Shown in pieces: positions 1 through 64,000 of a DNA stretch of 64,000 bases. The notes beneath the pieces were generated by a model. It saw only the letters and a program-made list of their open reading frames with translations. It was not told the DNA's origin and ran no database searches. Source of the DNA: Rosa chinensis (taxonomy: Eukaryota > Streptophyta > Magnoliopsida > Rosales > Rosaceae); contig NC_037091.1 in the NCBI RefSeq assembly GCF_002994745.2, forward strand, positions 29,890,289-29,954,288. Direction: 5' to 3'. Within the stretch, counting starts at the first letter, position 1, and every line of letters begins with the position of its first letter. The position numbers were made by a program, and so were the translations under genes.

Positions 1-1458
1 ATATATTTACGTGAAATATATATATCTTGGTGGAATTGAGTGTGTAGTTTACTATTGTTGTGCAATGTGATGTTGAGGAAAATGTATGGTTTTGGAAATA
101 AAAGATGGTTTTGTTGGCTTTGAGTTTTGAAAGAATAGGTATGGTTTTGGTGATGGTTTGAGTTGAGAAACAATATTTGGAAAATGATTTCGTTATTGTT
201 TGAGGCTATTGGAGATGAGGAAACAATAGTATGTGATGACCTGTGTGGTGATCTGTGTGATGAGCTGTGTGGTGGTTGGCGTTATTAATGGATGTTTTTA
301 GTAAATGTTTCTATTTATTTCTATTATTGAATTATTTGTTTTCTTGGTAATCTCCTGAACTAAATTCTATGCAGGGATTACTGTTTCTGAATTGATTGTT
401 TTAATGGAATCTCCTGAACTAAGTTATATGCCGGGATTGCTATGATTTTATTGGTTGTTTTAATGTAATCTCCTGAACTATACTATATGCAGGGATTACT
501 ATGCCTTCTTCTGTTTAATTTTAATGGAATATACTATATGCAGGGATTACTATGATTTCTTTTGTTTGTTTTAATGTGATCTCCTGAACTAAGTTTCTAT
601 GCAGGGATTACTGATTTTTACTTAATGATTGTTGTGAGTGGTGTTGTGGGATTTGGAGTGAGGTGAACTGAGTTGTGATGCCCTAAGGTTGGCAGTTGGT
701 TGTTATTGTGAGACAATGAGTATGATTTCGTGGTTGTGCCGTTGAGGCAAAGGAATGGTGATCAGATAGATTGTGGGGACGTACAATGGTTAAAATATTG
801 GGAGTTATTTGTATAGTTGGAGATTGTGGGAAGTGAGATAAAATGAATTGAGAGACAGAGCATGTGGGTTTAGTTGGGTTGAAATTATTGAGCGTGATAA
901 AGAGTTATTTGAACTTGATGCTTTTGTTGAGATAATTGCTTATTGATGTTGTTAGACTGAGATAGTGAAAGCTTGTTTCGTGGAATTAAATGTTAATGCT
1001 TTAATTGTCTCACGAATTGAGGAATTATAAGCATGTGTGACGTGAGTCACTTTAATTGAGTTTACTCATACGGGCTGAAAAGCTTAGCGGGTTTGTTTTG
1101 TTCATTCCCAGTGCACTATTCTCTGGTGTAGGGGTTTTTGTGCAGGTTAGAATATCGGGTGATCGTTATCAAAGCTGAGGTGGACTTCCGTCACGTGGGT
1201 GTAGAAGGGCGCTTATACTTGTAGTCTTCCGCTGTGTAGTGAGTTGGTGAGAGTGGTTACAAGTTGAATTGATATTCAGTTTAATTTGTAAACTATTGTA
1301 ATGTAATATGTGACTCTAAAGAACGAGTCGGTATTGACATTGTGAGTTCAGTTTGGTTGTTACTTAGTTATTTGAAAAATTTTCTATATGTGTTTTCGTG
1401 TGTTTGTTCTCGCGTTTCGGATTTTGAATTTTCTTTATTCAAAATTCGGGGCGTGACA
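1..1458 (+). mobile_element. Large LTR (family A, copy 1), 5' part outside the window
   Basis: This is the 3' part of a long terminal repeat. It ends at the CA of GGGGCGTGACA and is nearly identical, in inverted orientation, to 2608 to about 4026; it also matches 13490-14677 closely. No retroelement coding sequence follows at 1459, so it looks like a solo LTR, but the 5' end and its target duplication lie outside the window. The candidate right-hand TSD would be TGCAT at 1459-1463. Superfamily is not provable without an internal region; large LTRs of this style are usual in Ty3/gypsy elements. Confidence 0.85.
346..612 (+). repeat. Subrepeat array in LTR A copy 1 (5 units of about 57 bp)
   Basis: Five imperfect units share the core TCTCCTGAACT, a variable A/T stretch, then TATGCAGGGATTACT. 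Within a unit the arms GTAATC-CCTG and CAGGGATTAC are complementary, with one bulged base, so each unit can fold into a stem-loop whose 14-15 base loop varies. The fourth unit has lost its left arm. Confidence 0.8.
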
Positions 1459-2602
1459 TGCATGCCTCATCGGAGAGTCACCCAAAGTTGTTCACATGTA
1501 TGGCTTGAAAATTCGCCACACATGCGGGGGCGTGTTGAGAATATACACCTCACATGGGAAAAATGGGACATTGCCTATGAATTCACAACATCAATTCCAT
1601 CCTTAGAAACAAAGAAAACCAACTTTTACATCCTCAAGAAGGTCAGCACATGGCTGCTGCATCACCTTGAAACCAAATTTAGCCAATTCCAGACTAGATT
1701 TCTTAGCTGATACTAAAAAATGATGTATATGATCCAGTCAAATCATTGGCCCAATTTGTTTATGAATTTAGAAGTTGTAATCTAAATAATGAGATAAAGG
1801 CACTTGAGCATAGAAGTACTAGGAAAAGTAGATGGGGACAAGTATAACCAAGGGAAATAGCACATGCCTTTACTCCTAGCTTATTTGCACTCGTCTCAAA
1901 TTCAGTCAGATCAGCATGTACCTGAATTTGCCCAAATCTGCAACCATCCCAAGTAGAGAGTTTTTAGTTCCCAATGAAAACGGAAGCAACGATCTAAATG
2001 AATAAAATTAATCAGTTAATCACCCAGAAACATAGTAGTAAATAACAACTGAAACCAAAGAAAATGAATTAGAAACCAAATAATAATACTGGATCATTTG
2101 TATGCACTACCTTAATTGCATGCATAGCTGATTGCCATCAATATTCTCCACAATAACACAAAGAAACTCATGAAAGGCCTTTAGGTTCTTCCAAGTATTA
2201 ACATGTGAAATGTTTATTAAATTCTTAGACTCGTTCAGATTATAATATTATTGTAGTTCTAGATGTGAAAAAAATATACAAGTTTTTACAATTCCTACAT
2301 ATTGGCTTCTAAGAAGTAGCCTCATCATACATTCCCATATTACAGCAATGTCGGTCTTACAACCAGAACCAAAGAGTGCATATTCTTCACTAGTTGCAAA
2401 ATTGGTCAAGTACACCAATTATATTGTACAATCCTTGGGTTTGAAAATCAATCTACTGATATAAAGATTAACATGAAAATTATTATATGTTTGACATTCA
2501 ATACATAAATCAAAACAAATGACACAGAGAATAAAGGGGAGGAAAAACCAAATCTCTACAAATGTCGACCCTAATAAGCAAAATATCTGCAGATTTTAGA
2601 AC
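1459..2602. other. Spacer between inverted LTRs; no gene recognised
   Basis: About 1.1 kb of AT-rich, apparently unique DNA lies between two inverted LTR copies. Reading frames are short and have no recognisable domain. A short GC-richer stretch around 1500-1560 contains GGGGGCGTGTTGAGAATAT, which resembles the junction seen next to Copia LTRs, but nothing else supports an element there. Confidence 0.4.
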
Positions 2603-2607
2603 AAAGA

Positions 2608-5493
2608 TGTCACGCCCCGAATTTTGAATAAAGTAATTCAAATCCGAAATGCGAAAACACACAAGGAAACACATGGAAAAATTTTCATTTAAAATAAGCA
2701 ACTAAATAGCTGAGCTTACAAACTAGACTGAATGTAAATTCAACATGTAACCACACTCACCAACTCACTACACAGCGGAAGACTACAAGTATAAGTGCCC
2801 TTCTACACCCACGTGACGGAAAGTCCACCTCAGCTTCCATAACGGTCACTCGATATTCTAACCTGCACAAAAACCCCTACACCATAGAATAGTGCACCGG
2901 GAATGAACAAAACAAACCCGGTAAGCTTTTCAGCCCGTATGAGTAAACTCAATTAAAGTGACTCACGTCACACATGCTTATAATTCCTCAATTCGTGAGA
3001 CAATTAAAGCATTAACATTTAATTCCACAAAACAAGCTTTCACTATCTCAGTCTAACAACATCAATAAGCAATTATCTCAACAAAAGCATCAAGTTCAAA
3101 TAAATCTTATCATGCTCAATAATTTCAACCCAACTAAAACCTACATGCTCTGTCTCTCAATTCATTTTATCTCACTTCCCACAATCTCCAACTATACAAA
3201 TAACTCCCAATATTTTAAACATTTTACGTCCCCACAATCTATCTGATCACCATTCCTTTGCCTCAACGGCATAACCACGAAATCATACTCATTGTCTCAC
3301 AATAACAACCAACTGCCAACCTTAGGGCATCACAACTCAGTTCACCTCACTCCAAATCCCACAACACCACTGTACTCACAACAATCATTAAGTAAAATCA
3401 GTAATCCCTGCATAGAAACTTAGTTCAGGAGATCACATTAAAACAAACAAAAGAAATCATAGTAATCCCTGCATATAGTATAGTTCAGGAGATTACATTA
3501 AAATTAAACAAAAGAAGGCATAGTAATCCCTGCATATAGTATAGTTCAGGGAATTACATTAAAACAACCAATAAAATCATAGTAATCCCTGCATATAACT
3601 TAGTTCAGGAGATTACATTAAAACAATCAATTCAGAAACAGTAATCCCTGCATAGAATTTAGTTCAGGAGATTACCAAGAAAACAAATAATTCAATAATA
3701 GAAATAAATAGAAACATTTACTAAAAACATCCATTAATAACGCCAACCACCACACAGCTCATCACACAGATCACCAAACAGGTCATCACATACTATTGTT
3801 TCCTCATCTCCAATAGCCTCAAACAATAACGAAATCATTTTCCAAATATTGTTTCTCAACTCAAACCATCACCAAAACCATACCTATTCTTTCAAAACTC
3901 AAAGCCAACAAAACCATCTTTTATTTCCAAAACCATACATTTTCCTTAACATCACATTGCACAACAATAGTAAACTACACACTCAATTCCACCAAGATAT
4001 ATATATTTCACGTAAATATATATATACGTAATCATCCACTCAGGAATGACCACTAATACCAACTATAGTTCACACGTAGTAAAACCAAGAAATTCATTTT
4101 TTTATATACTTTAAAACTCATTCCTTAAAACCATTTTTCACACATAACGAATAATTGTGCAATAAGGAAATTCGGTTCGTAAATGAACCATGTGAGATTT
4201 ACTCACCTCTAAACTCCCGTTGCGTCTTCTTACAGCTCAAAATCACAATCACAACCGTCCGCCAACTCAAACCGTCAATCACCTAATCACATACGGTCAC
4301 AACTTAGCACACAATTCATAAAACACAATTATACGAAGATCTAACGGTCGGATCTTCATCCGTGACCACACTAGGTCATCAGGACAGTCCTACGATCTTT
4401 ATATCAAAACTATAAGTCCATTGGACGGTCCGATCTTTACAGATCATAAATCGAACGATCGAAATCGATCGAAATCGTAAAATTCGTAACTTAATCATAC
4501 GATCTCCAAAAATTACAAACTATATATTGAAATGCTTGTATCGACGAGTAGATTACACTGAGGAGCAGAAACTGCCCCAGAGGTGGCTGGAAGCTGCCGG
4601 AAACCACCACCACAGTGGCGGCACCGCCACCAAACCAAAGTCAAAATTTGACAAAACTTCCAACATGAACGTTCTTCATCTCAACTCCAATTGAAACATT
4701 CATAACTAGCACAAAGTCAGAATCAAAGCCATTTGACCGGAATTTACCTCGCAAGTTCAGAAATTCGAAGAACCCTAGATTCCCAATCTTTAAAACTTGA
4801 GCTCCACAGATCAAATCGCAGGAAGCCTTCTTGGATGTAGCTTCTACTTCCTCTGGGCTAGAAAAGCCCTCAAAGAACTCGAGCTATAGTGGCCGGAGCT
4901 GGGAGATTCCAGGCCGGCGATTTGAGGCGATTTGCAGCTCGACCGTGCAACTTCTCGGCCTTGTAGCGTCGTCTACGGTGCTTCCCACTACGAATCACCA
5001 CCACAGACGTGTAGAGGGGACTGAGGAGAGCAGGATTCCTTTTGGATTCGAAGCAAAAGGTGGCTAGACGGTGGAGAAATCGGCCAGCGAAGGGGAGGGG
5101 GTGACTCGGGCTCGGGGAGAGAGAAAGAGAGGCCGACTGCACCAAAAATAGAAACCCTACTATTTTTGGAAATTTCCAAAAATAGCTAGGTATATATACC
5201 CAAAATGGAAACTTTTCCAAACGCAATAACGTCTTCATACCAACTCCAATTCTTGCGTTCCGCATATCCACGAACTCGTATCGACGCGCTCTACAACTTA
5301 CGTGAAGAAAGTTTTTGGAGAAACCCAACGAATAAAAAGTCAACCCTTTGACCCTTCGAAAATAAAATGTTTCGAATAATTATTCGTCCGAAACACTTCC
5401 GCTCTGCCCTCGAACCACGAAATCGTACTAACGAACATTTTATTAATTCAAGGAAATTCCAAGACATTAATAACGAATTTCCGGGGTCTTACA
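2608..5493 (-). mobile_element. Solo LTR (family A, copy 2), 2886 bp, TSD AAAGA
   Basis: The minus-strand LTR begins TGTAAGACCCC (reading left from 5493) and ends GGGGCGTGACA at 2608. It is flanked by perfect 5-bp duplications AAAGA at 2603-2607 and 5494-5498, which delimits it exactly and shows that a complete element recombined down to one LTR. A TATA-like GGTATATATACC lies near 5188-5200, so most of the LTR would be downstream of the transcription start. The many small reading frames inside it have no homology I recognise and are not called as genes. Confidence 0.95.
3401..3676 (-). repeat. Subrepeat array in LTR A copy 2 (5 units)
   Basis: This is the reverse-complement equivalent of the array in copy 1. 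AGTAATCCCTGCATA and AGTTCAGGAGATTAC recur five times at about 60-bp spacing. Each unit keeps complementary arms around a short variable loop. Confidence 0.8.
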
Positions 5494-5626
5494 AAAGAGA
5501 ATATCCTAAATTGAAAAAAATCTTCAAAGAAGGACGACTCACAAAAATCTCGATTCTCGCACTTTAAAACTTGACGTTGAAACTGCATCAGCATTTCAAT
5601 TGGTTGCTTCAAACAACTGTAAAAGA

Positions 5627-5735
5627 TTTTTTATTTTATTTTATTTTATTTTATTTAAAAGAGGATCAAAGGATTTCACTCTTACCCCCATGGTGACTCG
5701 AACTCATGACTTCGTATATAGGTAGTGGGTGCTCT
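5627..5735 (-). mobile_element. 5'-truncated tRNA-derived SINE with 15-bp TSD
   Basis: Read on the minus strand this starts AGAGCACCC, carries a B-box-like GAGTTCGAGTC and ends in a (TAAAA)n tail. It is flanked by perfect 15-bp repeats AACAACTGTAAAAGA at 5612-5626 and 5736-5750, as expected of LINE-machinery insertion. It matches the fuller copy at 30811-30938 but lacks the A box, so it is 5' truncated and unlikely to be transcribed by Pol III. Confidence 0.85.
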
Positions 5736-5811
5736 AACAACTGTAAAAGAATACATCTGAGTAAAATTTGCTTCCCTTAATGCAGACTACTACAAGCATT
5801 ACACAGGGTGA

Positions 5812-6010
5812 AACAACAGTTGGCTTGGGATTCAACTGAAGCAGACATGGGTAGGATTTCTTCAAGGAATTGGCTGCAAAATTGCAATATTCCATGTAAT
5901 CAGCATAATGGCAAAGATGAGATACTTGAGACCTCAGTGTATAGGTCTTTAAATTGAGGATACTCCGATACTTTCAACTGTTTTCTAAATTTACAGAGGA
6001 ACTTGTGAAA
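5812..6010. repeat. Diverged direct duplication, copy 1
   Basis: This stretch is similar in order and sequence to 7580-7775, sharing blocks such as GCAGACATGG, GAGATACT and TTTCAAC near TTTCTAAA. Similarity is patchy, so the duplication is old. It has no continuous reading frame; it may be non-coding or gene debris. Confidence 0.5.
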
Positions 6011-6078
6011 ATGAGCTATTCTTTCATTTTTCCATTAAATCAGTTTGTGATTGTAGGATTAGATCAAACAAAGTCTAA

Positions 6079-6588
6079 GGGGAAATATCACCAATGGTCA
6101 CTGAGTTATGACTTATTCGACACTTAACTCACTGTATTTTCAACAATATCACTTAACTCACTCAGTTTTACATCCGTCTTTCACTTAACTCACTGCCGTT
6201 AATTCTACCATTAGAAACCGTTAAAATTGAGGGTATATTTGTCAAAACACTTAAAAATCATTTTTAACTTAAAAAAACTACATTTATTAGACTTTTTTTC
6301 AATTTTTTTAAATTTCTGAAATTTCTAATAAAAAATGATTTTTTTAACGTAAATATAATTTGAAAAAAAAATTGTCTTTTAAAAAAAAAAAAAGAGTTAG
6401 AAATGCTTTTTTTTAGTGTTTAGACAAATATACCCTCAATTTTAATAGCTTTTAACGTCAGAATTAACGAAAATGAGTTAAGTGAAAGACGAATGTAAAA
6501 TTGAGTGAGTTAAGTGATATTGTTGAAAATACAATGAGTTAAGTGTCGAATAAGTCATAACTCAATGACCATTGATGATGTTTTCCCC
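6079..6588. mobile_element. Foldback MITE, 510 bp, 9-bp TSD AAAGTCTAA
   Basis: Terminal inverted repeats of about 180 bp begin GGGGAAATATCACCAATGG on the left and read GGGGAAAACATCATCAATGG from the right. Perfect 9-bp duplications AAAGTCTAA lie at 6070-6078 and 6589-6597. The TSD length and long TIRs indicate a non-autonomous Mutator-like (MULE) element. The centre is poly-A/T and non-coding. Confidence 0.92.
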
Positions 6589-6700
6589 AAAGTCTAAATA
6601 CAAACCTTAATGGGTACGCACTATTATTTAGAAACTGAATAGTTTTAATACTTCCTCCAAGTTACAAAACTTGAAAGAAGAAATGATACACGCATTTAAC

Positions 6701-6773
6701 TACTCATTCTACGAGGACTACATACATACACTTACTCATTCTACGAGGACTACATACATACACTTACTCATTG
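6701..6773. repeat. 32-bp tandem duplication
   Basis: TACTCATTCTACGAGGACTA plus CATACATACACT is repeated twice perfectly, followed by the start of a third unit. There is no coding context. Confidence 0.85.
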
Positions 6774-7579
6774 ATTAGTTTTGATGAATAAAAATGTTTT
6801 TGGAGAGAGCCTGATCTGTAGCAACCTCTAAAGAGACTCATGCCACTTTCTAATGAATAGAAAACTCTCATCAAGCACCACATATGATCACTGCAATGCA
6901 ATAGAGGCAATCAGAAATTTTCAAGAACACATTAGAAATAAAAATTGCCATCAATTGGAATATTAAGATTGATCCAAGTTCTTTCATAATATAAGTATTA
7001 AGTAGAAGTAGTAGCTCTTCTATCTTAAAGTGCCACTAGACATAGTGAATGGTAATCCAGATTGATGTTAGCTATTGAATATATGCTGCTCTCTTGCATG
7101 AATCTACAACAGAGGCAAACTCCAAGAAGGCGCGCATAGAGCCATTTTGTTTCCTTCTGAGTGATTTTAGTCACATAGTTTGAAGATGAATGTCATTTTC
7201 CTCTCTTTTTTCTTATATTAACAATTTCAGAGTAATAAAATCAATGTCAATGCCTTGTGTACTGTAGCCACTAGTTACTGCCTTAGAATAGTGCATGGAC
7301 TATACATATATATGTAGGACTGCCGATGCATAGATCACTTTGAATATACATGTGTAGTGCTTATAGTATAAATTGACAAGCTTGTTCAATTCTGGAGTAA
7401 GAGTTGCTAGCTAGGCTGAAAATGTGAAACTTGCCCTTAATGCACCTCAAAACAAGCCATAGTTAATTGTACATGGTGTACATGGTTACAAAGTATCAAA
7501 TTCTAATGCAGTAGTAACACACAAGATAGATCTGCCCGTCTGCTCTAAAAGAAGACTAGGCATTACAGAAGGTATAACA
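6774..7579. other. Intergenic DNA, nothing recognised
   Basis: AT-rich unique sequence without a convincing reading frame, RNA gene or repeat. It separates the MITE from the second copy of a diverged direct duplication. Confidence 0.5.
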
Positions 7580-7775
7580 ATGGTTGCAATTCAATTGTTA
7601 GCAGACATGGATAAGAATTTCTTCATGGAATTGGATGCAACTGAGATTATTCTCAATGTAATCAAGACAATGCTGGAGTCCCAGAGTTGAGATACTCATA
7701 GATTTCAATGCATAGGTATTCAAAATGAGGGTATGTCCTTTCAACCTTTTTCTAAAATTTCAGAGGAAGAATTGT
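7580..7775. repeat. Diverged direct duplication, copy 2
   Basis: This is the partner of 5812-6010, placed immediately 5' of the solo LTR at 7795. The shared order of blocks over about 200 bp shows common origin; no protein is apparent in either copy. Confidence 0.5.
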
Positions 7776-8089
7776 TTTTTGAGAGGACCCTATTTGTGAT
7801 GCCCCGGAAATTCGTAATTATTTTCCTAGGATTTTTCCGGAATCTAATTTTTGGTTGTTGGATGATTTTGTGGCTCGTGGATGGAGCGGAAGTGTTTCGG
7901 ATGAATTTTTATTCGGAAAGAATGACTTTAGGGGGGTAGCAAAGGTTGACTTTTGAAGCGTTGGGATTCTCTGAAAACTTCCTTCACGAAAGTTGTAGAG
8001 CGCGTCGATACGAGTTCGTGCACATGTGGAACATGAGAATCGGAGTTCGTATGAGAAAGTTATGAGTGTTTGAAGTTTTGGGAAAGTTC

Positions 8090-8097
8090 TATAAATA
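8090..8097 (+). promoter_or_regulatory. TATA box of LTR family B
   Basis: TATAAATA lies 295 bp inside the LTR, followed by a pyrimidine-rich stretch suited to a start about 30 bp downstream. It implies the remaining 2.5 kb of the LTR, including the stem-loop array, is transcribed leader or R/U5. Assignment is by sequence only. Confidence 0.6.
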
Positions 8098-9723
8098 GTA
8101 GTTTCCATTTTCAGAAACTTACTATTTTCATTTCTTTCACTCTTCTTTTTCGGGAAATCAGAAGCTCTGTTCTCTCTCTTCTTTGCGCGTGACCCGACGC
8201 GAACCCAGCGACCCGACCCGGGTTTTCCGGGGATCTCCGGCCACCTCTAACCTTGAAACCTGCACAGAACGATTCGCCTCTCTCGTGCGGTCGTCCCTGT
8301 GGCAGCCTCTTGCGGCGATTCGTGGTGGAGGAAGTGCAGCAAGGCGGTGCAGTTTGAAGATTTCAGACCCGGTCGGAAATCCTTGTTCCGACGTCGGCAA
8401 GGCTTCAAGTCTTCTTGGTTGAGCTCAGAGCAGCCTCGTCGATCGATCCTTGGTGGTTGTTTGGATCGTTTCACGTGAAACCTTGTTCAACTCAGTTGGG
8501 ATTACTGTTCACAGCTTGTGAGGTAGTTTTCGATCCCTTAAGCTTGTTTTCTGACTTCGAGCCAGTTATGAAAGTTCACAAGCATGCTTAGATGAAGAAC
8601 TTTGATGTTGGGAGTTTTGTGAAATATTGAGTTTTGGCCGGCGGTGCGCCACCACCTGTGGTGGCGTTCCGGCGGTGTTCCGGCCACTTAAGGAACTGTT
8701 TTTGGTATTATATATATTCTACTCGTTGATACGAGCGTTTCGATATATAATATGCAAATTTTGGTGTTCGTATGGAATTGTTATGATTTTTGCAGTTTCA
8801 TACCGATCGATTATTCTATCCATGAGGATTTGAGCGTCCGATCGACTTGTGGTTTGGTCACATCGATCGTGGACGTATTCCAGAGACTTTGGGAGGTCTC
8901 AGATGTGGTTTCGCCTCGATTGGCGCCACTTTGGGGATTTTAGTTCAAAACAGCGGTTTCGGACTTAAATTGGTTGTGAATCGTTACTGATTTGAGATCA
9001 TTGGTGAATAGGTGCTTCTAAAAGGTGAATTGGACGAGTTGTTAGTGATAGTGTTAGTTCGGTTCTGTATAGAAGACGCAGCGGGATTCTGAGGTGAGTA
9101 ATCTCACGAACGGGAATACCTTATTGTTTTGAGAGTTATTAGTTAACTGCAAACTATAGTTGGTATTAGTAGGCATTCCTGAGCGGATAACTACATATAT
9201 AGATATATATTTGCGTGAAATATATATGTTTTGGGTGGTTTGTGGATTTATGAAAACAATATGCATGAAATGATGCTTTTTATTGTTTTGGGGTGTGGCT
9301 TTTGGAAAACAAATGATTTGTGGAAATGATTGATTTCGATTTGTTTTGAAAAGTGTTGAGATTTGAGAAAAGCGTTGAGATTTGGGTATGAAAACAATAG
9401 GCATGAATTGATGCTTTTTATTGTTTTGTGTTATGGCTTTTTCGGAAAACAATGATTATGGAAATGTTGATTTCGATTGTTTTCAAAAGCATTGTGATTT
9501 GTGTAACATTTTGGGTCCAGTGTGACTCCTTTGATGTTTTGCTCCAAGGGACAGTGCGGTCCGAGGATCAAAGGTCTAAGACCTTGGGCAGAATCTCAGG
9601 TGACCACGTCTTTGGCTGGACGAGTGGTTACGTTTTCAGTTAGAGCTCTAATCTATCTGCCATATAGGTAATTCATGGGGTAACGGGAATTGGTTATTAA
9701 TAACTCATGACATTACGTATTTT

Positions 9724-10156
9724 TAGGGAACAAGGTGTGAGTTGCTTCCTTATTAATGGTTTTTAAGGGGACAAGGTGTGAGTTGTTTTCCTTATTAACG
9801 TTTTGATAGATATCAAGGTGTGAGTTGCTTTCTATGGTACGCTTATGGTACAACTAATAGAATTCAAGGTGTGAGTTGTTTTCTATGTTTTATTGATGGA
9901 AATCAAGGTGTGAGTTGCTTTCTATGGTACGCTTATGGTACAGCCGATAGAATTCAAGGTGTGAGTTGTTTTCTATGTTTTAACTGATAGAATTCAAGTG
10001 TGGGTTGTTTTCTATGGTACGATTTTGGTACACATGATGGGAACCAAGGAGTGAGTTGTTTTCTATGTTTCGATTTGAAAGGAAATTAAAGTGTGAGTTA
10101 TTCTCCTTTATTTCATGTTTTAAGGAATCAAAGTGTGAGTTGTTTTCCTCTTTTTG
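9724..10156 (+). repeat. Stem-loop subrepeat array in LTR family B (about 11 units)
   Basis: About eleven units share the loop core AAGGTGTGAGTTG. The flanks differ but stay complementary: ATAGAATTCAA pairs with TTGTTTTCTAT, AAGGGGACAA with TTGTTTTCCTT, and in the unit near 10079-10111 TTAA pairs with TTAT where other units have TCAA and TTGT. Unit spacing is irregular at 35-60 bp. This is an array of short imperfect hairpins with a constant loop and partly covarying stems. Confidence 0.8.
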
Positions 10157-10601
10157 GCGTGAGTTGTGCATGTGTGTTTTGAGTTACTCATACGGGCTTG
10201 CAAAAGCTTACCAGGTTTGTTGTGTGGCAACCCGGTACACTATTCAAACGGTGTAGGGGTTTATCCTATAGGTTAGGAAAATCGAGGTTGAGGCAGCGAG
10301 CTAGCAGCTTTACGGTAGGAAACCATCTTTGTGACTTCACCGTTATTTGGACTTCCGTTGTAGTGAGCTCTGAGGAGCATTTACGTTTTATCTTGTTGTT
10401 GACAATTTAATTCGTAAGCTTGTGTAGTATATAACTCTTTGGGGTGAGTGTATATTAACTTGAGGGTTCAGGGCATCAATATGTGTGTAAGTTTAAGGGA
10501 AAAAGATTTCAGGTATTTTGTATTGGTGACTGAACGTTCACGCATGTATAATTATGAGATTATATATATCGATTTTCATGTGTAAAATTAGAGGCGTGAC
10601 A

Positions 10602-10925
10602 CTATTAGAGTGAGCTATTTATCAATGTTGTATTGATTTTACTAAATGGGTTTCTGGAATGGGACGGAGATAATAGTTGATATGAATGAGGATAACTTGG
10701 AGGAAGATAATAGTATATATATATATATATATTAGACATTCTTCTTTTCTATCACTTTTTAAACATTCTTGCTCTTGATTAGGTTCAGTTTTCTTGCTGA
10801 CATTGACCATGGTTGACCGGTGCTCTACTATTATGTCTTTTTGTCGGAATTGCTAATTTGCTCTATTTTCACGTTTTTTACCTCGATTTCCACATCTTTG
10901 CTTATTACCTACGAAATAAATAAAA
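10602..10925. other. Intergenic DNA with (TA)n microsatellite
   Basis: Short AT-rich spacer between the solo LTR and a MITE. It contains a TA dinucleotide run at about 10713-10732 and nothing that looks like a gene. Confidence 0.6.
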
Positions 10926-11292
10926 GGGATAATTTCACAAATGATCACTCAACTATGACTCGTTCGACGCTTTGGTCACTCAATTTTCAAATATATCACT
11001 TTAATCACTCAACTATTACTCTATCAATCACTTTAGTCACCGAATAGGCATTTTGTCTCACTTTAATCACTTCTCCCAATCATTCTAATTTAGATTTCTC
11101 AATTTTTTACTATTGGTTGGACGAAAATATCCTTAATATTGTGGCAAATAATTTTTTTTAATGAAAAGATTAACGAAATGACTAGAGTGAATAATACAGT
11201 TAAAGTTGAGTGACCAAAGTGATATATTTAAAAAGTTAGTGACCAAAGTGTCAAACAGGTAAAACTTGAGTGACCATTTGTGATATTCTCCC
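10926..11292. mobile_element. Foldback MITE, 367 bp, 9-bp TSD TAAATAAAA
   Basis: TIRs begin GGGATAATTTCACAAATG on the left and GGGAGAATATCACAAATGG on the right, with long internal complementarity through the TCACTCAACT and TTTGGTCACT repeats. Perfect 9-bp duplications TAAATAAAA lie at 10917-10925 and 11293-11301. It is Mutator-like by TSD size and resembles, without being the same family as, the MITE at 6079-6588. Confidence 0.92.
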
Positions 11293-11301
11293 TAAATAAA
11301 A

Positions 11302-11604
11302 TGAATTAGTTACGTAATAATTGGCGTCAAGATTAGCTTAATTCTTGTGTCTAGAATGCAATTACGCACATATTAATGCGTGTAACACAAAACTTAACAG
11401 AAATAAAAGTACGTATAGAACTGAAACTTATCTTATAGTGTGGAGTCTAATTTGTAATATGTATTTCGGAATAGAACCTATTGAGTTATTTTTCCTGCAG
11501 CTTTGTATACATCATCAGTGCCAATAGCAAAATAGAAAGTCATCTTTTATTCATTTATTAAAATAAATTAGAAAATAAAAATAATTGAGCAAAGTATTTA
11601 TTTC
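11302..11604. other. Intergenic DNA, nothing recognised
   Basis: AT-rich sequence between a MITE and the Copia LTR; only short reading frames without recognisable domains. Confidence 0.5.
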
Positions 11605-11609
11605 CTTTT

Positions 11610-11840
11610 TGTTTAAGGAAAACTAAATTGGGAGAGAATTGGATGATGCTTTCATTGATAATAGAGGCCTCTTTATATAGAGGATTATAAGACATAGAAT
11701 CAGAGTTGTACAAGGATAGTTAATAGTACAATTAATCGGATATCTATGAATATCTCCGAGAATATCTCCAATTCCTAACCCTATTTAGGTCAAGTAACCT
11801 AGAATTTGGGCCAGACACATATTCTGGATTTACTTGAACA
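11610..11840 (-). repeat. 3' LTR of Copia copy 1
   Basis: 231-bp LTR ending the element on the minus strand. It contains the palindromic TATA region CCTCTTTATATAGAGG at about 11668-11683, read as TCTATATAAAG on the coding strand. Confidence 0.92.
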
Positions 11841-11989
11841 CTCTCCCTTGTGTCGCCCAAACGTGGTGCTTCTTTCGTTGCCTTATTAAAAACCTTGCCG
11901 AGTAACAAAAATCTTATGGGACAAAAATAACCTCGGTCGAAGGGGAAAAAGAGCACAACACACTCTTCACGTTTCGAGACCATATATGT

Positions 11990-12148
11990 AGACACCTCCC
12001 CATGATGTCTGCATCTCCCCCTGACGACAACGGTCATTGGAGTTCGGATAACTTCCGCAAACAATGCCACCAACATGTTTCTCGAAAGTGGAATTTAGGC
12101 AATGACTTAGTGAGCAAGCCTGCCGCACGGTCCTCAGATTGAACCTAG
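11990..12148 (-). pseudogene. Copia RNase H C-terminus fragment (copy 1, distal part)
   Basis: The minus strand encodes AAGLLTKSLPKFHFRE, the conserved end of Copia RNase H (the LTKSLP motif). It is separated from the rest of the domain by the solo LTR inserted at 12154 and runs directly toward the 3' LTR. No intact frame remains. Confidence 0.8.
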
Positions 12149-12153
12149 TTCAC

Positions 12154-14677
12154 TGTAAGACCTCAGAAATTTGTTATTAATTCCTAAATGTTTCCTGGGA
12201 TTATTAAAGTGCTCGTTTGTACGATTTCTGGGTTCGAGGGTGGAGTGGAATTATTTTCGAACGAATAATTATTCGAAGTGCATGTTTTAGGTTTTGTGAG
12301 AACTTCGTGGATATGCGGAACGCGAGAATCGGAGTTCGTATGAAGAAGTTATGGCATTCGGAAAAAGTTTCTATTTTGGTTAAATAGGAAAAAAATCAGA
12401 AAAATCAGAAGTTTCCGAAATGGGAAACTTTTTCTCTCTCTTCGGTCCCGACCCCGGTTCGCCCCCTCACCTTCGCCGGCCGATTTCTTCCTCCTCTGGC
12501 CACCTTTTGCTTCGATTCCAAAGGGAATCCTGCTCTCCTCAGTCCCCTCTACACGTCTGTGGTGGTGATTCGTCGTGGGAAGCACCGTAGACGATGCTAC
12601 AAGGCCGAGAAGTTGAACGGTGGAGCTGCACCCAAGAAGGCTTGCAGCGATTTGATCTATGGTGATCGAATTTTGGAGTTTTTGAAACTAGGGTTTTTCG
12701 AATCCTTCGGCTTGCGAGGTAAAATTATATTTTTTGGCTCATAATCTGATTATGGTGTAGTTATGAAAGTTTCAATTGGAGTTGGGATGAAGAACTTTGA
12801 TGTTGGAAGTTTTGTCAAATTTTGACTTTGGTTTGGTGGCGGTGCCGCCACTGTGGTGGTGTTTTCCTGCAGTTTCCAGCCACCTCAGGGACAGTTTCTA
12901 TTCCTGATTTCGATCTACTCGTCGATACGAGCATTTCGATATATAGTTTGTAATTTTTGGAAATCGTATGAGCATGTTATGAATTTTCCAAGTTTTAGGG
13001 TTTTCGGTTCGAACGGTTTTCTATCCGTGAGGATTCGGCCGTTCAATCGACTTGTAGTTTTGATTTTTTGATCGTAGAAGTGTTCCAAAGACGTTGGATG
13101 GTCTCGGATGAGGATCCGACTATGGATAGTCGTATAATTGTGTTTTGTGAATTGTGTGGTATTGAGTGTGACCTTGATGTGATTAGGTGATTGATGGAAT
13201 TGTGTGAGCGGAGTTTGGATGATTTTGTGCTTGTCTTGGTATTTGTGTGAAGACGCAGCTGGAGTTAGAGGTGAGTAAATCTCACGTGGTTCATTTACGA
13301 ACGGATTTATTTTATTACTCGGAATTACTTGTATAATTGTTAAATCATTTTCGAAACAAATTTTAAAATATATGAACTTGATCGACAACGGTTCATGGGT
13401 AAGTTAAAACAATGTTTTGATATAAAATGATTTTCCAGAAATTTATAAAACTATAGTTGGTATTAGTGGCATCCCTGAGTGGATGACTACGTATATATAT
13501 ATTTACGTGAAATATATATATCTTGGTGGAATTGAGTGTGTATTTTACTATTGTTGTGCAATGTGATGTTGAGGAAAATATATGATTTTGGAAATAAAAG
13601 ATGGTTTTGTTGGCTTTGAGTTTTGAAAGAATAGGTATGGTTTTGGTGATGATTTGAGTTGAGGAACAATATTTGGAAAATGATTTCATTATTGTTTGAG
13701 GCTATTGGAGATGAGGAAACAATAGTATGTGATGACTTGTGTGGTGATCTATGTGATGACCTGTGTGGTGATCTGTGTGATGAGCTGTGTGGTGGTTGGC
13801 GTTATTAATGGATGTTTTTAGTAAATGCTTCTATTTATTTCTATTATTGAATTGTTTGTTTTCTTGGTAATCTCCTGAACTAAATTCTATGCAGGGATTA
13901 CTGTTTCTGAATTGATTGTTTTAATGTAATCTCCTGAACTAAGTTATATGCAGGGATTACTATGATTTTATTGGTTGTTTTAATGTAATTCCCTGAACTA
14001 AATTTTATGCAGGGATTACTATGATTTTTATTAATTCAATTGTAAGTGCGGTTGTGGTTTGAGACTTGTAGTGAGTTGTGAATGAGTTGTGAGGTCATCG
14101 TTTTGACAAATGCTTTATGTTGAGGGGAAGTGAATGTGATTTGTCGTTGAGATGATATGATATGATATGAACTTGATGTTTGGTTGTGTTTTGTGAAATT
14201 AAATATTGTTGCTTTAATTCATCTCACGAATTGAGAGATTATAAGCATGCGTGAAGTGAGTCACTTTATTTGAGTTTACTCATACGGGCTGAAAAGCTTA
14301 CCGGGTTTGTTTTGTTCATTCCCGGTGCACTATTCTATGGTGTAGGGGTTTTTGTGCATGTTTGATTATCGAGTGTTCATTAACAAAGCTGAGGTGTACG
14401 TTCGATGGCGTGGACGTGGAAGGGTGCTCTTAGTTTTAAGTCTTCCGCTGGGTAGTGAGTTGTGGTGGGTGTGTTTACTTATTAAATTGTCATTCAGTTT
14501 GATTTGTAAACTATCTGTAATGTAATATGTGACTCTAAAGAACGAGTCGGTATTGACATTGTGAGTTCAGTTTGTTTGTTGCTTAGTTTAAATGAAAAAT
14601 TTTCTATATGTGTTTTCTTATGTTTGTTCTTGCGTTTCGGATTTGAATTTTCTTTATTCAAAATTCGGGGCATGACA
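12154..14677 (+). mobile_element. Solo LTR (family A, copy 3), 2524 bp, TSD TTCAC, nested in Copia copy 1
   Basis: It runs from TGTAAGACCTC to GGGGCATGACA and is flanked by TTCAC at 12149-12153 and 14678-14682. The empty site is visible in Copia copy 2 at about 33424-33440, where GTTCACTTTGATCTTG is uninterrupted, so the insertion is proven by comparison within the window. It is about 97% similar by eye to the LTR at 1-1458 in the first 200 compared bases, and has three instead of five subrepeats. Confidence 0.97.
13866..14020 (+). repeat. Subrepeat array in LTR A copy 3 (3 units)
   Basis: Three units carry the same stem arms as the other family A copies, with loops AACTAAATTCTATG, AACTAAGTTATATG and AACTAAATTTTATG. 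Two fewer units than in copies 1 and 2 shows array length changes between close relatives. Confidence 0.8.
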
Positions 14678-14682
14678 TTCAC

Positions 14683-15640
14683 TTTGATCTTGAGGAGAGT
14701 TTGTTGTTGCTGATTATACTTGGTGTAGTCGCTTTTGATGTAGCCTTGCTTCAAAACAAGCAGCATCTATCATGGGCGTGCTTAAAAGCTTGACCTTGTC
14801 AAAATGCCTAAGCATCTATCAACACGATGCTCAAGTTCTAAACCGGGACATAATCATGTTCTCCCAAAATCCTTCATCTCAAAATCAGATTTCAAGTGTT
14901 CAGCGGTTTCCCTAAACTCTTTAAGAGCTTCCAATAAAGATCATGTCCAACATGAACTGCGATAGAATCCGAAACTTGTTATGGAAACGCGCGGGCATAT
15001 CTCTTCCCAAGTAGTCACTTTAGTGAGGGTTTCAACCTTATTGCAAACGCGCTTCGTGGTCTGGAGCCACTTGACTTGGCAAAATGAAGTTCACCATGAA
15101 CCTTCATGTATATTCCTCATCTAGATCCCTATAGAGATAAGTAGTGACCACATTTGTAAGCTGCATGATCAGTTATTCGAAACTACCAAACTAACGAGGT
15201 AGTAGAGTGCAGTGACATCCATTACGAAAGAATATGTCTCATCGTAGTCAATTCCATGGCGTTTTATGAGAAGCCTTGCGCCAGAAGGTGAGATTACTAT
15301 CTCTTTTTCTCAACACGCTTTCTAACGAAGACCCATTAGTCAATATGTTTTATATTAGGAGGTGTTGGCATCATGGCTCGAAAACCTTCCTCTTCGTTAG
15401 AGAATCCAACTTAACATGGATCACATCTTTCCATTTAGGCCAAATTTCTCTATGTTGGCATTCATTCATCAACGGAGCGTGGTTTGATATCATTGGACTC
15501 AACGAACTCATGCGCAACGAAATGCGCAACTACATCATCAATTATGATGGAGTTTCTATCCCACTTCTCATGTACACTAGTGTAATTTTCATAAAGCTCT
15601 ATGTTCTCAGGAATAGGTTTTGACGTTGAGGTATCCCCCA
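14683..15640 (-). pseudogene. Copia RNase H and RT fragments (copy 1)
   Basis: The minus strand encodes the RNase H segment KQGYIKSDYTKYN, then jumps at about 14767 to the RT N-terminal half; the stretch corresponding to 33515-34100 of copy 2 is missing. RT remnants include the region preceding the palm domain (compare 34671-34853 of copy 2). Stops and frameshifts occur throughout, so no enzyme can be made. Confidence 0.75.
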
Positions 15641-16704
15641 ACGATAACCATAATCTGGAAGATTGGCATGAGACGGATTTTGAGTCTTGATGATCAAAGG
15701 ATTGGGATGTGCCAAAGTATCATTCGAACGCAGGGGCCTCCCATGCATCCTTGCTAGGGCCATGGCCTATAACGCCAGAGTGCCACTCTCTTTGGCGTTG
15801 TTGCCATGCCTACCTCAGTGTAGGGTGGTGCTACGTCCTCTCGTAGGGACGTCGTTCCTTGCAGGCATATTTGCAGCAGATGTATGATCTCATCACTTTA
15901 ACAGGGATCGAGACGAGACTTAGTGGGGACAGGCCATGACAATTCTTGTCGTTCCTGCTGAACATCTGTGTTCTTTTCTCCCCCTAACGATGGGAAGACT
16001 GTCTCATCAAAGTGACATCCACAAATCTAGCGGTAAGGAGATCGTCTAGCAAGGGCATTAAGTGGCAGATGATTTTTAGAGTCTGCAATCCAATGTAGTT
16101 GCCCTTTCGTCTGTAAGGACCCATCATAGAGCATTGTGGTGGCCCAATTGTCACATAAATGGCACACTCAAATATGCGTAAGTACGATACTTGTACCTAG
16201 TCGCTAGCTGTAATGCAGAGGTAGATTGAGTGGCTGTAGGTCGTAGACAAATTAGCATAGCTGCATGCGATATTGCATCACCCCAAGAGGATATAAGGAG
16301 ATTGGTGTGCATTATCAGTGTCCGGACTATCATTATAGTCGTTTCCGCGAGACCAATTGGGTGTGTTCATGGGAATATGATGCCCAACATCAGTCCCAAT
16401 GCAATAACCATCGAAGGTCTTCAATGTAAACTTTCTAGCATTGTCAAGTCCAATTGACAGAATAGGATGATCCGGAGAGTGAGTCTGTTGTCATATGATG
16501 TGTGCTAGGAGTGTAATATACGCAGGATTTATGTGGACAATGGCACAACATGTGACCAACATGTTTGCGTGTCAACCAACATCATGAGATATTTAACGTC
16601 CGGAGGTTGGTTGAATCAGTCCACAAAATCCCCACAGATTCTATGTAAGAACAGAATGAGTATTGTCATATCCTTTACATAGGACGGTCTCAGTCCTAAT
16701 TTCC
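15641..16704 (-). pseudogene. Copia integrase fragment (copy 1)
   Basis: The minus strand near 16380-16500 encodes DHPILSIGLDNARKF, matching the Copia integrase core in which a catalytic Asp is followed by NAGEF; here the segment reads NARKF. Multiple stops are present. The same region is found at 53403-54560 of copy 2, confirming the alignment. Confidence 0.7.
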
Positions 16705-17217
16705 TTAAGGAACCGGCTTTGTAAATGAGCGAGAGGCTTTAGAATCAACCAATGAGGATTTTGGTTGGGCCTGAGCGTCTGAAACGTTATTTGAAGTAAA
16801 GTTGGTGATTGCAACATCACCTAGGGTGCCATTACCATGATGGACGCCATCCATGGAGTCATGGATAGGGACTGTGCCAGCCTTAGGCTGGTGGTGGACA
16901 GTGGCGGTGCCCGAGGCAGCGGCGGCAGTTATACTTAGTTCAGGAATTAACTTTTTCATGCTTCCTTTCGCTCGAGAGAAATGATGTTCATATGAAGTCT
17001 TTAGTAGATAGATCATCATATCATGACTAGGATGACCTATCCTATCGTGACAAAGCCAATATGTGTCTAAATCCAAGAGATCTTTTCTCATAACTTTATT
17101 GGATTTAATAGCTCGGATAGTGACATAGAGTCCACTAGAGAGACGCATAAACTTCTCTAAGATGCGCCTTTGTTCGCAATCGTTAGAGCCATTGCAAAGG
17201 AACTCATTTCTGTTCAT
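16705..17217 (-). pseudogene. Copia GAG-pre-integrase domain (copy 1)
   Basis: A 170-codon open stretch contains DLDTYWLCHDRIGHPSHDMM, the hallmark of the GAG-pre-integrase domain (usual form LWHxRLGHPS), which precedes integrase in Copia polyproteins. The stretch after about residue 85 is Ala/His/Pro-rich linker. It has no upstream continuity with protease or gag, so it is a remnant rather than a gene. Confidence 0.8.
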
Positions 17218-18009
17218 GCGATTTCACATGGAATCTGTTGGCTATTCATAGGTGTGATTTGCCCTAAGAGCATAGAGAGTTTTTGTGACAGTAATCAAGG
17301 TGCCATTTGGCAAGGGGAACTTGTGCTATTCCATGTCCTTGAATTAATACTGATGGCCCAGCCATCGTAGTCACAGAGTAATATGCTCAGAATCAAAATG
17401 GAGTCATAATGAAAAGAACACGAAATTTTATTCATAAGCCAATGGGATCACTCATATAAAATGGTATCAACCCCCTTACCATTGCGTATTGTTACTTATC
17501 GGGTGTAGAATAGATCTACTTCTTTTTGTACAGAATAACAAATGTACAAACTAATAAAGAGCGAGTCAATCTTCATAAATTTCATCGTAAATGTGAAATA
17601 CTTAATACAAATAAAAATCTGGGAGAGATAAAAAAGATGCAGGGTCGTTTGTCTGCTTGGTTAGTCAAACATGGGTTAGTTCATAGATCTACATCATTGT
17701 ATCTTAACCATTAGGAGAATCTAATCCAAATGCTTAGCTAATGCAAAATAAAGGTAGTCGTTTGACTTCTTTCAGTAACTCCAAAATAAATATGACCAGG
17801 TGAGTAGAGAGATGTTAGTGGAGCAAAGCTCGCTTAAGTACCACTTATCTCAAATCCTTCCTAGACATCATACTTATTTTGGATGAGCCTATGTGAAGAA
17901 AAACTAAACCAATGACATTTACTACAAAGTATATGACAATTGATTATTACATCTCTTGGAAAAATAAAGATTGAAACAGAATTGGCGATCTATTGATCCC
18001 AGCCAGAGT
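17218..18009 (-). other. Copia protease region, decayed beyond recognition (copy 1)
   Basis: By position this should encode the protease and the gag-pol junction. I see no D(S/T)G motif in an open frame. The corresponding part of copy 2 is interrupted by the solo LTR at 55464. Confidence 0.5.
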
Positions 18010-19081
18010 TGTAGTCTTTAACCCTTCACTCTAGATCATCTTCTTGATCTTCTTGTTCCATATAGTGAGGTTCTCTTGGTTCACAATACGCTTTGTAGGC
18101 GGTGACAATTTCTTCACGAGCTCTGCAAATGTGTGCCCAATGACCATACACTCCACATCGAGAACATACATCTCTTTGCTCAGACTCCATTGATTGAGGT
18201 GCTTTGAAAGCATCATTTAGATGGCTCTTAGTGTTGGTAGCGCCACCAACATGGCCAGAGGTGTTGCCTCCCTCTCTTTTTCCACGTTGACCTTTTCAGT
18301 TCCGTGTTCGCCTATTTTGGCGATTACCTTTCCAAGTAGAGCGATTATATGAACCAGAACATACAAATGTATCCCTAAGATTAGGGTTTCGCTCTTGGCG
18401 CCATCTCTTAGGGGCGCGACTATAATTGGATTCCGGAATATGCTCTGTTTCCATGAATCTTGAATTATAGTTCTTCACAAGGATGTTGTCATGCTTTTCA
18501 GCAACATTCATAGCTCTAATGAGCTCATGAAACCTTGTGATCCATCCTGCAATAACATCAATTCGATAGTTCTTAGCAACCATCAATGCAGAGACGGGGA
18601 AGGTAGAGAGAGTCTTCTCAATCAACATCGCATCTGTGATCTCTTTACCACAAAATTCCATTAAGGATTTAGTGCGAAGTGCTTCCGACTTGTAGTCAAA
18701 AACTGACTTGAAATCACAGAAGTGGAGGCTATGCCATCTCACTTGTAGGTCAGGAAGCAGTGAGTCACAGACGTTGCCAAATCTTTCTTCGAGTGAGACC
18801 CACAGCCTTCTGGGGTTTTCTTTATTCATACACTCATACTGGAGCGAATCATCCATATGACGAGTCATTAGAATGATGGTTTTCGCCTTATTTGCCTCTA
18901 AGATTGCTCTATTTGCTTCCAAAGCTTGAGCTTGCTCAACAGTTAGCACGTCCTGGCTAAGCTCGAGAATTGTATCCAGGATTCCATCGGCCTTGAGATG
19001 CTAGCGGACATCAAGAACCCACCTGTGATATCCAGAGCCAGATGTTCCCAATGGAGCAAAGTCCAATTTGTTCAGGTTACT
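18010..19081 (-). pseudogene. Copia gag (copy 1)
   Basis: The minus strand encodes a Copia capsid protein: the N-terminal SNLNKLDFAPLG motif, a 217-codon open core (18296-18949) with LWVSLEERFG and MLIEKTLSTFP, and a CCHC zinc knuckle CSRCGVYGHWAHIC at about 18125-18170 in another frame. The start codon, ATG in copy 2, is AAG here (19081-19083 region), and a TAG interrupts LDVR-HLKA near 19000. The knuckle is separated from the core by a frameshift. It is therefore a pseudogene, though the core is well preserved. Confidence 0.85.
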
Positions 19082-20179
19082 CTTCCTGAAAGTGAATAAG
19101 AAAAAGGGTTAGTTTCGGAGCCGAAAAAGCTACCACGAAAATATATAAAATTTCTGATCATAGTTGCTTCCAAGAAATTAGGAATTTCTGAGCGTAATTG
19201 CTTCCAAGAAATTCAATTCCAAGAGGTATTGGATTAGATCGAAACAATGACGTAAGTGGTCGATCATAAATTCTCTACAAACTCTAAGTTTGGAGATCTC
19301 AACAAGCTCTAAGCTTGGAGTGAGCACAAACCCCCACAGTTTGGCTTAATTAGGTCTCCCCTATGATGAAGAAAGGGGGGTAGAAGAAAGGGGTTTACAA
19401 ATCCCCAAGAAAAAGAAGAGAAATTGAATAAAAACTCAAAAAAGGGAACTTTTAGTAAAAAAAAAAACGTTGAAATAGGTTTCCAGACAATTTGGCAGGA
19501 AAAAGTCATAGGAAAAAGTGGCTGGAAAAGTCCCCGAAAAGTGGCCGGCGATATTTGACCAGCAGTGTTGACCGAGTTGCTGGTGTGGCAGATATGCTGA
19601 CGTAGCAGTGGGTCCCGAGTGCTGACGTGGAAGTGGGTCCCGGGTGCTGACTTGGCAGAATCTGATTATGTGTCTGCTGACGTGGCAGACTCTGATGATG
19701 GGTTTGTTCTGGGCTGCATCAGTGGGCCTGTTTCTGGGCTTCTTTCTTTCTTCTTCTGGGCTGGGCCACCTGCTTCTTTCTTCTTCCCCCCTTTTTTTCT
19801 TTTTCTTTTCTCTGCCGGTTCAAGGTGCAGCATGTACTTTTAGCCGGTTCAGTGGTTAAACGGCCGGTTCGGGGGAAGATGATTCTGGGGAAGATGATTC
19901 TGGTTCTTGGATTATGGGAATAAGGCGCTACCGTTGACAAAATTTAGTAGCAATTGGAGGTCCAAAAAGTGGTGAACTGGTGGAATATTTGCAGCGGGTT
20001 GTTTGGAGCTTTTGTTGGCCGGTTCGGTAGGTTTTCGGCGGGTTCTGCCGCCTGTTCTGGATTCTTGGGGTCGAGGGCTTCAATTTGTGTGTCAGAGGCA
20101 GAAAATGTTTCAAGGTTTTGTATTCGGATTTGGGGTTTTGGCTATTAGGTTTTAGAGTTAAGGCGTCGTGCTGATAACG
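19082..20179 (-). other. Copia leader (copy 1) with GCTGACGTGGCA repeats
   Basis: About 1.1 kb between the gag start and the 5' LTR. At 19575-19690 the plus strand repeats a GTGCTGACGTGGCAGTGGGT theme about five times. Immediately inside the LTR lies GTGCTGATAACGTG, also present in copy 2 (59534-59547), a candidate primer-binding region read on the minus strand. No protein is apparent. Confidence 0.6.
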
Positions 20180-20403
20180 TGTTTAAGGAAAACTGAATTG
20201 GGAGATAATTGAATCGTGCTTTCATTGATAATAGGGGCCTCTTTATATAGAGGATTACAAGACATAGAATCAAAGTTGTACAAGGAAAGTTAATCGTACA
20301 ATTAATCGAATATCTATGAATATCTTTAATTCCTAACCCTATTACAACTAAGTCAAGTAACCTAGAGTTTGGGCCAGACACATATACTGAATTTACTTGA
20401 ACA
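20180..20403 (-). repeat. 5' LTR of Copia copy 1
   Basis: 224-bp LTR, 5' end of the minus-strand element, matching 11610-11840. It lacks part of the ATCTCCGAGAATATCTCC stretch found in the other LTR. Confidence 0.92.
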
Positions 20404-20504
20404 CTTTTCTCTCTCTCTCTCTGGTGTGAAGTGAGGGTGACCAATGGATAATTTTTTTTTTCTAGGTTCAACTTTCAACTATAGACACCCGTGCCAATTT
20501 CAAA

Positions 20505-20985
20505 TATTTTGTTTACCAACCAGAGAGATTCTTAGGTGAGGAACCCATACCAACTCATTTCTTCAACCAACCACTTAAAATTCGACACCTCTGCAATTTT
20601 TTTCCATGCTGGCATCTGCTTGGAGGACTCCAAAATGGCTCCAAAATTTCAGTCAAATTTTATCTTTCCCTCCTCCTAAATTTCAGCTACTACTATTATG
20701 ACCGTCAGATTAAAGCAACAGCTATAATTCATCTCTATCACTATATAGTTCATCTCTAACAAGATCATTTTTCCTTCTAGCCTGGGTTTCTTCTTCTTCG
20801 TCCCCCCCCCCCCTCCCTCTCTTCTGTTTCCTTCTTCTATAGCGATTAATTCGTATTTGTGAATCCTTTACTGGTCTTTATCCTCCTCTGAGGATATCTT
20901 TAATTATTACTTGTGCAATTTTTATTTTAATTGGGTTTTCTTGTTAGGCTCTTCTCCTTCGTAGGTGTGTGTATGAATTGGTTAT
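20505..20985 (+). repeat. Inverted duplicate of the resistance-gene upstream region (left arm)
   Basis: From the CCAACCAGAGAGATTCTTAG block through CTTCTATAGCGATTAATTC this matches the reverse complement of about 27090-27545, and weaker similarity continues to about 20985 against 26970. It includes an ATGGCTCCAAAATTTCAGTC start-like segment (20635) that opens a 75-codon frame in the other copy but hits a stop after a few codons here. A C12 run sits at 20802-20813. The left end abuts the Copia copy 1 target site region. Confidence 0.7.
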
Positions 20986-21302
20986 GATGAGCTTTTTTTT
21001 TTTTTGGGTCAATTTTATATGTAAATTAACTGGGTGATTGGGTTTTGAGGACAATTTTAAAAATCTTAGGTTTTTTTAGTCTGGACTCTGGAGTATGGAT
21101 GTGAGTTGGCTTTATATGTTCTAGAGTTACATATCATGAATCAAACTGTATTTTGCATCTGTTACTTAACATCTGTTAAAATGATTATAGGGTTGTATAC
21201 ATGGAATACAACATAATATGATGTGCAAGATCTCTATTTCTTTCTCCTTCTTCTACTAACTTGAAACATTGTGGTATTATTTTGCATTAAATTGTTTGAC
21301 AG

Positions 21303-21503
21303 CAAGGTTATTGCACTTGGAAATTGAAAGGGGATGATCTCAATCTCATCCAAGAAGTACAGAAGCAAGGACATAATCTTAGTGAAATTGGAGCACTGGT
21401 AGAAGACATTGGGGGCTTTTTGTGCAGCGATTGCTTGAATCTTGGTTACGATCTTAGTAGGCACAGCCTAATTGATGCAGACAGATTCTATAGGGATCAT
21501 TGA
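21303..21503 (+). pseudogene. Orphan terminal-exon candidate, 66 codons
   Basis: An open frame starts right after a splice-acceptor-like TTGTTTGACAG and ends in TGA at 21501-21503, followed by a plausible 3' UTR (AATGAATTGG near 21595). The peptide is rich in ordinary residues, for example GDDLNLIQEVQKQGHNLSEI and LCSDCLNLGYDLSRHSLIDA, and does not look like random AT-rich translation. I do not recognise the family. No upstream coding exon could be joined with confidence, so it may be the last exon of a broken gene. Confidence 0.35.
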
Positions 21504-21739
21504 GCTCAATGGCTAGTTATTTGATTTGTCTTTTGTCATTGGTTCAGCTTTTCAATTTTCATGCATTGTCATGGTTGTAAACTTCCCTTCGATAAATGAA
21601 TTGGATTTTCCATGTTAAGTTCCTCATTCTGTTCTATAAGCTTTGCTTCATCAATGAATTGAATCTCCGATCAAAAAGAAAAGAAAGGAACAAAAGAGGA
21701 GAAAACTTTTGCACAAAAATCCAACATACTCAATTCATA

Positions 21740-24700
21740 GAGTGGTCCTAGAGACACCAAAATATTTTACCAAATTTCAATCCCAAATGGTGTGGCATTG
21801 CCACCTCATTCATAGTTATTTACAACATGTAATTATGTCAATTAAATTTCATTTATATAGTTTCCATTATATATGCAATTACTTAATATTATATTAAATG
21901 AGAAAAATAATGTTTCCCTGCAATCCCAAAAATTGATCTTCAAATACCAGGGATATTATCATATACCACCTGTCATCATCATCCTCATCTCATGCTGCGC
22001 CAAAATTTGGAACTGAAGGGACGAAAAATCAACTAGGATTTGAATAAATAAAAGGTCTTGCGTATGAAAATCCAAAATAAAGAAGATGATTATGAATATA
22101 GCAACCACAAGGCATAAATTGGCTTTGTAAATCATAATCACAAGGGATTATGATGAAAAACTGTGAGTTAGCTCTTAATAAAAGATTAAGAAAGATACAA
22201 ATCAATACAGAAGTTAATTTAACCAACTTGTTTTGAAATTTGAATCCACTGGATTGGTTCAAGAAATTAAAAGAGAGAACAACAAATTTACTTCTTCTTC
22301 TTCTTCTTCTTTTTTTTTTTTTTTAAACAGTAGAACAAATAATTTACTGGTTGTAGATAGATGACTGCGATATATGGAGGATGAGTTTTGCATTTTTTAG
22401 GGTTTATCAAGACATGAGTTTGCTCGCTTGTTGGATTGATTAACTTCACCGCATTTTCTTCTTCCGTTTTTTAATATCATAGAGATAAATAAACCAATTT
22501 AAAAACATATTCTAAATATATATAAAAAAATGACAGTTTGAATATTTTGAGGTTCATTAGGGCTGATGTGGTCAATGTCATGTCATTTGGGATGGTTTTT
22601 TTATATAGAATTTTGGGATCCAAAGCATTTTTCTTACTTTAATCAATAATTGATATCAAAATATGACTTAAGGTATCACATTGGTAAAGAGGTGAGTGTG
22701 AGTATCAAATTGGGCTTGGCACCAAAATTTAGAGACCAATGGTAAATTTTTCTCTTTAATTAATGATTGGCAGCATTTCCATGCGCGTATTTGAAGAAAA
22801 CACTAGAATTAAAGTAAACTAATGGCAAACCCAATTAATATGTATTTAATTTAAGATAAAATGACACACAAAATTAGTGAAAATCGAAGTTTCCAAGTTC
22901 CAACAAAATAATGAAATGGTCAATACCAACCAACCATGGTTAATGCCATCGAGTTAAGCGGGACCCGACCACTATAAAAAAAAGAGACAGAAAAAGAAGA
23001 AAAAAACAAAGGAGAAAGGAACTATAAAAAAATAAAAAAAATTAATTTTAATTAATGATTGGCACCATCCGTGCCTTTCTTCTTCATGAATCAATCTTGA
23101 TCAACTTGTTCAACCATTCAAATATTCAATTACACTTATTAACTGTCTACATGCATCCACGCTTTACTCTCTCAATAAAAAGAAATGAATATTTGAATTG
23201 GGTTTGCCATTAGTTTACTTTAAGAGTGGTGCTAGAGACACCAAAATATTATACCAAATTTCAATCCCAAATGATGTGGCATTGCCACCGCATTCATAGT
23301 TATTTACAACATGTAATTATGTCAATTAAATTTCATTTATATAGTTTCCATTATATATGCAATTACTTAATATTATATTAAATGAGAAAAATAATGCTTC
23401 CCTGCAATCCCAAAAATTAATCTTCAAATATCACGGATATTCTCATATACCACCTGTCATCATCATCCTCATCTCATGCTGCACCAAAATTTGTAACTCA
23501 AGGGACGAAAAATCATCTAGGATTTGAATAAATAAAAGGTCTTGCGTATGAAAATCCAAAATAAAGAAGATGATTATGAATATAGCAACCACAAGACATA
23601 AATTGGCTTTGTAAATCATAATCGCAAGGGATTATGATGAAAAACTGTGAGTTAGCTCTTAATAAAAGATTAAGAAAGATACAAATCAATACAGAAGTTA
23701 ATTTAACCAACTTGTTTTGAAATTTGAATCCACTGGATTGGTTCAAGAAACTAAAAGAGAGAACAACAAATTTACTTCTTCTTCTTCTTCTTCTTCTTTT
23801 TTTTTTTTTTAACAGTAGAACAAAGAATTTACTGGTTGTAGATAGATGACTGCGATATATGGAGGATGAGTTTTGCATTTTTTAGGGTTTATCAGGACAT
23901 GAGTTTGCTCGCTTGTTGGATTGATTAACTTCACCACATTTTCTTCTTCTGTTTTTTAATATCTTAGAGATAAATAAACCAATTTAAATACATATTCTAA
24001 ATATATATAAAAAAATGACAGCTTGAATATTTAGAGGTTCATTGGGGCTGATGTGGTCAATGCCATGTCATTTGGGATGGTTTTTTTGTATAGAATTTTG
24101 AGATCCAAAGCATTTTCCTTACTTTAATAAATAATTGATATCAAAATATGACTTAAGGTATCATATTGGTAGAGAGGTGAGTGTGAGTATCAAATTGGGC
24201 TTGGCACCAAAATTTAGAGACCAATGGTAAATTTTTCTCTTTAATTAATGATTGGCAGCATTTCCATGCGCGTATTTGAAGAAAACACTAGAATTAAAAT
24301 AAACTAATGGCAAACCCAATTAATATGTATTTAATTTAAGATAAAATGACACACAAAATTAGTGAAAATCGAAGTTTCCAAGTTCCAACAAAATAATGAA
24401 ATGGTCAATACCAACCAACCATGGTTAATGCCATCGAGTTAAGCGGGACCCGACCACTATAAAAAAAAAGGGACAGAAATAGAAGAAAAAAACAAAGGAG
24501 AAAGGAACTATAAAAAAATAAAAAAATTAATTTTAATTAATTATTGGCACCATCCGTGCCTTTCCTCTTCATGAATCAATCTTGATCAACTTGTTCAATC
24601 ATTCAAATATTCAATTACACTTATTGACTGTCTACATGCATCCACGCTTTACTCTCTCAATAAAAAGAAATGAATATTTGAATTGGGTTTGCCATTAGTT

Positions 24701-26343
24701 TACTTTAAGAGTGGTGCTAGAGACACCAAAATATTATACCAAATTTCAATCCCAAATGATGTGGCATTGCCACCGCATTCATAGTTATTTACAACATGTA
24801 ATTATGTCAATTAAATTTCATTTATATAGTTTCCATTATGTATGCAATTACTTAATATTATATTAAATGAGAAAAATAATGTTTCCCTGCAATCCCAAAA
24901 ATTGATCTTCAAATACCATAGATATTCTCATATACCACCTGTCATCATCATCCTCATCTCATGCTGCACCAAAATTTGGAACTCAAGGGACGAAAAATCA
25001 TCTAGGATTTAAATAAATAAAAGGTCTTGCGTATGAAAATCCAAAATAAAGAAGATGATTATGAATATAGCAACCACAAGACATAAATTGGCTTTGTAAA
25101 TCATAATCGCAAGGGATTATGATGAAAAACTGTGAGTTAGCTCTTAATAAAAGATTAAGAAAGATACAAATCAATACAGAAGTTAATTTAACCTACTTGT
25201 TTTTAAATTTGAATCCACTGAATTGGTTCAAGAAACTAAAAGAGAGAACAACAAATTTACTTCTTCTTCTTCTTCTTTTTTTTTTTTTTTTTAACAGTAG
25301 AACAAAGAATTTACTGGTTGTAGATGGATGACTGCGATATATGGAGGATGAGTTTTGCATTTTTTAGGGTTTATCAAGACATGAGTTTGCTCGCTTGTTG
25401 GATTGATTAACTCCACCGCATTTTCTTCTTCCATTTTTTAATATCTTAGAGATAAATAAACCAATTTAAATACATATTCTAAATATATATAAAAAAATGA
25501 CAGCTTGAATATTTAGAGGTTCATTGGGGCTGATGTGGTCAATGCCATGTCATTTGGGATGGTTTTTTTGTATAGAATTTTGAGATCCAAAGCATTTTCC
25601 TTACTTTAATCAATAATTGATATCAAAATATGACTTAAGGTATCACATTGGTAGAGAGGTGAGTGTGAGTATCAAATTGGGCTTGGCACCAAAATTTAGA
25701 GATCAATGGGAAATTTTTCTCTTTAATTAATGATTGGCAGCATTTCCATGCGCGTATTTGAAGAAAACACTAGAATTAAAGTAAACTAATGCCAAACCCA
25801 ATTAATATGTATTTAATTTAAGATAAAATGACACACAAAATTAGTGAAAATCGAAATTTCCAAGTTCCAACAAAATAATGAAATGGTCAATACCAACCAA
25901 CCATGGTTAATGCCATCGAGTTAAGCGGACCCGACCACTATAAAAAAAAAGGGACAGAAATAGAAGAAAAAAAACAAAGGAGAAAGGAACTATAAAAAAA
26001 ATAAAAAAATTAATTTTAATTAATGATTGGCACCATCCGTGCCTTTCCTCTTCATGAATCAATCTTGATCAACTTGTTCAACCATTCAAATATTCAATTA
26101 CACTTATTGACTGTCTACATGCATCCACGTTTTACTCTCTCAATAAAAAGAAATAAATATTTGAATTGGGTTTGCTATTAGTTTACTTTAAGAGTGGTGC
26201 TAGAGACACCAAAATATTATACCAAATTTCAATCCCAAATGATGTGCCGTTAGTTTACTGTCTTCATTAGGGCTGATGTGGTCCATGCCATGTCATTTGG
26301 GATGGTTTTTTTGTATAGAATTTTGGGATCCAAAGCATTTTCC
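21740..26343. mobile_element. Tandemly amplified TIR element array inside one 9-bp TSD
   Basis: Three full units of about 1484 bp (from 21738, 23222 and 24707) plus an internally deleted fourth (26190-26343). The whole array is flanked by perfect 9-bp repeats CAATTCATA at 21731-21739 and 26344-26352. Left ends read GAGTGGTGCTAGAGACACCAAAAT; the right end, reverse complemented, reads GGAAAATGCTTTGGATCCCAAAAT, giving imperfect TIRs. Right-end sequence also occurs inside each full unit, followed by a roughly 590-bp extra segment. The 9-bp TSD suggests a Mutator-like element. Units are non-coding: (CTT)n and poly-A tracts, short frames only. Confidence 0.88.
22811..23222. repeat. 412-bp segment with 28-bp inverted ends inside array unit 1
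   Basis: TTAAAGTAAACTAATGGC...CCAATT at the left is inverted at the right as AATTGGG...TTAGTTTACTTTAA. The right end coincides with the unit boundary at 23222. Equivalent segments occur in units 2 and 3. No flanking duplication is visible, so it may be a nested TIR element or a structural part of the repeat. Confidence 0.65.
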
Positions 26344-26352
26344 CAATTCATA

Positions 26353-26969
26353 AGGAAATAAAAACTTGTCAAATTGCTATGTAAGAAAAACTTGGTAAAA
26401 TGATAGCTTCATATTCCAATAATAAAGAGTTGGTAAAGAGCACATATGTTATGATAATTTCAGCTTCATACCATCTAAAATTTGATGAAACTAGATCGTT
26501 TGCTAATTGTCCCATAAACTAGCTATTCAAAAAAAAAAAAAAAATTGAAGTCCGATCTTGACCAATTCATATCTCACATAGCTGGACGCAAGGGGGTAGG
26601 CCAAGAGGGCATTTAGAACAGAGTATACTTCTTCCTTTCACAATACTCTTCTATTAGTACTTGCATAGTTGCAGAGTTGCAGGAGTTCTGTACAAAATAG
26701 GGAACTAAATATTTGCATACCTGGCTTTAGTGATCTCCATCTTCTCCAACAATCTCCTCCATCTCTTCATAATCCAATTAAAGTCTGTCAAAAGGAAAAA
26801 ACCGTACCAAATATTTAGTCAGTAAAACACAACAACATAATAAACAATTAATTAGATTTAATCAAGAACTTGCTCCCATTGCATACTATGATATTTTAAG
26901 AACTCAAACAATTAAATTATGAGGTGAAGAAAGGGGGGGGGGGGGGCAAACCCAACACCTAGAAGCATA
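26353..26969. other. Region between TIR array and resistance-gene upstream DNA
   Basis: AT-rich, non-repetitive. On the minus strand 26784-26721 looks like a 64-nt exon (acceptor CCTTTTGACAG, donor CAG|GTATGC). A G14 run at 26933-26946 marks a likely sequencing-difficult tract. Confidence 0.4.
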
Positions 26970-27545
26970 ACAATTATTCATAGTCTCTCAAACTCATTCA
27001 TACAAACACTCACAAACCTGGAACAAGATTGCACAAGTATTCAAATATATATATATATATCCTCAACGGAAGAAAAAGACCAGCTAGTGATTCACATATA
27101 AGGATTAATTGCTGTAGAAGATGGGGAAGAAAAAAAACAAAGAACAACCCCAGCAAGAGAAATCAATAAATATAAAGAAAAATCATATGAAGAATATACC
27201 TGGATGATAAGGTTTAGCTTACTTTGCACAAGAGAAAGAGTGATTTCTTTTTTCTTGGAATGAAAATGGTAGGCTTTAGGTTTTTGCCAGGAGACGAACT
27301 CTCCCCCCGAACTAGAACAATAGAGTTTAGGAACTATAGCCGTCGCTTTAATCTGACGGCCATAATAGTAGTAGCTAAAATTTAGGAGGAGAGAGATAAA
27401 ATTTGACTGAAATTTTGGAGCCATTTTGGAGTCTTACAAGCAGATGCCAGCGTGGAAAAAATTGCTGAGGTGTCGAATTTTGAGTGGTTGGTTGAAGAAA
27501 TGAGTTGGTATGGTTCCCCCACCTAAGAATCTCTCTAACAACCAA
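26970..27545 (-). repeat. Inverted duplicate of 20505-20985 (right arm) with candidate divergent transcript
   Basis: Best similarity to the left arm is at 27330-27545; weaker similarity extends left. On the minus strand an ATG at 27424 opens 75 codons ending exactly at a splice-donor-like CAG|GTATATTC (27200/27199), and a further exon-like segment lies at 26784-26721 but meets a stop after five codons. The peptide (start MAPKFQSNFISLLLNFSYYY) is not recognised. It may be the 5' UTR of a transcript divergent from the resistance gene. Confidence 0.45.
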
Positions 27546-27669
27546 TGTGCTGTGTCTTTAGCTTCACAGAAAAAGAGAGAGAAAAACAAAAAAAGAGCCA
27601 AAAAAGAGAGAGAAGGGAAGACTTTCCTTCATAGCTACTTTCTACCAGAAATCGTGATCTGCAGGAGCA

Positions 27670-30357
27670 ATGGGTAACATCTTCTCAGTTAATTTGACTT
27701 GCGATACCCTATTTTCTCGCTGCTGGGATTCCATAGCTAAACAAGAACAACTCTGCATAAGTCTTGAAGAAAACCGTGAAACTCTGCAAACTTCCTTGGA
27801 TGATTTGTTGGCTTTAAGGAATGATGTGAAGCAAAGGGTTGATGATGCTGAGAAGCTGCCGCAAATGAAGCAGACAGAGCAGGTACAACGCTGGATCTCA
27901 AAAGTGGAAACTGTAGAGACTGCAGCTAATGCAGTTTTAGCCAGTAGCATTCAACAAGTCGAGAATGGAGGCTGCTGTTCTAATAACTACTTATCCAGTT
28001 ACAAGTACGGAAAAAGAGTGACTAAATTATTGAGAAAAGTCACTAAATTACAGAGCGAGGGAGTTTTCAAAGAGGTGGCAGCACATAAACTACCAGCAGC
28101 TCTGGACAGTGAAAAACCTATGGAGCCAACAGTGGGCATGGAATCGTTGTTTGATGAGGTTTGGGGCCACATTGAAGATGAAGATGTTGGAGTAATTGGC
28201 TTATATGGTATGGGAGGGGTCGGCAAGACCACTCTCCTCACCAAAATCTATAACAACTTCCTTCACACTCTTAATAATTTCCATTATGTGATCTGGGTGG
28301 TGGTCTCCAAGGACACCACAATTGATATCGTTCAAAATAAGATTGGTGAACAGATTGGGTACTCAACTGACGCATGGAAGCATAAAGAGCAGCATCAAAA
28401 AGCTGAAGACATCTTCAGAGTCTTGAGTAGAAAGCAGTTTGTTTTACTATTGGATGATATATGGAAGCCGGTTGAAATAACCAGAGTAGGGGTTCCTATT
28501 CCTAACAAGCAGAACAAATCAAAAATGGTCTTCACAACTCGTTCTGAAACTGTTTGTTGTCATATGGATGCCCAAAAAAGGATAAGGTTTATGTGTTTGT
28601 CACGGGAAAAAGCATGGGTTTTGTTTCGGGAGAAGGTTGGGGAAGAAGCTCTTTCAATTCATCGAGATATCCCGGAACTTGCAAAAGCTGTTGCAAATGA
28701 GTGTGGTGGTTTGCCACTAGCATTAATTACAGTTGGCCGATCCATGGCTTGCAAGAAGACACCCCAAGAATGGAGTCATGCAGTTCATGTTTTGAAGAAC
28801 TCTGCTGCAGAATTTTCAGGTATGGGAGATAAGGTGCTTCCTCTTCTGAAATTTAGTTATGATAATTTAACCAGTGAGAAAATCAAATTCTGCTTCTTAT
28901 ATTGTACTCTATTTCCGGAAGATTTTCCCATATATAAAGAGGACTTATTATATGGTTGGATGGGTGAAGGGTTATTAGATGGTTATAGCAGTATAGATCA
29001 AGCACAAAACGAGAGCTACGATATTATAGGCACTCTAGTTAATTTATGTTTGTTGGAAGCTGATGGAGCTTGTGTAAAAATGCATGATGTGATTCGTGAT
29101 ATGGCATTGTGGCTGGCCTGTGACGTTGAAAAAATAAACCAGAGGTTTGTTCTGCATGCAAGTCTCAAATTGAGTGAAGCAATACCAGATACCATCACAA
29201 AATGGAGCGGAAAAAGAATGTCATTGATGTGCAGTGGTATTGTTTGGCTAGATGCTGCACCAAAATGTCCCAATCTGCTCACCTTGTTTCTTGGAAGAAA
29301 TAATCTGAAGTCTATTGTGCGCGGATTCTTTGATCAGATGCCAGCCCTCCGAGTATTAGATTTGTCTGGAAATCCAAATCTAGCAGAATTGCCGTCAGGA
29401 GTTCAATATCTGGTTTCATTACAACATCTCAATTTGTCAGGAACTCGTATTAGAGCCATTCCGGAGGATCTCAAGACCTTGGTGAAGCTAAAATATTTGA
29501 ATTTGGAACATATGTTAGAGCTTGATTATCTACCTCAATATATCATATATTTTCCGGTGCTTAGAGTTTTGAGGATGCTCAATTCAGGTTCTGTTGACCG
29601 AATTCTTTTCTGTGGTGATAAGAAAGCCATGGTAGCAAATCTCTGCATTTTGGAACGCCTTTACGTCTTTACTTTGAGCACAGAAAGTACCTCTTGTTTC
29701 CAAACCTTGTTCAATAGTGACAGTTTGTTGACATGCACTCAGTCTCTGCACATCAATGACGGCAACAACCAATTGAGCTCTCTTGATATTACAAATTTGG
29801 GGAACAGGAAAAATCTTCATTCTCTTTGCATTTCCAATTATCCTAAATTGGAACAACTGGAGATTAATTGGGCAGGCGCAGCAGCTAGTACAATGAACTC
29901 AAGGGTCAGAAACCAGACTCGCTTCCTTGGCCTTCAAGTTGTTTCTGTATCAAAATGCACGGATCTCAAGGACTTGACATGGCTCATTTTTGCTCCACGT
30001 CTCATCCATGTAAATGTGACTGTCTGCTACAAAATGGAGAAGGTGATTGATTTGGAAAAACTGGGTGGAGTGGCCAATGCGCTAGATGAGTTGAACCCAT
30101 TTGCAGAGCTTACATTTCTGAATTTGAAGCATCTTCCAGCGTTGAAAAGCATATATGAAAATGCCTTGCCATTTCCATGTCTAAAGGAAGTCAAGATAGC
30201 TTCATGTCCTGCATTGAAGAGGCTGCCACTCAACTCTAGCAGTGCCCGAGGATGTAATCTTGTTATTGAAGGAGGAGAAGAATGGTGGAATGCCTTGGAG
30301 TGGGGGGATGAACTTGCTCCAAATGTTTTCCTTCCCAGCTTCAGAACCCGTAACTGA
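27670..30357 (+). CDS. CC-NBS-LRR disease resistance protein, RPS5/RPS2-like, 895 aa
   Basis: An intracellular immune receptor predicted to sense pathogen effectors and trigger the hypersensitive response. Order: N-terminus MGNIFSVNLTCD, whose Gly2 context fits N-myristoylation as in RPS5; coiled-coil region about 25-130 with GGCCSNNYLSSYKYGKRV typical of this subgroup; NB-ARC with P-loop GMGGVGKTT (180-188), kinase-2 FVLLLDDIW (257-265), RNBS-B MVFTTRSE (286-293), GGLPLA (346-351), RNBS-D CFLYCTLFPED (408-418) and MHDV (471-474); leucine-rich repeats from about 525 to the end. It is a single exon of normal length without internal stops; the start chosen gives the family's conserved N-terminus. 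Likely membrane-associated. All nucleotide-binding motifs look intact, so it is probably functional. A guarded decoy partner such as a kinase is known for RPS5 but cannot be inferred here. Confidence 0.96.
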   Translation: MGNIFSVNLTCDTLFSRCWDSIAKQEQLCISLEENRETLQTSLDDLLALRNDVKQRVDDAEKLPQMKQTEQVQRWISKVETVETAANAVLASSIQQVENGGCCSNNYLSSYKYGKRVTKLLRKVTKLQSEGVFKEVAAHKLPAALDSEKPMEPTVGMESLFDEVWGHIEDEDVGVIGLYGMGGVGKTTLLTKIYNNFLHTLNNFHYVIWVVVSKDTTIDIVQNKIGEQIGYSTDAWKHKEQHQKAEDIFRVLSRKQFVLLLDDIWKPVEITRVGVPIPNKQNKSKMVFTTRSETVCCHMDAQKRIRFMCLSREKAWVLFREKVGEEALSIHRDIPELAKAVANECGGLPLALITVGRSMACKKTPQEWSHAVHVLKNSAAEFSGMGDKVLPLLKFSYDNLTSEKIKFCFLYCTLFPEDFPIYKEDLLYGWMGEGLLDGYSSIDQAQNESYDIIGTLVNLCLLEADGACVKMHDVIRDMALWLACDVEKINQRFVLHASLKLSEAIPDTITKWSGKRMSLMCSGIVWLDAAPKCPNLLTLFLGRNNLKSIVRGFFDQMPALRVLDLSGNPNLAELPSGVQYLVSLQHLNLSGTRIRAIPEDLKTLVKLKYLNLEHMLELDYLPQYIIYFPVLRVLRMLNSGSVDRILFCGDKKAMVANLCILERLYVFTLSTESTSCFQTLFNSDSLLTCTQSLHINDGNNQLSSLDITNLGNRKNLHSLCISNYPKLEQLEINWAGAAASTMNSRVRNQTRFLGLQVVSVSKCTDLKDLTWLIFAPRLIHVNVTVCYKMEKVIDLEKLGGVANALDELNPFAELTFLNLKHLPALKSIYENALPFPCLKEVKIASCPALKRLPLNSSSARGCNLVIEGGEEWWNALEWGDELAPNVFLPSFRTRN

Positions 30358-30383
30358 GGGGCTTTTCTGGTGTCCACTTCCAG

Positions 30384-30632
30384 GTAACTAAACTACTTTT
30401 ACCAATTTACTTGAATGTAATCTAAAAGACATGAATATATTCTGAAAGATGCCCATGTTGTCACATGAATAAGCTATGAAAAAACCAATTCAAGTTAAAT
30501 TCATCTGCTTAGTTAATTCCCTGATTTGTAGTTAGTAAAATGTATAGGCGGTGATAAAAATGTTGGAAATTTGTGGGGTGTAGATGCTCCTTTGGACATC
30601 CTTCGATCATGTACTTGAATTTTTTTTTTCAG
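30384..30632 (+). other. Possible 3'-UTR intron of the resistance gene
   Basis: TTCCAG|GTAACT follows the stop codon by 26 bp, and a T-rich stretch ending TTTTTTTTTCAG|CTAATC lies 249 bp later. Introns in NLR 3' UTRs are known; one this close to the stop is possible without triggering decay. Only transcript data would confirm it. Confidence 0.4.
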
Positions 30633-30810
30633 CTAATCCGGCCCCCGATTTGGTGTTGGCAGAACAAGGCTCTATTCGTTGCAACTGCGACTTGGACTGA
30701 GTTCATGTGAAAGATATTGTGCTATAATTATGGATTGCTTGTATTCTGTTATATTACTATTATTTTACGAGACTCTAAATATCTGAGATTGTAATAAGCT
30801 CTCTGGGACG

Positions 30811-30938
30811 AAATGGTGTTAGCTCAGTGGTTAGAGCACCCGCTACCTATGTACGAACTCATGGGTTCGAGTCACCATGGGGGCAGGAGTGAAACCATTT
30901 GATCCTCTTTCAATTTTAATTTTAATTAAAAAAAAAAA
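30811..30938 (+). mobile_element. tRNA-derived SINE in the 3' flank of the resistance gene
   Basis: The A box TAGCTCAGTGG (30820-30830) and B box GGGTTCGAGTC (30863-30873) are correctly spaced, followed by a body shared with 5627-5735 and a tail of A11 at 30928-30938. The acceptor stem of a tRNA cannot form, so this is a SINE, not a tRNA gene. No clear target duplication is visible, so the 5' end is approximate. Confidence 0.8.
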
Positions 30939-30939
30939 G

Positions 30940-31476
30940 GTTCTTTGGTTTCCTGGACTTTCTATTACTTATTTGCCTAACATTCATTTTGGGTAAGAAA
31001 TTACATATGCGTTATGCTTTAATTTTCTTTTTATTTTTGCTTATTTAATTATGATTTATGAATTCCCTTCAACTTGCCTCTTCTCACCTCATTTGAAAAA
31101 CGAGATACACACGAAAATGGGCAAATTCCTAGCCACTTCTTTTGGCACATTTTAAATTTTCAAAAAGAGAATGAACAGCAGGACATTTTTAGAAAAAAAA
31201 ACTAAGAGACGGATTTTTTGTCGTCATCTGCCCGCTAAAGCTAATTGTTTCTTGTACTCTTTTATTTTTGGATTAGGATTATCCTCAATTTTATCAATAG
31301 TACCTTAACTTCATTTTAATTACAACCAACACCTGAACTTATCAATTTCATCTTTAATGGTACTCATCGCTAATTTCCGTTAAACTTCCGTTAAAAATTG
31401 ACATGATCTCTTTTTAAGGATAGTTTGACTAAGTACCCATTCAAATAATTTTGTCTATTAAAAAGTCTTAAATAAT
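30940..31476. other. Intergenic AT-rich DNA
   Basis: No gene seen. Around 31290-31420 are CTTAACTTCATTTT and CGTTAAACTTCCGTTAAAAA motifs reminiscent of the MITEs in this window, but matching inverted ends and a TSD were not found. Confidence 0.45.
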
Positions 31477-31970
31477 AGAGATATTTAAATCAAGGTCCAA
31501 TTTCGTAGTTCAATAGTAGATGCAGTCCGGTCACTTTTTCTTTATTAATTGCAGTCCATTGACTATTTGTTCTGTCCAATTTGCCCCTTCAAGTCAAGAA
31601 AGGAAACAAATTTAAATTACCTGATTTTGCGAAATTTTCATTATTATTATTTTTTATTTTTCAAATATTGAAATTGAAATTATTAATTATACATAATCAT
31701 TCCAAAAATCATGAATAAATATAAGAGATATTTAAATCAAGGTCTAATGTTGTAGTTCAATAGTGGATGCAGTCCGGTCACTTTTTCTTTGTTAATTACG
31801 GTCCATTGACTATTTGTTCTGTCCAATTTGCCCCTTCAAGTCAAGAAAGGAAACAAATTTAAATTACCTGATTTTGCGAAATTTTCATTATTATTATTTT
31901 TAATTTTTCAAATATTGAAATTTAAATTATTAATTATACATAATCATTCCAAAAATCATGAATAAATATA
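31477..31970. repeat. 247-bp tandem duplication
   Basis: Units 31477-31723 and 31724-31970 start AGAGATATTTAAATCAAGGT and differ at only a handful of positions. Non-coding. Confidence 0.92.
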
Positions 31971-32003
31971 AAATGAACATAACTAAACAATATAAAACTT
32001 AAA

Positions 32004-32863
32004 GAGAGTTTCTATTTGGACCTCCAAATCTGCTCACTTGAGCTCACTATGTTATGAATTATTAAATGACATATATAACCTACTATAAAATGACTATTAG
32101 GGACAATAATTATACCAAAAAAATGGTTATATTTATTTTCTCTAGACTTTCCAATTCAATAATATTAGATTGCATTCTCTATTATTTTCCCTATCTATTT
32201 TCATTTTCCAATTTCACTACGTACTCATTAAAGCATTCATATATATATATATATATATATTAAGAAATAAAACTATGATTAAGATAAAAATGTATGATAT
32301 GCATATTGAACGCATATTGGTCAGGGAGAACAAAATAAATTGTATTATGCTCTAAATCTAAATCTGTCTATTATATTTGTAAAAAGAAGAAGAAGAAAAA
32401 AAGAGCTAGCAAATAAAAATAAATAAAAAATATTTAAATAATTAATCATGAGGTACAGAAAATAGAGAAACATTAAGAAAAAATTATTAATCTTTTTTTT
32501 TAACAGCTAAAAAAGAAAAAGTAAATAAAAAAAATCACATAATAGTTCATGTTATTTTATTTTTATTAATTTTTAAAACTCAATACCTTGTGTTTGATTT
32601 TTTTTTATTGGATAAGAGATTTATGTTATCTGATTAAGGAATAGAGATGTAATTAAGATTTATAGAGTAATTAAATCATTGAAATGACTAAGTTTTTTTA
32701 TTATAAAGATCTTAGTTTGTTTGTAAATTAATTATATGAGTGAGGTTATTTGAGGAACTTTAGTGAGGTTTAATGAGTAAATTTAGTATTTGAAAATTTG
32801 ATAGGAGGTGTAAAAAGCATAGAGGTCAAGTGAGTAAATTTGGAGGTTCCAATAGAAAAACTC
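32004..32863. mobile_element. TIR element, 860 bp, 9-bp TSD AAACTTAAA
   Basis: Ends GAGAGTTTCTATTTGGACCT and, from the right, GAGTTTTTCTATTGGAACCT, followed by further complementarity (CCAAAT, CTCACTTGA). Perfect 9-bp duplications AAACTTAAA lie at 31995-32003 and 32864-32872. A non-autonomous Mutator-like element: the interior is AT-rich with a TA microsatellite near 32238-32261 and no transposase. Confidence 0.9.
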
Positions 32864-32912
32864 AAACTTAAAACATCAAGTCAACCTAAGTAATAATTAA
32901 AAATCTTGAAAT

Positions 32913-33145
32913 TATTTAAGGAAAACTGAATTGGGAGAGAATTGAGTCGTACTTTCATTGATAATAGGGGTCTCTTTATATAGAGGATACAACCATAGAG
33001 ACAGAGTTGTACATGGAAACATAATCGTACATTGATTGGATATCTCCTAAAATTCTCCGAGAATATCTATAATATAAACCCTATTTCAACTAGAGCAAGT
33101 AACCTCGAGTTTGGGCCAGACACATATTCTGGATTTACTTGAACA
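32913..33145 (-). repeat. 3' LTR of Copia copy 2
   Basis: 233-bp LTR ending in TTACTTGAACA, equivalent to 11610-11840, with the same palindromic TATA region at about 32967-32982. The candidate left TSD GAAAT (32908-32912) cannot be checked because the other end is truncated. Confidence 0.9.
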
Positions 33146-34888
33146 CTCCCCTCTCATTGCCTCATTAAAACCTTGCCGAGTAACAAAAACCTAGTGGGAC
33201 AAAAATAACCTCGGTCGAAGGGGAAAAGGAGCACAACACACCCTTCATGTTTCGAGACCATACATGTAGACACCTCCCCCTGATGTCTGCATCTCCCCTT
33301 GACGACTATGGTCATTGGAGTTCGGATAACTTCCGCAAACGATGCTACCAACATGTTTCTCGAAAGTGGAATTTAGGCAATGACTTAGTGAGCAAGCCTG
33401 CCGCACTGTCCCCAGATTGAACCAAGTTCACTTTGATCTTGAGGAGAGTTTGTTGTTGTTGATTATACTTGGTGTAGTCGCTTTTGATGTAGCCTTGCTT
33501 CAAAACAAGCAGCATTATCCTATATGCTCGTAGGCTCATCTGTGGTAGACTTTAAACCACAATTGTTTCGAACATGCGTAATTATGGATCCAATCCATAT
33601 ACATTCACGAACCACTTTGTGAAGAGCAATAATCTCTGCATTGTTCGAAGATATAGCGACTAGGGTATGTTCTATAGACCTCCAAGATATCACGGTCTTT
33701 ACCCATGGTGAACACTTAACCAGTTTGGGAATGACCTTTGTATGGGTCAGAGAGATACCCAACATCAACAAAACCTTCCAAAACACGTGTCGTTTTGGGA
33801 TGGGGATAGTGGACGCAGGCTAGTGTTAGCGGCGTTCCTGGTGTGTGATGGGTCCGAATCCATCATCTCTTTCTAGGGATAGAACAAGCCCATATCAATC
33901 ATACATCTCAAGTATCGAAAGATATCTTTTACACCAATCCAATGGCGTCGTGTTGGCGCATAGCTATATCTAGCTAATAAGTTCATGGCAAATGAGATGT
34001 CCGGTCTTGTGCATTGAGCTAAGTACAATAATGCGCATATTGTACTCAAGTAAGGCACTTCTGCCTCTAGCACATCTTCAGGATCAAGACTACGGACGAT
34101 TATGAGGGTGCTTGAAGGCTTGACCTTGTCAAAATGCCTAAGCATCTATCGACACGATGCTCAAGTTTCAAATTGAGACATAATCGTGTTCTCCCATAAT
34201 CCTTCATCTCAAAATCGGATTTCAAGTGTTCAGCGGTTTCCCTTAACTTTTTAAGGGCTTCTGATGAAGATCATGTCCAACATGAACCACAATAGAATCC
34301 GAAACTTGTTATGAAAACGCGTGGGCATATCCCTTTCCAATCAAGTAGTCACTTTAGTGAGCGTTCCAACCTTATTGTAAACGAGCTCCGTGGTCTAGAG
34401 CCACTTGACTTGGGTAAATGAAGTTCACCATGAACCTTCATGTATATTCTATATCTAGATCCCCATATAGATACGTAGTGACCACATTTGTAAGCTGCAT
34501 GTTCAGTTATTCAGAAACTACCAAACTAACAAGGTAGTGGAGTGTAATGACATCTATTACGAGAGAATATGTCTCATCGTAGTCGATTCCAGGGCATTTT
34601 GTGAGAAGCCTTGCGCCATAAGGCGAGATTGCCATATCTTTTTCTCATCACGCTTTCTAACGAAGACCCATTAGTCAATAAGTTTTATCTTAGGAGGTGT
34701 TGGCATCACTGGCTCAAAAACCTTCCTCTTAGTTAGAGAATCCAACTTAACCTGGATCGCATCTTTCCATTTAGGCCAAATCTCTCTACGTTGACATTCA
34801 TTCATCAACGGAGTGTGGTTCGATATCATCGGACTCAACAAACTCATGTGCAACGAAGGGCGTGACTACATCATCAATTATGATGGAG
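33146..34888 (-). pseudogene. Copia RNase H and reverse transcriptase (copy 2)
   Basis: Minus-strand pieces in three frames: RNase H end AAGLLTKSLPKFHFRE (33360-33420), RNase H core WRSIEHTLVAISSNNAEIIA (33600-33710), RT C-terminal segment AEVPYLSTICALLYLAQCTR and PDISFAMNLLARYS (33873-34145), and RT N-terminal segment IWPKWKDAIQVKLDSL (34671-34853). The region retains the 590 bp deleted from copy 1. Frameshifts and stops separate each piece. Confidence 0.85.
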
Positions 34889-34893
34889 TTTCT

Positions 34894-35802
34894 TGTAGAT
34901 ACCAAAAATTTAATGAAAATAAAATTCATTAAATAATTCGGTCAACACTTGAAATTATGACCGAACAAATTTAGTAGGCATGTGGGTCCCACAAAATGTG
35001 CACATGGCTTATGAGTAAACAGAACCAAGCAGACTCACGGAATGACACGTGGCGGCATACAAAAAGCCCGACGGCAATAAAATAAATTTGTTCCAACTTA
35101 ATATGTTGATATTAAGGCGGATCAATTAAATTAAATCAATTGATTCCAAGTCAAATAAAGTATTAAATTTCGTCCGTTGATTAGATGTCAATTTATTTAA
35201 ATTGATAATCAAGATGAAAATCAGCCATCAAATTAATTGGCTAATTCCTTAATAGTCGTGATTAAATCAGTTAATTAAACCTGATTGATTTGATTATACT
35301 ATTAATGAAATACAATTAAATTCAGCCATCAAATTAATTGGATAATTCCTTAATAATCGTGATTAAATCAGTTAATTAGGGCTGATTGATTTGATTATGT
35401 TATTAAGGAAAATACAATTAATTACGTGTCATCAAGGCATTCCAAATGAAGAGAGACGCCGACACTATAAATACCCCCTCTCAACTCGAGAGAAGGACTT
35501 CAGCCAAAAATAGAGAAGAAGACACTCTCAAAATTTCTAAAGACTCCCAAGCTCGTGTGAAGAACCATCAAGCTGCCAAATAGCCAGTTCCTCACCAAAC
35601 TCAAGTCAAAACGTTCGTCACGTGCCAACTCTCGTGACCATCTTCCAACTCAAGATCAAGCGTCAAGCCCTTGAGTGAAATTCATCGTCGCAGATTGAAT
35701 CAGAGGATTACCAAAGATTGTAACCCGCACTTGAATTAATCAAATTATTATTTTTTGTACACGTGTTTGCATCTTGTTTGTTTTCAGATTTCCGTGTTTA
35801 CT
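34894..35802 (+). repeat. 5' LTR of the Tat element
   Basis: Starts TGTAGATACC; ends GTGTTTACT where the partner LTR ends GTGTTTACA. It contains a 101-bp internal tandem duplication (35222-35322 and 35323-35423, CAGCCATCAAATTAATTGG) and TATAAATACC at 35466-35475, so transcription would start about 30 bp later. Confidence 0.92.
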
Positions 35803-35805
35803 AAC

Positions 35806-35822
35806 TGGCACAACCAGTGGGA
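35806..35822 (+). other. Primer-binding site of the Tat element
   Basis: TGGCACAACCAGTGGGA starts 3 bp after the LTR, the expected position for tRNA priming. The tRNA was not identified. Confidence 0.6.
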
Positions 35823-35880
35823 CCTCTGTGCCTCTCATCTCCTTCTCTGTAAGACGATTCCAAACAAATCCGTTCGAGCA

Positions 35881-37794
35881 ATGGCTTCCAAGAACACTCA
35901 AGTCATCTCGAAGAACAAGTCCTAGACAACGACCTCAAAATCGAGCAGCAGCTCATCGAGTCACGTCACTCGAAGCATGGCAAAGGTTCAGCCTACAACA
36001 TTTGTGGCTTTGCCTTCGAAGCCTCGCCAACCAATCATCACCCTAGAAAGTTTAGGGGCAGGGAAGCATGTCCCTCGAAGTGAAGAGAGAGAAGCTCCAA
36101 ATACAAAATCAAGGGAGCGGTCGTTCTCACCTGCCTCTGATGACAATTCAAGCACTGGATCATACCATGGAAGTCCTGATCCTGAAGAAAATAACACTTC
36201 TGGGATGCGGTCAGACAATGCGTGTCACCTCTCAGCAATGCAAGTCATGATGACTGGGGCAACCACGCTCGAAGAGCAGGTAGCTAATCTGATGGAGGTG
36301 GTTCAAAAGCTCACTAATACCATTGAAGAAAAAGATATGCAGATTGCTCAACTTTGGAGCAGGCTCGAGAAACAAAATGATGAGGATTCTGCTAGGATTC
36401 CATACAAGAATGACAAAGAGAAACAAGAAGAAACTTCAAAGACAAATGACAAAGACAGTGAAAGTCCACTTGGTTCTTTGTTTGTCCAGCAGCTGCAAGA
36501 CATAATCAATAACTCCATTAGAGCTCAATATGGAGGTACCTCTCGTGATTCTCTCACATACTCCAAGCCATACACAAAAAGAGTGGATAGCCTGAGGATG
36601 CCATATGGGTACCAGCTGCCCAAGTTTCAGCAATTCTAGGGGAAGGGCAATCCAAAACAACATATTGCTCATTTTGTCGAGACTTGCAACAATGCTGGGA
36701 TGGAGGGAGATCATCTTGTTAAGCAGTTTGTACGTTTATTAAAAGGAAATGCCTTCGAATGGTACATTGATCTGGAACCTGAGTCGATCGACAGTTGGGA
36801 TCAGATGGAGCGTGAGTTCCTGAATCGTTTCTATAGCACAAGACGTACAGTGAGCATGATGTAACTTACTAGTGCCAAGCAATGGATGAATGAACGCGCA
36901 ATTGATTACATCAACAGATGGCATTCGTTGAGTCTCGATTGCAAAGATCGACTGTCAGAAGTATCTACGGTGGAAATGTGCATCCAAGGCATGCACTTTG
37001 ATTTGCTATACTTCCTAGGGAATCAAGCCCCATAATTTGAAGAGCTGGCTACGCGAGCACACGACATGGAGTTGAGTATAGCTAGCCACAAAGGGAAGAA
37101 GGAGTCAATTGTTGACCAAAGGAAAGAAAAGGTCTTCGGAAGCAAGTTTGACAAGGCACTGAAGAAATCTACAAAAGAATCGATGGCCGTCAACATTGCC
37201 CCAATCAAAATCTCTACACGAGATAAGGAGGTTATGAAAGCAGAGCCAATTCGCACCTATGACAGGACAAAGCGTTCATTGAAGGAATGGAAACAAAAGA
37301 CATATCCCTTCCCATTTTCTGACGTGGCAGGCATGTTGGAAGATTTACTTGAGAAGAAGGTAATAGAACTCCTAAAATGCAAGCAACCCGAGGAAATGCA
37401 TAGTGTCAAGGACCCGAAATACTACAAGTACCACAGCCTCGTCAGTCACCCAGTGGAGAAATGCTTTGTTCTGAAAGATTTAATAATGAATCTCGCCAAG
37501 CAAGGAAGGATCGAGCTAGATGTCTACGATGTTGCTGAGGTAAACTACACTACCATCATGTTTGGTTCATTCAAGCCTGCCCCGTTGCCTCCTCTTCCAA
37601 TGAAAGCACCATATCAGCTTTCGAGAAAGACATGCATGAAGTCAAAGTTGGAGGAAGTCAAGCCAACCCAGCAAGCGAGCCTCGCACCGGTTGCAACCCC
37701 TAAAATTGACTCAGTTGTTGATGACGAGGGATGGATACTTGTCACTCGAAAGAAGGCACGCAAGAGCCCATCGCCATGGGTACCTATCACTTAA
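35881..37794 (+). pseudogene. Tat gag polyprotein
   Basis: Starts MASKNTQVISKN. One frame runs the whole length but is interrupted by TAG at 35923, TAG at 36637, TAA at 36862 and TAA at 37033, before ending TAA at 37792. Between 36640 and 37060 lies the retrotransposon gag (capsid) domain: HIAHFVETCNNAG, WDQMEREFLNRFYSTRR, FEELATRAHDMEL. A short coiled segment (LEEQVANLMEVVQKLTNTIE) is near codon 125. Four nonsense changes with the frame otherwise kept suggest recent inactivation by point mutation. Confidence 0.88.
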
Positions 37795-39553
37795 GAAAAA
37801 TATAAGCAGTCACAAGAAAATCGTCAGTGTCTCGAGAAAGATAAGACAAGATTTGTCAAAGAAAGGGGTGATCCTTTTGTTCGAAGACCTCATCAACAAA
37901 AGCCTTTCCCAAGAAAGGCAACAAACAAGAGAAGGTGAGAGCTGCCCACATGACAACAAGCTATGAAATTGGTTCGAAGGATTCTGCCAAGGCTGAGTTA
38001 AGCACGGTCAATACGAACCAAATAACAGAGGAGAACGAGGTGTTGAAGCAGTTAGAAGACCTGCCATTGCACTTTAGCATTTCCGATCTATTGCAATTGC
38101 CAAAATCGACAAGATGTGCTTTGGCACAGGTGTTGATCGACATGGGCAAGAACTCCACAGACATTAACAAGGTGAAACCGAAGGAATGCATCACGTGTAT
38201 TGCAGATTGTGATGCCATCCACTTTACGAATGAAGACCTTTAGTTAGGCTCTAAGCCGCATAATAGACCTCTCTTCGTGTCAGGGTATGTGCGAGATCAA
38301 AAGATAAACCGCATGCTTGTAGACGGAGGGTCCGCTGTAAACATCATGCCAAGATCAACTATGAAGCAACTTGACATCAACATGGAGGAGTTCTCCCGAA
38401 GTCGGCTCATGATTCAAGGCTTCAACCAAGGGGGACAAAGAGCCATAGGCATGATCAGAGTAGATATGACAATTGGAGAAATGAAGTCGAACACTTTGTT
38501 TCACGTGATCGATGCGAAGACCTCCTACAATTTATTGTTGGGGCGACCATGGGTTCACGAAAATGGTGTCGTTCCCTCCACTCTTCATCAATGCTTCAAG
38601 TTCTATGATGGTGGAGTAAAAACAGTAGCAGGTGATACTAAACCATTCACTGAACCTGAATCTTACTTTGCGGATTCCAAGTTCTACATGGATGATGAAA
38701 CAATAAAGGAAGTTCTCCCAGTTGGAGTACCTTCTACAGGGAAGACTGCAGAGGTGTGTAATAAGGAAGTGGAATCCAGCATAGCAAGAAATTCCACTGA
38801 GGAACCACATAAAGTTTCGTCGGAAACTAAAGTGACAGCTTTAAAGAACAAAATCAGCTCCTCTGCTCCAGTTCTTCATTACGTGCCAAGGTCTAGGCGA
38901 AAAGAAGGGGACTCTCCTTTTGTGGAGGCAAATGAGCAAGAAAGTCCACGAAAGCTAGATGAGAAGGACGTAGAATTGTTAAAAGAAACATCAACCATAC
39001 CGTTGACGAAGTTAAGCAACGTAACTCCCACCAAGCAGCCGCTAAAGGCGTTTGTCCAAGCGATTCAAGGCAAGACAGAGCATGGGACACTTCCTGACAA
39101 AAGGACAAAGGAAGGATTCAACCCTAACGCTTACAAGCTGCTAGCAAAGGCTGGATATGACTTCGGTTCGTCAAGCAAGCAAGGTGGCCAAGTAATCCCT
39201 GGTAAAAAGGTGCATGAGCTTAATGAATCTCAAAGGAGGTTGAGAAAGCAAGGATGCACAGCTGACCCTGCTAAAGCAGGTCTTGGTTTTGTACCAGGCA
39301 AACCAATTAAAATTTCAGGAAGAAGAAAAGTTGCGAAGGCAAACAAACAACACATTAGTGTTGAAGTAATAGAAGAATAGACTCAAGGATCTGAAACTGC
39401 CCCTCTCATTTCTACACTTGATCGCATTCGTCCTAATTCTCAAGCTGCGATGCCTGAACAAGTTGATGAGCTGGCACCTCGAGTCTCTGTATTCGATCAT
39501 GTCAACACTTCAACAAGCCGAGTCTCAGCACCCAAACGACTACTCGAGCTTCC
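37795..39553 (+). pseudogene. Tat gag C-terminus and aspartic protease
   Basis: A frameshift near 37930 and a TAG at 38241 break this region. The longest open part, 38277-39380 (367 codons), has the protease segment MLVDGGSAVNIMP, where the catalytic DTG/DSG of most retroelements reads DGG, and YNLLLGRPWVH, the conserved distal protease motif. Later KAGYDFGSSSKQGG and KAGLGFVPGK resemble a G-patch. The frame then stops at 39378 and shifts near 39550 into pol. Confidence 0.82.
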
Positions 39554-42364
39554 GTGTTCAATAGGTTGTCATCTTCCGATGAAGGAAATAAGAAATCTGA
39601 GTCAGCCCCTCGAAAGTCAGCACTTGAGAGGATACAAGCACCCAAAGAGCAGCGAAGGCGAAAAAGAAAGGAGATTGATGACCAAGGAAATGACAAAGAG
39701 ATCCGAAGTCTCATTCCGTCACCCATGAAGCGACGCTCTATGTTAGAGGTGAGCTCAAGCGAACAACTCAAAGTGAAGGAGCACACTATCGTACTCACTG
39801 GCCAAGTTGGAACTAGTAATGTTGATGGCAATGGCGAAGATGAGATTGTACAATCTGCCTATCATATCACGGTAGCAGAAGCAGATGCTTTTGAAGAAGA
39901 TGACCATGATCATTCCGAGGATGAAGTAGATGAAGCTCCTCCAGAACTGGAAGACGGGGGGCAAGCCACTGTCGACGAGCTTAAAGAGCTCAATTTGAGA
40001 ATTGAGGAAGATCCAAGACCTGTCTTCGTGAGCGCTTCGCTGAGTCATGAAGAAGAAAAGAAATACTATGATCTGCTGCTTGAATATAAAGACGTCTTTG
40101 CATGGACGTACAAAGAAATGCCTGGTCTTGACCCAAAGGTAGAGGTTCATCGTCTTGCAGTTAAACCTGAGGCTCGACCGATCAAGCAAACACAACGACG
40201 CTTTCGGACAGAACTCCTTCCTCAAATTGAAGCTGAAGTTGATAAGTTGATTACTGCGGGTTTCATTAGAGAGGTTCAATATCCTAAGTGGATTGCAAAC
40301 ATTGTTCCTGTCAAGAAGAAGAACGGACAACTCCGTGTATGTGTGGACTTCCGCGACTTATATGACTCGTGTTCGAAAGATGACTTCCTTTTGCCCATCA
40401 TTGAACTCATGGTGGATGCAACAACAGGGCATGAAGCTTTTTCCTTCATGGATGGGTCATCTAGGTACAATCAAATTAGGATGGCCTTAGAAGATGAAGA
40501 GCTTAATGCGTTCCGTACTCCCAAAGGCATTTATTGCTACAAAGTCATGCCATTCGGGTTGAAAAATGCTGGTGCAACATATCAACGTGCTATGCAGAAA
40601 ATCTTCGAAGACATGCTTCACAAGTACGTGGAATGTTATGTCGACAATTTAGTGGTCAAGTCAAAAAGGAGGACGGATCACTTCCAAGACATACGAAAGG
40701 TGTTTGATAAACTACGCAAGTACCAACTCAAGATGAACCCCCTCAAATGTGCTTTTGGAGTTAGTTCAGGCAAGTTTCTTGGATTCATTGTGGAACATCG
40801 TGGCATTGAAGTAGACCAGTCAAAGATTAAGGCCATTCAAGACATGTCTGAGCCAAGAAATCTATGCGAGTTAAAAAGTCTCCAAGGACGACTTGCCTTT
40901 ATTAGACGGTTTATATCAAACCTCGCAGGCCGTTGTCAGCCGTTTAGTCGACTTCTGAAGAAGGATGTGCCTTTCGTATGGGATGAAGCTTGCCATAACG
41001 CCTTTGAAAGCATAAAGAAGTACTTGGCAAACCCTCCAGTGTTAGGTGCACCCCTCCTTGGGAAGCCGCTTATCCTCTACATTGCTGCTCAAGAGCGATC
41101 ACTCGGAGCACTCCTAGCCCAAGAAAATGAAGCAAAGAAGGAGAGGGTGTTGTATTACTTGAGTCGAATTCTCATAGGACCGGAACTAAACTATCCGCCG
41201 ATAGAGAAAATCTGTCTCGCACTCGTCTTAGCCATCCAAAAGTTAAGACATTACATGCAAGCTTACACAGTGCATCTAGTGGCGCGAGCTGATCTAGTCA
41301 AGTTTGTTATGTCACATCCCGTCTTGACAGGGCGAATGGCAAAATGGGCACTACTCCTCAATCAGTATGAGATCATCTACATACAGGCCAAAGCGGTTAA
41401 AGGACAAGCATTAGCTGATTTCCTAGCAGATCATCCTATTCCTGTGGATTGGGAGATTTCAGATGAGTTGCCAGATGAAGAAGTCTTTAATACAGAAGTC
41501 CTCCTTGCTTGGCAAATGTTCTTCGATGGGTCTTCACGAGCAGATGGGGCAGGAGCTGGTGTGGTCTTCATTTCTCCGCAAAGGCAGATATTGCTTTATG
41601 CCTTTACTCTTGGTGAGTTATGTTCCAATAATGTTGCTGAGTACCAAGCGCTAATTATGGGACTACACACCGCAACTGAAATGAAAATCTCAAATCTAGA
41701 GGTGTATGGAGACTCGAAGTTGGTAGTTGATCTATTACTAACTCTCTATGAGGTGAAGAAAGATGATTTAGTTCCTTATTTTCAGCTCGCCGCACAACTC
41801 TTAAAGGGTTTTGATGCTGTCACACTAACGCATGTGCCAAGAAAAGAAAATCAAACAGCAGACGCTTTGGCCAACTTAGCAGCAACTTTGGCATTATCAG
41901 AGGATGAAATCATACACCTTCCAATCTGCCAACAGTGGGTCGTACCTACAATCTCTGAGCTTTGGCATGAAGACGCCAATGTTGTCTCTGTTTACGTGAT
42001 TGATGTGGATGACTGGAGGTACCCGTTGATTGATTACCTTAAGCGAAATAAGTTGTCTGATGACCCAAAGCAACGCTCAGACATAAGACGAAGAGTATCA
42101 CGTTTCTTCTACTATAAGGAGACTCTTTATCGACGACCATTCGAGGGATTACTTCTTAGATGTCTGGGGAAAGAGGAAGGTGCTAAGGTTATGGAGGAAG
42201 CTCATTCAGGAGTATGCGGAGCTCACCAGTCAGGTCCTAAGCTTCATTTTCAAGTGAAGAGGATGGGTTACTATTGGCCCACTATGGTTAAAGATTGCAT
42301 GGAGTATGCACAAAGGTGTCAAGCTTGCCAGTTTCATGTAAACTTCATCCATCAACCACCATAG
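39554..42364 (+). pseudogene. Tat pol: reverse transcriptase, RNase H, second RNase H, integrase zinc finger
   Basis: A 936-codon open frame. RT about 200-420: LRVCVDFRDL, MPFGLKNAGATYQRAM, and the active site reads YVDN instead of YVDD (about 362-365), likely inactivating. RT-linked RNase H about 490-630, ending KGQALADFLADHP. A second, archaeal-type RNase H about 650-780 keeps the acidic set (FFDGSSRADGAGAG, NNVAEYQALI, VYGDSKLVV, NQTADALANLA). The integrase HHCC finger is near 880-930 (HSGVCGAH, CQACQ). TAG at 42362 separates it from the integrase core. Confidence 0.9.
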
Positions 42365-42367
42365 CCA

Positions 42368-43261
42368 TTGCATCCAACGATTGCTTCCTACCCCTTTGAT
42401 GTGTGGGGACTTGATGCTGTTGGGCCCATAACTCCGAAATCCTCCACCAATCACTCATACATTCTAGCGGCTACGGATTCCTTTTCAAAGTGGGCAGAGG
42501 CGGTACCACTTAAGGAAATAAAGAAAGAAAATGTTGTAGACTTCATCAAAGGGAATATCATTCAACGATATGGTGTTCCTCGCTGCATCATCACAGACAA
42601 TGCCAAGTACTTTTCCAATAGTGCCATGGAGAAACTCTGTGAGAAATATCACTTCAAGTTACACTTTTCTTCTATGTATAATGCCCTGGAAAATGGGTTA
42701 GCTGAAGCATTCAACAAGACATTGTGTAACATTTTGAAGAAAGTTGTCGGCAAAACAAAAAGGGATTGGCATGAAAGAATGGCCGAGGCGCTCTGGGCCT
42801 ATAAAACGACATATCGAACTCCCACGAAAGCTATACCTTACTCCCTTGTATATGGTGTTGAAGTTATCTTACCCTTGGAGAAACAAATTCCATCTCTAAG
42901 GATTACTTTGCAAGAAAGACTAACTGATGAAGAGAACGTCAAGTTACACCATCAAGAGTTGGAAGCCTTAGATGAAAAGAGACTTGACGCGCAACAGCAC
43001 TTGGAATGCTATCAAGCTAGAATGTCACGAGCTTTCAACAAAGGGGTTCGACCCAGATACTTTCAAGTTGGTGATCTAGTGCTTGTCGTGCACAGACCTA
43101 TCATCATGACACACAAGACTGGTCCTAAGTTTCAGTCAAAGTGGGATGGACCTTATGTAGTCCGCGAAGTCTGCACCAATGGAGCCTACAAAATTGTGGC
43201 TGAAGATGGCCTGAGGATTGGCCCCATAAATGGAAAGTTTCTGAAGAGGTACTACGCTTGA
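42368..43261 (+). pseudogene. Tat integrase core and C-terminus
   Basis: 297 codons in frame with pol after the TAG. The catalytic triad is visible: GLDAVGPI (Asp), IITDNAKYF (Asp) and NGLAEAFNKT (Glu). The C-terminal part GDLVLVVHRP and FQSKWDGPYVVREV is the usual GPY/F module. This half is complete and is disconnected only by the upstream stop. Confidence 0.88.
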
Positions 43262-43661
43262 AGAAAGTAAGAAGACGCTCCTAGCCAGCACGAGTCTAAA
43301 CTGCACATGGCAAAAAAAAAAAAAAAAAAAAAAAGTCTGTTAAGTTGAAAACCTGAAAGGGTAGCTCAAGCAAAAAAAAAAAAAACGGGACCAAAAAATT
43401 TCACTTCATCCATAAACCCTTGAACTACGTGATGACTTGATTCCTTCATTGGAAGGATACGTAGGCAGCTTGGGAATAACAATCTCAAGTTCAGTCAAAT
43501 CAAATAAAAAATAAAGGGTTTGTTTACTATTCATGAAGTAAATAAGTAGAAAAATACTTATTTTCATAATAAGTTATGACTGTCAAAGTTTGACTTATTA
43601 CAAATGAAAAAGGAAAATGAACAAAAAAAATCATCATAAGTTACAAATGGAGAACAGCTTT
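43262..43661. other. Junction between pol and the antisense gene
   Basis: Two A-runs (about 43310-43334 and 43373-43385) and the block GATACGTAGGCAGCTTGGG typical of sequence after integrase in Tat elements. No gene. It separates two convergent coding blocks. Confidence 0.6.
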
Positions 43662-46600
43662 TCACACCCAAGTCAAACCCTTAAAGCTATTGCGGTGGTT
43701 CTCAAAAGTATCTCGCAATGATTTTGTCGTCTCAAGCTCTGCAGTGGTCACCTCGGGGGTCTCTTGGATTTGAGCCTTCTCTTTTTCTAGGTCGACAAGC
43801 TTCTTCTCCTGTAGTAGAAGTCTCTCGTCTAGTAAAGTCACTGTTTGCTCCAATTTTCGCTGCTCCTCCTTTAAATTCTCTAAAGACTTGAGTGCAGATT
43901 GACTATGATCAGAGTCAGCTTGACGAATTGAAGTGACCTTCACAATTTCTGACTCTGTTTCAGCCAGATGTTGATTACGTGTGCCTGGAGTAGCCTTGCG
44001 TGAACAAGAAAGTCGAGCCAGGTTGTATTGGTCTGCACTAGTCAACAATCCTTCAACTTTTCCCCTTACGGATGAAGGATCAATCCCATAATGGCTAAGC
44101 TCAGCTATAAGCTTGTCAAGTCCCCCCTTGCTGGAAAGAATTGTCTTTGAGGAGTGCTTCATTATCATATCTTCAATTTGTTCACAAACTGCAGTAGCAG
44201 CTTGTTGACGAATATCACGAAGTCTTTGGCTGGCATCTATAATAGCAGCTCCACCAAGAGAAGCCTCAGAAAAGGCTATGGTGTTCAGAGGCTTAGGAGG
44301 ATGCACCTTGGTAAGTGGACCTGTACATATATCATTAGTTAAAAAAAAAAAAGGGGGCTTAAAGTGCAATGAAAATACACAAGAGTTAAGAATTGTACTT
44401 GTAGAGTCAATTTACTGTGAGTCATTCTTTGCATTGGATTTTCCTTTCGTGGGTAAAGCGTAAGCCTCAAGTTCCGCTACAGAAGGAACACATATAGGGT
44501 CTGAAGAGGCGTCATCGTTCCCCCAAAGTGAATGATCATCAATCTCTGCACCCTGAAAAGATGGGAAAAGAACAATTCAAGTTCCAAAAAAAAAAGACCA
44601 CAAAAAGAAAGAAAGAAAAAAAATCTCTGATGCAAGTCCAAAAAGAGTTACCTCATTTCGTTGTAGCATCTGTTGTGAAGAAGTTGAAATGTCACCAAGA
44701 AAGTCAGTATTCAGAGTGAACTCAGCATTGGGATCACAATAAATAGGGCCAAGACTAGTGTCAGTTTTCCGACGCTTAAAGTGCACTTCACTATTATTGC
44801 TACCGCTGCTTCCACTATGCCTTCTTTCTTTGATGGCAGGTCTTTTCAACTTAGGGGGATAAGCCAAAGCAATGAGAGAATCTAAAGAGTCCCCATCATC
44901 ATCTAGAGTGTTGAGTAGATAGGTCTGGCAATCACTACTAGGAAGCAAAGTCCTATTAGGAGGCGCAGGGACGTTGGTGCTACATTCAACTTCACGAGGA
45001 ATCACATTTTTGTGATGAGGTGGTGTTGCACGGGTGACGCTCTTATCTTCTTTTGCTTTCAGAGTCTTGTGCAGTGGTTTACTAGTATGCGCTTCTTTCG
45101 TTGCCTTCATTGGTGTAGAACGGTACACTTTAGACCACCAATCAACATAGTCTCGAGTAACCATGTACTCCGTGATAGCACTCTAGATTGGCAACGTTAC
45201 CATGCACTTGGTATTCATTCTGGTGCAAGAATCCCAATGCTCAAAGCCCATATGCCGGTGCGAATGTCATTCTTAAGGCTGCCAGGAATGTCTTGGACAT
45301 AACCAAACTGTCGACTGAACCGATAAGGACTGTATGGCTGAATGACTCGTCGGTTATCTTGTCTGAGTGAAAGATACCCAGATCGAAGGCTGATGAGATA
45401 TACGAGGTCTAAATGGTAGATGTTATTGCGGTTGATAATCACCCTGCTTTCCGAAAATACCTTGGCAAATGCATCCATCCTCACATTGTCCCACAATGTT
45501 TAGCTGAAAATTCTCCGGAGAAGCGAACCATACGGGGCCTTAGGTCATTGGGAAGTGGAGACTGAAAGCGGGTGCCAAAGTACTCCACTAGCCATGCATA
45601 AATATAATGAAAAGGTAGGGCAGCAGAGCAGTTACCTGGATCGCTGGAAACAGAAATCTCGCCTAAACCCTGATAGATGCTGGCCAACACTGGTACTGCT
45701 AGGCAAACTATACACCCTGTGACATTTTGCTGGAAACTTTGAATACTCCTGGATGAATCAAACCAGTGTCGTCTCTGGGTAAAACAAACAGACACAACCA
45801 ACAAGCAAGAAAGGCAGCCAAATAGGTGGGCTCTACATCTTCACTCTCAATGCCTAAGTCATCAAACACCGCGAGGTCTACAGAAGTACGTTGTCGGATC
45901 TCATGGATCTTGCCAGATGGATTAAACACATTCTGGGGCGGATCTCTTTTGTTCCTGGTGCTTTTGTTTAGAGGCCTCTTATAATGCAAAGCTCCTCTAT
46001 ACCAATATCGTATCCATGAAGTTATCTTCACTTTCTGCCCTTGGCCTTCTTTGCAAAGCTTATGGTAGGCGAGAAACAAATAGCGGCAGCTTTGTTGACT
46101 CTCTTTGCTTGCTGCAGTAAGCTCTTCAGCAGCTAGAACCACCTCATCATAAAACCGTCCAGCAATGGGAAAACCTCTGAGTTGGTCCAAATCCCAGAGG
46201 GAGATGGACATTTCTCCTCTAGATGTGTGGAGAGTATTCGTCGCGGGGCACAAGTACTCGCAGAAAGCCCGTATGATAGATGCAACATGGTCATAGTTGA
46301 ATAGTGAGGCGAATATCGCTCGATAGAGACCGGCCTCCCGAGTAAGCTTGCCATTTATGCTTAAGATATCTTCTACCCATTCCCAGTAGAACTCTGTGTA
46401 AGAGAAGCCCCCGTTTGCACGAAATGCACTGCTCCACTTCACTGAACCGTTGCGTACATGATCCCTGAGAAGCTTGAATGGGGTCTGAGGAGTGTTCTGA
46501 TCATGATGCGAAGACTTCAGCAACAGTACATGCGAGTTCTGTTGGTCTCTTCCAGATCTGGGTTGTCGAAACATAGCTAGCTGGCGAGGTACCACATGAG

Positions 46601-46763
46601 TCCACTAGAGGATGTGAGATGAAGGGTCATAAGGAGGGACATCAATTGCTTGAGGCCCAGTCAATGATGGATGCACTTGTAGAGTAGTGCCATCACTTTG
46701 AGCGTCCTCCGGATCCTCGAGGATGGTGACTGTCCCTTTCTTGAAGCAATTGAAGAAGGCCAT
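43662..46763 (-). pseudogene. Plant mobile domain (PMD) gene carried antisense in the Tat element
   Basis: Starts MAFFNCFKKGTVTILED at 46763. The PMD core (aminotransferase-like, MAIL-type) is recognisable from GEMSISLWDLDQLRGFPIAG and YLAAFLACWLCLFVLPRDD to FSRQFGYVQDIPGSL. Breaks: TAG at 46605-46607, frameshifts near 45705 and 45495, further disruption near 45180-45215. Introns persist: 44651-44553 (donor GAG|GTAAC, acceptor TTTTCAG, phase 0) and another ending at 44321 (ATGTACAG), whose donor is no longer recognisable. The last exon is a coiled coil (KSLENLKEEQRKLEQTV). PMD proteins act in the nucleus in silencing and meristem maintenance; their role in transposons is unknown. Confidence 0.85.
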
Positions 46764-46808
46764 GGCCACAAAAGGACGAGAAGCGCGATCGCAAGTGCCT
46801 GACGATGT

Positions 46809-47098
46809 ACGTGAAGCCTAACCGCTTTCAGTGGACCCTACCACGCACAAAAGTGGAGGAATCCAAGCGTTTAGGACGTCCGCGTTCTTCTCTTCGCGAA
46901 CCACCAAATACGTAAAGCCCAACCGCTTTTGGTGGACCCTACCACGAGCAAATGTGGAGGAATCCAAGCGTTTAGGACGTTCACGTTCTTCTCTTTGACG
47001 TCGACAAACACGCAAAGTCTAACTGTTTTGAATAGATTTTCCCACGATCAAAAAGTGGAAAAATCCAAGCATTTAGGTCGTCTGCGTTCTTCAATTGT
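46809..47098. repeat. Three tandem 100-bp repeats upstream of the PMD start codon
   Basis: Units begin at 46809, 46910 and 47010 with ACGTGAAGCCTAACCGCTTT and relatives; each contains TGGAGGAATCCAAGCGTTTAGG or a variant. They lie 46 bp and more beyond the ATG on the minus strand, in its predicted 5' UTR. Confidence 0.88.
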
Positions 47099-47108
47099 CA
47101 CCAAAACC

Positions 47109-47393
47109 CTGAAAAAGAAAGAAACAATATTTGTATACATATGAAATTGTGCGATATTAAAAAATAGAAGGTGACGTCATGAAAAAGAGAGAGAAAAAAA
47201 TATATATTTTTACAAGTGTGCAACATTTGAAGAAAAAAAAAAAAAAGCAATTACGTCATGGCATATAAAAAAAGGAATGATCAAAGATGAGTCATGAAAT
47301 TAATAGATCATGGTTGATCAGGTCTACAATGCATGCATATAATATTAGAAGGTGGATAAAGGCTAATTAAAAGAGGAAGATCAACAAACCTAC
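47109..47393 (-). other. Predicted 5'-UTR intron of the PMD gene
   Basis: Minus-strand donor GGCAGAG|GTAGGT (47394/47393) and acceptor TTTCTTTTTCAG|GGTTTTGG (47109/47108). A second donor-like copy (GGCAAAG|GTAGGTTG) near 48797 and an acceptor-like copy near 47500 suggest that exon/intron pieces of the leader were duplicated. Confidence 0.45.
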
Positions 47394-47449
47394 CTCTGCC
47401 ATTGCCAACAGCTCGCGTCCAATCAAGGTCCCAGAAGAAGCAAACACAC

Positions 47450-47629
47450 CAGAAACAGCAAAGCAGGAGGGAGGATTCTTCAATTATCACCAAAGCCCTT
47501 AAAAGAAAGCAAAAAATATATATTTAAAATAAAGTTTCAGAATGCTTGTCCAAAGTGAAGAAGAAAGAAAAAAAAAAAGAAAAAAAAGAGGCGCTGAAGT
47601 CAGCCGGGCAAAGAGCACATGGGGGCATT

Positions 47630-47661
<32 letters not shown>

Positions 47662-47720
47662 CAGAACTCCACATTTGAACAAGAATTGATTGAGGCAGAT
47701 TAAATGAAGATCAAGGCATC
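47450..47720. other. Tat internal non-coding DNA with (TA)n
   Basis: A-rich sequence with a TA microsatellite at about 47631-47656; no gene seen. Confidence 0.5.
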
Positions 47721-47723
47721 TAA

Positions 47724-48257
47724 GAGCATCAGCAATGGGGACCCAAATTTGGGTCCAAAATCAAAATTTGAGTCCAAAACCAAAGAAGTGAGGCTGCAAT
47801 GGGTCGGAATAATTTGGACCCATAATTATCGGAGACCCAATGTTGGAGCTAATCTGATCCAAGAAAGGAGCCAAAAAATTTTGGACTCAAATATGGTGGG
47901 ACCCACGTGGGTGCTGATGCATGTGTTGCAGCATGCAAGTGGGAGTGGCAAGTGGGAATGGATCAGAAAAGGAGTGGGTCCTGCAATTTAAAAAAACCAA
48001 CGGCTCTTTGGTTTTGAAATTAAAGGTCATGATTGAATTATTAATTCAATCTGACGGTCAGAAAATAATTGAATAAAAATTTGACCCAAATTTGAGTCTA
48101 AAAAAATTAGTCTAAAATATGGGTCCAAAAATAAGTCATGCACCACTGCAGCACCTAATAAAAATAAGTCCTGTTATACACTATTCAGATGGACCCAAAT
48201 CACTATTCCAGCTTATTTGGACCCAAATTTGAGTCTAAAAAATGAGTCTCGATGCTC
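47724..48257. mobile_element. Tourist-like (PIF/Harbinger) MITE, 534 bp, TSD TAA
   Basis: Ends GAGCATCAGCAATGGGGACC and, from the right, GAGCATCGAGACTC; flanked by TAA at 47721-47723 and 48258-48260. The TSD of TAA with GAGCATC-type ends fits PIF/Harbinger MITEs. The ACCCAAATTTGGGTCCAAAA motif recurs near both ends. The reading frame across its left part is incidental. Confidence 0.88.
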
Positions 48258-48260
48258 TAA

Positions 48261-49274
48261 ACAAACAGAAGGGGGGCAATGACAAGATTGGTGGCCTCAA
48301 AGTTGGAAGAGTAATCTAGATCCAAAAAATCTGCAATTTAATTGGAACGCAGCCAAAATCCGAATGAGTTGAATACTTGACAATTGGCATGATTATTTGA
48401 CAGTTAAAAAAAAAAAAATCATGCTTTGGGGTCTGCACAAGAGGGGCATGTGAAAGAAATTAAAAAAAAGAAAAGTGGGCCAAGCTTTGGACGTGATCGG
48501 AAGAGGAAGAAGTTGAAAGGCACATGTGAACAAGAATGATTAATCATCAATCATGCTTTTACTTGTTATTGGAAAAAATAATAAGTAAATAAATTCATGT
48601 TTGGCTGCATGTGCGCGTGTATATATATATATAAAGAATGAACCATGGCATTATGTCAGAAGCTGCACTCATATATATATATATATAGGATGAATCATGG
48701 CTGAAGTCATGGTATGCATGAAAGCGACAATAATCAAATAAATGTTACGTAAATGTTAACAAACAGAGGAAGACAGAGTTGCTGAGCAACCTACCTTTGC
48801 CTCTACCAACGGCTCCCCTGCTCACGTCAAATCAAGGTTTTTTTTTTACTGTAGCAGCACTTCTGTCAGAGGAAGTTCACTGATAGTTAAGAAATGCCAA
48901 GGTTGAGAAATCAAGAATTCGACCAGTTAAGATACTGTTCACTGTCACTGGACATGGGTTTTTCTTGACCGGTCAAGACTGTTCATCTTTCACTGTTCAT
49001 CAATTTTAACTATTCATTTTCAACTGTTTATTTAGTGTTTTAACTGCTCATTTTACTGTTCACTTATTATTATTTTTTTAAAATTTTAAATTAGAATATA
49101 TTTGATGTAAATAGATGATAATAATGGAGATTTATGTAATTTACTATTTTGAATATAGGGTGTGTACTTTAATAAGATGAATTTTCAAACACAACTTTTA
49201 TTTCATAAAATTTATGCTTACATAAATGAAAAATTATGAATAAGTACAATACAATTAACAACATGCATAATTAC
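48261..49274. other. Tat internal non-coding DNA
   Basis: TA microsatellites at about 48620-48634 and 48669-48685, a leader-like duplicate at 48785-48840, and repeated ACTGTTCA motifs at 48930-49060 (at least seven). No coding region recognised. Confidence 0.5.
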
Positions 49275-51146
49275 CTAATTATTCAAATCATAATCAAAAT
49301 CCTCATTCTTTCTAGGAATCCAATTTGCGTTTGAAGGGTGATTATTAGGGTTAGGGTTGGTGGAATCATCCGTTGAGAAAGGTGAAAATTGTGGTTGTGT
49401 AGGATATCCCTCGGGATAAGGTGGTTGCGGATAGTATCCACCGGGGTAAAGGGGTTGTGGGAATTCACCGGTGAAGGGAGATGATGGGAATCCACATGTT
49501 AAGGGAGGTTGTGGGAATGCACCGGGGCAATGTGGTTGTGGGTATGCACCGGGGTAAGGTGGTTGTGGGTATGCACCACCAAAATTGGGTTGCGGATAGT
49601 ATCCACCCATAGAATGTGGCTGCTGCTCGTCAAGATCTTCTTTCTCCGCTATCTTCTTTTGTTTTCTTGACCAATAACGCTTTTTATTTGGCGTCATTTT
49701 ACTTGTATCAATCTCCATAATACGCTCTTCCCTCTCTTTATTTCGCTATTCTCTCTCTTTAATTCAATCTTGCCTTTCTTGAAATAGGAGTTGCTCTTTT
49801 CGCATTTCGATTTGCAAGAGGATACATGCTCTTTTCTCTTCCTCTTGGAGACTTCGAGCGAATTCGTCATCGAGTTTTTTCTTGCCTGCGGTTGCCTCTA
49901 TTTGGTTGTTCGCTATACTCTCAAGAGTGCTTGACAAAGGACTTTGATCTTTCGCTGCCTTCTTTCCTTTCCGTATTACTTCTTTTGCAGCCTTCCTTCC
50001 TTGAGGCCTCACATTAGGATCTGCAGTTTCACCTGCAATTACCTCATCTACATCCATGTCCAAGTTGATGGGAGAATTTCCAGGAATTGGTTGTGTACGC
50101 ATATGTTGATTTCCTTCATTTGATGTTCCTCCGGATGTATGGCTACGGATGTCTTTAAATTGTGCAAAGCCCTCCACAACAGCGTAACTATCAAAACTCT
50201 GAAACATGTGTCTTTTGGCCTTCCCTTTTTTCTTCATCCCGTTATGCCACAATTTCTGTGCTTCATCTTGCTACGTAATTACAAAAATTAATAACAAATG
50301 CAATTAGTACAAATATAAACGCTATTATGAAGGGTCATCTATTATAAAGGTCATAATTTTAATAAGAAAGTATCTCACCGTTTGACAATAAAAATCAATA
50401 AGTACAAATATAAACATCGTTGTAATTACATCATTATTTATCAACTAATTATTTTAATTATAAATGAAAACAATTATTACAATTAAAACGATATTATAAT
50501 TACTACATTATTTAGCAAGACATATTTTACTATAATGTATCAACAAATTATATGATTTATAAAAAAAAAATAAAGGTCATAATTTTAATAAGAAAGTATC
50601 TCACCGTTTGATAATAAAAATCAATAAGTACAAATACAAACATTGTTGTAATTACATCATTATTTATCAACTAATTATCTTAATTGTAACGAAAAGCAAT
50701 TACTACAATTAAAACGATATTATAATTACTACATTATTTATGAAGACATATTTTACTATAATGTATCAACAAATTAAATGATTTATCAACAAATACATAC
50801 CTCATCAACCGCATTCGAACCGCTCTTGTACCAATTTTTCGCTTGTCTTAATGCACAATGCCACTCAAAGAGTTCAACCTTCAAAATTTTCCACCTTCCC
50901 TGCAAAGATTGGGTTGATTGGCTCTTGGGCCAATTTGAGTTAAAGTGTCACTTCACGCGCAACCATAAGTCGTTTTTTTTTCTGATTTGTGCCCACAGCC
51001 GGACATTGGCTTACAGCTTTCCAAGACTTGCACAATTGAACATCTTCCTCATCCGTCCATCTCCTTTTCTCTTCGGTATTATCATCTTCACTTTGATCTC
51101 CCACGTGTTCGGCCACTGGACGTGTGTTTCCCCTTTGTTCGGCCAT
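49275..51146 (-). pseudogene. SANT/Myb-like, NAM-associated protein gene, antisense in the Tat element
   Basis: Starts MAEQRGNTRPVAEH at 51146. Exon 1 carries the SANT-like KRRWTDEEDVQLCKSW and continues after a frameshift near 50955 and a TGA near 50942 to GRWKILKVELFEWHCALRQA. An intron at 50800-50271 (donor GAG|GTATGT, acceptor ACGTAG, phase 0) is intact. Exon 2 has EAQKLWHNGMKKKGKAKR, an Arg/Glu-rich helix, then TGA and TAG near 49755-49740, and a Pro/Gly/Tyr-rich tail of repeated YPGAYPQP units. Plant databases often label this family glutathione S-transferase T3-like, though it has no GST fold; relatives accompany PIF/Harbinger transposases. Inactive. Confidence 0.8.
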
Positions 51147-52483
51147 ATTGAATATAAACGAATTTAGATGATGAGAGCTATATGAAGAGGAGGAATGTGT
51201 AACTATGAAGTAAATTTTTTTGGGTGTGAGATGTAAAGAAAATTGTATGTATTTATAGATAAATTTTTAGAACTTTTTACATTTTTTTTCTTACCGTTTC
51301 TTACCGTTACAACCATATATATACATATTAATTCCTAAACCGTCAGATTCTGAACATTAATTGAAACCAACCGCCCAGATTAAAGGACCGTTGGTTTCAA
51401 ATTTTCTGAACAACCTAACGGCTACATGCCACCTGTCCCCTGTCTAAACCCACTCACTGTCGCTACGCGACAAAAAAACGGATGCAGACGCGGTCGGCCA
51501 CTTGGCGCTTCTCCATTCGTCCGTGTCCTCCACGTTGTGCCACTTCCGCGTCTCTCTTTGCGCGTCACCGCATGACATCACCCACGATCTCATGTGGGCC
51601 GAGCTGGCAGCCGGATGACCTTGGGAAAGAAAATAGTCATGGCTTTGGAGTTTTTCTTGGCTTTGGTCAAGCAAAGCCAAAGTTTGGCTAGGCAAATTTG
51701 GGCCGGTGGACTCTATATTTTCAGTTTGCCCAGTCAACACATCATCAAAATGATGTGGCAGCCGGTCAAAGAGAAACCGCAGCACTTGCTCTCAGAAAAT
51801 AGAAGGGAAAAAGTAAGCCAAGCTACATCTATCTAGATTCCTAACAAAGCATGAAGAAACAAGCAAAAATAAATCACCTTAATTGCTGGACAGCTTTTCT
51901 GCAACACAAGGACAAAAGTCAACCAAGCGGGGAAATGGGGAACCAGCAGCTGAGTCTAGAGTCACTGTTGTTGAAGAAGACAGGTTGGAAAAGTACGTGT
52001 GAGGAGGCCGTCCTTTTATATTAAAAGGCTAGGGTTTCACACTTCATTAATTTCCAAGTTGAGACTAGGAAAATATGGCAGAAATCCTAAATTTTCTGCT
52101 ATATATGGCAATAATATATTGATTGCAGAAATTTTAGGAATAAATATTTTATTTGGAAAAAATCTTGATTTATTCCGTAAATATTTAACAAAAAAAATAC
52201 TCTTATATTATGGGCTTTGTCACTTGCCCATTTGGGGTCCTTGCCATATTTTACAAAACTAAATCTTGATTGCAAGAGAATCTCTAAATTAAATCAAGAT
52301 TTTGGGAGACTCTCTACAATTTTAAATTAAAATGCCAAAAGAATCTCTACAACTTAGAAGTTCTAGAAGTTGGCTATAGCGAAGCAAAGTACTGCATCAA
52401 GTTATGAAAAAAAAAAAAATGAAGTCAAATTCAAACTTCAAGTCACACCTCAAACATGCGGCAACATGTTTACAGCGCACCTT
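51147..52483. other. Tat 3' non-coding region
   Basis: Upstream region of the antisense SANT gene followed by AT-rich DNA. Around 51640-51700 GGCTTTGG/CCAAAGCC motifs form a local inverted repeat, possibly the end of a small DNA transposon; no TSD found. Short frames only. Confidence 0.5.
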
Positions 52484-52497
52484 GAAGTGAGGGCATT
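52484..52497 (+). other. Polypurine tract of the Tat element
   Basis: GAAGTGAGGGCATT directly precedes the 3' LTR, the position and composition expected for plus-strand priming. Confidence 0.65.
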
Positions 52498-53397
52498 TGT
52501 AGATACAAAAAATTTAATGAAAATAAAATTCATTAAATAATTCGGTCAACACTTGAAATTATGACCGAACAAATTTAGTCGGCATATGGGTCCCACAAAA
52601 TGTGCACGTGGCTTATGAGTAAACAGAACCAAGCAGACTCAGGGAATGACATGTGGCGGCATACAAAAAGCCCGACGACAATAAAATAAATTTGTTCCAA
52701 CTTAATAAGCTGATGATATTAAGGCGGATCAATTAAATTAAATCAATTGATTCCAACTCAAATCAAGTATTAAATTTTGTCCGCTGATTAAATGTCAATT
52801 TATTTAAATTGATAATCAAGATGAAAATCAGCCATCAAATTAATTGGCTAATTCCTTAATAGTCGTGATTAAATCAGTTAATTAAACATGATTGATTTGA
52901 TTATAATATTAATGAAATACAATTAAATTCAGCCATCAAATTAATTGGATAATTCCTTAATAATCGTGATTAAATCAGTTAATTAGGGCTGATTGATTTG
53001 ATTATGTTATTAAGGAAAATACAATTAATTACGAGTCATCAAGGCATTCCAAGCCGACACTATAAATACCCCCTCTCAACTCGAGAGAAGGACTTCAGCC
53101 AAAAATAGAGAAGAAGACACTCTCAAAATTTCTGAAGACTCCCAAGCTCGTGTGAAGAACCATCAAGCTGCCAAATAGCCGGTTCCTCACCAACCTCAAT
53201 TCAAAACGTTCGTCACATGCCAACTCTCGTGACCATCTTCCAACTCAAGATCAAGCGTCAAGCCCTTGAGTGAAATTCATCGTCGGAGATCGAATCAGAG
53301 GATTACCAAATATTGTAACCCGCACTTGAATTAATAAAATTATTATTTTTTGTACACGTGTCTGCATCTTGTTTGTTTTCTGATTTCTGTGTTTACA
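52498..53397 (+). repeat. 3' LTR of the Tat element
   Basis: 900 bp, TGTAGATACA to GTGTTTACA. Lacks about 12 bp before the TATA box (53061-53070) compared with the 5' LTR and keeps the 101-bp internal duplication. Confidence 0.93.
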
Positions 53398-53402
53398 TTT
53401 CT

Positions 53403-55463
53403 ATCCCACGTCTCATATACACTAGTGTAATTTTCATAGAGCTCTGTATTCTCAGGAATAGGTTATGACGTTGAGGCGTCCTCCAACAATAACCATAACC
53501 TGGAAGATTCTCATGAGATGGATTTTGAGTTTCGATGATCCAAGGATTAGGTTGTGCCCAAGCATCCCCACGGGCCTCCCATGCATCCTAGCTGGGGCCA
53601 TGACCTGTAACGCCAGAGTGCCACTCGCATTGGCTTTGGCGCCATGCCTACCTCCGTGTAGGGTGGCGCTACGTACTTTTGTAGGGACGTCCTTCTTTGC
53701 AGGCATGTTTGCAACATATTTGTGTGATCTCGTCACTTTAGTAGGGATCGAGATGAGACATAGTGGGGACAGGCCACGACAATTCCTGTCATTCCTGCTG
53801 AACATCCATGTTCTTATCTCCCCCTAACAACGGGAAGACTGTCTCATCAAAGTAACAACGCTCAAATCTAGCGGTAAGGAGATCGCTTTGCAAGGGCATT
53901 AAGTGCCGGACGATTTTTGGAGTCTCAAATCCAACGTAGTTGCCCATTAGTCTGTACGGACCCATCATAGAGCGCTGTGGCGGCGCAATTGGTACATAAA
54001 TGGCACACTCAAATATGCATAAGTACGATATTTGTACCCAGTCACTAGCTGTAATGCAGAGGTAGATTGAGTGGCGGTAGGTCGCAGACGAATTAGCATA
54101 GCTACATGCGATATTGCACCACCCTAACAGATATAAGGAGATTGGTGAGCATTACCAATGTCCGGATTACCTTCGTAGACATTTCTGTGAGACCATTTGG
54201 GTGTGTTCATGGGAATGTGCTGTCCAACATCAGTCCCAATGCAATAACCATCGAAAGTCTTCGATGTAAACTCGCTAGCATCGTCAAGTCCAATTGACGG
54301 AATAGGATGATCCGGGGAGTGAACCCGTTGTCATAGGATATTTACTAGGAGTGTAGCATAAGCAGCATTACAAGTGGACAATGGCAAAACACGTGACCAG
54401 TGCGTTTGCGTATCAACTAATATCATGAGATATTTAAACGTCCGCAAGTTGGTTGAATCAGTCCATAGAATCCTAATGGATTCTATGTAAGAACATAATG
54501 AGTATTTTCATATCCTTTGCATAGGACTGTCTCGGTCCTCATTTCCCTAAGGAACGGGTTTTGTAAAACGAGCGAGAGGCTTTAGAAGCAACCAATGAGA
54601 ATTTTGGTTGGGCTTGAGCATCTGAAATGCTATTTGAAGCAAGTTGGTGATTGCAGCATCACCTAGGGAGCCATCACCATGATGGACGCCATCCATGGCG
54701 TCATGGATAGGGACTGTGCCAGCCCTAGGCTGGTGGTGGATGGAGGTGGTGTCCTAGGCAGCTGTGTCGGTCACACTTAGTCCAAAAATCAACTTTTGAT
54801 TCATGCTTCGTTTCGCTCGAAAGAAATGATGTCCATGTGAAGTCTTTAGTAGACGGATCATCATATCATGACTAGGATGATCTATCATGTCATGACAAAG
54901 TCAATATGTGTCTAAATCCAAGAGATCTTCTCTCATAACTTTATTTGATTAATAGCTCGAATAGTGACATAGAATCCACTAGAGAGACACATAAACTTCT
55001 CTAAGATGCGCCTTTGTTCGCAATCATTAGAGGTATTGCAAAGGAACTCATTTTCGTTCTCTACATGCGTTTTCGCATGGAATCCGTTGCCTATTCATAG
55101 GTGCGATTGGCCCTAGGAGTGTAGAGAGTTTCTATGATAGTAATTAAGGTATCATTTGGCAAGTGGAACTTGGGCTATTCCATGTCCTTGAATTAAAACT
55201 GATGGCCCAGCCATCGTAGTCACAAAAGTCATATGCTCATAATGAAAAGAACTCAAAATTTTATTCATAAGCCAACAGAGTTACATCATTGTCTCTTTGA
55301 CCAAAGAAAATCTAATCCAAAATGATAGCTAATGCAAAAACAATGGTAGTCGTCTAATTTCTTTCGGTAATTCCAAAATAAATGTGACCAGGTGAATAGA
55401 TAGATGTCGGTGGAGCAAGGCTCGCTTAAGTACCACTAATCTCATAACCTTCTTAGATATCAC
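53403..55463 (-). pseudogene. Copia integrase and GAG-pre-integrase region (copy 2)
   Basis: Collinear with 15560-17850 of copy 1, including the integrase core near 54200-54320 and the GAG-pre-integrase region near 54830-54960. It has no long frame; many frameshifts. The final five bases ATCAC are the target duplicated by the solo LTR insertion. Confidence 0.8.
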
Positions 55464-57259
55464 TGATAAGAGCACAAAGTGTGACATTTTTAATATGTAT
55501 TTTCCCTCATTTGGCTAAGTTATTCTCTTAAAATTAATAATGATAACATAGTTTCTGTTTTTAGGCACTTCAAGGACGGAAATGGAGAAAACAGGCGAAA
55601 AAGAGAAGAAATGAGCATAAATTAAGGACAAGTCATTTTAGAAACTTTCCTCTTTCATTTTAGGAAATATTTCCTATTTTGTTTTAGGGAACTTTCTTCA
55701 TTTGAACTTTCCTATTGCTGATTTTCTTGTTTTAAAGAGAGAATTTATGAGTCCATCAAATTAAGAACTCTTGAGTGATGAATTCAAGGAAAACTTAAAA
55801 CAAAAATCATGAAGAATTCAAGGAGATAAATGGGAGTGTTTATAATTAATATTTATTCTTGATTATCTTATTTAGTATTGATTATAACACTAATTAAACT
55901 CTAATTTTTTCTTGATTGTAGGAGTTCATTATGTGCACAATTGGAAGAAGATATTAGTGCAATTTAAAGGAGAGGAATAAGGGATGTATCTGGTCACTAT
56001 TGAAGGAATATACAATGAGTCATTAAGGGAAAAGAGATCAGAAAAATCAAGACTTTGTTATGAGAAAATCAAGCAAATTTGGAGGAGAAATCACCTCAAG
56101 ATGATTGGCCATGATTGCATCACAAGAGATGAGAATTCCACTATAAATAGCAGTCATTCTCTACTCCAAAATGATCACTTCTTCATACAAAATTTAGTTC
56201 ATTAGCTTAGCTCTCTTCTCTCCAAAACCCTCTCCAAATATTCAGAAAAAGCCCCTTGTTGTGAAGAGCTTTAGGAATTCTCTAAGGCTGTTCGTGTTCT
56301 TGAAGGCCAAGCCTTGTGTTCTCTTGACGGTCTCCAAGCTTCCTTGAAGATCAAAAGTGTAATCCATGGCCCTTATTTCTGTTTTCGTACTCTTTAGTAT
56401 TGAATTTCAGATTTCGTCTATGAACTTTATCATTGGAATTGGATTTTTGTTGAGAGTGAGTTTATGTTAGTAATTTTCAGATTTGTTTCTTTATGTTCTT
56501 GATTTGTTTATGATATCTTTACAATCTGATTTTGTGCCATCTTTTATATCTTTAAGCATATGATTTTAGTTAAATAATGACGTTAATCTGTAGGTTAATA
56601 AAGCCAAATTTGTGTTCTAATTCACCTAATCGTTTTGGGACATAAATTGAAGTGGTAAAGGCTATGTACAATGGTCGAGATTATATGCTACATGTTTGTG
56701 CGTTTGTAACTTCTTATGGATGCATACATGTTTGGATTCAGAATTCTAACTGCTCTTAATGATTCATATTTAATGTTGATGGATGTTCTTCAGTATTAAC
56801 ATGATGTTTTGTATGAAATATTTTAAGTTATGGACTTTTCCTAACTTAGGAGATTAAAGAAGAATTAAAGTGGTACTCGATCTCTTCAGACTTGTACTTC
56901 TAATTCATTTCTGATATTTAGTGTTGGCACGATTTTAGGTTGTTTAGATTGAAATAATTCATTGCATGTTGATATGGTTTGGAAATTCTGATTTGAGTGT
57001 GAAGAAGTTGATCACATGTATATATGTATCTTTTTGTTTTATTTCGTAGGAATTTAGAAACCAAAAGTTGAATCCCCCCTTTTTATTGTTGTTTCTTGTG
57101 TAAATTTGTAGATAAATACTTGTTTTATTAATTACTAATTTAAATTGACCTTTTTGTTTAGGTGTACCCTACAATCCCCGGACTGAATGATCCCTGCTTA
57201 TCCTATACTAACAACTACATTTTGCAGGGTTAAATTGTGAGGCTATGTTAGCAGCATCA
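55464..57259 (+). mobile_element. Solo LTR (family C), 1796 bp, TSD ATCAC, nested in Copia copy 2
   Basis: Starts TGATAAGAGCAC and ends GTTAGCAGCATCA, flanked by ATCAC at 55459-55463 and 57260-57264. Copia copy 1 shows the uninterrupted site near 17866. Unrelated to families A and B. Its 73-codon frame (55984-56205) spans the TATA region and is not called. The GGGTTAAATTGTG end is of the type seen in Athila-like elements, but no internal genes remain to prove it. Confidence 0.93.
56142..56149 (+). promoter_or_regulatory. TATA box of LTR family C
   Basis: TATAAATA, followed about 30 bp later by TTCTCTACTCC, a plausible start region; gives the LTR orientation. Confidence 0.6.
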
Positions 57260-57264
57260 ATCAC

Positions 57265-58463
57265 ACTTACTTTGAAGAAAAACTAAACCATTGGCATTTA
57301 CTACAAAAATATATGACAATTGCCTATTACATCTCTTGGAAAAATAAAGACTTAAACAGAATTGGCGATCTATTGATCCCAGCCAGATTTGTAGTCTTCA
57401 ACCCTTCACTCTAGATCATCTTCTTGATCTTCTTGTTCCACATAGTGAGCTTTTCTTGCTTCACAATATGCTTAGTAGGCGATGACAATTTCTTCACGAG
57501 CTCTACAATTAAATGTGCCCAATGATCAAACACTCCACATCGAGAACGCACATCTCTTTGCTCAAACTCCATTGATTGAGGCGCTTTGAAAGCGTCATTT
57601 AGATGGCTCTTAGTGTTGGTGGGGCCACCAACATGGCCAGAGGCGTTGCCTCCCTCTCTCTTTCCACGTTGACCTCTTCGGTTCCGTGTTCACCTATTTT
57701 GGCATTACCTTCCCAAGTAGAGCGATTATATGGACCAGAACGTCCAAATGTATTCCTAAGTAGGGTTTTGCTTTTGGCGACCTCTCTTTGGGGCGCGACT
57801 ATAATTGGATTCCGGAATATGCTCTATTCCCACGGATCTTGAATTATAGTTCTTCACAAGGATGTTGTCATACTTTTCAGCGACATCCATAGCTCTAATG
57901 AGCTCATGAAACCTAGTGATTCGTCTTGCAGTAACATCTATTCGATAGTTCTTAGCAACCATCAATGAAGACACGGGGAAGGTAGAGAGAGTCTTCTCAA
58001 TCAACATCGCATTTGTGATCTCTTTACCACAGAATTCCATTAAGGATTTAATGCGAAGTGCTTCCGAGTTGTAGTCAAGAACTGACTTGAAATCACAAAA
58101 GCGGAGGTTATGCCATCTCACTTCTAGGTCAGGAAGCATGGAGTCACGGACGTTGCCAAATCTTTCATCGAGTGGGACCCACAAGCTTCTGGGGTCTTCT
58201 GCATTCATACACTTGTACTGGAGCAGATCATCCATATGACAAGTCATTAGGATGATGGCTTTCGCCTTATTTGCCTCTAAGGCTGCTCTATTGGCTTCCA
58301 AAGCTTAAGCTTGCTCAACAGTTAGCACGTCCTGCCTAGGCTCGAGAATCGTATCTAGGAATTCATCGGCCTTGAGATGTTGGCGGACATCACGAATCCA
58401 CCTGTGATATCCAGAGCCAGTTGTTCCCAATGGAGCAAAGTCCAATTTGTTCAGGTTACTCAT
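57265..58463 (-). pseudogene. Copia gag (copy 2)
   Basis: ATG at 58463-58461 gives MSNLNKLDFAPLGTTGSGYH; the frame runs to 57756 with one TAA near 58303 (codon CAA in copy 1). It then loses frame before the zinc knuckle, whose first Cys (Arg here) and last Cys are gone near 57490-57550. About 85% identical to copy 1 protein by eye. Longest preserved part of this element. Confidence 0.88.
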
Positions 58464-59545
58464 CCTGAAAGAGAACAAGAAATTAGGGTTAGTTTCGGAG
58501 CGTAAAAGGCTACCACGAAAACAAATAAAATTTCTGAGCATAGTCGCTTCCAAGAAATTAGGAATTTCCGAGCGTAGTCGCTTCTAAGAAATTCGATTCC
58601 AAGAGGGGTTGGATTAGATTGAAACAATGATGTTTGCGGTCGATCGTTTTATCTCAACAAACTTTAAGTTTGGAGAACTCTACAAGCTCTAAGCTTAGAG
58701 TGAGCACGAACCCCCACAGTTCGGCTTAATTTGGTCTCCCCTATGATGAAGAAAGGGGGGTAGAAGAAGGGAGGTTGCAAGTCCCCGAGAAAAAGAAGAA
58801 AAATTGAATAAAAACGGGAACTTTTAGTAAAAAATAACTTGAAATAGGTGGCCGGAAAATTTAGTCGGAAAAAGTTTCCTGAAAAGTCGCTGGAAAAGTT
58901 GACCGGAATCGGTCAACAGGCGTTGACCGGTGCTGACCGTCACTGACGTGGCAGTGGGGTCCTGATGCTGACGCAGCAGTGGGGTCCTGATGCTAACGCA
59001 GCAGTGGGTCCCTAGGTGCTGACGTGGCAGTGGGGTCTGATGCTGATGTGGCAGTGGATCCTGGAAGCTGACATGGCGGTGGGCCTGCGTCAGTGGGCCT
59101 CTGGGCTTCGGGGCTTTTGGGCTTCCTTCTTTTCCTCTTTTTTTTTGGTTTCTTTTCTTCTATTTTCTGCCTGTTTTCTGTAGAAGATTTAGTCGACCGG
59201 TTCACCCACTTTTAGGCAGGTTTTTGTGCTTTTTCTTCTGGTTCCTGAATCTTTGGCTTGAGAGGCTTCTAGTATCAAAATTTGGTGGAAATTGGAGGTC
59301 CGGAAGGTGGTGAACCGGTGGAATATTTGCTGCAAGTTATATGGAGCTTCCGTGGCCAGTTCGGTAGGTTTCGGGCCAGTTCTTATGGTGGGGCCGCCGG
59401 TTCTAGACTCCTGGGGTCAAGTTTTTGAAGGTGTGAGGTGCAGGAAGAAAAGGCTTCAAGGTTTTGTATTCGGATTCAAGGTTTTTAGCTTCTTGAATCA
59501 GGGTTTGGCTATTTGTTTCAAGGTTAGGGCTTCGTGCTGATAACT
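58464..59545 (-). other. Copia leader (copy 2) with GCTGACGTGGCAGTGG repeats
   Basis: Leader between gag and 5' LTR. At 58930-59090 a 30-bp GTGGGGTCCTGATGCTGACG theme is repeated five to six times, more regularly than in copy 1. Confidence 0.65.
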
Positions 59546-59756
59546 TGTTTAAGGAAAACTGAATTGGGAGAGAATTGAGTCGTACTTTCATTGATAATAG
59601 GGGCCTTTTTATATAGAGGATTACAAGTATAGAGATAGAGTTGTACATGGAAACATAATCGCACATTGATTGGATATCTCCTAAGATTCTCCAAGAATAT
59701 CTCTAATATAAACTCTATTTCAACTAGAGCAAGTAACCTCGAGTTTGGGCCAGATA
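59546..59756 (-). repeat. 5' LTR of Copia copy 2, truncated
   Basis: Starts TGTTTAAGGAAAACTGAATT on the plus strand and stops matching at about 59756, losing the last 30 bp that carry the CTTGAACA end. The junction leads into unrelated retroelement-like DNA. Confidence 0.88.
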
Positions 59757-61043
59757 GGTTCACTAAATATTACCGCTCAAGTGTTTAGGGGGTATATGTG
59801 TTTCACTCAAAAACAATTTCACAACACGCGCCGCCATATGCTTCCTCTTCGATCTCATCTCCGCTATGTAACCCACAACATTCAAGATCAAGAGGTCTTT
59901 TATTTGGTTGTAATTGGGCTAAGGGCAAGTGGCTATAAGAAATGAAGGATAGGGAAATACAAAGTCCATGGAAGCCCGTGAAGCAATTCTCTCTTGTAGA
60001 GATATTAGACTTTTGCTTTCGAAGCTAACTCACTCACTCTAAACCCAATGTACAACCCACACTACACTATACTATAAACAAAAATAATACTAGCTATTTT
60101 TTTTTTCCAACACCTTTTTTTTTTTTTTTTCTTCTCTCCTTTTCTACTTTCCTTTTCCTTGAGCTTTCTTTTTATTTTCACAACTTCTTCTACTTCTTTT
60201 ATTTTTTTATTTTTTTATTTTTAGAACTTTCTTTTCTATATAAATCACTCACCCCCACACTTATTCTTTTATAACCTCACACTTTTGACTTTTCTTTTCT
60301 TTGGAAGCACTCAAACATAAAGTCATTCTCTCTAATAGCTTCACCAACTACCACGGAAGGGTAGGATAAAAGTGTTTAGGCTAGGTAGGGATTTGTGGTG
60401 CTAATGAACAAAAAGGTTAAATATATAAATAGGCTCAAAGTGACAATCTAGTGGTAAATCTCTTTGGGCACATGCTTCTTTGGCCATGGTGATATTATGC
60501 CTAATGCCTCAATCCTTTCTATCCCATCACAAGCTAACAAGCAGCCTCGAGAGGTCTCAAGCAAGTTCTAGATACACAATGTCATTAAATTGTACACACA
60601 TGAAAGAAAAAGTGAATGAACAATGCATACACTATAGATATAGGCACAAAAACTCACAAATAAGGGCATGCAAGTTATTCAAATCATCTATATGTTTCTC
60701 TAATTATGATGAACCAACCTAACCATAGGCTATGTGCACACATATAGTCAAGCATAGATCACATATACACTTAATCACAAAACAAATTCAAAGTACTAGA
60801 TCATGCTTAATCTATTTACAATCATAACAAGTTAAGTCCATAGTTCGTCATTGGGGTTGGAAAATGCATTAATTAACCACTAAAATATAATTACAAAAAG
60901 CTATCTAATTTTTTTTTTTTAGGGCGCCCAATTCCTCACCCCCACACTTAAAACCAACATTGTCCTCAATGTTGTAAAGTGAGCTCGAAAGCTAACATCC
61001 ACGTCAGATTTAGGCATGAGAGTGAAGTTCGGGCAAAGGCACA
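59757..61043 (-). other. Retroelement-like non-coding region
   Basis: On the minus strand, AAGTGTGGGGGTGAGGAATT near 60930-60950 and the preceding GAGGACAATGTTGG are typical of the region downstream of pol in Athila-type elements. Pyrimidine-rich tracts fill 60095-60230. No intact gene. Confidence 0.4.
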
Positions 61044-61052
61044 AAAAATTAA

Positions 61053-61466
61053 GGGCTAAATACTGATTACTACCTTGTAGTTTGGGTCCATTATCAATTC
61101 AGTCTCTGAACTTCTAATTTCATCAAAAACACCCATGCACTTTCAATTTTGATATAATAGGTCCAATTTGTTAGTTTTCCAATAATTGAAGTTATTTAAC
61201 TTGTTAACGTGGCTCATTTATGGCCTATGTTTTATGATGTGGTGTCGAGGTGGCCTGCATAGTCCATTTAGGAGTGAGTCCTACTATAAAATAAATAGTT
61301 TTTTAACAAATAATCTAACTATAACTTGAACTCATAACATAATATTAACGAATTGGACCTATTAGATCAAAATTGAAAGTGCATGGGTGTTTTTGATGAA
61401 ATTAGAAGTCCAGGGACTGAATTGATTTTGGACCTAAACCATAGGGTAATAACTAGTATTTAGCCC
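61053..61466. mobile_element. MITE, 414 bp, 9-bp TSD AAAAATTAA
   Basis: Ends GGGCTAAATACTGATTACTACC and, from the right, GGGCTAAATACTAGTTATTACC; long internal complementarity including the GCATGGGTGTTTTTGATGAA block. Perfect 9-bp duplications at 61044-61052 and 61467-61475. Mutator-like by TSD size. Confidence 0.92.
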
Positions 61467-61599
61467 AAAAATTAACTATGAAAATGAAAATTTAAATGCG
61501 GAGAAAAGATACGGAAAACCCCATTTTGTAGACCTCCATTGCTCACGACCTACGGAGAAGACACCAACCACAAGGCACAAGGCCTTGACTTCCTATTAT

Positions 61600-62610
61600 G
61601 CTCCAAGGTTGTGCAAATAGCCCAAATACCAACATAAAAATGGACCTCACACAACACCATGAAAACAGTAACTTGCAGCTTGACCTCTGCATATGAAAAC
61701 TACTCTCTAGGGCTCAATGTAGCTTCAAATCAAGTGTGGTCAATTGTAACAGAAACTAGACCCCCTGAGCTTTAAACTCATGTAAATTTCTCCTTTCGAA
61801 TCATTGTGAGTCAAGAGATATGGATTTTCAAATATGACTGAGCTGCAGTCCCAGTTTTGCATTCTATAGTTCTGATCCTTGACTCTTTGAATGGGAACTA
61901 AAACTTCACCCTTTCTCTATTTGGAAATCTGATTAAATGATAAAAAAGTAGAGATCTGGAGCTTGAAGTTTCATGTATGAAAGTCCCCAATATTCATTGT
62001 AGATTGCTCACAATAGCTAGGCAAATTTGACACACTGTTTCTGACAACTGCTGCTGATCCCCAGTCACCAAAACTGCAATAACTGATGCTCCAGAGACGC
62101 AAAGGGGGTGAGACTACTTGGAAATGAAATCTAACACATACTACTGTTTTTCCATAAAATTTCACTTTTAAAATCTTCCTCATCTGGGAATAGTTCTCCT
62201 TCAAATTTGACTAATCTGCACTTCCAATTTCTGCCTACTCTGGATCTGACCCTTGCCTACTTGGAACACCAAATATGAAGCTAGGAATTACCAACATGAA
62301 AACTGTTCTCTGAGATACAATAGACACGGTAAGGTACAACTCCTAAAAATTTCAGCTCAAAATTCGTTCAGATATAGGAGTTGTAGCTTCCCAAAATCAT
62401 TGTACAGAAGCTGCTCTGATTCTGACCTTCATGCAGTAACTACGGAATAAATGGAGTTCCAGGGCTTCAAACTGAAAACTGTTTTTGAGGCATATAGTGA
62501 ACACATGGAGCTACATTTCTGGAAATTTTCATGACAAAAATCTTTCTGAGTTGTGAAATATAGGCTCCCAAATCCACTGTAGAAAAATGGGCAGAAATAG
62601 TACTTCACAC
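61600..62610. repeat. Degenerate tandem repeats
   Basis: At least four diverged units of about 150-200 bp recur, each with a 'GAAAACT-(G/A)(T/C)TCT', 'AATTTC', 'GTTGT(A/G)' and 'CACTGTAGA/CATTGTACA' order of motifs. Typical of retroelement 3' non-coding DNA. A GGGTTGCCTCCCTCGAAGTG block follows at about 62711. Confidence 0.45.
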
Positions 62611-62904
62611 AAAGTGAATGCTTTTTGATTTCTTCACTTCACACACCTTCCTACCACCCAATGATGGTCAAAGAACCTTATTACCTACAAGGTGAAACTC
62701 AAAAGATCAAACTACCTAGGGTTGCCTCCCTCGAAGTGCTTGAGATTAGAGACATCAAGCCGGTCTTCAAACAACACAAACAAAATAACGAAAGTAAACA
62801 CGAGAAAGGAAAAGAAGTGGAAAAGCGGCCCAAAGCTACCTAAATAGGGGTATTACCCCGTACCTTAAAGTTTTTACTAATTACTTTTTACCGTTATTGA
62901 CCGA

Positions 62905-64000
62905 AGAGTGACTTTTTCTTTAGCCCGGTAAATTAGGAATCTCCTTGTGAATGTCATAGGTTATGAAAAATCGAGTTCGTGGACACATAGTTTGTCTAGA
63001 TCGGAGTTATTTCGGGGAAGTTGTGATTTAATGATTGAAGTTACTATTCATTTTTTAAAAATTTATTTACTGTTTTCTAAAAGAGGAAAGTGGGTAAATA
63101 AGAGGAAAGAGAGAGAGTGAAAAATCAGGACAAAGCCCGATCTCCAGCCCTCCCCCTTTTCTTTTCTCTTCTCCTCGGACCGGACCCAAATTCCGGCGAA
63201 ATCACCGCAGCCAGACCTTGTTGGACTCGTCGCCGGCCATCGAAGCTTCCTCTCTTCATCCTCTTTCATCTCAGCTTGATTTGGCCGGAGGAAGTGGGAT
63301 TGATGATGAACAGTGGTGATGAATAGTAGCTCGTCGGTTTGCTTGGTTTCGGGTTGATTTTCCGTGTGGATTTGTTTGTTGTTGCAAGACATACTGAGCC
63401 CTCAAGTGAGGAGGACACGGGCAGGCAGCGGGATTAGCTGCGAGACTCACCTGTGAGTGGACTTTTATTTTATTTAAATAATGCATGCAGGATGGTATTA
63501 AGTTTTTAATGGGATATTATTTGAGTAAATGTGGTATCATGAAAGAAATGGATTTAAAGAATAGAGTTGGCAAGGAGGCTATCTTTAGCGCATGCGTATA
63601 TTACCTAGTTGGCAGTCCCTTCTAGGTAATAGTTTGGTTGGCAGTCCCTTCCAGACTACATCCCGGTTGGCAGTCCCTTCCGATGCGTCATCTGGTAGGC
63701 AGTCCTTTCCAGATGACATGAGGTAGTGAGCTGGCAGTCCCTTCTAACTACCTGTGGCTAGTTGGCAGTCCCTTCTACCCACCGCCTCCTATTCTGGTTG
63801 GCAGTCCCTTCTGATGCGTCATCTGGGTAGCAGTCCCTCCCAGATGGCATGAGATGATTAGATAGCAGTCATTTCTAATCATCAAATGAGTTTTCTTGAA
63901 AAGGATTGAGTTGGAATTATTGTGGAATCTCGCTGCATGTTGGTTTTGTTAACAAAAGAAATGGGGAAGCATTCAATTAATCGTTTCATAACTTATTTCA
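62905..64000 (+). mobile_element. Large LTR (family D) start, cut by the window edge
   Basis: Resembles families A and B in layout: AGCCCGGTAAATTAGG, then CGAGTTCGTGGACACATAG and ATCGGAGTT (62973-63010), a GC-rich stretch (63120-63300), GCAGCGGGATTAGCTGCGAG near 63425, then a subrepeat array. The exact 5' end was not fixed. Reading frames in the GC-rich part overlap on both strands and are not called. Confidence 0.65.
63599..63883 (+). repeat. Array of nine stem-loops with constant loop and unit-specific stems
   Basis: Nine units share the loop TTGGCAGTCCCTT or close variants. Arms: TATTACCTAG/CTAGGTAATA (10 bp perfect, 63599-63631), AGTTTGG/CCAGACT (one G-T), CATCCCGG/CCGATG (bulged), GTCATCTGG/CCAGATGAC (perfect, 63687-63717), AGGTAGTGAG/CTAACTACCT (9 of 10), GTGGCTAG/CTACCCAC (7 of 8), a weak one at about 63791-63816, GTCATCTGGG/CCCAGATGGC (one G-T, 63818-63848) and GATGATTAGA/TCTAATCATC (perfect, 63853-63883). 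Loop length is 13 in most units and 11 in the last two. Confidence 0.9.

Follow-up and report, generated by a model that had tools for sequence, protein, structure and literature searches.

The right end of the window, the 64,000-nucleotide stretch of Rosa chinensis DNA analyzed here, contains an array of nine hairpin units (63599–63884) that share one tip, carried on unit-specific stems whose arms still match each other. The array lies in the 5′ long terminal repeat (LTR) of a Ty3/gypsy retrotransposon of chromovirus type, and its recurrence in related repeats of the same genome suggests that the structure is functional, most probably at the level of the element's RNA. Our preferred model, to which we assign a probability of a little under one half (about 0.48), is that the array is a cis-acting multivalent RNA structure of this lineage, the tips of which would be read by a trans factor, Gag being the likeliest candidate.

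All units were read in one register, with arms of 10 nt on either side of a 13-nt loop. The loop core is exactly GGCAGTCCCTT in six units, with variant cores in U4, U8, and U9. A preliminary description of this DNA had reported nine units with a near-constant core at this place, and both are confirmed. It had also judged the arms complementary in at least eight units; we find good stems in seven of the nine, with at most one wobble or mismatch within the inner eight pairs of U2, U4, U5, U6, U8, and U9, and the remaining two, U3 and U7, fall short. These two have poor stems in other copies as well, where the tip is kept, often on a CGG/CCG inner stem, but the lower stem is missing. They may represent a different type of unit or have pairing partners elsewhere. 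At a shift of four units, the arms are identical at 14/20 positions for U3/U7, 19/20 for U4/U8, and 12/20 for U5/U9, and U1/U5 (9/20) and U2/U6 (7/20) are near background. Judged by these identities, U3–U5 and U7–U9 look like paralogous blocks arising from a block duplication, which would leave the nine units not independent of each other. The window holds no second array: a model of the unit recovered seven of the nine, and its sole match elsewhere was weak (E 1.7).

Table 1. Position of the LTR and of the nine units in the window
Feature	Coordinates	Strand	Description
5′ LTR, part in window	62850..64000	+	Start estimated by alignment to the e2 LTR
Hairpin U1	63599..63631	+	10 bp, perfect
Hairpin U2	63628..63660	+	8 bp including one T-G
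Unit U3	63657..63689	+	Only three inner pairs in this register
Hairpin U4	63686..63718	+	9 bp
Hairpin U5	63721..63753	+	9/10 pairs, one G-A mismatch
Hairpin U6	63752..63784	+	7/8 inner pairs, C-C mismatch
Unit U7	63788..63820	+	U3 paralog, stem degraded
Hairpin U8	63817..63849	+	U4 paralog; 9-bp stem with one T-G; extra G-C at loop positions 1/13
Hairpin U9	63852..63884	+	U5 paralog; 9 bp plus A-T at loop positions 1/13

Pairing in the window array exceeds chance by several measures. The arms of a unit pair with each other at 7.78 of 9 positions, compared with 5.24 of 9 for arms taken from other units. When the 3′ arms are dealt among the units, the observed pairing is reached in 8 of 362,880 permutations, some of them ties that arise from the 5′ arm common to U4 and U8; when the set is reduced to seven units by dropping U7 and U8, only the true order reaches it (1/5,040). 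Counted by cells over the nine units, 82.4% are paired, as against 62.5% in shuffles (0/500) and 41%–53% in slid controls, and 28 cells carry double changes, as against 9.9 in shuffles (0/500). The clear paralogs U5 and U9 differ by three double changes that preserve pairing; randomly placed changes would retain as many pairs with a probability of 0.001 when the comparison is made one way and 0.055 when it is reversed.

The 515-Mb genome contains 3,659 exact matches to the loop core, compared with 29 for the reversed pattern, and 459 to the variant GGCAGTACCCT, compared with 129 for its control. From the matches listed for the core (100 of 3,659, every one within the initial 10 Mb of C1), we retrieved 20 clusters along with 9 isolated matches; a further 20 clusters with at least two matches came from those listed for GGCAGTACCCT (100 of 459). 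Seven of the nine isolated core matches on C1 (L084, L086–L091) are chance-like, and the other two (L085 and L092) are arrays, which opened the way to a third group. In total, 43 arrays were compared, 7 in group A (that of the window), 14 in group B, and 22 in group C, these being working labels drawn from LTR similarity and loop variant, not from a tree, with every locus fetched through GGCAGTACCCT assigned to group C by that pattern alone. All were located by the core, so the sample is non-random and copies lacking the core would escape it. The A and B arrays contain 8–14 detected cores each, a few of which are register artifacts. The number of units differs among copies and block duplications occur. 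In one copy, an interruption of ∼520 bp separates U3 from U4 (L075:1655–2208, in array orientation). Two pairs of sampled loci, L065/L066 and L069/L070, are the LTR pairs of single elements.

At the tip, the hairpins are predicted to present a pentaloop, CAGUC or CAGUA, above a closing G-C pair. Of 144 distinct units, 117 have CAGTC, 8 have CAGTA, and 133 have G-C at loop positions 4 and 10, whereas group C has mostly CAGTA; with the core as bait, the presence of the array and the conservation of the tip are partly built into such counts. Pairing continues from the stem into the loop: positions 3/11 are paired more often than in shuffles (88.9% versus 83.4%, 0/2000), positions 2/12 show a weak excess (7/2000), and positions 1/13 show none (292/2000). 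Some units, such as GAAG-CAGTC-CTTC and TTGG-CAGTC-CCAA, are paired right up to the pentaloop.

The arms are also complementary in the other copies. For the 144 distinct units, from 23 arrays, 76.5% of own-stem positions are paired, compared with a mean of 58.2% and a maximum of 62.3% over 1000 shuffles and with 28%–45% in slid controls; identical unit sequences count once here and in the class shuffles below, but not in the group tallies. Units were classed by seed arms (≤5 mismatches in 20) that are themselves mostly paired, so that class assignment favors paired units. Within-class shuffles, which ignore the relatedness of the copies, give fewer double changes than observed for U6 (9 versus 3.5, 0/1000), U2 (17 versus 9.4, 0/1000, in a class that for group C mixes two neighboring unit types), U5 (11 versus 5.5, 0/1000, in a class of 24 that retains one spurious sequence), and U9 (5 versus 1.1, 1/1000). 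There is no excess in U1 (239/1000), U4 (530/1000), U8c (412/1000), or U5x (131/1000), and the first 23 arrays taken alone show one in U9 only, of seven classes.

At the level of single pairs, pair 8 of U6 is G-C in 24/24 A and B copies and A-T in 9/11 C copies. Pair 8 of U5 is G-C in 10/12 A and B copies, and in group C it is A-T in 9/14 and G-T in 3 more; G-T intermediates at this pair make up 4 of the 24 distinct sequences. Pair 4 of U9 is either C-G or T-A among the copies of each of the three groups. Pair 6 of U2 is G-C in 17/20 A and B copies, and in group C T-A in 15/31 and G-C in 10/31. Two U2-like hairpins, their stems differing by a paired G-C/T-A exchange, adjoin in group C arrays (L093, L096, L101, and L102, for example), so the two U2 forms are neighboring paralogous units rather than a difference between groups. 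The pair counter finds 9 double-change cells in U6, compared with 4.4 in shuffles (2/500), all at one pair; two of its five measures are not above shuffles (497/500 and 500/500), and the covariation score of a control slid by +3 is higher than that of the true register (0.172 versus 0.165). Since the shuffles do not allow for relatedness, U9 alone has an excess in the first 23 arrays, and some of the U6 measures do not exceed their controls, we keep the count of covarying changes low, not in the dozens: the safe set comprises the two between-group exchanges (U5 and U6), U9, and the U2 paralogs. Selection on structure, as originally proposed, is backed in part by arms that are complementary in other copies and by the double-change excess in U2, U5, U6, and U9, but U1 and U4 contribute nothing to it. 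A complete change of a unit's stem from copy to copy is not supported; each position largely keeps its arms, and the complete differences lie between units.

Two other readings bear on these data. In the first, the array is an ordinary LTR minisatellite that descends from an ancient palindromic unit and is gradually losing the pairing it received from it. Variable unit number, block duplications, and within-class variation that is mostly decay-like are all what such a repeat would produce, but its arms would not be expected to differ so widely between units while each fits its own partner, nor to undergo the double changes between groups seen in U5 and U6, and we regard it as very improbable. 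In the second, one arm is repeatedly rewritten from its partner by mutation, for example through template switching in replication or reverse transcription, without selection. Reverse transcriptases switch templates readily, U1, U4, and U9 of the window have perfect arms, and the exchanged-pair sequences of U9 are free of mismatches (0/4). Exchanged pairs stand in stems with a mismatch elsewhere in 7/9 sequences for U5, 2/9 for U6, and 6/15 for U2, which argues against rewriting unless the mismatches are later decay, as they may be. The G-T intermediates at U5 pair 8 and the constant loop orientation in the arrays read, for which the finder examined one orientation per locus, count against it as well. 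Rewriting, raised in the preliminary description, is an unneeded and mildly disfavored explanation, and we consider it very improbable.

The window array folds with z-scores of −4.5 (RNA, plus strand), −5.1 (RNA, minus strand), and −5.1 (DNA, plus strand). Across the 43 arrays (24 shuffles each), the median z-score is −2.8, with 20/43 at −3 or below, compared with medians of −0.55 for upstream flanks (2/43 at −3 or below) and −0.04 for downstream flanks (0/43). In the other 23 arrays, the z-score does not reach −3, and in six of these it is close to zero or positive. Wobble bias by strand gives no signal, G-T and A-C departures numbering 75 and 74 in the larger set and 38 and 24 in the smaller; their equality in the larger set gives no sign that sense RNA, rather than DNA or antisense RNA, is selected. 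Such equality is expected if the two strands are equivalent, as under selection on the DNA itself for cruciforms or repeated protein sites, for example in promoter or chromatin control, or if the departures reflect decay after insertion, and the DNA z-score also suits a DNA-level role. A DNA-binding site, however, has no need for pairing between arms that differ, and short arms of 8–10 bp around 13-nt loops do not readily extrude as cruciforms. We judge selection at the DNA level to be improbable.

Placement of the array in a plant LTR, part of the initial proposal, is upheld by the LTR ends, the primer-binding site, gag pieces, and the alignment to the LTR of a related element, e2. The window LTR runs from ∼62850 to 64494, beyond the end of the window, and is followed by the primer-binding site and gag pieces. 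In the fetched locus that covers it (L078), the LTR end GGTCCTGTCA precedes the primer-binding site GTTGGTATCAGAGC and the gag pieces, and the site following GGTCCTGTCA in L078, e1, and e2, TTGGTATCA(G/A)AGC, is one that we take to match a tRNA. A purine-rich tract precedes the 3′ LTR in e1 and e2. The array lies 0.65–0.69 kb upstream of the primer-binding site in three copies. The LTR-end motif occurs 623–762 nt past the last core in 18 of the 21 A and B copies, with the primer-binding site next in 3 (L065, L069, and L078) and unrelated DNA in 15, which are thus solo or 3′ LTRs; no such motif was seen at most group C loci. The window element has only gag, zinc knuckle, protease, and partial reverse transcriptase pieces, and its second LTR was not found within 14 kb beyond 64000.

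Two further elements place the array in context. Element e1 (C1:4830375–4839280) has two 2790-bp LTRs, 99.9% identical (TGTGACG...TGTCA), both with the array, as well as a primer-binding site and a polypurine tract, and its interior has no frame above 117 amino acids. Element e2, with 2.5-kb LTRs that are ∼94% identical, contains Retrotrans_gag, RVP_2, RVT_1, and RNase H above cut-off, in that order; an rve match after RNase H (22.5 bits, cut-off 32.6) and a Chromo match (E 8.8e-5, 22.8 bits, Pfam cut-off 25.1) are below it. LTR and polypurine features suggest what is presumably the Tekay/Del clade. Between the e1 and e2 LTRs, which belong to different groups, the longest alignable stretch is the array (348 bp, 84%); the other matches are two 75-bp islands (89% and 80%) and one 27-bp match, with the remainder unalignable. 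One ∼75-bp island, just outside the window (L078:2002–2079, window 64002–64079), is 89%–90% identical between e1 and either the e2 or the window LTR. In another comparison between groups, that of e1 with L092, the alignment extends over ∼1 kb (74%), which shows that the array does not stand out as an island in every pair.

Other features of the window were noted in passing. At 60960–62750, the minus strand has motifs that we take to resemble the 3′ part of an Athila/Tat-type element, into which the LTR element appears to have inserted. A second gag-pol type element lies at 38244–43258, with a weak protease match and reverse transcriptase, RNase H, and integrase domains. An 899-amino acid open frame (27658–30354) with NB-ARC and leucine-rich repeats is a gene of plant disease-resistance type, a 1.48-kb unit repeated in tandem about three times (∼97% identity) occupies 21739–26246, and an Rfam match to the Plastid-clpP 5′ UTR on the minus strand (17477–17537) suggests an insertion of plastid DNA.

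In our preferred model, the RNA of the element would fold into a row of roughly 8–13 hairpins, each presenting a CAGU(C/A) pentaloop closed by G-C, with stem pairing mattering more than stem sequence. A trans-acting factor would read the repeated tips, repetition adding avidity, and the likeliest reader would be the Gag of the element, during RNA selection or particle assembly; both the folding of the RNA in vivo and the reading of its tips by a protein are presumed. Because a full-length transcript contains every part of an LTR one or more times, transcription of the element would place the array in its genomic RNA. By analogy, one tip on many drifting stems has the look of a repeated binding site for one factor, and the array is perhaps a packaging signal. 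Its presence in e1, an element with young LTRs and no gag or pol frames, fits a signal read in trans. The same anatomy would suit any multivalent hairpin, and the structural evidence for packaging applies equally to a role at another RNA step, namely control of leader translation, nuclear export, stability, or dimerization, through a host RNA-binding protein or contacts between loops. Export elements are known from some retroelement RNAs, in one case in the form of a complex RNA structure (PMC12786077). Nothing in our data speaks positively for translation, export, stability, or dimerization, and GACTG, the full complement of CAGTC, is absent from the plus strand at 62801–64000, which leaves no visible site there for simple pairing with the loop. 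We consider a role at such a step rather unlikely.

Extended further, the packaging model would describe a multivalent hairpin code in plant chromovirus-type LTRs, with the pentaloop as its letter and stems that drift in pairs, by which Gag picks RNA and which is shared with non-autonomous elements mobilized in trans; we offer this as a tentative and somewhat doubtful generalization. The selection of plant LTR retrotransposon RNAs for packaging is poorly known, and a core present thousands of times in one genome allows a direct test of its reader. The array could also serve as a structural marker for annotating LTRs that are long, fast changing, and barely alignable.

Several other identities were considered and rejected. 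The loop of the iron-responsive element, CAGUGN, differs from that of the array, which has no Rfam match to that element. Stems of 9–14 bp are short for plant Dicer products, and a small-RNA precursor was set aside on that ground. Rfam gave no family at gathering threshold at the array, the only match at E ≤ 5 between 63300 and 64000 being a weak one to malK-II, and protein searches with the antisense open reading frame of the array and with the leader open reading frame gave no matches. A two-core pattern matched 0 viral and 23 prokaryote loci, and a three-core pattern 26 viral loci. Many of these are plain tandem repeats with constant arms, as judged by flanks and a quick arm score, and all were treated as unrelated; L032 has high arm scores (8 in seven of seven, with constant arms), as does L040 in one case (9).

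Structured or small-RNA-like segments in plant LTRs have precedents. Retrozymes contain a structured RNA motif, the hammerhead ribozyme, in their LTRs (PMC4918200), and Cassandra, Helenus, and Ajax have LTRs with a small-RNA-like segment derived from 5S rRNA or tRNA (PMC10886601). The array shares with retrozymes a structured RNA motif within a plant LTR, but has no hammerhead; unlike the Cassandra group, it has no such Rfam match and consists of tandem hairpins. The plant LTR retrotransposon BARE is reported to have conserved packaging and dimerization signals (PMC3735527), but belongs to Ty1/copia, and the part of its description available there includes no hairpin array. A literature search with the core sequence returned matches that are unrelated by title and abstract, and our searches of the open-licence literature yielded no account of such a hairpin array in an LTR. 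The general kind, multiple hairpins with a constant loop, is already known; its occurrence in an LTR is what lacks an account in those papers. In the bacterial Csr/Rsm system, the small RNA RsmZ offers the same loop motif on several stem-loops to a repeated protein (PMC4005645). RsmZ, however, is a decoy with a GGA motif, whereas the present array is in the LTR of a plant element and has no GGA in the pentaloop. The alphavirus packaging signal comprises 4–6 stem-loops with GGG in a coding region and is needed for selective packaging (PMC8233893). With roughly 8–13 hairpins, a CAGU(C/A) tip, and a location in an LTR, the array resembles that signal only in how it might work.
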